The notes beneath the pieces are model-generated. The model made no database searches. It was given only the letters and a program-made list of their open reading frames with translations, and was not told the origin of the DNA. DNA of 32,839 nt from an uncultured Saprospiraceae bacterium (GTDB taxonomy: Bacteria > Bacteroidota > Bacteroidia > Chitinophagales > Saprospiraceae): NCBI GenBank assembly GCA_937921595.1, contig CAKZTD010000134.1, positions 1 through 32,839 on the forward strand. The letters run 5' to 3'. Shown here piece by piece: positions 1 to 32,839 of the stretch. Position numbers and translations under genes: made by a program. Position 1 is the first letter of the stretch. The number at the start of each line of letters is the position of its first letter.

Positions 1-760
1 GCTTCAATATTAACTAAAGGGTTAATTGTAGGCTCCGTTAAAATGGTGATTTCAAAAGAGGTTTCATCAAAACAATTACCATTATCTGAATCATCATAGA
101 GGAATAAAGTAATATCGTTGTTGATAAGATCGCCATCATTAAAAACATTTCCAAGTCCTCCAGCTTGATCATAATAGGCCTCATTGCCAGTTAGATTATT
201 ACCAGTAATGGTTTGCAAGGTATATTCATTGCAAGCGGTTACATTTTGAAATGCATCAATTTCTGGTTGTTCACTTATATTTATTTGAAAAAACTCCTCA
301 CTGCTACAATTACTGTTTTCGTCAAAAATATATAAATCGACAGAAGCGTTAATTATATCACCAGGAGCATAGGTATTTCCTGCCCCATTTGCTTGATCAA
401 AATAAGCTTCATTTCCAGTAAGATTGGTCCCTGTAATGATTGGCAAAATATAAGTATCACACTGATTAACATCCGCAAGATCGCTTACTACCGGACCAGC
501 CGAAACTGAAATATTAAACGAAGTTTCATCACCACAAATTCCAGAACCATCATCTACAAAAATGTAAAGCAAAATACTATTGGTAATGAGATCCCCAGGA
601 AGATAAGAATTTCCAAGACCACCAGCTGCATCAAAATAAGCTTCTGTACCTGAAAGGTTAAGTCCTTGAATTACAGGTAGTGTAAATGCATCGCACAAAC
701 TTGTATCATTTGGTGTTTCGAGAATTGGAAAAGCAGAGATATTTAATTCCAAACAATAAG
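1..760 (-). repeat. Tandem coding repeats of 76-78 codons
   Basis: Three consecutive units of the partial surface protein are visible and a fourth begins at the left edge. The conserved DNA core encoding EAYFD recurs at about 635, 401 and 173, giving spacings of 234 and 228 bp. Each unit carries one Cys near its start (CDAF, CDTY, CNEY) and one near its end (ICGDE, NCSSE, NCFDE). Such arrays expand and contract by recombination and usually form stalk-like chains of beta domains. Confidence 0.8.
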
Positions 761-3320
761 TAGAATCACAACCCGTAAAATTATCTAAATAAGTATAACA
801 TACTTCTTTTAGTCCTGGCGTTTCATTAGAAGGATCGAAACAACCAAAACCATTTATAGCAATATCATCACTATTCCAGTCACCTCCTAAAGGTGTACCA
901 TCCAAACAAAAATTATCCAGTTCGCCACATATAAATCCTGGTTCAACAACAAAGGTTTCAGGTGTTGGATTAACTGTGATTCCGATAAAGGCTTCTCCAG
1001 AACATTGAGTCAAAGCATCCGTGACGGTGACCATATAAAAATCAGAAACTTCCGCTTCAATGGTTCCAAGTCCAGAACCATGAACGCCCCAATTGTAAAG
1101 ATAAAAACTACCTGCATCATTGCTTACTGTTGCTGTAATTTCGATTGGATAGTCCGGATCATTTTCACAAATTTCTGTAACATCAGGATCAGTCGAAATC
1201 TCTACTATTGGAGGAGGGCTTACATAAACAACTGTTGAATCTATTGCGGTACAAGAACTGGCATCCGTGACAATCAAATAGTAAGTAGTCGTATCTGTCG
1301 GACAAGCTTCGGGGTTAGCGCCAAATAAACCACCAATCCATTGATAATTATATGGCCCTTGACCTCCTGTAACAACAGTGTTTATAGTGGTGCAGTTACC
1401 TGGACAAACAGGTAATGGCGGAACAATTTCAAGATTCAACTCAGGGTTAACTGTAGCCTGAATTTCTATTGATGGACCATAACAATCTCCTAAGGTATCA
1501 ACGGGATAAACCGTATAAGTTACCGTTACAGGATTGAAAGTATTATTACTTAAGGTCTGAGTAATATCGTTAGGACAATTTGAAAAACAAGAACTTGCAC
1601 CAACATTATTTGGAGTGACCGTCCAGCTATAGATAACATCGGGATCGAGATTAGTACTTAGTGGAAAACTGGTAGTTTCACCATTACAAAAACTTTGACT
1701 TAATTGGGGATTTAAAATTGGAGTTGCACAACAATTCAAACTTAAAGGCAGTGTCCAGTTTTGATCCGTATAACATCCTATCTCTGGATTGGCACCTGTT
1801 TCACCATCGCCATAAGTTCTAAAAGCAATGGTCAAATCATCTTCTTCAGGGATTTCACATTCCGGATATGGATTGGTCGTTAATCTAAAACAAACCTGCC
1901 ACGAATTGCCATTACTATTTAGACAATCATCTGGGGCGACCCCATCTCCCAAAGTACAATTGGGGTCAGTAACATCGTCGCAGCCAGGGTCAGGTCCTTC
2001 ATGCCAAGTATACCACCAACCAGAAGCCATAGGCGTTCCTGGACCATGGTAAGCATCGGGAGGAGCATCACCACTGTAGAATACATTGAAAAGTGGCACC
2101 CAATTCCAATTACCTTGACCAGAATTATTGGTCATAGGAGTGGTGATGTTTGCTGGTTCCTGACTAAATTGGAAAGAGGATAAATCCCATCCTTGACCAA
2201 AGAAAGGAACGACACCATGAAGAAAATTACAATTCGTCGCATCACCAGAGTTGAAGTTTTCAATATTTAAACAAATTTCTACTTCTTCCCCTGGTTGAAA
2301 TGGACCCTCTGGAGGAGAACCATAAGAAGAACTTACCACCTCGATATTACTGGATGTATTACATTCTATAAATTGGTAAGGCTCTACACAAATTTCATAT
2401 TGTCCTGTTGATCCATCAGCATCAGAAACGGCTATTAAATATTGATCAATAGGAAAATCCACAGAATTAAAACTGACCTGAACTTCTCCGTTTGCTCCTG
2501 TATTGCATACTATTTGATCAAGAGTTGGACAGTTTTGAAAAATAGCAACTTGGGGTGAATTCAGCTCATCACTGGTTACCGTAATGTTATAATAATAAGG
2601 AAGAGATCCTCCTGTTGGTGGAACTGGCCAATAATAATACCAGGTGGTTTCATTAGGAAAGTCAAAACAATCATCTCCAGGATTGGAAGGTCCGACTGGA
2701 GCTCCAGTATTACATCCATCGAAACAAACATCTGGGCCAGGAGCAACAAATTCTATCCATTGAGGTGCTGAACAGGTACCGAATGAAGGGCATGGAGCGG
2801 GACCATCTTCCGAAAAACAAATGGTAAAATCCCCTGCATCAAATGTGGTAGTTATCAATTGAATGAAATAAGTCTCACCGGCACTTAAATTATTAACCAC
2901 CAAATCAAAACCAGCCCCAATGACATTGCAAAAATCACCTCCTGGAACTTGGTCCATTGCTCCCATACAATCAGGGGTAAAGGTGAAAACGTTCATGGAG
3001 ACGATTCCTCCTGCAGCAATTGTATTATTAATAAGGTTTATCTCTAGAATGTCCATTCCATTACCTAGCGTAACTTCGTACCATACAGCTATCCCATTGA
3101 CACCAAAACAGCCAGGGTCTGGAGTATCAACGTTGGCATCAGTAGTTGTTCCGCCAACACAAGAGCCGTCTGGAGTAACTATTTCGGCATTACATGGATG
3201 ATCATTTGGCGGTTGAGCAAATGAGTAAAATGATAAGAAAATGGAAAGGAGAAAAAGGAGCGGAATTTTATGTTTTATTCCTTTTTTGTTTATTGTAAGT
3301 TCACAGCTTTGTTTAAACAT
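1..3320 (-). CDS. Large secreted repeat protein, N-terminal 1106 residues (3' end off window)
   Basis: The reading frame is open from an ATG at 3320 to the left edge without a stop, so the gene is cut by the window. The protein starts with a basic stretch and a hydrophobic segment (KIPLLFLLSIFLSFYSFAQP), a signal peptide ending in the AQ-P typical of Bacteroidota. Residues about 36-330 form Cys-containing beta-rich domains; a PKD/HYR-like stretch (GQGPYNYQWIGG) follows near residue 620. The last 250 residues are near-identical units of about 76-78 residues with the core G-x-NL-[ST]-G-x-EAY-[FY]-D-x-A. This is the usual make-up of giant adhesin-like or gliding-associated surface proteins of Saprospiria, which normally end in a T9SS signal; that end is outside the window, so export by T9SS is inferred. 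The specific function is unknown. Confidence 0.85.
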   Translation of the reverse strand, partial: MFKQSCELTINKKGIKHKIPLLFLLSIFLSFYSFAQPPNDHPCNAEIVTPDGSCVGGTTTDANVDTPDPGCFGVNGIAVWYEVTLGNGMDILEINLINNTIAAGGIVSMNVFTFTPDCMGAMDQVPGGDFCNVIGAGFDLVVNNLSAGETYFIQLITTTFDAGDFTICFSEDGPAPCPSFGTCSAPQWIEFVAPGPDVCFDGCNTGAPVGPSNPGDDCFDFPNETTWYYYWPVPPTGGSLPYYYNITVTSDELNSPQVAIFQNCPTLDQIVCNTGANGEVQVSFNSVDFPIDQYLIAVSDADGSTGQYEICVEPYQFIECNTSSNIEVVSSSYGSPPEGPFQPGEEVEICLNIENFNSGDATNCNFLHGVVPFFGQGWDLSSFQFSQEPANITTPMTNNSGQGNWNWVPLFNVFYSGDAPPDAYHGPGTPMASGWWYTWHEGPDPGCDDVTDPNCTLGDGVAPDDCLNSNGNSWQVCFRLTTNPYPECEIPEEDDLTIAFRTYGDGETGANPEIGCYTDQNWTLPLSLNCCATPILNPQLSQSFCNGETTSFPLSTNLDPDVIYSWTVTPNNVGASSCFSNCPNDITQTLSNNTFNPVTVTYTVYPVDTLGDCYGPSIEIQATVNPELNLEIVPPLPVCPGNCTTINTVVTGGQGPYNYQWIGGLFGANPEACPTDTTTYYLIVTDASSCTAIDSTVVYVSPPPIVEISTDPDVTEICENDPDYPIEITATVSNDAGSFYLYNWGVHGSGLGTIEAEVSDFYMVTVTDALTQCSGEAFIGITVNPTPETFVVEPGFICGELDNFCLDGTPLGGDWNSDDIAINGFGCFDPSNETPGLKEVCYTYLDNFTGCDSTYCLELNISAFPILETPNDTSLCDAFTLPVIQGLNLSGTEAYFDAAGGLGNSYLPGDLITNSILLYIFVDDGSGICGDETSFNISVSAGPVVSDLADVNQCDTYILPIITGTNLTGNEAYFDQANGAGNTYAPGDIINASVDLYIFDENSNCSSEEFFQINISEQPEIDAFQNVTACNEYTLQTITGNNLTGNEAYYDQAGGLGNVFNDGDLINNDITLFLYDDSDNGNCFDETSFEITILTEPTINPLVNIE

Positions 3321-3348
3321 TGGATTCTTTTTGATTTTTAGGATTCAT

Positions 3349-3377
3349 ATAATATACCTCTTCCTAGAAGAGCGCAA
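3349..3377 (-). promoter_or_regulatory. Possible promoter of the partial surface-protein gene, with an inverted repeat in the spacer
   Basis: On the minus strand a TTG (3377-3375) is followed 18 bp later by TATATTAT (3356-3349). This partly fits the Bacteroidota promoter pattern TTG-N(17-23)-TAnnTTTG and lies about 30 bp before the ATG at 3320. A perfect 6-bp inverted repeat, CTCTTC-cta-GAAGAG (3358-3372), fills the spacer, where a repressor could bind. The -7 match is incomplete, so this is tentative. Confidence 0.25.
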
Positions 3378-3532
3378 GAAGCTAATGAGATCAAAATAGA
3401 AGTGCACATTGTTTAGATATTATTAAATATAGTCAAATTCAGAGAAAGGAAGGTGAATTTTTAACAAAAAAGATGTGAAATGCTAAGAAGAGTTTTTAGG
3501 GGAATGTTTTGTTTATAAAATGCTTTTTGGTT

Positions 3533-4117
3533 TCAATCAGTATTTTCTAAGTCTAAAATGTACCACTCGACCTCTGCGATATCAATGTTATCTCGTCTTC
3601 CTTTTTTTATCGGTGCATAATGAGTAGAAAGATAATCTAGAATAATCGGTTTTCTATCTCCTAAATCCCAGAGGCCTTGTTTTTCCTGCATCCAAATAAT
3701 CATCTGTTCCCAACCTTCTCGAGTAGCTCGGTTTTGAGTGACTAATTTTGAAGAATGACAAACCGTACAATTTGCACGAACTTCATCAAATCCTGGAGCT
3801 ACCACAAAACCTGTTTGAACATGAATTCCATTTTCTACTCGATCATAATCTTCATCCTTTTCAGTGGATCTATTTGTTGTTACTTTTACTTCCTGTTTTT
3901 CTTTAAAAAGGTTTTTAATATCATCTTCCAATGGAATGTAAAGTAGCGCTGCGAATACAAAAAACAAAATCGTTTTTGCACCAAAGATAAATGTACGCAA
4001 AGTATCTAACCAAGCTTCTTGATATTGATCTTTTTGTTTATCGTTTAATCCTTCAGGTGTCTTCATCAAAACAGATTTTTTTAAAATAGCATTTGTTTCA
4101 TTGTCAATTTTGGTCAC
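3533..4117 (-). CDS. Membrane-anchored monoheme c-type cytochrome, partner of the sulfite-oxidase-like enzyme
   Basis: A 194-aa protein with one hydrophobic segment (about residues 43-62, ILFFVFAALLYIPL) and one heme c motif, C117-T-V-C120-H121, so the C-terminal part should face the periplasm. A Met-rich stretch after the motif (GWEQMIIWMQEKQ) could supply the distal heme ligand. The gene follows the molybdoenzyme gene after 11 bp, so the two probably form an operon in which this protein takes electrons from sulfite (or S-/N-oxide) oxidation and passes them to the respiratory chain, as SorB does for SorA. The start used is GTG at 4117, close to the upstream stop, which suggests translational coupling; an ATG at 4066 (MKTPEGLND) is an alternative. 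The pairing is inferred from context and the heme motif. Confidence 0.8.
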   Translation of the reverse strand: MTKIDNETNAILKKSVLMKTPEGLNDKQKDQYQEAWLDTLRTFIFGAKTILFFVFAALLYIPLEDDIKNLFKEKQEVKVTTNRSTEKDEDYDRVENGIHVQTGFVVAPGFDEVRANCTVCHSSKLVTQNRATREGWEQMIIWMQEKQGLWDLGDRKPIILDYLSTHYAPIKKGRRDNIDIAEVEWYILDLENTD

Positions 4118-4128
4118 TCGCTGACTTG

Positions 4129-5376
4129 TTAGGTTACTTTAATTGCAACCCGATGACAAGCATTATTTAAATAACCTTTCGGATTCCAGCCAGGTAAAAG
4201 CATCGGTTGAGTTTTTCCATTGCTGTCTTTAGCTCTTGCCCAAACTTCATAATAACCGACTTTTGGAAATTTAATTTTTGTAGAAAAACGTTGCCAAGCC
4301 AATCGATTTGCAGGTTTGTTTAATTCGCAAGTTTTCCAAGTACTTCCAAAGTCAATAGAATATTCAACGCTTTGAACTTCTAAGTCACCAGCCCATGCAT
4401 GACCTCGAATTGGTAAAGTTTGATTGAGTTTTATTTGTGCCCCCGTTTTTGGAAAAGTGATTAATGATTTGACCGGCATGCTTTCTATGATGCACATGTC
4501 TTCGTTTTCAACTTTCGAACCTGGTGCAACAGGATTGCAAGGAACACGATATGCTTGACCAGTCATTTTTGTTCCATCATGTACCTTATTTCTAATACTG
4601 ATTCTTTCTAACCATTTTCCAGAACAAGAGGCTGGCCAACCACCAAAAACCAATCGTACCGGATAACCATTGAGCAATGGAATGTCTTGTCCATTCATAG
4701 ACCAAGCAATCAGACTTTCATCTTCCATGGCTTTGGGAATTGGTACCCCTCTGGAAATTGGATCTTTTTTAGGATCGCCACTCAAGTGCATATCTTTTCC
4801 ATAATAAGCAATGTATACCGCATCTGATTTTAGACCAATATCCTGAAGTACATCTTTCAGTCTAACTCCAGTCCATTCTGCACAAGCAACGGCACCGAGT
4901 CCCCATTGATTTCCTTTTGCCGGGGGATTGAATTCCTTGCGACCATTACCTCCGCATTCTAACGTCAATTGATAAGTATAGGTTTTGAATTTTGATTTCA
5001 ATTCATCCAAAGTATAAGTCTTCTTTTGCTTTGCTGATTCTCCATCAAAAGAAATGCTCCATGTTTTAAGATTAATCTCTTTTCGGTTTGGAGGTAGTCC
5101 ATTATTTCTAACAAAAAACAAATCCCCAGGAGTTACATCATCATCAAGTAGGTGAGGAGGTGTTTCTGCATTGATTGGTCGATCATTTAAGATAATCATT
5201 TCCGAATGCTTTCCTGGAAGATTTTGGAAAGCAGGATGATCCTCTAAAGCCACAGGAACCAAGCCGGCAGGAAGATTATTGGCAAATACAATCGAAGTAC
5301 CTAAAGCTAAGCTCATCGAAGCGAGTGTGCTTTTCCGAATAAAATTTCTTCTGTTAAGTAGAGTTTTCTTTTTCAT
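4129..5376 (-). CDS. Tat-exported molybdopterin sulfite-oxidase-family oxidoreductase (SorA/SoxC-like)
   Basis: The protein is 415 aa from the ATG at 5376. The N-terminus NRRNFIRKSTLASMSLAL is a twin-arginine signal, as expected for a periplasmic enzyme that folds with its cofactor in the cytoplasm. The oxidoreductase molybdopterin domain (about residues 70-260) contains the ECGGNGR motif, whose Cys141 would coordinate molybdenum, and WSMNGQDIPLLNGYP, typical of the family. The C-terminal third is the Mo-co dimerisation domain (SVEYSIDFGSTW, GYYEVWARAKDSNG). The family oxidises sulfite to sulfate or related substrates. An in-frame ATG at 5406 would add ten residues before the Tat motif; I prefer 5376 because it gives the usual short basic leader. 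The downstream heme c protein is the likely electron acceptor. Confidence 0.9.
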   Translation of the reverse strand: MKKKTLLNRRNFIRKSTLASMSLALGTSIVFANNLPAGLVPVALEDHPAFQNLPGKHSEMIILNDRPINAETPPHLLDDDVTPGDLFFVRNNGLPPNRKEINLKTWSISFDGESAKQKKTYTLDELKSKFKTYTYQLTLECGGNGRKEFNPPAKGNQWGLGAVACAEWTGVRLKDVLQDIGLKSDAVYIAYYGKDMHLSGDPKKDPISRGVPIPKAMEDESLIAWSMNGQDIPLLNGYPVRLVFGGWPASCSGKWLERISIRNKVHDGTKMTGQAYRVPCNPVAPGSKVENEDMCIIESMPVKSLITFPKTGAQIKLNQTLPIRGHAWAGDLEVQSVEYSIDFGSTWKTCELNKPANRLAWQRFSTKIKFPKVGYYEVWARAKDSNGKTQPMLLPGWNPKGYLNNACHRVAIKVT

Positions 5377-5504
5377 AAAAAATGAATCGCTGTTATTTCT
5401 CCCCAATATACAATTATTCTAAAATGCTATACTCAATATGTGAATCAGGTTTGAAAAGTAATATTATGGATCCTAAGCGTTTAATTTTAAACTCAGTATA
5501 TAAA

Positions 5505-5554
5505 GGTATTCGGGATTCGGTCTTAGGAGAACCGAACACCGAACACCGGATGCC
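5505..5554. repeat. Dispersed palindromic element, copy 1 (GGTATT ... CCGAACACC family)
   Basis: The left arm GGTATTCGGGATTCGGT (5505-5521) pairs with 5538-5554 as 9 bp including two G-U pairs, a 2x2 mismatch and a further 6 bp, leaving a 16-base loop. The right part contains a tandem CCGAACA-CCGAACA-CC. It is followed on the plus strand by ATTTTTTT, like a terminator, but it lies between two divergent genes where no terminator is needed. It shares GGTATT, TTAGGAG and CCGAACACC with the hairpin at 18370-18414. The rest of 5377-5719 holds only the leader regions of the two divergent genes. Confidence 0.6.
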
Positions 5555-5688
5555 ATTTTTTTCGAGCATTAAAACCAGACAATATTTTAAGCCCGGATGA
5601 GTTTCCGAAATGGATCACTTGATCCTCAATCACCAGATCACTATTTGAGCTAAGATTTAAAAAACTAGTAATTCCCATCAAATTCACT

Positions 5689-5696
5689 TATTTTTG
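5689..5696 (+). promoter_or_regulatory. Candidate -7 promoter element (TATTTTTG)
   Basis: TATTTTTG is an exact match to the Bacteroidota -7 consensus TAnnTTTG and lies 23 bp before the ATG at 5720, leaving a short leader. No TTG occurs at the expected -33 position, so this is suggestive only. Confidence 0.35.
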
Positions 5697-5719
5697 TTTG
5701 AAACATTCTAATACGTCCC

Positions 5720-8700
5720 ATGGTCAAACAATGTACATATCTTGTGGTAATTCTGATTACTACTCTTTCCTTTTTTCAATGTCAACAAAAAGACCTTGAA
5801 TCTAAATCATCTTCTGATTTACAAAATTTGAAAGAATTTCCTAATGATTTATCTTCCTTCCAACGAAGTTACCCTTTTGAAAGAGTGAATATTGAAGCTG
5901 TTGAAAAAGGACTTAAAGAGGTTCATCGTTTAAAAAATCAAAGAAATACAAGCCCTGGGTTTGATGCTGCATGGACGAATCGAGGACCTGGGAATACAGG
6001 GGCCAGAGTGAATACGGTTGAAGTGCATCCAAGTGATGAAAATATTATTTATTTAGGTTATTCTACAGGAGGTGTTTGGAAAACGATTGATGGTGGAACT
6101 AATTGGGAACCTATTTTTGATGATCAACCTTTTTTGACAATTAGTGATATTGCGATGGATCCGAATGATTCTCAAACGCTTTATGTTGGAACAGGAGATG
6201 TAAACATTACCGGATATCCTGCTATTGGTGATGGAATTTATAAGTCTACTGATGGAGGTGATTCTTGGACACACATGGGATTGACAGAACAGCGGATTGT
6301 TTCAAAAGTTATTGTCAATCCTTCAAATTCTGATATCGTATATGCGGCCTGTATGGGGTTGCCAATGGCTAGAAACAATGATCGTGGTTTGTATAAATCA
6401 TTGGATGGAGGATTGAATTGGGAGCAAGTTTTATTTGTAAGTGATCAAGCTGGTATAGCTGATATGGTGATGAATCCTGATAATCCGGAAGTGATTTATG
6501 CTGCGAGTTGGGATCGAATAAGAAATAATGAAGAATCCATCGTTTCTGGACCAAATACTAAAATCCATAAAACAATTGATGGGGGAGAAACCTGGACGGA
6601 ATTGACCAATGGACTTCCAAGTGGAAATCAAGGGAGAATTGGTCTTGCAATGGCAGGCACAGATTCTGATATTTTAGTAGCAGTTGTTGTTAGTACCAGC
6701 AGTAATCTTGAAGGCGTTTACAGAACTGAAGATGCTGGCCTGAGTTGGAATGCAATTCCAACCAGTGCTGGAAATGGTTTGGGGGCTGGAGTTCTAGGAG
6801 GTTTTGGTTGGTATTTTGGACAAGTCCGAATTCACCCAACGAATGATCAAAGGATTTATGTTCTTGGTGTTTCTTCTTGGGTTACTAATAACAATGGAAC
6901 GCTTTGGTCAATGGCAACAAATGGGAGTACTACGACTCCTCATGTAGATTATCATGATCTTGTTTTTAATTTTCAAAATGACATTATAGTTGGAAATGAT
7001 GGGGGAGCTTATAAAAGAGAAAGTTCTTCCTTGAATTTTATTGATATTGAAAACATACCTGCAACTCAAGTTTATCGAGTAGCCTATGATCCACATCGGA
7101 CTGATAATTATTATGGAGGTACGCAAGATAATGGTACGCAATCTAACCTTGGCTTGGGAGCAAATGATTGGGATAAATTACTGGGAGGCGATGGTTTTCA
7201 AATGCAGTTCAACCCTGTTGATTCTAACATCGTTTATGCTGAAACACAACGAGGAAATATTTTTAGAAGTACAAATGGACTAAGTGGTTTTATCTCTTCG
7301 ACAAGTGGAATTGGTCCAGATGATCGTCGTCATTGGGACATGCAATATTTTATTAGTCCGCATAATCCAGATCGGTTATATACTGGAACTTACAAAGTTT
7401 ATAAAAGCGAAACGAGCGATGCGCCAATGTGGAATACCATTAGTGACGACTTAACCGATGGAGTTATTTTTGGTGATGGATTTCATACCATCACGACCTT
7501 AGATGAATCTCCAGTCGTAGAAGATTTGTTATATGTTGGAACAACAGATGGGAATGTCTGGCGAACCGAAGATGGAGGAACGTCATGGGATTCATTACAT
7601 GCGAACTTACCTAATCGATATATCACTTCTGTGAAAGCTTCTCCGGAAGCAGCAGATCATGTTTATGTTTGTGTATCTGGTTATCGTTATGATGAGCATG
7701 TTCCTAGATTATACAAGTCAAGTAACAGAGGTGATACTTGGACGAGTATCATTGGTGATTTACCAGATTTAGCGGTGAATGATATTATCATTTTACCAAA
7801 TCAAGACGAGCAGATTTTATTTGTAGCAACAGACGGTGGAATTTTCGCGACTACAAATGGTGGAACGAATTGGGAATTTTTAGGTGTTGATATTCCAGTG
7901 GTACCGACTTATGATTTAGAATGGAACGAAGCCAATAATGAATTAGTAGCTGGTACTTTTGGTCGATCGATTTATTCTTATCCAATCGATTCATTACTTA
8001 ATAATCTTGATCCAACTTTCAGTATTAGTGGCCAAGTTTTTAATGAAATGGGAGAAGGAATAGACTCTGCAATAATTGAGGTGGAAGGCGATATAATGGC
8101 TTCGATAGAAACGGATCCCAATGGTGATTACCAAATTTCTAATATTGCCAATGGTTCGGATTGTGAAATTATACCTTCTAAAAATATAAACATTAGAAAC
8201 GGGTTCAGCACCTTTGACTTAGTTAAAATGCGATCTCATCTTCTATTCATTGATACCTTAGATTCACCTTATAAAATCATCGCAGGAGACTTGACAAACG
8301 ATGGCAACATTTCGACTTTTGATATTGTAATCGGGCGAAAAGTATTATTGTTTATCCAAGACACTTTTATAAATACACCATCTTGGAGATTTATTCCTGA
8401 TGAGTATGAATTTTCAAATCCTTTGCTACCATTTGCTGATGATTTTCCTGAAAGCATTACTTGTACGGATATCCAAAATGGAGCTAATCCAGATTTTGTA
8501 GGTTTAAAAGTTGGAGATGTTACGGGGGATGCAAATCCGCTTATGTTTGGTGAAAATTCGGATGCTAGAAATAATGAAATCTTAGATTGGTATACTGATG
8601 ACCTTTTATTAGAAAAAGGAAAAACGTACCAGATTCCATTTTATCTTTCTCAAGAAGAAGCTCTAATTGGTTTTCAGATGGGTGTTGAATTTAAACAGGC

Positions 8701-9241
8701 AATTGAATTTTTGGGTTTAATTTCTAATGGGAATTATCAACTAGATCAAAGTAACTACGCTTTTGATGAAAAAGAAAATAAGCTAAGAATCAGTTGGGAG
8801 AATCCATATTCTACTGTTTTTGAAAAAGATGATATCGCTATTTATTTGAATATAAAAGCTTTAAGTACAATAAGATTAAGTGAGTTGGTGGAATTAAATT
8901 TTGATGTTTTAAGCTCTGAAGCTTATAATAAAGCACAGATTATATTTGAATCCAAGCTTTCCTTTTTTGAAAAGGATGATACTGAAATTAAGGATTTATT
9001 AATCAGCCCGAACCCGTTTTTCGAAACGACAAGTATTCAGTTTGAAACGGAGATTGATAGCAAAAGCACTTTAGAAGTTTATGATTTAAATGGAAAATTG
9101 ATCTATGTTTCTACTAAACAATCTGCGAAAGGAAAGGATTCATTTGAACTTTCTTCTGATGAAATAAAAAATTCGGGCTTATATATTTTTCAAATAAAAA
9201 CTGGATCCAATAAGTATACAGGTAAAGTTTTAAAGCATTAA
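5720..9241 (+). CDS. Secreted BNR/Asp-box (sortilin-like) protein with dockerin-like and cohesin-like regions and a T9SS sorting domain
   Basis: A 1173-aa protein. The N-terminal hydrophobic segment ends in FFQC (Cys21), resembling a lipoprotein signal although Gln before Cys is unusual. Residues about 75-755 form a beta-propeller with repeated Asp boxes (STDGGDSWTHMG, SLDGGLNWEQV, TIDGGETWTEL, TEDGGTSWDSL, TTNGGTNWEFL). A carboxypeptidase-regulatory-like domain (SISGQVFNEMGEG) follows near 768. A dockerin-like region near 826-940 has duplicated STFDLVKMRSHLLF and STFDIVIGRKVLLF helices and two Gly-Asp-x-x-x-Asp loops. A cohesin-like beta segment covers about 970-1080. The last 80 residues are a T9SS type A domain (SPNPFFETTSIQF). 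It is thus exported by T9SS to the surface or medium; ligand or substrate is unknown, and Asp boxes alone do not show glycosidase activity. Confidence 0.9.
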   Translation: MVKQCTYLVVILITTLSFFQCQQKDLESKSSSDLQNLKEFPNDLSSFQRSYPFERVNIEAVEKGLKEVHRLKNQRNTSPGFDAAWTNRGPGNTGARVNTVEVHPSDENIIYLGYSTGGVWKTIDGGTNWEPIFDDQPFLTISDIAMDPNDSQTLYVGTGDVNITGYPAIGDGIYKSTDGGDSWTHMGLTEQRIVSKVIVNPSNSDIVYAACMGLPMARNNDRGLYKSLDGGLNWEQVLFVSDQAGIADMVMNPDNPEVIYAASWDRIRNNEESIVSGPNTKIHKTIDGGETWTELTNGLPSGNQGRIGLAMAGTDSDILVAVVVSTSSNLEGVYRTEDAGLSWNAIPTSAGNGLGAGVLGGFGWYFGQVRIHPTNDQRIYVLGVSSWVTNNNGTLWSMATNGSTTTPHVDYHDLVFNFQNDIIVGNDGGAYKRESSSLNFIDIENIPATQVYRVAYDPHRTDNYYGGTQDNGTQSNLGLGANDWDKLLGGDGFQMQFNPVDSNIVYAETQRGNIFRSTNGLSGFISSTSGIGPDDRRHWDMQYFISPHNPDRLYTGTYKVYKSETSDAPMWNTISDDLTDGVIFGDGFHTITTLDESPVVEDLLYVGTTDGNVWRTEDGGTSWDSLHANLPNRYITSVKASPEAADHVYVCVSGYRYDEHVPRLYKSSNRGDTWTSIIGDLPDLAVNDIIILPNQDEQILFVATDGGIFATTNGGTNWEFLGVDIPVVPTYDLEWNEANNELVAGTFGRSIYSYPIDSLLNNLDPTFSISGQVFNEMGEGIDSAIIEVEGDIMASIETDPNGDYQISNIANGSDCEIIPSKNINIRNGFSTFDLVKMRSHLLFIDTLDSPYKIIAGDLTNDGNISTFDIVIGRKVLLFIQDTFINTPSWRFIPDEYEFSNPLLPFADDFPESITCTDIQNGANPDFVGLKVGDVTGDANPLMFGENSDARNNEILDWYTDDLLLEKGKTYQIPFYLSQEEALIGFQMGVEFKQAIEFLGLISNGNYQLDQSNYAFDEKENKLRISWENPYSTVFEKDDIAIYLNIKALSTIRLSELVELNFDVLSSEAYNKAQIIFESKLSFFEKDDTEIKDLLISPNPFFETTSIQFETEIDSKSTLEVYDLNGKLIYVSTKQSAKGKDSFELSSDEIKNSGLYIFQIKTGSNKYTGKVLKH

Positions 9242-9583
9242 TTTGCATTACTTAATTCTAAATTAAAAACTCATTTATTCCTAAATACGGTCATTTATAA
9301 AACCAACTTTTCGTTTATCAAATCTGATAAAATAGCTTGGGATATTATGAAAATAATTCTGGAATCTTCCTAGATAGTTTAAACTCTTTTAGACTATTAT
9401 TTCACTTTGTAAGGTAAAAAACCTTATTTTTAGGCATTCTATTACGTTTTCCCCTCTATTTCAAATTCCGATTTAAATTTTAACTAGACAATAGCACATG
9501 ATCTATTAAGATCATATTGCACATATTCTATTGGCCTGCTTAGTATTAAGAATTACAATTTTTACACATACAACAGACAAACT
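9242..9583. other. 342-bp intergenic spacer with a weak hairpin and a palindrome
   Basis: No reading frame of note is present. A small hairpin, AAGGT-AAAAA-ACCTT followed by ATTTTT (about 9411-9431), could be a weak terminator for the BNR gene. A palindrome, ATGATCT-atta-AGATCAT (9498-9515), lies about 70 bp before the lysyl oxidase gene. A TTG at about 9531 followed by TACAATTT about 20 bp later is a poor promoter match. The rest is AT-rich and I see nothing else in it. Confidence 0.5.
9498..9515. promoter_or_regulatory. Palindrome upstream of the lysyl oxidase gene, possible operator
   Basis: A perfect 7-bp inverted repeat with a 4-base spacer (ATGATCT-atta-AGATCAT) sits 68 bp before the ATG at 9584. 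Its size suits a dimeric helix-turn-helix regulator. It has no U-tract, so it is not a terminator. Role inferred from form and position only. Confidence 0.25.
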
Positions 9584-12500
9584 ATGAACTTTAATTTACT
9601 CACCAAAAGGTGCAGGTTACAATTGGTAATCTTTGCTTTTCTTTGCATTAATTCCATTTCTTTATTCGCGCAGCCAGATTTAATCGTTGTAGAAAGCGCT
9701 TTACAGAATTCTTTTCAGGTCCAAACTTTAAACAGTGATGACCAATGCTATCTGAATGAAGGATGTGTAAATGGTTTGGGACAAAGAGATATCATCCGAT
9801 TTACAACCCACATTAAAAATATCGGTAATCAGGATTTTTATGTTGGGTCACCTCCAGGTAATCCTGCTGATGAAAATGAAGTTTGGGAATATGACGAATG
9901 TCATGGTCACTGGCATTATGAAGGCTATGCCGAGTACAAACTTTTTGATGAAAATAACATTGAAATTCCAATAGGATTTAAAAATGGATTTTGTCTAATT
10001 GATATTGAATGTTCAGGTGGTGGTAATTTTACTTATACTTGTTCGAACCAAGGAATCTCTGCAGGTTGTGGTGATGTTTATAGTTCAGGACTAGATTGTC
10101 AATGGATTGATATTACAGATGTTCCTGATGGCAGATACCGTTTGGAGCTTCGAGTAAATTGGGACCAAGATCCGGATGCCAATGGAAATTATGAAACCAG
10201 TTATACCAATAACACTGGATCAATTTGTTTTGATTTAGAAAGAATGGCTGGAGAGGTGAGTGTTGATGTCGTTGGTAATGGTTGTGATCCAGATGTAGAT
10301 TGTTCTGAAGTTACTCTAGCAATAACCTTAGATAATTATCCTGAAGAAACAAGCTGGGAAATTCGAAACGCAAGTGGCCAGCCAGTCGCTACTGGCGGAA
10401 CTTATGGAAATCAACCAGACGGTTCAACGGTTACTCAAGTGATTTGCTTAGAGTCGGGATGTTATGATTTTATTATCAATGATAGTTATGGCGATGGTAT
10501 TTGTTGTGGCTATGGAAATGGGAGTTATGCGCTGATGGATGATTCCGGAAACAGTTTAGCTTCAGGAGGGTCTTTCACTAATTCCGAAACAACTAATTTT
10601 TGTATCACTACCGTTCCTCCTCCATGTACCGATAACGACAATGATGGTATTTGTGCAGCTGATGATTGTGATGATAATAACGATATGGTACCGGCTCCTC
10701 CAGGAGCATCTTGCGATGATGGAGATCCAAATACGGATCATGATGAAATCGGAGCTGATGGTTGTACTTGTGCAGGTGATCCAATTGGACCGCATGATGA
10801 TTGCGATGATATTTCAATTTCAGCAAATGGAGATTATATCATCATCAATGGATTTGAAATCTTCCCTCATGTAAATATTCAAGTATTTAATAGTAACTGG
10901 AGTTTGGTTGATAATTGTGTGGATGATTGTGGAACGACTTATGGTTATGGCCCAGCTGACGAAGGAGTTTATTATGTGAGTGTAAAAACCTTTGACGAAA
11001 ATTGGGGCTATGAATGTGATCTTTTAGTAGACGTAACGGTAACTGGTGGTCCATGTCCAGATGTTGATCAAGATGGGGTTTGCGCAGCAAATGACTGTGA
11101 TGACAATAATCCAAATCTTCCAACGACAGTTGGTAGTGCTTGTAATGATGGAAATGCTGATACAGAGAATGATGAAATTCAGGCGGATGGTTGTACTTGT
11201 GAAGGAACTCCAATTGGTGGTTGCACTGATTCAGATAATGATGGGGTTTGTGAAGATGACGATTGCGATGATAACAATCCAAATATTCCAGCAACGGTTG
11301 GTTCAGCTTGTGATGATGGAAATGTAAATACAATCGACGATCAAATTCAATCGGATGGTTGTACCTGTGAAGGCACACCAAATGGTGGAGGTGGAACTTG
11401 TGATGATATTATTATTTCAACTTCTCCAAACTCTATTTCGATTAGTCAATTAGATTTTCCGAATATCAATATTCAAATTTTTACTTCTAGCTGGAGTTTA
11501 TATTTCTCTTGTGTTAATAATTGTGGTGATCCTTTGGTATTGAATAATGTTCCGGAAGGTGGTTATATCGTCAGTGTAAAAACTTTTGATGAAAACTGGC
11601 AACAAGTCTGTGATTTATTAGAAGATCAAACCGTGCCAGGTGGTGGTGGATGTACAGATGCTGATGGTGATGGATATTGTGCAGCAGATGATTGCGATGA
11701 CAATAATCCAAGTCTTCCGGCTACGGTTGGAAGTTCGTGTAATGATGGAAATGCGAATACGGAGAATGATCAGATTCAAGCGGATGGTTGTACTTGTGAA
11801 GGTACACCAATAGGTAATTGTACCGATGCAGATAACGATGGTGTTTGTGAAGAAAACGATTGTAATGATAATGATCCAAACTTGCCCGCTCCTCCAGGAT
11901 CTACCTGTAGTGATGGTGATGCGAATACCATCAATGATGTGATCTTAGCGGATGGTTGTACTTGTGAAGGAACTCCTGAAGGAGAAGGTTGTGACCTGTC
12001 TTATTCGACTGGAGATGGAAGCATTACTTTCTCAGGATTGAATACTGCTCATGTAAATCTGAAACTTTTTGATGCATCTTTCAATGTTGTTTTTGCATGT
12101 ATCGATGATTGTCAAAATCCACAATTAGTAGATGGATTACCTGGAGGAACTTATTATGTAGATGTTCAATTGTTTGATGAGAATTGGCAGTCAGTTTGTT
12201 CCGTTGGTGAGTATACAGAAGTTACAAACTCGCAAGGATTCATGTCTAATGCTGGTTCAGAATATCTATATTTTATGGCAGTAAGATCCAACGATATTGT
12301 AAATCTTCAATGGATCGCAAATACAGATTATAGAAATCGACATTTTATAATTGAACGATCAGAAAACGGAAGTGAATTTACTCAGTTGGCTCAAATTCCT
12401 AGTCAGTTATTGGGAACTGCTTTTTCTACTTATTATCGAACGGATGATAATCCTTTCAATGGAACTAGTTTCTATAGAGTAAAAGAAGTTTTTGATAATG

Positions 12501-12805
12501 AGACATTCCGATATTCAACGGTTCGAGAAATCAAAATTGATTCTAAAGAGAAGCGATACAATATATTTCCAAACCCAACCTCAGGTCATATCAACTTAGA
12601 TCTACTTAGTTATAATGGTAAAAAGGCAAAGGTGTATTTGACTAATCAATTGGGTCAGATTGTTTATCGGCAAGATTTTGAAAGACTAGGAAGAGAATTG
12701 ATAGAGATGGATTTTAGTAAACTTCCAGGAGGTTTGTATTTTATCAATATTTCAATAGAAGGGCAGAAGCCGATTGGAGAGAAGTTGATGATTGCAAGAC
12801 TTTGA
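9584..12805 (+). CDS. T9SS-exported lysyl-oxidase-domain protein with calcium-binding-type Cys-rich repeats
   Basis: A 1073-aa protein with a signal peptide ending SISLFAQP. Residues about 31-220 closely match the lysyl oxidase catalytic domain: the copper motif C106-H107-G-H109-W-H111, Lys133 in GFKNGFCL and Tyr166 in CGDVYSSG, which match the lysine and tyrosine that form the LTQ cofactor in vertebrate enzymes, and DCQWIDITDVPDG, nearly identical to animal LOX. The copper amine oxidase oxidises lysine side chains to aldehydes that cross-link proteins. Next comes a Bacteroidota surface domain (YGDGICCGYGNGSY, near 300-345), then five Asp/Cys-rich repeats (NDGICAADDCDDNNP type) mixed with three copies of a beta domain (VSVKTFDENW), and a T9SS type A domain (FPNPTSGHINLDL). 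The likely job is extracellular cross-linking or amine oxidation; the physiological substrate is not shown. Confidence 0.92.
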   Translation: MNFNLLTKRCRLQLVIFAFLCINSISLFAQPDLIVVESALQNSFQVQTLNSDDQCYLNEGCVNGLGQRDIIRFTTHIKNIGNQDFYVGSPPGNPADENEVWEYDECHGHWHYEGYAEYKLFDENNIEIPIGFKNGFCLIDIECSGGGNFTYTCSNQGISAGCGDVYSSGLDCQWIDITDVPDGRYRLELRVNWDQDPDANGNYETSYTNNTGSICFDLERMAGEVSVDVVGNGCDPDVDCSEVTLAITLDNYPEETSWEIRNASGQPVATGGTYGNQPDGSTVTQVICLESGCYDFIINDSYGDGICCGYGNGSYALMDDSGNSLASGGSFTNSETTNFCITTVPPPCTDNDNDGICAADDCDDNNDMVPAPPGASCDDGDPNTDHDEIGADGCTCAGDPIGPHDDCDDISISANGDYIIINGFEIFPHVNIQVFNSNWSLVDNCVDDCGTTYGYGPADEGVYYVSVKTFDENWGYECDLLVDVTVTGGPCPDVDQDGVCAANDCDDNNPNLPTTVGSACNDGNADTENDEIQADGCTCEGTPIGGCTDSDNDGVCEDDDCDDNNPNIPATVGSACDDGNVNTIDDQIQSDGCTCEGTPNGGGGTCDDIIISTSPNSISISQLDFPNINIQIFTSSWSLYFSCVNNCGDPLVLNNVPEGGYIVSVKTFDENWQQVCDLLEDQTVPGGGGCTDADGDGYCAADDCDDNNPSLPATVGSSCNDGNANTENDQIQADGCTCEGTPIGNCTDADNDGVCEENDCNDNDPNLPAPPGSTCSDGDANTINDVILADGCTCEGTPEGEGCDLSYSTGDGSITFSGLNTAHVNLKLFDASFNVVFACIDDCQNPQLVDGLPGGTYYVDVQLFDENWQSVCSVGEYTEVTNSQGFMSNAGSEYLYFMAVRSNDIVNLQWIANTDYRNRHFIIERSENGSEFTQLAQIPSQLLGTAFSTYYRTDDNPFNGTSFYRVKEVFDNETFRYSTVREIKIDSKEKRYNIFPNPTSGHINLDLLSYNGKKAKVYLTNQLGQIVYRQDFERLGRELIEMDFSKLPGGLYFINISIEGQKPIGEKLMIARL
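10625..11985 (+). repeat. Coding super-repeat: five DxDxDG Cys-rich units with interspersed beta domains
   Basis: Each Cys-rich unit reads roughly C-x-D-x-D-x-DG-x-C-x-x-x-DCDDNNPxLP, then a GSxCxDG segment and DGCTCEGTP. Units start near 10625, 11054, 11223, 11651 and 11819. Beta domains containing FDENW follow units 1, 3 and 5 (the last extends to about 12225), giving the order R-B-R-R-B-R-R-B. DxDxDG loops of this kind (thrombospondin type 3 / MopE-like) bind calcium. Near-identical DNA between units suggests recent duplication. Confidence 0.8.
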
Positions 12806-12929
12806 TCAAGTTATCAAAGTAACAAGCAAACAACGCAGCGTAACAAGTAATTGATAAGTTAGCAAAGTAACAAGGAATTACCCATTGTTTCTTTGCTAAC
12901 TTATAAACTTGTTCCTTTATAAACTTGTT
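12806..12929. repeat. Fold-back array between convergent genes (ATAAGTTAGCAAAG inverted repeat)
   Basis: A perfect 14-bp inverted repeat, ATAAGTTAGCAAAG (12854-12867) and its complement (12891-12904), surrounds a 23-base centre that can pair a few more bases (ACAA/TTGT). Flanking it are partial copies of the same words: AAAGTAACAAG at 12815-12825, AGTAACAAG again at 12865-12873, and TTATAAACTTGTT twice (12901-12913, 12917-12929). The last copy overlaps the final codons of the minus-strand gene. It may serve as a bidirectional terminator, but direct plus inverted copies suggest a repeat element. Confidence 0.6.
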
Positions 12930-15900
12930 TTATTTTCCTCCCTTCCGGAGCGATCAATATTATTACTATTTGCTTGTTGCTTACCCATCAAAACAATATC
13001 CTGGACGTTCACATAATTCGGCGTATTGACAATGTAAAATAAAGCATCCGCAACATCGCTAGATTTTAAAGGCTGAAAATCGTTATAGATTTTAGCTTTT
13101 TCCTGATCTTCAAATCTCACAAAAGCAAATTCTGTTTCTTCTACATGTGCAGGACTTACTTGTCCTACTCGGATATTGTGTTTGTATAAATCCAGTCTCA
13201 TTGCTCTGGTTAAAGAATCAACCGCATGTTTAGTGGCACAGTATACATTTCCATTTGGATAAACTTCTTTTCCAGCAGTGGAACATACGTTAATAATATG
13301 TCCTGATTTTCTTTTTACCATATGCGGAGCGACTGCTCGGGTAAGGAAAAGTAGACCTTTGATATTGGTATCAATCATGGTATTCCAATCCTCAATATCC
13401 CCTTCATGAATCGGAGCAAAACCTTTTGCTAATCCAGCATTATTAATTAAAACATCAATGTTTCTCCATTCCTCATCTAGATTTTCTATCATGGATTTTA
13501 CCTCTGCTATATTTCTAACATCGAAATTTAAAGTTTTAATATCATTGTCATAAGTCTCTTTAAATTCAGTTTTTAAAGCTTCCAGACGATCTTCCCGTCG
13601 ACCAGTGATGATGATTTTAAAACCATGTTCCGCAAATTTTCTAGCAGTTGCTCTTCCAATTCCAGAAGTACCTCCAGTGATTAAAACAATTTTATCATTA
13701 TCGTAAACTGGAGCTGGAGGAGTTTTAGAAAGTGTTTGAGTATTTAGATCTTCTTGGTTTTTAAGATTAAAAGCAAGATCATTTTCAGGTGTTTTTAATT
13801 CTGAATTAATACTCCATGCTTTGCTATAATAAAGCGCTGCATTCATTTTGTCACCGAGTTTATGATAAAGCAAGGCTAGATCATAATTGACAAATTTATG
13901 ATTAGGATTAAGTTTTAATGTTTTTAAATAATTCTCTAATGCTTTTTTAGGTTTCCCTTGTTGTTCGTTTTGGATTAAACCTAATTGGTAATAAGCATCT
14001 TCATTTTTCGAATCTTGTTTAATTGCCTTTTTAAAATACTTAGCAGCTTGCTTAGGCTTTTCAGCATAAAATCCAGCAGTAATTAAACCTAGTTTATAAT
14101 ACACTCCAGTTTCTTCTGGGTGCAGATTAATGACTTTTTCATAATAGCTTTTTGCTAAAAGAAAATCATTATTCTGTTCAGAAATTTCTGCTAAAGCTTT
14201 ATAAGAAGGGTAGTGGTTTGGATCAAGTTTTATTATTTGCTCAAATTGAATAGCCGCTTTGTCAAGATCATTAGCTTCCTCTTTTAGAGTATGAGCATAC
14301 TGGTATCTTACTTCAACATTTTTAGGATGTTTTTCAATTAAAGCTTCAAAAGTTTTGCTTCCTTTTTGATGATCACCATCCATCATTAGTGCTCCAGCAG
14401 CTCCTAATGCTGAACTGATAAATATGGCTTGATCTTCAACCTCTTCATCCGTTTTTGCTCCTTCTAGAACATCCGCTTCATATATTTCTTGAACTAAGGC
14501 TTGTTGCTCTTCCTCCTCGTCGTCTTCCTCTTCTAATTCATCTGTTATATCTTCAACTTCAATACCTTCCATTGGATCGAAATCTTCTTCTTCCTCCTCT
14601 TCTAATTCATCAGTGATGTCTTCAACATCAATGCCTTCCATCGGATCAAAATCTTCTTCTTCTTCTTCTTCCAATTCATCGGTAATATCTTCAACTTCGA
14701 TACCCTCCATTGGGTCAAAATCGTCATTGGTTGGAGGTTCTTCTTCTAATATTTCAGGAGTGATATCTATGTTTTCTGGAATGATCTCATCAATAGCCTC
14801 TTCAGAAATGTTTTCTTCGATAGGAACAACAGGAGTATTTGGAATAATCGCCCCTATGGTGTCTTCTATAGTCGATTCAATTACTGGTTCGTTTATAACT
14901 GGCGGAATAACTTCTGCCACTATTTCTTCCTGGAAGACTTCATTCAAAGTTTTAGTACTTGAATTCTCTTTAATAGATTCAGAGTTCAAGTCAGAACGGT
15001 TATCAATATTAGGAAGTTCTGGAGATTCTATATGCTCTACTATATTTTCAGTTTCTAAATAATCAACTTGTTTTAAAACTTCATTGACCTCTTCTTCTTC
15101 TTTGAGCATTGCTTTTTCAGCTATAGTCAAAGGAGTTGTAGTTTTTACTTTACTAGCTATAGTTTCTGTTACCTTATTAATATTTGTTTTTGATGGAGTA
15201 TTTTTTTGAAACAAATCATTAATAGATGGTTTCTCAATCGGTGTATTTACCGGAGGAATATTACTAGAGTTAGCAGGGATCTTTGCAGAGATCTCTTCAA
15301 TGCTTTCAGCTGCTAGTTTTAATGAATCTGTTTTTGGAGATACTTTAGCATTTACCTTTTGAGCAAGTACTTCATTTAATGCTGGAGTCGATGTTGGATT
15401 AGAAACTCGGGAATTTATACTTGAAGGAGTAGGTGTACTTTTGGGAGCAGTATTAGTAGATGCGGTTGTGCTTGGAGTTGTTATACTGCTTTTACTTGCT
15501 CCAACTGACTTGATGTAATTTTGATGCAAGGTGGCATTGCCATGTTTTTTAAAAAACAATTCAAAATTATTGAAAACCAATTGGTCATAAGTCCAAAAAT
15601 CTTTGTTCCTCACTAATCTTAAAAAGTCTCCAATTTCACTTGATATTTCTTTTACACTTTGAAGCTTTGCATTGAACATCTCTTCATGAGCAGGTTCAAT
15701 AGATCGCTTTTGTTTACGCATTTCTAAATACTTCTCTTGCCAAAAATTCATATACCGAATCACATTGCTGACCCGACTAAATGAAGTCTCCACATTTCCG
15801 TTTGTATACTGGCCATCAACTACAACTATTCTCATAGATTCAGCCACAGAAGAATTTTGAAGAAAATTGAACATGTTTTGCATACAGACTTCATCCTTCA

Positions 15901-16093
15901 AAAGGTTGTCACTCAATAAGAGAATCCCTGGAACTTTAGTTTCAGCGATCAAAAAGGTCAAACCTTCGTTATTCTTTGTTTCTAAAGATGAAAGTGGGAT
16001 AAACGTGAAATTAGCTTTCCCTAATTTTTGAACAATGTCATTTGCTACAGACTTGTTTTCTTCACAGTAGGCAATGTATAATTTAGAAGACAT
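12917..16093 (-). CDS. TIR-like / TPR / short-chain dehydrogenase fusion protein
   Basis: A 1058-aa cytoplasmic protein without signal peptide. Residues 1-105 look like a TIR domain (LYIAYCEEN, alternating strands and helices, GILLLSDNLLKDEVC, MRIVVVDG), but the position of the NADase glutamate, three after Cys70, is Asn73. A helical part (about 110-190), a Ser/Thr/Pro-rich linker (190-330) and a very acidic stretch with three 23-residue repeats (FDPMEGIEVEDITDELEE) follow. About 552-764 are five to six TPR units (AIQFEQIIKLDPNHYPSY). The C-terminus (about 800-1035) is a complete classical SDR oxidoreductase: T806-G-G-T-S-G-I-G, NNAG, Ser in NVCSTAG, Y951-x-x-x-K955, so it should bind NAD(P)H and be active. 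The substrate is unknown. AT-rich TATAATTTG-like repeats fill the leader (16101-16169). The gene may be co-transcribed with the TlpA-like gene 90 bp upstream. Confidence 0.85.
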   Translation of the reverse strand: MSSKLYIAYCEENKSVANDIVQKLGKANFTFIPLSSLETKNNEGLTFLIAETKVPGILLLSDNLLKDEVCMQNMFNFLQNSSVAESMRIVVVDGQYTNGNVETSFSRVSNVIRYMNFWQEKYLEMRKQKRSIEPAHEEMFNAKLQSVKEISSEIGDFLRLVRNKDFWTYDQLVFNNFELFFKKHGNATLHQNYIKSVGASKSSITTPSTTASTNTAPKSTPTPSSINSRVSNPTSTPALNEVLAQKVNAKVSPKTDSLKLAAESIEEISAKIPANSSNIPPVNTPIEKPSINDLFQKNTPSKTNINKVTETIASKVKTTTPLTIAEKAMLKEEEEVNEVLKQVDYLETENIVEHIESPELPNIDNRSDLNSESIKENSSTKTLNEVFQEEIVAEVIPPVINEPVIESTIEDTIGAIIPNTPVVPIEENISEEAIDEIIPENIDITPEILEEEPPTNDDFDPMEGIEVEDITDELEEEEEEDFDPMEGIDVEDITDELEEEEEEDFDPMEGIEVEDITDELEEEDDEEEEQQALVQEIYEADVLEGAKTDEEVEDQAIFISSALGAAGALMMDGDHQKGSKTFEALIEKHPKNVEVRYQYAHTLKEEANDLDKAAIQFEQIIKLDPNHYPSYKALAEISEQNNDFLLAKSYYEKVINLHPEETGVYYKLGLITAGFYAEKPKQAAKYFKKAIKQDSKNEDAYYQLGLIQNEQQGKPKKALENYLKTLKLNPNHKFVNYDLALLYHKLGDKMNAALYYSKAWSINSELKTPENDLAFNLKNQEDLNTQTLSKTPPAPVYDNDKIVLITGGTSGIGRATARKFAEHGFKIIITGRREDRLEALKTEFKETYDNDIKTLNFDVRNIAEVKSMIENLDEEWRNIDVLINNAGLAKGFAPIHEGDIEDWNTMIDTNIKGLLFLTRAVAPHMVKRKSGHIINVCSTAGKEVYPNGNVYCATKHAVDSLTRAMRLDLYKHNIRVGQVSPAHVEETEFAFVRFEDQEKAKIYNDFQPLKSSDVADALFYIVNTPNYVNVQDIVLMGKQQANSNNIDRSGREENKTSL
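14524..14730 (-). repeat. Three 69-bp tandem repeats in the acidic region of the fusion gene
   Basis: The DNA encoding DFDPMEGI[ED]VEDITDELEE recurs with CCAT[TC]GG[AG]TC at 14569, 14638 and 14707, exactly 69 bp (23 codons) apart. Copies differ mainly at third positions, so the repeat is kept at the protein level. It lengthens a Glu/Asp-rich flexible linker between the TIR-like and TPR parts. Confidence 0.9.
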
Positions 16094-16183
16094 AAAGTAT
16101 TACAATTTGTGTGTTGAGAATATAATTTGTTTATATATAATTTGACGAAAATAAATTTATATAATTTTGTCCCGTCACGTAGT

Positions 16184-17524
16184 TTAATTTAGTTGATCTT
16201 TTTCGTTGAGTAAATCATTTACAAAAGATTTAAAATCACCAACGAAGGATTCATAAGTAGTGGTTGCAGGGCCTGAAAATCCAGTATGAATTCTTCTTAC
16301 CTTATTATTACGATCAATAAAGATCATTGTTGGATAAGATAAGATGTGATTGAGCATAGGTAGAGAAGCCGCAGCTTCTTTTTTATCAAAATACCCTCCA
16401 AGTAAGAGATCATAATTCATTCCAAATTTCTCCTTGTAATTTTTCAATGCTTTCATTGATTTATCTTTTTCTCGATACCTTTCAAAACCAATTGCAACCA
16501 CTTCGAGATCTTCATGATTGTTTTCTTTTAAATAATCAACCAAGAAGGCAGTTTCGTCTCGACAATTAGGGCACCAGGTTCCCATAATTTGAACGATTTT
16601 GACTTTATTTTGAAAGCGTTCTTCATCAAGACTGACCATTTGACCATTTATATTTTCCAAATTGAAATTAAAACGATCATAACCTTCTTTTAAGTAGGTC
16701 AAGGTATCAGGACTTCCAAGGGTGTACTCAGTATTACGGAAAGCTTTCCAAATTGTTTTATAATGAGAGCCAGATTGAAAAGATCCGACCAAAGATTCAT
16801 CTTCTAAGATTTTAGCCTCAAACAGAAAAGCATGTGCTCCATCAAAGCAAGAGAGGTAGGCTTTATTGTCTTGGACTGTTCCTTCAAGGAATCGATAATC
16901 TCCAGTTTCTGTTCTAAAAGTCCCCGTGAGATAGTTTCCTTTTTGTTCAAACTCACCAATCGCTGCATATGGATCCTCATCAGTAGAAAAAGTTGTTTCC
17001 CATTTTCCTGTAAGATCAATCACTGGAGGTTTTTTTAATTGGCTAAAACGATGGCCCTTTCCAAATTTAGCTTTAAAAGGTATTTTATAATCTGGTCCTC
17101 GATATGGAACAAACCAATTTCCAGCGATTTTGTCATCTTCAAAGCCAGCTCGAATATAGGTGCCATAAACAGGAAAGTTGATAAGGATGGAGTCATTATT
17201 AGATGCCCGATCATGCCAGGTGGTAATGTCATCAATTTTGATTCTTTCCGGACCATTGATGATTTCGATATGAAATTTAGTAGCATCCTCATAGATGACT
17301 TCGAAAGTAAAAGGTAGTTCACCTTCTGTAACTTCTGAAATACTTTGTACGATTTTGTCTTTGGTTCTTTTTCCTGTTTGAACAGGGATGCCGGCAGGAT
17401 GAAGCTCTAAAACTGCTCTCCATTTTCCAGGTGGTATGGTTGAATATTGGTTTTCAATAGTAAAACATCCTGAGAATGTAAAGCTAAGGAAGGCCAATAG
17501 AAGTAAGGTCCAGTATTTATACAT
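16184..17524 (-). CDS. TlpA/ResA-like thioredoxin-family lipoprotein
   Basis: A 446-aa protein starting with a lipoprotein signal (LLLLAFLSFTFSGC, Cys20). Residues about 25-260 are a beta-rich part with two lipocalin-like halves (KWRAVLELHPAG..., KWETTFSTDEDPY...) common in front of Bacteroidota redoxins. The C-terminal 160 residues are an AhpC/TSA-thioredoxin-type domain with the active site W-C318-P-N-C321 and a cis-Pro stretch (SYPTMIFID). This should be a periplasmic membrane-bound thiol:disulfide reductase, possibly serving cytochrome c maturation or Cys-rich secreted proteins. It reads toward the TIR-like/TPR/SDR gene, 90 bp away; a shared function is not evident. Redoxin fold is clear; partner is unknown. 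Confidence 0.88.
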   Translation of the reverse strand: MYKYWTLLLLAFLSFTFSGCFTIENQYSTIPPGKWRAVLELHPAGIPVQTGKRTKDKIVQSISEVTEGELPFTFEVIYEDATKFHIEIINGPERIKIDDITTWHDRASNNDSILINFPVYGTYIRAGFEDDKIAGNWFVPYRGPDYKIPFKAKFGKGHRFSQLKKPPVIDLTGKWETTFSTDEDPYAAIGEFEQKGNYLTGTFRTETGDYRFLEGTVQDNKAYLSCFDGAHAFLFEAKILEDESLVGSFQSGSHYKTIWKAFRNTEYTLGSPDTLTYLKEGYDRFNFNLENINGQMVSLDEERFQNKVKIVQIMGTWCPNCRDETAFLVDYLKENNHEDLEVVAIGFERYREKDKSMKALKNYKEKFGMNYDLLLGGYFDKKEAAASLPMLNHILSYPTMIFIDRNNKVRRIHTGFSGPATTTYESFVGDFKSFVNDLLNEKDQLN

Positions 17525-17656
17525 TTATATAGGGTTTGATCTCTGCTTAAAATTACAATTATTAAAGCGAATGTGTAAATGATTGGTAAAGTAAATGCAC
17601 AAATATCGGGATAAGTTCAAAATCCTTTAAGTCAATTCCTTATTTGGCGTGAAAAA

Positions 17657-17701
17657 TCACAAAACCCCTGGAAACCTAATAGGGCTCGAGGGGTTTTGTG
17701 A
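17657..17701 (-). terminator. Rho-independent terminator
   Basis: TCACAAAACCCCT (17657-17669) and AGGGGTTTTGTGA (17689-17701) form a perfect 13-bp stem. On the minus strand it is followed by TTTTTC, and it lies 18 bp after the stop of the gene at 17719, so it ends that transcript. Confidence 0.8.
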
Positions 17702-17718
17702 AAAGGCTGTGATAAGAA

Positions 17719-18258
17719 TTACTTTGCTCTATCTCCGACGAAATGATCGTCTTTATATTTAAAAAGGACATTGAACGTTGTAAGACTTCCATATATTCGA
17801 GTCAGGTATTGTTGCAAATTTACCTTCTCTTCATCACTAAGATTGGTGCTGGAATTTATCCTTTGCTCCATCACTCTTAAACGATCTCGGACCATTACTA
17901 TTTTATGGAAAAAACTATCGATTGGAATTTCTTTAGACTTCATGGAATCATCTCCTGGTTTCAGGATCATCGTTCCATTCGTCCATTTATCCCCAAGATC
18001 AACAATTTGAGAATATCCTGACCAAGTTTGTAATATCTTAATTAAAGATTCTTCCGCATCAGAAAAGGAAACTGCTTCTTGTGCTTCGATAGCCTCGATC
18101 ACTTCTAGTTTTTCATAATTGCGACCAACATCTTTGATGCCATAGGTGATAAAGCAAATTTCATAAGCTGCTTCATGTAATTGGATAACAACTCCAGCGC
18201 CATATGCTGGATGACTCACTCTTGACCCGATACCTAATGTTTGTGTCATGACTTCCAT
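17719..18258 (-). CDS. Conserved-type hypothetical protein with tudor/KOW-like N-terminus
   Basis: A soluble protein of 179 aa from the ATG at 18258 (MEVMTQTLGIG). I do not recognise a named family. Residues about 6-55 (GSRVSHPAYGAGVVIQL, then ITYGIKDVGRNYEKLEVI) resemble the small beta-barrel at the C-terminus of UvrD/PcrA helicases, a fold that binds RNA polymerase or nucleic acid. The rest is helical and charged (LIKILQTWSGY, NLSDEEKVNLQQYLTRIYG). The frame extends to an ATG at 18288, but those extra residues look like translated leader; an ATG at 18249 is also possible. It is a single-gene unit with its own terminator. A link to transcription or repair is only a guess from the barrel. Confidence 0.75.
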   Translation of the reverse strand: MEVMTQTLGIGSRVSHPAYGAGVVIQLHEAAYEICFITYGIKDVGRNYEKLEVIEAIEAQEAVSFSDAEESLIKILQTWSGYSQIVDLGDKWTNGTMILKPGDDSMKSKEIPIDSFFHKIVMVRDRLRVMEQRINSSTNLSDEEKVNLQQYLTRIYGSLTTFNVLFKYKDDHFVGDRAK

Positions 18259-18369
18259 TTTTTTTCTTTTAGGGTTTAGAAATAACAATGGATATTACGA
18301 CTCAAGCTGAGGAAAGGTTTCTAAATTAACGAATACTTTTTGAAGATTAACAGATAGGAGAGCATAAAT

Positions 18370-18414
18370 AAGCGGTATTAGGAGGGCCCGAATGCCGAAC
18401 ACCTAATACCGCTT
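18370..18414. repeat. Dispersed palindromic element, copy 2 (GGTATT ... CCGAACACC family)
   Basis: AAGCGGTATTAGG (18370-18382) and its perfect complement (18402-18414) form a 13-bp stem around a 19-base loop that contains CCCGAATGCCGAACA. The words GGTATT, TTAGGAG and CCGAACACC are shared with the element at 5505-5554. It lies between two minus-strand genes, 68 bp after the stop of the M23 peptidase's upstream neighbour's leader region, and could also end transcripts (TTTTAT follows on the plus strand). Confidence 0.6.
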
Positions 18415-18482
18415 TTATAAGTTTGGAGGTAATATAATATTTTTGATTTTTTTGAGCCCTTGGCTAATCTAGCTTGTTGAAA

Positions 18483-19310
18483 CTATCGAGAAGTATAAGT
18501 TTTCTTTTCTTTTAAATAATCGACTTCGGTTTCACTGATCTGAAATTTAGTTTCTACAGAATGTCTACGAGTCATCTCAGGGATATAAACTTCAAAATGC
18601 AAATGAGGACCAGAAGACCATCCTGTGTTTCCACTATAGCCAATGAGCTGACCAGCTTTAACAAGATCACCTGCTTTTACTTCAGAGCCATTTTTTTTCA
18701 AATGGACATAAGATGCGAAACTTCCATCTTCATGATAGACTAATATATAATTTGCCAATGATTTACATTTTCGACTTTTACAACCACTATTAGAATCTTC
18801 TTTTACAGCAATCACAATTCCTGCTCTCGCAGCAAGAACTCCTGTTCCTTCTTTAAGATTGAAATCTAAAGCTTTCATATTGTGATGAGAAAATTTCCCA
18901 TGATAACCCTGACCAACAGTTCCTTTGATTCCTTTTTCGTAGGGTAGGAGGTAGGCATGATTTTCATCATGAACGGTATTGATCGTATTTCCGATTGCAT
19001 AGTTGAATTTGTAACTATATCCTGTATCCTTTCTTTTATCCTTTTGAGTTAAAGTGACGATGAGGTATTCTTCGCCATCGTTAGGAATTACTTTTAAAAC
19101 AGGAAGTTTTGCATCTGCCTTTAGATTTGTAAGCTTGTCAAAACCCATAGATACCGTTACCGGGCAATGGCCATTATTTATAGCATATAAATGGATACCT
19201 TTTGCGGATTGATCTTCTATAACTTCGATCCAGTCGATTTGGAGTTGGGCAGTAGAAAGATTTATTCCTATAAATAAACAGCAAAGAGTGATGAAATTTT
19301 TAAAATGCAT
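18483..19310 (-). CDS. Secreted M23 family metallopeptidase (LytM-type)
   Basis: A 275-aa protein with signal peptide (FITLCCLFIGINLSTAQ). The N-terminal half is a beta-rich region without recognised family. Residues about 130-255 are a peptidase M23 domain: H142-x6-D149 (HHNMKALDF) and H236-L-H238 (GPHLHFEVY) supply zinc ligands, and SYVHLKKNG, AGQLIGYSGNTGWSSG are typical. Such enzymes cut peptidoglycan cross-bridges or, in some cases, only bind the wall; all ligands are present, so activity is likely. The leader has a fair ribosome-binding match (AAAGGAAAT) before the ATG. A Cys pair (SGCKSRKC) inserted before the SYVHL strand may form a disulfide. Confidence 0.9.
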   Translation of the reverse strand: MHFKNFITLCCLFIGINLSTAQLQIDWIEVIEDQSAKGIHLYAINNGHCPVTVSMGFDKLTNLKADAKLPVLKVIPNDGEEYLIVTLTQKDKRKDTGYSYKFNYAIGNTINTVHDENHAYLLPYEKGIKGTVGQGYHGKFSHHNMKALDFNLKEGTGVLAARAGIVIAVKEDSNSGCKSRKCKSLANYILVYHEDGSFASYVHLKKNGSEVKAGDLVKAGQLIGYSGNTGWSSGPHLHFEVYIPEMTRRHSVETKFQISETEVDYLKEKKTYTSR

Positions 19311-19418
19311 ATTTCCTTTATTTTTAAATGATTGCGTTATCTACAGTTAGACTGAATTTTTAATAAAAAGTTTAATCCTCTAACATAATTATTACTTCGA
19401 AAATTGTACCCAATCCTT

Positions 19419-19453
19419 AAAAAACCATCTCCGGTTGCCGAAGATGGTTTTTT
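19419..19453. terminator. Rho-independent terminator, bidirectional form
   Basis: AAAAAACCATCT (19419-19430) and AGATGGTTTTTT (19442-19453) make a perfect 12-bp stem; after one mismatch CGG/CCG continue it to a TTG loop. It lies 53 bp after the stop of the BNR gene on the minus strand and carries T-runs in both directions. Confidence 0.85.
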
Positions 19454-19505
19454 ATTTAATAAAATAATTTTCCTCAATTTGCAGAAAAAATTAATCGTGA
19501 CCTAC

Positions 19506-22097
19506 CTATTGCAAAATCACTTGACTAGAAGCAATTTGCTTTCCATCTTTCAATGTTACAATATAAGTACCTTTAGCATATTTTTCTAAAGAGAAAGATT
19601 CATTAAAAATCTGGCCTTTGATTACATCAAATGATTGCTGAGTAATTAATCTTCCATTGATATCGGAAATCTCTAAAACAACTTTATCAGAAATTGTCTC
19701 TGACAATGAAATATTTATAAGATCACTAGTCGGATTTGGATATACTTTTAATGATTCATTTTTCACTATAGGTTGAGCTGTTCCAACTTGTTCACTGATT
19801 TTGAAATCCCAAATTCCTCGGCCGTAAGTTCCGAAGCGAACAGTTTGTAATTCGTCAATAAATTCTACCGACCAATACGTCTGACTTGGAGCAGCCATAC
19901 CTGACATGTCGTACCAAGTTTCATCTTCGACGACATAGACATATGGTCCCGCTTCTGTCGCAGCAAAGAAAAGTGTCTCGTCTTCATTTGCTGTAATTTC
20001 AAAAACCAAAGTTTGTGGCATTCCAGAATTCATAGCATCAAAAGTCTGTCCTCCGTCAACCGATTTGTAAACAGCCGGATTAGAATACCCAGAGCCTCCA
20101 AAGTAAACCACATTTGAATCTAACTTAGAAGGGTAGATGGCAGCACCATATAGATAATGTCCACCTGGTACAAATTGAATCGATTGATCCCAAGTCGTTC
20201 CACCATCATAAGAATAAAAGAATCTTCCATTAGTTGTCGAAACAAACCAGTGATCTGGATTAACCGAAGAAGTTCGCATCATCGAGATTGTTCCTCCAAC
20301 GGAGAAGTCATAAAAGTCATAATCAATTTGAGAAGTGTCGATAGCATTTAATGCTTCATTATACGCTAACTTAATTAGGTAGGATCCATCGCCACCATTC
20401 ATATTTCCACCAGCTAAATAAATTGCATTCTCACTTGGGTCAGGACTTGGCATCAATGGTGGAATCCAAACGGTCTCATTGTCAGAATTTATTTCCCAAG
20501 ATGCAGTGATGCCTCCGTCTTGTGGGAAGTTGTAAAGCGTCACCCATCCTCCAGGATAAACGGTCCACATCCTTTGTCCTTCTTCAGAAAAAACTATGTG
20601 ACCATAATCTCCAGAAATAACTTGGTCGAAATCTGCTACTTCTGTATGATCAAAAGATAATGCTCTTTGAAAACCTTGATCTTGAGAACCGGCATACATG
20701 TAAAATGGATCGGTCGGATCAGTAACGACATCATAGTATTGACTAACATTCAATCCCGTTAATCCAAGGTTGTCTTTTGAATCATAATAGTCATAGGTGA
20801 TATTCAATCCTCCATGATTACTGTTTAAAATAAATGAAGTGTCACCAGTTGGATTTTGAAATTCATTGAAGTGCATCATGTCAGCATGTAAGCTTCCATT
20901 TACATCTCCATAATAGGTCCACCAGTCATCAATTTTAAACCAGTTGACTCCTGCATCAGGAGTAACATAGCATTCAATGTCTCCATACATCATGAAGTCT
21001 GGATTGCTAGGAGTAATATACATTCCAACTGACCATGGTCGACTAGGCATTGTTCCATTTAAATTCCATGTTGTACCTAAGTCTTCAGATTGGAAAACTT
21101 CGTTTTCTGAATTGTAAGCAATGAATCGGGTAACGGTATCCATCTGGGTTGCAATAAGATTTGCACCAGTGTTGCCATACCCGAAATTTGTATTTGAACT
21201 TATTCCTTCCAATACATCATTGGTCTGATTTATTTTAAAAAATAGAGATGTGTTATTGCTTGTTTTTTCAACAAGATAAACTTCATCGGAATGATGAGGT
21301 TTTACCATAGCGAAGCGACCATCATCGCTATCGCTTAAAAAGATCACAGGTTGGTAGGTGACTCCATTATCTACAGATTTATAAATTATATAATTATCCC
21401 AGTAAGATTTTTTAGACATCATGTAAATGTGATTGTCCACATTTTCTAAAACGATAGGGAATCGAGATCTTCCGTTTGGATCATCCGAAGGAACGCCGCT
21501 CGCTAGATTCCAAGTATATCCACCATCATCAGAATAATGAGGCCGATCTGCAATGTTTGCCAAAAAGCGATTCCCGTTTACAGTTTCGATAATTTTCAAA
21601 AAATTATTTTCGAAACGTAAATCCTGATTAATCACTTCCCATTGATTTCCAAAACGGCTTCCCTTAAATAAGGTACCACCTGCCGAGATCAAGTATATCA
21701 TCTCTTCTGATGGATCATACTCAGTTACGAAAACTGATCCTGATTGATTGTTACTACCTCGTTCAAACCATTCACCGGTTAAATTACCATCAGCAAGTAT
21801 CTCTTCATCGCCTCGAGAGCTTGCATTTTGTCTTGCTTCGGAACGCATGATGTGACGTTGCATATTCGTTTGATACTCAATGTTTTCCCAGTTTGTTCCT
21901 GGAGCTGAGCTGTGCATTAAACCGAACCATGCTTCTCGCTTAGTTTGGTTGTTACCTTCCTCTTCACCTCCATCTTTAATAATTGTCTCTCCTCCAGTAG
22001 GAATTGGAATTGGACTTACCTTTTTGTCTGTTGATGTATACCAAAAGCCAACAGCCAGGCTTATTAGAATTATCGGAATTGCAATCTTAAATTTCAT
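19506..22097 (-). CDS. Secreted BNR/Asp-box (sortilin-like) protein with T9SS sorting domain
   Basis: An 863-aa protein with an N-terminal signal/anchor (IAIPIILISLAVGFWY). Most of it is a beta-propeller with Asp-box motifs (YSDDGGYTWNLAS, SEDLGTTWNLNG, TPDAGVNWFKID, SYDGGTTWDQSI, SVDGGQTFDAMN). The C-terminal 85 residues are a T9SS type A domain (KVYPNPTSDLINISL, then GRLITQQSF and GTYIVTLKDG). Unlike the BNR protein at 5720, it has no dockerin- or cohesin-like parts. Export to the cell surface is expected; ligand is unknown. Its start is 25 bp after the stop of the symporter gene, so the two are probably co-transcribed, and a terminator follows it. Confidence 0.9.
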   Translation of the reverse strand: MKFKIAIPIILISLAVGFWYTSTDKKVSPIPIPTGGETIIKDGGEEEGNNQTKREAWFGLMHSSAPGTNWENIEYQTNMQRHIMRSEARQNASSRGDEEILADGNLTGEWFERGSNNQSGSVFVTEYDPSEEMIYLISAGGTLFKGSRFGNQWEVINQDLRFENNFLKIIETVNGNRFLANIADRPHYSDDGGYTWNLASGVPSDDPNGRSRFPIVLENVDNHIYMMSKKSYWDNYIIYKSVDNGVTYQPVIFLSDSDDGRFAMVKPHHSDEVYLVEKTSNNTSLFFKINQTNDVLEGISSNTNFGYGNTGANLIATQMDTVTRFIAYNSENEVFQSEDLGTTWNLNGTMPSRPWSVGMYITPSNPDFMMYGDIECYVTPDAGVNWFKIDDWWTYYGDVNGSLHADMMHFNEFQNPTGDTSFILNSNHGGLNITYDYYDSKDNLGLTGLNVSQYYDVVTDPTDPFYMYAGSQDQGFQRALSFDHTEVADFDQVISGDYGHIVFSEEGQRMWTVYPGGWVTLYNFPQDGGITASWEINSDNETVWIPPLMPSPDPSENAIYLAGGNMNGGDGSYLIKLAYNEALNAIDTSQIDYDFYDFSVGGTISMMRTSSVNPDHWFVSTTNGRFFYSYDGGTTWDQSIQFVPGGHYLYGAAIYPSKLDSNVVYFGGSGYSNPAVYKSVDGGQTFDAMNSGMPQTLVFEITANEDETLFFAATEAGPYVYVVEDETWYDMSGMAAPSQTYWSVEFIDELQTVRFGTYGRGIWDFKISEQVGTAQPIVKNESLKVYPNPTSDLINISLSETISDKVVLEISDINGRLITQQSFDVIKGQIFNESFSLEKYAKGTYIVTLKDGKQIASSQVILQ

Positions 22098-22122
22098 TGG
22101 TGTATTTCTTTATTAATGTGAG

Positions 22123-23718
22123 TTATTTTTTATAATTGTCGTCCCAGTTCTTTACTTTAGGTTCGCCTAATTTACCAACACTTTTGGCAACAAGCATCGA
22201 AACAGTAGCATCACCTGTTACATTGACAACCGTACGACACATATCAAGTGGTCTGTCCACTGCAAATATTAATGCCAGCCCAAATTCAGGAACACCAATT
22301 GCTCCTAAAACAATGACCAACATGACCATTCCTGCACCCGGAACTGCTGCAGAACCAATAGAAGCTAAAGTAGCTGTCATGACAATGGTTAATTGATCCC
22401 ATATGGTCAAATCAATACCAAATGCTTGTGCAATAAATACAGCTGCAACAGCTTGATAAAGACTGGTACCGTCCATGTTGATTGTTGCTCCGATAGGCAG
22501 CACAAAACTAGAAACCTCTTTCTCTACTCCAAGGTGCTCTTCAACTCTTTCCATAGTAACAGGAAGTGTCGCAGCACTCGAGCTTGTAGAAAAAGCGAGT
22601 AGCTGTGCAGGGGAGATACCTTTAAAGAAGAAGCCCATCGATTTGCCTGTAAATGTCTTGACCAAGAATGGGTGAAAGATGAAAACCATGATACCTAATC
22701 CACCAATTACACATAAGGAGTATTTGATGAGTGCCATGAATAAATCACCGCTTGGAGATTCAACAATCAATGCGGCGAGTAAGGCAAATACTCCATAAGG
22801 TGCGGCCATCATTATAAGGTCAATCAGTTTTAGGATAACCTCATTCAAACTATCAAAGAATTCTTTGACCGGTTTCGATTTCTCATGTGGAATTAATATC
22901 AAACCAATTCCAAAGAATACCACAAAAAAGATCACTTGAAGCATGCTTCCATTATTGCCTAATGCTGTAAATATATTGGATGGAACAATATCGACTAGCG
23001 CTTGTAAAGGACCTTGATCTTGTTGAGCAGCTGCGGCTGCAATTTTCTTATCTGCATCTCCAGAGAAATTTTCTACTAGTTCAATTCGTGTTTCTTCAGA
23101 GATACTATTGCCAGGTTGAAAAATATTTACAATCAATAAACCGATGGTTACAGCTACAACTGTAGTCATTAGATAAAGACCAATTGTTCTTCCACCCATG
23201 GCAGATAATTTGGAAATATCCTTTAAGTCAGAAACTCCTTTTATTAAAGAAGCAACAATTAAAGGGATCGCAATTAATTTTAGCAAATTAATAAAGATGG
23301 TTCCAAAAGGTTTTATCCAGTCTTTTACAAATGTACTAGCTGGCTTGACGGTCACTTGTTTTGGAAGGTCTGAAGTAACTTTTAAAAACTTATATTTTGT
23401 GTAATCTGAAGTTTTGATAAGATTCAGTTCACCAACAGAAGATTTAGGGATTTCAAGAGAATTGTAAAATTTAGCCACTCTCATAACACTAGGTACACGG
23501 TCTTCTAGTAAAACTTGAAGCACCTCTTTTTTCCCTGTAGAAAGGTTCTTAACCTGCATGTTTAGGATATTAGAGAACTCGGTGTCTTTAACATCATGAG
23601 TATCATAAAGAATGGTTCCAGTTTGATTGACATACCCTAGGTAATTGGCTCCGACACCAAATAAAACTCCTAGGAGCATTCCTATTAAAATCTGCCAGTG
23701 TAGTGCAAGTTTCCGCAT
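22123..23718 (-). CDS. Dicarboxylate/amino acid:cation symporter (glutamate/aspartate type) with an enlarged first extracellular loop
   Basis: A 531-aa inner-membrane transporter of the DAACS (GltP/DctA) family. Family motifs are all present: HP1 loop STSSSAATLP, TM7 NMDGTSLYQ, HP2 AAVPGAGM, and TM8 D492-M-C-R495-T-V-V-N499-V-T-G-D503. The Arg matches the residue that binds the side-chain carboxylate of aspartate/glutamate in GltPh, favouring acidic amino acids over neutral ones. Between TM1 and TM2 lie about 95 extra residues (roughly 29-125, from VNQTGTILYDTHD to KPASTFVKDW), facing the periplasm and absent from GltPh. The frame extends to a TTG at 23745; the ATG at 23718 (MRKLALHW) is preferred. 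The BNR gene follows 25 bp downstream. Confidence 0.92.
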   Translation of the reverse strand: MRKLALHWQILIGMLLGVLFGVGANYLGYVNQTGTILYDTHDVKDTEFSNILNMQVKNLSTGKKEVLQVLLEDRVPSVMRVAKFYNSLEIPKSSVGELNLIKTSDYTKYKFLKVTSDLPKQVTVKPASTFVKDWIKPFGTIFINLLKLIAIPLIVASLIKGVSDLKDISKLSAMGGRTIGLYLMTTVVAVTIGLLIVNIFQPGNSISEETRIELVENFSGDADKKIAAAAAQQDQGPLQALVDIVPSNIFTALGNNGSMLQVIFFVVFFGIGLILIPHEKSKPVKEFFDSLNEVILKLIDLIMMAAPYGVFALLAALIVESPSGDLFMALIKYSLCVIGGLGIMVFIFHPFLVKTFTGKSMGFFFKGISPAQLLAFSTSSSAATLPVTMERVEEHLGVEKEVSSFVLPIGATINMDGTSLYQAVAAVFIAQAFGIDLTIWDQLTIVMTATLASIGSAAVPGAGMVMLVIVLGAIGVPEFGLALIFAVDRPLDMCRTVVNVTGDATVSMLVAKSVGKLGEPKVKNWDDNYKK

Positions 23719-23849
23719 AATGATCTTGTTTTGTTTTGATTGCAAAATAGGAAAAAAAAGCCATTATCCTTAGGTTAACGGCATTTCAAAGAGCAACCAT
23801 ATTGAGAAACAAATACATTAAATAAATTTTTAATTTATGAAAATATCCG

Positions 23850-23857
23850 TATGTTTG
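23850..23857 (+). promoter_or_regulatory. Candidate -7 promoter element (TATGTTTG)
   Basis: TATGTTTG is an exact match to TAnnTTTG in the spacer between the divergent symporter and OmpA-family genes. It would give a leader of about 130 bases before the ATG at 23997. There is no clear -33 TTG. A nearer alternative is TATTTTAG around 23970, with one mismatch and a TTG 23 bp before it. Confidence 0.25.
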
Positions 23858-23996
23858 ACCTATCAAAATTTACAATATTAAAATTCAATATTTAAGGTAG
23901 CAACTGAACTCCCTTTTGAGATACACTACACGCCATCTTGACTTTGATCCCTGGCTAAGATCAGAAGTCTATTTTAGTTTCTTTAAAAAAATAAAC

Positions 23997-26564
23997 ATGT
24001 TAAAGTTAATCACTCAGTTGATTATACTTTTGTTCGCTTTACCATCGCTCTCGCAGTCCATTCACACTGGAACAGCATACCCATTATTTAGTGCTCAAAA
24101 GATTGGTAAGGAAAAGATAAAAGTTGTCAACTTAAGTGAATTGAATTCTCCAGATCATGATTACTGTCCAGTAATGTTTAATGATGGAATTCTCTTTACT
24201 TCTGACAGAATAAATCCTGGCTCAACAAAAGGTAAGGATTCTGATTTTTATTTCTCGTCGTTTACTTTAGATGGAAAACTTGAAACACCAAAGATCTACA
24301 ACAGTGATTTAAATTCTGAATTTCAAGAAGGAATGGCGACCATTAGTCCAGATGGGAAAACACTTGTTTTCTCAAGAGACATTAAAACCATTGAAAGAGC
24401 AAGTGGCTTTAGTGATGTTCGTCTCTATTCAGCAACTTGGAAAAATGGTTCATGGGGAAATATAAAAAAGATGTCTATCAATATGAGGAATTATTCTTCA
24501 GGGCACCCTGCATTCTCACCTTCTGGAAAAGAACTCTATTTTGTTTCCAATCGTCCAGGTGGTTCTGGTGCGACAGACATTTATGTTTCAACATTGAAAA
24601 AAGGAAAATGGACTAAGCCAAAAAACTTAGGCTCCAAAGTCAACACTTTAAAAAGTGAACTTTTTCCATATGTAGATTCGTCTGGCGTACTCTATTTTTC
24701 TTCCAATAGAAAAGGAGGACAAGGACTCATGGATATTTATGTAAGTAGCTCAAATGCAGATGGCAAATGGAGTCGTGCCGTAAACATGGGGACACCTTAT
24801 AACTCTAATAGAAATGATTTTGGTTTCTTGATAAATAAAGACGGAAAGTCTGGATATTTGTCATCTAATCGAAGTGGAGGAATTGGTGGAAATGATATTT
24901 ATTATTGGGGACCTGAGACTGACGAATCTGATGAATCAATCACGACAGATAATGTTAATACAAATGAGCTTGAAGATGAATTGGTTTCAACAACAATATA
25001 TGTTTTAGATGATAAATCAGAATTGCCTCTCGCTAATGCTAAAGTCAGCATGAAGGATGAATATGAAAACATCATGGAATGGACCTCTGATTCTTCAGGC
25101 AAAATTGAATTAGAAAGATCCGTTAGCGAATTAAATCTTCTGACAGTAGAGCATCCGCTTTATGGCAAGAGATTATTTAATCCAGCATTGATTAACGATG
25201 AAGTCAAAACATTCAGTGTTGCATTATCGAAACAAACTTGTGTTAAGTTAAGTGGCAAACTTGTCGATGAATCAGGGAAGCCTATTCAATTGGATAAAGT
25301 ACGAGTTGCATTGGCTAATCTCTCTACTCTTGAAAAAGAAGAGACCTTAACTAATTCAGATGGTTCCTTTGAGTTTTGTCTGGATTGCAAATCTGATTTC
25401 TCAGTTAAGGCATTTCCGACGGATTATTATTTAGATGAGATATTCGTTTCTACGAAAAATTTGGATTGTAATGATGTTGGGTTGTTATATGCAGAAATGA
25501 AGTTGTCAAAAGTAGGCGAAGAAGATGAAGTTCTTGCTAGTCGAAATATGAATACTTTGGACCCTAAAATATCTGATAAGGAAGCAGTGATCCGAAATGC
25601 TAAAAACAAATCTATGTTGGAAAGTATTTCAATTGCGGAAGGAGAAGAAGAGGATTTCGAAACAGAGATCGAGATTGTCGAGGAAGAAATAGAAATGATT
25701 GATGCCCCCGTTGAGGAGACTACTATAGAAGAACCCGCGATGGAAACAATTGAAGAAGTAATACCTGTTGAAGCAGTATTAGTATTGCCTCCTCCAGCTG
25801 AAAACGACTTTACTTCGATTCCAAATATTTACTATGACTTTAATAGTTTTGAGATTAAAGAAGAGGATAAAAGGTACTTGAAAGATCTTTCTGATTATTT
25901 AAAAACAAACCCTAACAAGAATCTTTCAATCAATTCTTTTACAGATACTAAAGGTAAGAAAGCATATAACAAATGGCTTTCAAAAAGAAGAGCTCAAGAA
26001 GTAATGGAATATCTGGTAATGAATGGAGTTGAGAAAGCAAGGTTAAAGGCTGTTGGAAAAGGTGAATTAGAGGAGATTGCAAATGAGGAAACTGCACCGG
26101 AGATGCTTGCGACAACAAGTAGAAGAACGGAATTTAAAATACTAGATAACCTTGAGGAGGTAAACGAATCAGATGCTGGTTTAGGTAAAGTAGGTAATGT
26201 TGGAAACTCTGGTGAGGTTTATGTGTCAAACATCCATTATGGTTTTGATGCTCACCGACTCAATGATGATTCTTCCATTGAAGTAGAAAAGTTGATCAAA
26301 GAATTAAAAATGAAACCTGATCTTAAGGTCGAGATTCGATCTCATACCGATTCACGGGGTAATGAAGAATACAATCAATGGCTTTCTCAAAAGAGAGCAA
26401 ATGAAGTAGTTCGGTACATTACTGCAAAAGGAATAGAAGCCAATCGCTTAACGGCAAGAGGATATGGTGAGACAGAATTAATAAATGGTTGTTCAGACAA
26501 TGTTGATTGTTCTAAGTCTGATCATTATGCAAACAGAAGAACCGAGTTCGTTTTTAAGAATTAG
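23997..26564 (+). CDS. PD40 beta-propeller protein with tandem OmpA domains (PorE-like envelope protein)
   Basis: An 855-aa protein from the ATG at 23997; the frame runs back to a TTG at 23916, but the signal peptide MLKLITQLIILLFALPSLSQ begins at 23997. Residues about 55-310 carry PD40/WD40-like repeats (ISPDGKTLVFSRD, FSPSGKELYFVSNRPGG, LYFSSNRKGG, GYLSSNRSGG). Two carboxypeptidase-regulatory-like domains follow (about 335-495) and an acidic linker (EEEDFETEIEIVEEE). Two OmpA C-terminal domains end the protein, each with the diaminopimelate-binding Asp and Arg (NSFTDTKGKKAY...LSKRRA and RSHTDSRGNEEY...LSQKRA). It should tie an outer-membrane or T9SS complex to peptidoglycan; the T9SS protein PorE has TPR, WD40, CRD and OmpA, whereas this one lacks the TPR and doubles the OmpA part. 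Confidence 0.9.
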   Translation: MLKLITQLIILLFALPSLSQSIHTGTAYPLFSAQKIGKEKIKVVNLSELNSPDHDYCPVMFNDGILFTSDRINPGSTKGKDSDFYFSSFTLDGKLETPKIYNSDLNSEFQEGMATISPDGKTLVFSRDIKTIERASGFSDVRLYSATWKNGSWGNIKKMSINMRNYSSGHPAFSPSGKELYFVSNRPGGSGATDIYVSTLKKGKWTKPKNLGSKVNTLKSELFPYVDSSGVLYFSSNRKGGQGLMDIYVSSSNADGKWSRAVNMGTPYNSNRNDFGFLINKDGKSGYLSSNRSGGIGGNDIYYWGPETDESDESITTDNVNTNELEDELVSTTIYVLDDKSELPLANAKVSMKDEYENIMEWTSDSSGKIELERSVSELNLLTVEHPLYGKRLFNPALINDEVKTFSVALSKQTCVKLSGKLVDESGKPIQLDKVRVALANLSTLEKEETLTNSDGSFEFCLDCKSDFSVKAFPTDYYLDEIFVSTKNLDCNDVGLLYAEMKLSKVGEEDEVLASRNMNTLDPKISDKEAVIRNAKNKSMLESISIAEGEEEDFETEIEIVEEEIEMIDAPVEETTIEEPAMETIEEVIPVEAVLVLPPPAENDFTSIPNIYYDFNSFEIKEEDKRYLKDLSDYLKTNPNKNLSINSFTDTKGKKAYNKWLSKRRAQEVMEYLVMNGVEKARLKAVGKGELEEIANEETAPEMLATTSRRTEFKILDNLEEVNESDAGLGKVGNVGNSGEVYVSNIHYGFDAHRLNDDSSIEVEKLIKELKMKPDLKVEIRSHTDSRGNEEYNQWLSQKRANEVVRYITAKGIEANRLTARGYGETELINGCSDNVDCSKSDHYANRRTEFVFKN

Positions 26565-26601
26565 AGTCTTCTAAGATTGTAAAATATTATGATCTTCTAT
26601 T

Positions 26602-26664
26602 AAAAGGTATTGGTTGTTTTGATTTTCGTAGATTCCGAAAATCAAAACAATCAATACCTTTTTT
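26602..26664. terminator. Very long bidirectional terminator hairpin
   Basis: Positions 26602-26628 and 26636-26662 form a 27-bp stem with a single G-U (G/T) mismatch and a 7-base loop (TAGATTC). A-runs at the left foot and T-runs at the right give a U-tract for both strands. It lies between the convergent genes ending at 26564 (+) and 26674 (-), so it can stop both. Confidence 0.85.
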
Positions 26665-26673
26665 ATTTTAAAA

Positions 26674-28569
26674 TTATTGATGCCTTTGTAATAATTGAAT
26701 AGCAGCATCTAACTGGCTATCTGAATTTCCTAGTTTATCTTTCAAAGTATAGTCAACTTGAATATCCGGAACTACACCATGTGTATCATAAAGATTTCCA
26801 TCAGGTTGGTAAGAAAATATTCTGGACAATTTTACTTTAATTTCAGAATTTGGCAAATATTTGCTTTTTGCATTTCCACTTCCTCCTTGAGTACAATTTC
26901 CTAAAAGTTGAACTTGATCTCCTTGTTTCATTCCTGCAGCGAAGATATCAGAAGCGCTAAAACATCCTTCGTCAATCAAAATAATAACCTCTTGATCATA
27001 ATAATACCGGTTTTTAAGATCCTTTGGATTTACAACCATATAATGGTATACTGAAAACTTATCCTCTTCGGCTAAACGAGCAGGCGTGAAAGATTTCTGA
27101 AAGGTTGATATTGTATTTTTAAAATCTTTAATGGAGAAGAATTCATCTTCAACTAAGAAATAGTCTTCTTTAATATCAAAAGGAAAAAGGTACCGACTGT
27201 CGAGATAACCAAATTGTGGGTCCAAATCATCTGCTTGATCAATTCTAAATTTAGCGACATTAACGACTTTAGGTTCTTTTATGAAATAGGATAAGAAGTT
27301 GATTAAAGGCGCTCGATTTCCTCCTCCGTTTCTTCGAATATCAATAATTAGCCCTTCGGTTTTTTTTACATTTTGCATTGCTTGATGAATCCCTTCAATA
27401 AATTCATCCGTTTTATACATCCTTGTATTTAATGCGATATACCCAATTCCTTTTGGAAGAATCGTGTCCATTAATTGATGATCCTTTATTAATTTCTGAA
27501 GTCTGTGCTTGCCTAATACAAATGATTTCGTTTTATGGTTTTGTCCATCGCTAAAAGTGACCTGTGCATTTTTGAGATTTTTTTCTCCAGTTAATTTCAA
27601 AATGAAGCCAGTATAATTAAAATAAACTAAGGCATCTTTGGTCATTGATTTTTTATTTGATTTGGATACCAACTCTTTGGCCAATTCAAATAGATGATCA
27701 ATTGGATGATCGTTTATAGCAATGATTTGAGGAAAGTCTTCATAGAGAAATGATTTTGTTTCACCATCAACTGCATAGAAATTGTCTTCATGTTTGATGA
27801 TTTCAAAAGGGAGCCAAATTGATTCTTCTGGTTTTTTTATATCTCTAAAACTAACTCTACTATGACCATCGCCAAAGTTTGTCATCAACATTTTTAATTG
27901 GTAAGCAAAATCTCTTTTACTAATCCCATCTCTTAAATTAAGAATGATTGCATCAATTGCTCCTTGGTAATCAAAACCTCTCAAGTCAGCATAAGAATAA
28001 TGATTCGCGATTTCCCATTCTAAATAATTTAAATCATGAATGGCTTCTTCTTTGGAAATCCAATCGGTATCCATTTTTTGAAAACCATCCAATCGCTTAA
28101 CTAAGTATTTAAACTCACTTGGAATTTCTTGGGTTCTTTTTCTATTTATTCGGTTTGAGGTAATGTTTTGATAATGAAAATCCTTAGCTAGTTTTGTGTT
28201 TTCTTCTAAAAGCTGAAAAGAATGACTACTCTCAATTCCGTTTTTTAAATAACGAATGGAAATGTTTTCTTTTCGTTCAATACCTAAGTCATCCATGATA
28301 TAGCCCCAGAATTCATGAAAACAAGTTTTCCAATCTTTTGGACATAAGTCAACACATTGCCTGATAATTTTTTGAATAGACTGATCTTGGATACTTATTA
28401 TCTTAACCCATTCTTGATCAACTTCAATAAAAGGGTGATTATCTTTATAGATTACTTTTGAAAATGGAGATCTGTTATCTATACCATCATCTTCCGATGA
28501 TTGAGCGAGGATATTTGAAATTTGAGAAATGAAAAATAGAAATAAAATAGACCGAATAAGGAGTTTCAT
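26674..28569 (-). CDS. Secreted S41 family peptidase
   Basis: A 631-aa protein from the ATG at 28569, with signal peptide MKLLIRSILFLFFISQI...LAQ; the frame runs back to a TTG at 28602. The N-terminal 300 residues have no clear domain beyond a helical lead of the tricorn-interacting type (FAYQLKMLMTNFGDGHSRV). The C-terminal half is the S41 fold: GIGYIALNTRMYK, LIIDIRRNGGG, then LIDEGCFSASDIFAAGMK, with the nucleophile Ser538 (or Ser540). Where CtpA-type enzymes have G-K-G with the catalytic lysine, this protein has T560-Q-G-G-S-G, so it belongs with lysine-free S41 members, in which Ser/His residues assist; His-Ser in DGHSRV (about residue 240) may do so. It is periplasmic or secreted; substrate unknown. 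Its leader faces the LytS/LytTR genes. Confidence 0.88.
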   Translation of the reverse strand: MKLLIRSILFLFFISQISNILAQSSEDDGIDNRSPFSKVIYKDNHPFIEVDQEWVKIISIQDQSIQKIIRQCVDLCPKDWKTCFHEFWGYIMDDLGIERKENISIRYLKNGIESSHSFQLLEENTKLAKDFHYQNITSNRINRKRTQEIPSEFKYLVKRLDGFQKMDTDWISKEEAIHDLNYLEWEIANHYSYADLRGFDYQGAIDAIILNLRDGISKRDFAYQLKMLMTNFGDGHSRVSFRDIKKPEESIWLPFEIIKHEDNFYAVDGETKSFLYEDFPQIIAINDHPIDHLFELAKELVSKSNKKSMTKDALVYFNYTGFILKLTGEKNLKNAQVTFSDGQNHKTKSFVLGKHRLQKLIKDHQLMDTILPKGIGYIALNTRMYKTDEFIEGIHQAMQNVKKTEGLIIDIRRNGGGNRAPLINFLSYFIKEPKVVNVAKFRIDQADDLDPQFGYLDSRYLFPFDIKEDYFLVEDEFFSIKDFKNTISTFQKSFTPARLAEEDKFSVYHYMVVNPKDLKNRYYYDQEVIILIDEGCFSASDIFAAGMKQGDQVQLLGNCTQGGSGNAKSKYLPNSEIKVKLSRIFSYQPDGNLYDTHGVVPDIQVDYTLKDKLGNSDSQLDAAIQLLQRHQ

Positions 28570-28636
28570 AAGTTCATTGTTTTTTCGTGAAGAATACCAC
28601 AATACTAGTCGATCGAAGACTTCTTTAAAAGCTAAA

Positions 28637-28686
28637 TCGATAAGCCTATACTCTGAGTCGATAAGAAGGGCAGGTGAGCCGACAAG
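28637..28686 (+). promoter_or_regulatory. Three direct repeats with 21-bp spacing upstream of the LytS/LytTR genes, possible regulator sites
   Basis: TCGATAAG at 28637, TCGATAAG at 28658 and CCGACAAG at 28679 are exactly 21 bp apart, and the last two share GAG in front (GAG[TC]CGA[TC]AAG). LytTR-domain regulators typically bind paired direct repeats of about 9 bp placed two helical turns apart, as here. The array lies 77-126 bp before the kinase start and 68-117 bp from the start of the divergent S41 peptidase gene. A weak promoter (TTG 28689, TACTTTTA 28704) follows. That the encoded regulator binds here is an inference. Confidence 0.5.
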
Positions 28687-28762
28687 AATTGAAAGGGATT
28701 GTATACTTTTACAAAAGAACTAGAGGAGTAAATTTTGGTTCAAAGAAAATTAAAAAAATCAT

Positions 28763-29800
28763 ATGTCAAACCAATTTTCGATAAGTTCATTCATTGCAAT
28801 ATCAGATAATCAAAAAAAGGTAAATAGAATTTATATAACCGTTTTCTTTTTGATTATCACACTCAATGTATTAATTGCAGCCTATTCTTATTTATTGAAA
28901 GAACCATTGTTTTTTTTTACTTGCGATGCTTTTGAATTGTTTCTTGCAGGGAGTGTTGCGTATTTGGTAATGTATAAAATACTACCTCATAAATCCATAG
29001 GGATTAAGATTGTTACATTTATAAGCATCTTGTTGTTCTTTTTAGGATTAGCTTTTTTAAAACTTTATAGAAGAGGCATTCCATTTGATGCATGGAGCAG
29101 ATCTAATTTTACCGATTATGTTGGATTGATTTTTATCTTTACCTCACTTTTTTACATTTTAAAAAATCTAAACTTACTGATTAATAATTCTTATCTAAAA
29201 ACAAAGCAAGCATTAGAAGAGGCAGAACTTTTACTGTTAAGACAACAATTCAATCCGCATTTTTTATACAATGCATTCAATTCATTGTATAGCATGTCTA
29301 TTAAAAAACATCCGAATACTTCAGACAGCATTTTAAAGCTTTCTGGAATGATGCGCTATTTGACTGATGATGCATCTGTTTCAGGGACTTTATTAAAGCA
29401 TGAAATTAAATTTATAGAAGACTATTTAGAGATTGAAAAAATCAGATTTGGGAATGATGCTAATATTTCTTTTAAATTAAATGGAGCCTTAAAAGGACAA
29501 TTGATTGAACCTTTGTTAATGATCAACTTGGTGGAGAATGCTTTTAAACATGGATTTTATACCAATAATGATTCAGCTTTTGTAAATATAGATGCCCAGT
29601 TATCTGAAGATCATTTAATTTTTAAGATTAGGAATAGCGTTTTTAAAAAACAACATTTTCAAGAATCAGATCGAGTAGGGAAGGGATTGCATAATCTTCG
29701 GAAACGTTTGGATTTATCCTATGGACAAGATGCAAGTTTAAATATTGAAGAAAAAAAGAATGAATTTATTGCCACATTAAATATCAAATTTAAAGCATGA
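28763..29800 (+). CDS. Membrane sensor histidine kinase, LytS/YehU family
   Basis: A 345-aa protein. The first 145 residues hold four hydrophobic segments (VFFLIITLNVLIAAYSYLL, LFLAGSVAYLVMYKIL, IVTFISILLFFLGLAFL, YVGLIFIFTSLFYIL) and no recognised sensor domain. After a short coiled stretch (LKTKQALEEAELLLLRQQ) comes the His_kinase motif FNPHFLYNAFNSL with the phosphorylated His166, then an HATPase domain with the N box (INLVENAFKHG) and G box (GKGLHNLRKRL). It phosphorylates the response regulator encoded next, whose gene overlaps it by four bases (ATGA). The signal is unknown. An A-rich leader (AAAATTAAAAAAATC) precedes the ATG. Confidence 0.92.
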   Translation: MSNQFSISSFIAISDNQKKVNRIYITVFFLIITLNVLIAAYSYLLKEPLFFFTCDAFELFLAGSVAYLVMYKILPHKSIGIKIVTFISILLFFLGLAFLKLYRRGIPFDAWSRSNFTDYVGLIFIFTSLFYILKNLNLLINNSYLKTKQALEEAELLLLRQQFNPHFLYNAFNSLYSMSIKKHPNTSDSILKLSGMMRYLTDDASVSGTLLKHEIKFIEDYLEIEKIRFGNDANISFKLNGALKGQLIEPLLMINLVENAFKHGFYTNNDSAFVNIDAQLSEDHLIFKIRNSVFKKQHFQESDRVGKGLHNLRKRLDLSYGQDASLNIEEKKNEFIATLNIKFKA

Positions 29801-30489
29801 AGAATTATAAAGTTGTAGTGATTGATGATGAACTATTGGCAATTGATGTGATTACACATTATTTTTCCGTGTTTCCGAATTATGTTGTTTTGAAAACTTT
29901 TATTAATCCGGTAGAAGCGGTTTCATTTTTAAAAATGAATAATGTCGATCTTGTTTTTACAGATATAGCGATGCCTAATATTTCAGGAATTGATTTAGTG
30001 AAGTTGTTAAAGGATACAACAAAATTTGTGATGACTACTTCCTTTTCTGAATTCGCTTTGGAGAGTTTCGAATTGAACGTGGTCGATTATTTATTAAAAC
30101 CAGTATCATTAGAACGTTTTTCGAAAACCTTAAAACATTTTGAATCTTCTGATAAATTGGAAACAGAAAGAGAGCAGTCTTTTTTTGTAAAAGATGGAGA
30201 TGAGTTTATTAAAGTGTTTATCGAAAAGATAGACTACATTGAAGGGATGAAAGATTATGCTAAGATCATTTGTGGCAACAAATATTATATGGTTTTAAAA
30301 ACATTAAAAGCATTAGAAGAATTTCTTAAGCCTTATGATTTTCAGCGAATCCATAAATCCTTTATTGTTCCCCTCAAGAAAATTGATCAATCAAATAGCA
30401 GATGCGTATTGGTCAATAATAAAGAAATTCCACTTGGACCTGCTTATCGAGAAAGACTTAAAGAATATTTAAATAAGCATAAATTGTAA
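29797..30489 (+). CDS. LytTR-family DNA-binding response regulator
   Basis: A 230-aa two-domain protein. The receiver (residues 1-115) has the acidic pair in VVVIDDE, the phosphorylation site Asp56 (VFTDIAMPN), Thr/Ser (MTTSFSEFAL) and Lys (VVDYLLKPVS). The C-terminal LytTR domain (about 130-228; FVKDGDEFIKVFIEKIDYIE, FQRIHKSFIVPLKKID) binds DNA as a beta-strand fold. The start codon overlaps the kinase stop (ATGA at 29797-29800), which implies translational coupling and a cognate pair. The direct repeats at 28637-28686 are the natural candidate for its own operator. Confidence 0.93.
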   Translation: MKNYKVVVIDDELLAIDVITHYFSVFPNYVVLKTFINPVEAVSFLKMNNVDLVFTDIAMPNISGIDLVKLLKDTTKFVMTTSFSEFALESFELNVVDYLLKPVSLERFSKTLKHFESSDKLETEREQSFFVKDGDEFIKVFIEKIDYIEGMKDYAKIICGNKYYMVLKTLKALEEFLKPYDFQRIHKSFIVPLKKIDQSNSRCVLVNNKEIPLGPAYRERLKEYLNKHKL

Positions 30490-30508
30490 AATATTCATAC
30501 AAATTTAA

Positions 30509-31186
30509 TTAGTCTATAATCTCCTTAGTCGCTCGGGTCATCTCTCGTTTACGAGGCGGACCAGGAAGTGCTTCAATAGTAAATCCAACACTTTTCATGG
30601 TTCGTTTAACCACACCTTTTGCACAATAGGTAGTCAGGATACCATCAGGTTTCAAGGCATTATACATTCTGCGAAGGATGTCTTCAGACCAAAGTTCAGG
30701 TTGAGCATTGGGCGCAAAGGCATCAAAGTAAATGATGTCAAATTGATTTTTAAAATCAATTTCTTCGAATTTCATCAACTTCTTTTCAAAAGAAAACTCC
30801 TCCCTAATCGTAATTGGGGCGTCCCATTCACTGGTATGCATTTCAATAAATTGATCTTTGTAATCTGGATTCAACTCCTCAGGATAATTTAAAGTTTCCA
30901 CCTGATTCATCGTTATTGGATAGGCTTCAATGGCAGTGTAAGTGATATTTAGATTTCGTTTTATTGCTTCGAGAAGCGTAACATAAGCGTTAAGCCCTGT
31001 TCCAAATCCGATTTCCATGATCTGGATATCTTTTTGGATAACGGCCTTAAATCGTAAAGCGGCATCAATAAAGACATGATAAGCTTCAGCAATGGCTCCA
31101 TGTCTGGAGTGATAGCTAACATCAAACTTACCAGAATGAATCGAATGACTTCCGTCCTCAGTTATAAAAATCTCGTCCTTGCTCAT
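30509..31186 (-). CDS. mnmD: tRNA 5-methylaminomethyl-2-thiouridine methyltransferase MnmD (stand-alone MnmC1 domain)
   Basis: A 225-aa protein from the ATG at 31186 (MSKDEIFITEDGSHSI); a TTG at 31195 extends the frame by three codons. It is a class I SAM-dependent methyltransferase: motif I EIGFGTGLNAYV, acidic loop AIEAYP, and DAFAPNAQPELWSEDIL, the signature of the methyltransferase half of MnmC. YCAKGVVKRTMKSVGF and LPGPPRKREMTRA complete the family pattern. The FAD-dependent oxidase half (MnmC2) is absent, as in other stand-alone MnmD proteins, so it should make the last methylation step of mnm5(s2)U34 from nm5(s2)U34 in tRNA. It is convergent with the response-regulator gene, 19 bp away. 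Confidence 0.9.
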   Translation of the reverse strand: MSKDEIFITEDGSHSIHSGKFDVSYHSRHGAIAEAYHVFIDAALRFKAVIQKDIQIMEIGFGTGLNAYVTLLEAIKRNLNITYTAIEAYPITMNQVETLNYPEELNPDYKDQFIEMHTSEWDAPITIREEFSFEKKLMKFEEIDFKNQFDIIYFDAFAPNAQPELWSEDILRRMYNALKPDGILTTYCAKGVVKRTMKSVGFTIEALPGPPRKREMTRATKEIID

Positions 31187-31236
31187 TTTAGCCAAAGGTA
31201 ATGAAAAAATACATAGCTTAACAAAACACTAAATCC

Positions 31237-31244
31237 TATTTTTG
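31237..31244 (+). promoter_or_regulatory. Candidate -7 promoter element (TATTTTTG)
   Basis: TATTTTTG matches the TAnnTTTG consensus exactly and lies in the spacer between the divergent mnmD and esterase-like genes. No -33 TTG precedes it. If used, the transcript leader would include the whole fold-back repeat at 31290-31398. Confidence 0.3.
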
Positions 31245-31289
31245 TCGTTATAATTTAATTAGAATACACTTTTGAATGCCAATAAAGAA

Positions 31290-31398
31290 ATGAACGAATG
31301 AGCGAATTAACAAATGAGTGAATACCATCTCCAAAATGCAAAAGAAACAGGCTCAGGACTTAGAGTGTTCTCTCATTTTCACTCATTCACTCATTCAG
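31290..31398. repeat. Fold-back array of GAATGAGT-type repeats
   Basis: The left part holds imperfect direct copies (AACGAATGAGCGAA, AACAAATGAGTGAA) and the right part holds inverted copies (CTCATTTTCACTCATTCACTCATTC). AATGAGTGAAT (31313-31323) and ATTCACTCATT (31385-31395) are a perfect 11-bp pair around a 61-base centre with no evident content. The layout (short tandem repeats facing inverted ones) matches the fold-back at 12806-12929, though the sequence differs. Confidence 0.6.
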
Positions 31399-31483
31399 AT
31401 AAAAGACTTGGTGAAAGACTAAAGTTTAGAATTTTATCAAAAAAATGCATAGCAACTTAAAGACCATCCAAATAATAAAGCAT

Positions 31484-32779
31484 ATGAAATTTAGAATCTT
31501 ACTCTTCTTCTTGTTTTTTTGTTTTAGCTTATCAGCTCAAAATACTCCAACAGATTCCATCTTATCTCGATTGATCAATTTAAATCAAGTTGCTCAAGCT
31601 AACGAAGATTTTTCTAGCTTCGAACCTTTAAAAGAATTATTAAAAGACGTGGATGTCATCATGCTCGGAGAACAATCTCATGGGGAGGCTGTTGCTTTTG
31701 AAACCAAGATCAAATTGGTGAAATATCTTCATGAAGAAATGGGCTTTGATATATTAGCTTTTGAAAGTGATTTTTATTCCTGTCATAAGGCTTGGGAAAT
31801 GATAGAACAAGGAGAAGAGGTAGAGATTGCCTTAGGAAAGAGTGTTACTTTTTTGTGGTCTATGGTGAAAGAATTTAAGCCATTGGTTAAATATATTGAG
31901 CGACGGTTAGAAACTGATCGGCCGTTGAAAATAACAGGTTTCGATGGTCAGTTGTATAGTAGATATTCTGAGAAAGAATTATTAGGGGATTTAAAAGAAT
32001 ATTTAGAGGCTCATCAATTTCAAGATTTGGAAGGAGGGAGAATGAAACACCTAGAAGAATCTATGGGTTTTGTCAACACTTTTAAGTTTAAAAAGTATAA
32101 GAAAAAAGAGGTAGAAAAAGATATTCGGTTCATTAATGAAATGATGAATTTCGTTGTAAATGAAGTTGACGATGATCAATCTTCTTTTTGGACTCAAACC
32201 TTGAAAAGTTTCAAAATATATCTGTCCGATTTAAAATTGAAAACAGATGACAGAGATGAACAGATGGCAGATAATCTATATTGGCTTAAGGAAAATAATC
32301 CCGGTAAAAAGATTATTTGTTGGGGAGCGACCAGTCACTTTTTGTATAATTCGGATGAAGTAAGGATGAAGAGTTGGGCCATTCAAGTGCTTGCGGCTAA
32401 TTACTATAAAAAACATAAGATGATGGGCGAGTATGTGAAAGAAAAATTTGGAGATAAATTATTTACAATTGGTTTTGTAGCTCATGAAGGAAAGTATGGA
32501 ACCACACGTCAAAAAAAACTAAAAAAACCTAAAGGAAAAAGTTTAGAATATTTACTGGGGCAATCCGAATATGATAATTGTTTGCTACCATTAAAAGGAT
32601 TACAATTGAATGATTATCTTTCCAGACCGTTGGGGAATTTTTATATGAAAAATGATATCTCAAATTTAATGGATGCGGTAATCTTTAATCGGAAAGAGCG
32701 AGCTCCGGATTTGGATAATAATTTGTTTTTGAAAATTTATCCTGAGAATAAATATATTAAGCCTGATTTGAGTGAATAA
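31484..32779 (+). CDS. Secreted erythromycin-esterase-superfamily protein
   Basis: A 431-aa protein from the ATG at 31484 (MKFRILLFFLFFCFSLSAQ, a clear signal peptide); an ATG at 31445 would add 13 residues. The erythromycin esterase family pattern is visible: LGE63-QSH66-G, FE94-SD, GFDGQ and GATSH285-F, the Glu and His positions conserved in the EreA/EreB/EreC group, where they activate water. LGE-x-[ST]HG and the downstream FESD are the strongest cues. The family includes macrolide esterases, but many environmental members have no known substrate, and export with a signal peptide suggests a role on the envelope. Resistance should not be assumed. The stop at 32779 lies inside the window. 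Confidence 0.85.
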   Translation: MKFRILLFFLFFCFSLSAQNTPTDSILSRLINLNQVAQANEDFSSFEPLKELLKDVDVIMLGEQSHGEAVAFETKIKLVKYLHEEMGFDILAFESDFYSCHKAWEMIEQGEEVEIALGKSVTFLWSMVKEFKPLVKYIERRLETDRPLKITGFDGQLYSRYSEKELLGDLKEYLEAHQFQDLEGGRMKHLEESMGFVNTFKFKKYKKKEVEKDIRFINEMMNFVVNEVDDDQSSFWTQTLKSFKIYLSDLKLKTDDRDEQMADNLYWLKENNPGKKIICWGATSHFLYNSDEVRMKSWAIQVLAANYYKKHKMMGEYVKEKFGDKLFTIGFVAHEGKYGTTRQKKLKKPKGKSLEYLLGQSEYDNCLLPLKGLQLNDYLSRPLGNFYMKNDISNLMDAVIFNRKERAPDLDNNLFLKIYPENKYIKPDLSE

Positions 32780-32839
32780 TTTTGACACAGATTTTTACGG
32801 AGTGGATTCTTTCAAAGGGTTTTACTTTTTGTGCGGGTT

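Follow-up and report, generated by a model that had tools for sequence, protein, structure and literature searches.

A TIR-type domain lacking the NADase glutamate joined through TPRs to a YdfG-type dehydrogenase in Saprospiraceae

TIR domains have mostly been studied as immune enzymes or as immune adaptors. In the NADase members the catalytic glutamate is the E of WCxxE and lies in helix C; MyD88 is not known to have this residue. EAD11, Schlafen AlbA_2, WD40 and TPR parts are the make-up of conflict systems. Among the short-chain dehydrogenases (SDRs), E. coli YdfG is an NADP-dependent 3-hydroxy acid and malonic semialdehyde dehydrogenase, and an Arg after strand 2 of an SDR goes with a preference for NADP.

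Here we analyze a gene that combines a TIR-type domain with a YdfG-type SDR. It lies on contig CAKZTD010000134.1 of an uncultured Saprospiraceae bacterium, and the whole stretch of DNA analyzed, 32,839 nucleotides, is called the window. A literature search, limited in depth, found no published description of a TIR-linker-TPR-SDR architecture, and the terms TPR, dehydrogenase and Bacteroidetes do not occur in the main text of one survey (PMC7075850).

The fusion gene and its dehydrogenase

The fusion gene (P0001; 12917..16093, minus strand) runs from ATG to stop and encodes a protein of 1058 aa. A frame check found the plus strand of the same interval to be full of stops. A preliminary description had proposed a TIR-like domain, an acidic repeat linker, five to six TPRs and an active-looking SDR in one polypeptide, and this architecture was confirmed, with the TIR part supported by way of relatives. 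A search for homologs found the same domain order in relatives, and their gene neighborhoods were compared (below). All parts of the gene described here are on the minus strand.

The TIR-type domain and a C-terminal extension that we judge to be helical make up residues 1-190 (15524..16093). The linker that follows, residues 191-555 (14429..15523), is of low complexity, Ser/Thr/Pro-rich at first and then strongly acidic, with a net charge of -84 over residues 331-555. The acidic repeat is real: a 69-bp (23-aa) tandem array of 2.9 copies (14526..14722) is present, and DFDPMEGI occurs at residues 458, 481, and 504. The TPR region, residues 556-785 (13739..14428), contains about six TPRs. Six repeats were counted by eye between residues 564 and 785, and Pfam TPR models cover approximately residues 564-759, with tandem matches above the cut-off for TPR_17 (73.1 bits), TPR_14, TPR_19, and others.

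The C-terminal part, residues 799-1045 (12959..13699), is a YdfG-type SDR by profile, PDB, and alignment matches. The Pfam model adh_short matched residues 801-990 (E 1.1e-59), and the classical SDR features (TGxxxGxG, NNAG, and N-S-Y-K) were all found, as TGGTSGIG at 806-813, NNAG at 884-887, N910, S938, Y951, and K955, together with R832. The nearest solved chain was 3asu (E 2.2e-61); we take 3asu/3asv to be E. coli YdfG. The top NCBIfam model was also YdfG (NF007829), at 249.3 bits, which is under its equivalog cut-off of 411. We compared 90 fused relatives, defined by an SDR score above 180 bits, a threshold that leaves out one fusion (L146) whose SDR is only 34% identical. The catalytic N, S, and K and the Arg after strand 2 were kept in 90/90 and the catalytic Y in 89/90. 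The Arg suggests that the SDR prefers NADP(H), and, by analogy with YdfG, its substrates may be 3-hydroxy acids or malonic semialdehyde.

The SDR is the most conserved part of the fusion. Compared to the window protein, the SDRs of L059, L060, and L061 were 81%, 71%, and 68% identical, respectively; their TIR parts reached 68%, 61%, and 48%, and their TPR parts 56%, 47%, and 53%.

The TIR-type domain and its catalytic position

Residues 1-190 of the window protein probably form a TIR fold, as judged from sequence comparisons with relatives. A profile search with TIR, TPR, and adh_short had been suggested as a check; the last two matched, and the TIR model did not match the window protein itself. 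No TIR model was found for its N-terminus among the best 25 of 35 Pfam families, and the window row alone gave two families, neither of them TIR. A match of this N-terminus to phage gp67 (PF20881; E 4.6e-4, under the cut-off, in 2 of 30 members) was rejected as likely due to chance. Among the aligned relatives, 29 of 30 rows matched TIR_2 (best E 6.8e-10, Pfam). Against the PDB, the family profile matched TIR chains of MyD88 at E 2.4e-4, and chains of TICAM2 and TIRAP only at E 0.1 to 2.6. In hhalign, the family aligned with seven same-genome TIRs, collected independently of the family profile, at a probability of 95% (E 3.2e-8); controls with two other families gave 0.3% and 0.1%.

Nine outside proteins gave a full-length match to the family at 99.6%, a value that is partly circular because the outside rows were chosen with the same profile. 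Eight of the nine matched TIR_2 at 2e-11 or better, and the ninth (L263) had only WD40-type models among the best 25 of 65 families. Within the family, Y114 and W118 of the extension were invariant (111/111 rows). The genome of the window has eleven TIR_2 matches, eight of them above the cut-off.

The window copy does not have the glutamate of NADase TIRs. In the family alignment, the corresponding position is Asn73 (codon at 15875..15877, minus strand). Over the 111 family rows the position was E in 10, D in 5, and another residue in 96, and a Glu was present one residue earlier in 14. Given these rows, one of the Glu-keeping ones being from L072, the Glu has not been lost throughout the family, and some members may be enzymatically active. 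Outside the family, the Glu was kept in all nine strong relatives, several of which are of the conflict type. These nine were part of 13 aligned outside rows, from which we excluded L001, L006, and L202, ordinary TIRs that align poorly at the Glu site, and L204, which looks like a chance match. The earlier proposal that the fusion joins two nicotinamide-linked modules is thus unsupported for the window copy.

Chromosomal slot and distribution

The fusion usually takes the slot in which other family members carry a standalone SDR, among genes for a redoxin, a tudor-like protein, an M23 peptidase, and a symporter. In the window, the first neighbor (16184..17524, minus strand; 446 aa) has a redoxin domain with CPNC and an N-terminus that looks like that of a lipoprotein by eye. 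The second (17719..18288, minus strand; 189 aa), a type of gene often found upstream of the first, has a weak match to the PcrA/UvrD tudor domain that is under the cut-off. The gene immediately preceding the SDR-carrying one was a redoxin gene in 70/90 fused, 7/7 split, and 39/48 standalone loci; four of the 48 are from other families and are without an upstream redoxin. Of the 20 fused loci without a direct upstream redoxin, six are truncated on that side. In L067, L076, and L139 the preceding gene is a redoxin after all, farther off or lower-scoring than our count allowed, and in L147 the redoxin is two genes before the fusion. In the neighborhood comparison, the upstream redoxin was really absent from, for example, L112, L245, L250, L253, and L254. 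No conserved TIR or signaling gene adjoined the fusion in the loci compared.

The fusion is characteristic of Saprospiraceae. The family-type TIR domain was found in approximately 230 of 399 Saprospiraceae genomes, with a single match per genome in most genomes listed. The initial count was 245; 15 of these match more weakly than 4e-12, and the three that we looked at (G073, G170, and G201) had other TIR proteins with no SDR. TIR and SDR were in one frame in 66 of 80 named loci, and 11 loci were cut by a contig end. Cultured species also carry the fusion, namely Phaeodactylibacter luteus, P. xiamenensis, and Flavilitoribacter nigricans (L152, L163, and L171). The SDR was in open frames of at least 420 aa in 78 of the 127 family genomes with an SDR. 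The TIR domain was found in none of the 25 standalone-SDR genomes searched.

The two parts also occur separately. In genus g70, TIR-TPR and SDR are neighboring genes on one strand, 8-11 nt apart, in all four loci fetched. A complete TIR-TPR open reading frame without an SDR is present in L124 (G128), a genome whose best SDR is 35% identical, with no close one, so the TIR-TPR part can occur where this enzyme is absent. Apparently split genes in G004 and G025 were not fissions and resulted instead from contig ends. L127, L173, and L265 each have two neighboring open reading frames; these are single draft genomes in which a frameshift or assembly error is possible, and we left the pairs unjoined.

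Standalone SDRs are interspersed among fused ones in the tree, with 10 changes among three states, and the fusion may have had one or several origins. The nesting of g70 in trees suggested that its split arose by a later fission, but the AU test did not support this: the likelihood was higher when 34 fused and split rows were constrained to group with g70 left outside (p 0.56). The g70 arrangement may therefore equally be the state before fusion.

A proposed role and comparison with known systems

Our best reading, to which we give a probability of roughly 55%, is that an immune-type TIR-TPR module has been converted into a scaffold, itself non-enzymatic, for a housekeeping NADP(H) dehydrogenase. 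The protein would be a YdfG-type NADP(H)-dependent dehydrogenase working within a larger complex as its catalytic end. The module would have come to adjoin the SDR gene and then fused with it, in the SDR's own slot, within Saprospiraceae. By analogy with adaptor TIRs, the TIR domain of the window protein, its NADase Glu gone, would most likely offer a surface for assembly or docking; the TPRs would bind a partner, and the acidic linker, presumably disordered, would tether the enzyme at a distance. A TIR domain without its catalytic residue across a family, inside a core metabolic enzyme, would show how bacteria tame immune modules, and since standalone, split, and fused forms of one locus occur in different genera, the steps are directly testable.

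A bolder version, which we hold to be doubtful, makes the domesticated module a regulatory platform. TIR-TIR filaments or clusters would switch the SDR on or off or report its redox state to other TIR proteins, and the members that keep the Glu, together with L124, would be remnants of intermediate stages on the way from weapon to scaffold. If true, this would be a metabolic counterpart of the animal adaptor TIRs.

An unlikely alternative, and the rival that fares best, is a redox switch in which the SDR senses NADPH/NADP+ or its substrate as input and the state is passed through TPRs and TIR, as output, to other TIR proteins. The kept SDR catalytic residues, a TIR without the NADase Glu like that of MyD88, its best PDB match, and the additional TIR_2 proteins of the genome as potential partners all fit. 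However, no conserved TIR or signaling gene is beside the fusion, and the same slot holds standalone SDRs in genomes without this TIR domain, so that the enzyme is of use by itself.

We consider it improbable that read-through between two genes of one operon produced the fusion as a neutral accident, with a TIR-TPR part useless to the enzyme. Standalone SDRs among fused ones in the tree and the existence of split forms speak for it, but the invariance of Y114 and W118 and the long frames that hold the SDR are not expected from a useless 790-residue extension.

Defense is more improbable still. In this scenario, which the phrase about two nicotinamide-linked modules in the preliminary description suggests, infection would prompt the TIR domain to consume or cyclize NAD+, and the SDR would sense or correct the nicotinamide pool. 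The nearest outside TIR relatives, which include proteins with EAD11, Schlafen AlbA_2, WD40, or TPR parts, keep the Glu, as do the 10 family rows; the window has Asn, and most rows have neither Glu nor Asp. We found no membership in Thoeris or another listed TIR defense system from PADLOC and neighbor genes. PADLOC gave no match for four window proteins (the fusion, its two upstream neighbors, and the M23 peptidase) or for the g70 TIR-TPR protein, and the window TIR domain had no match in plasmid and phage collections (tblastn, E 1e-3; a single divergent query with no positive control). The preliminary description had left defense, stress signaling, and metabolism open. A core, metabolism-linked role is favored by the slot, which lies next to redoxin and transporter genes and is the one that standalone SDRs take, by the finding of just one match in most of the genomes listed, and by the lack of plasmid, phage, or PADLOC matches.

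Least probable of all is that the N-terminus has another Rossmann-like or flavodoxin-like fold, its SDN-x-L motif due to chance or old ancestry: the window sequence itself matches no TIR model, but TIR_2 in 29 of 30 relatives, the hhalign result with its controls, and the partly circular match to outside proteins argue against it.

The window protein resembles several described systems and differs from each. It shares with E. coli YdfG the catalytic residues, TGRR after strand 2, and the GLAxG and TEF-VRF segments; YdfG is a standalone chain of 248 aa, whereas the window SDR carries approximately 790 extra residues. The adaptor TIRs of MyD88, TIRAP, and TICAM2 are the best PDB sequence matches of the family profile, but the similarity is weak, and the window TIR comes from a bacterium and has TPRs and an enzyme joined to it. 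The bacterial TIR-TPR and TIR-effector proteins L255, L262, L261, and L263 have the same TIR subclass and the extension W, and L255 and L262 also have TPRs; unlike the window protein, these relatives retain both the catalytic Glu and a YKxSIxxFM stretch and have no SDR. With Thoeris ThsB and other TIR NADase defense proteins the TIR domain is shared, and it is L255, not the window protein, that PADLOC matches to its ThsB and SAVED-TIR models.

The fusion gene and its N-terminal domain

The fusion gene lies on the minus strand at 12917-16093 and encodes 1058 residues from ATG to stop. Pfam placed adh_short at residues 801-990 of the window protein (E 1.1e-59) and TPR models over residues ~564-759, and called no TIR-like model in it. 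The SDR and TPR parts named in the preliminary description were recovered directly; the TIR part was not, though TIR_2 matched 29 of 30 aligned rows (best 6.8e-10), all except that of the window. The linker (residues 191-555) has few aromatics, is at first rich in Ser, Thr and Pro and then strongly acidic, and carries 2.9 tandem copies of a 69-bp unit.

Judged from its sequence, the N-terminus of the fusion is most likely a TIR domain. In the PDB, the 30-row profile matched TIR chains of MyD88 at E 2.4e-4, ahead of TICAM2 and TIRAP chains at E 0.1 to 2.6, the latter mixed with some unrelated chains. In profile-profile alignment, a 75-row profile of the TIR family (A2) matched seven TIR domains of the same genome, collected with the Pfam model and independently of our own profile, at 95% (E 3.2e-8); controls in the same comparison reached 0.3% (SDR family) and 0.1% (redoxin neighbour). 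The family profile also matched nine proteins from outside the family over the full length at 99.6%, these nine having been chosen by that same profile. TIR_2 was found at 2e-11 or better in eight of them, and the ninth, L263, had no TIR model among its best-listed families. A TIR fold is very probable.

The genome of the window has eleven TIR_2 matches elsewhere, eight of them over the cut-off (contigs C369, C333, C371, C122, C349 and others), so the fusion is not the only TIR protein there. Other genes in the window include a molybdopterin sulfite-oxidase-type protein (3533-5406, minus strand; PF00174, PF03404) and, after it, a protein of 194 aa that has a CTVCH haem motif but no Pfam match, the two being possibly a sulfite dehydrogenase pair; a LytS-type histidine kinase (PF06580) followed by a 230-aa protein that looks by eye like a response regulator, their ends overlapping (28763-30489, plus strand); and an Erythromycin esterase family protein (31445-32779, plus strand; PF05139, E 7.6e-27).

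Distribution of the fusion

Within the window's family, 245 of 399 genomes matched the TIR profile at E 1e-3, among them 177 of the 276 good genomes and members of 77 of the 112 genera, with a single match in most family genomes listed. Matches in fifteen of the 245 were weaker than 4e-12; three of the fifteen were inspected and proved to be other TIR proteins, so we place a fusion-type TIR domain in about 230 of the 399. In a sample of the order, 31 of 198 genomes matched, 25 from the same family (window included) and six from outside it at 6.2e-15 or weaker. In a sample of the phylum there were matches in 9 of 296 genomes; the six that do not belong to the family scored no better than 3.5e-16. 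The window TIR domain, as one divergent tblastn query with no positive control, had no match at E 1e-3 among plasmids (72,556 records) or phages (50,697 records).

The orthologous SDR was present in 127 of 150 family genomes. Its frame was at least 420 aa long in 78 and 223-287 aa in 49, the latter including a few cut by contig ends (G004) or split (G074, G173, genus g70). A scan of named genomes, in which the best 80 of 132 relatives were retained, gave mostly entries titled Saprospiraceae, the rest being Saprospirales, Chitinophagales, Bacteroidetes/Bacteroidota or bacterium; the isolates among these 80 were Phaeodactylibacter luteus, P. xiamenensis and Flavilitoribacter nigricans. In the search for homologues with the same domain order, as proposed in the preliminary description, TIR and SDR shared one ORF at 66 of the best 80 named loci. 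Eleven more were cut by a contig end before the SDR, two had neighbouring ORFs, and one had a complete ORF without SDR.

Chromosomal position and history

The fused, split and standalone forms occupy similar positions. Fused loci have the redoxin-type gene f1 immediately upstream, in the same orientation, in 70 of 90 cases, split loci in 7 of 7 and standalone loci in 39 of 48; four of these 48 are from other families and lack f1. The remaining 20 fused loci comprise some that are truncated on the upstream side and others that truly lack a redoxin gene; in L067, L076 and L139 the preceding gene is a redoxin after all, and in L147 the redoxin is two genes before. Farther upstream of f1, the weakly tudor-like gene f2 and a sodium:dicarboxylate symporter are often found. 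The median gap from f1 to the next gene was 47 nt in fused loci versus 1 nt in standalone loci, so the TIR-TPR part lies between genes that otherwise almost overlap. The TIR profile, the same that matched in the family-wide search, had no match in 25 genomes with a standalone SDR; three more such genomes beyond the 25 (G073, G170, G201) encode at another place a TIR protein of a different kind, with the Glu kept. In G128, L124:5992-8514 (also L074) is a complete 840-aa TIR-TPR ORF without SDR, with the usual redoxin gene upstream, and the best SDR match in that genome is only 35% identical.

The standalone SDR is likely the older form and the fusion a later one, since the best listed SDR matches outside the family have frames of 246-306 aa. 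Trees of SDR and redoxin (117 rows; 61 rows) put the majority of fused and split rows side by side, interspersed with a few standalone rows, with mixed supports and some placements differing between the two row sets; standalone rows among fused ones would fit losses of the TIR-TPR part.

All four loci examined in genus g70 have f1, then TIR-TPR, then SDR after a gap of 8-11 nt. This arrangement could be a relic from before the fusion or a later fission. In the TIR tree, g70, on a long branch, is nested among fused rows with 99% support, and in the AU test on SDR and redoxin a position outside the fused core was not rejected (p 0.56).

A possible role for the fusion protein

We favor, at roughly 55%, a scaffolded metabolic enzyme in which the C-terminal SDR would carry out catalysis, the TPRs would bind a partner and the TIR part would serve assembly; of these, the sequence features are observed, and we infer the scaffold role, the partner and the substrate. 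The preliminary description knew of no characterised protein of this architecture, and we likewise found no description of TIR-TPR-SDR in open-licence PubMed Central literature, judged mostly by title; subscription papers or domain-architecture databases may list it.

The window TIR probably lacks NADase activity. It is most likely not an enzyme because the residue aligned with the catalytic Glu of NADase TIRs is Asn73. Across 111 non-identical family rows this position is Glu in 10, Asp in 5 and another residue in 96; the signature of the family is instead Y114 and W118, both invariant (111/111). Against this reading stand the ten Glu rows (L046, L056, L104, L118, L122 and L136, traced by contig to genus g33; L127, L135, L138 and L170), nine of which share CM(F/Y)E, and 14 rows with Glu one residue earlier. 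Near its base, the TIR tree has an unresolved fork that joins Glu-bearing L072 and L116 with the SDR-less L124, which has no Glu, a placement that hints at Glu as the older state. All nine strong outside relatives have Glu; EAD11, Schlafen AlbA_2, WD40 or TPR parts occur among them, one has thrombospondin repeats and three have no other named domain. In another family of the order, L255:4148-5503 (G038) encodes a 451-aa TIR-TPR protein that keeps the Glu and matches SAVED-TIR and ThsB models in PADLOC, possibly the kind of source from which the TIR-TPR module came.

The SDR, by its conserved residues, is in all probability active. Of the catalytic residues, N, S and K were present in 90 of 90 fused relatives and Y in 89, as was an Arg after strand 2 in all 90; this count leaves out L146, in which (5992-8433) the TIR and TPR parts are typical and the SDR part, only 34% identical to that of the window, may be a replacement. 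The closest solved chain to the window SDR is 3asu (E 2.2e-61). Among NCBIfam models YdfG fits this SDR best, with a score of 249 bits that lies under the equivalog cut-off of 411. According to PMC11961710, the E. coli reductases YdfG and RutE drain malonate semialdehyde.
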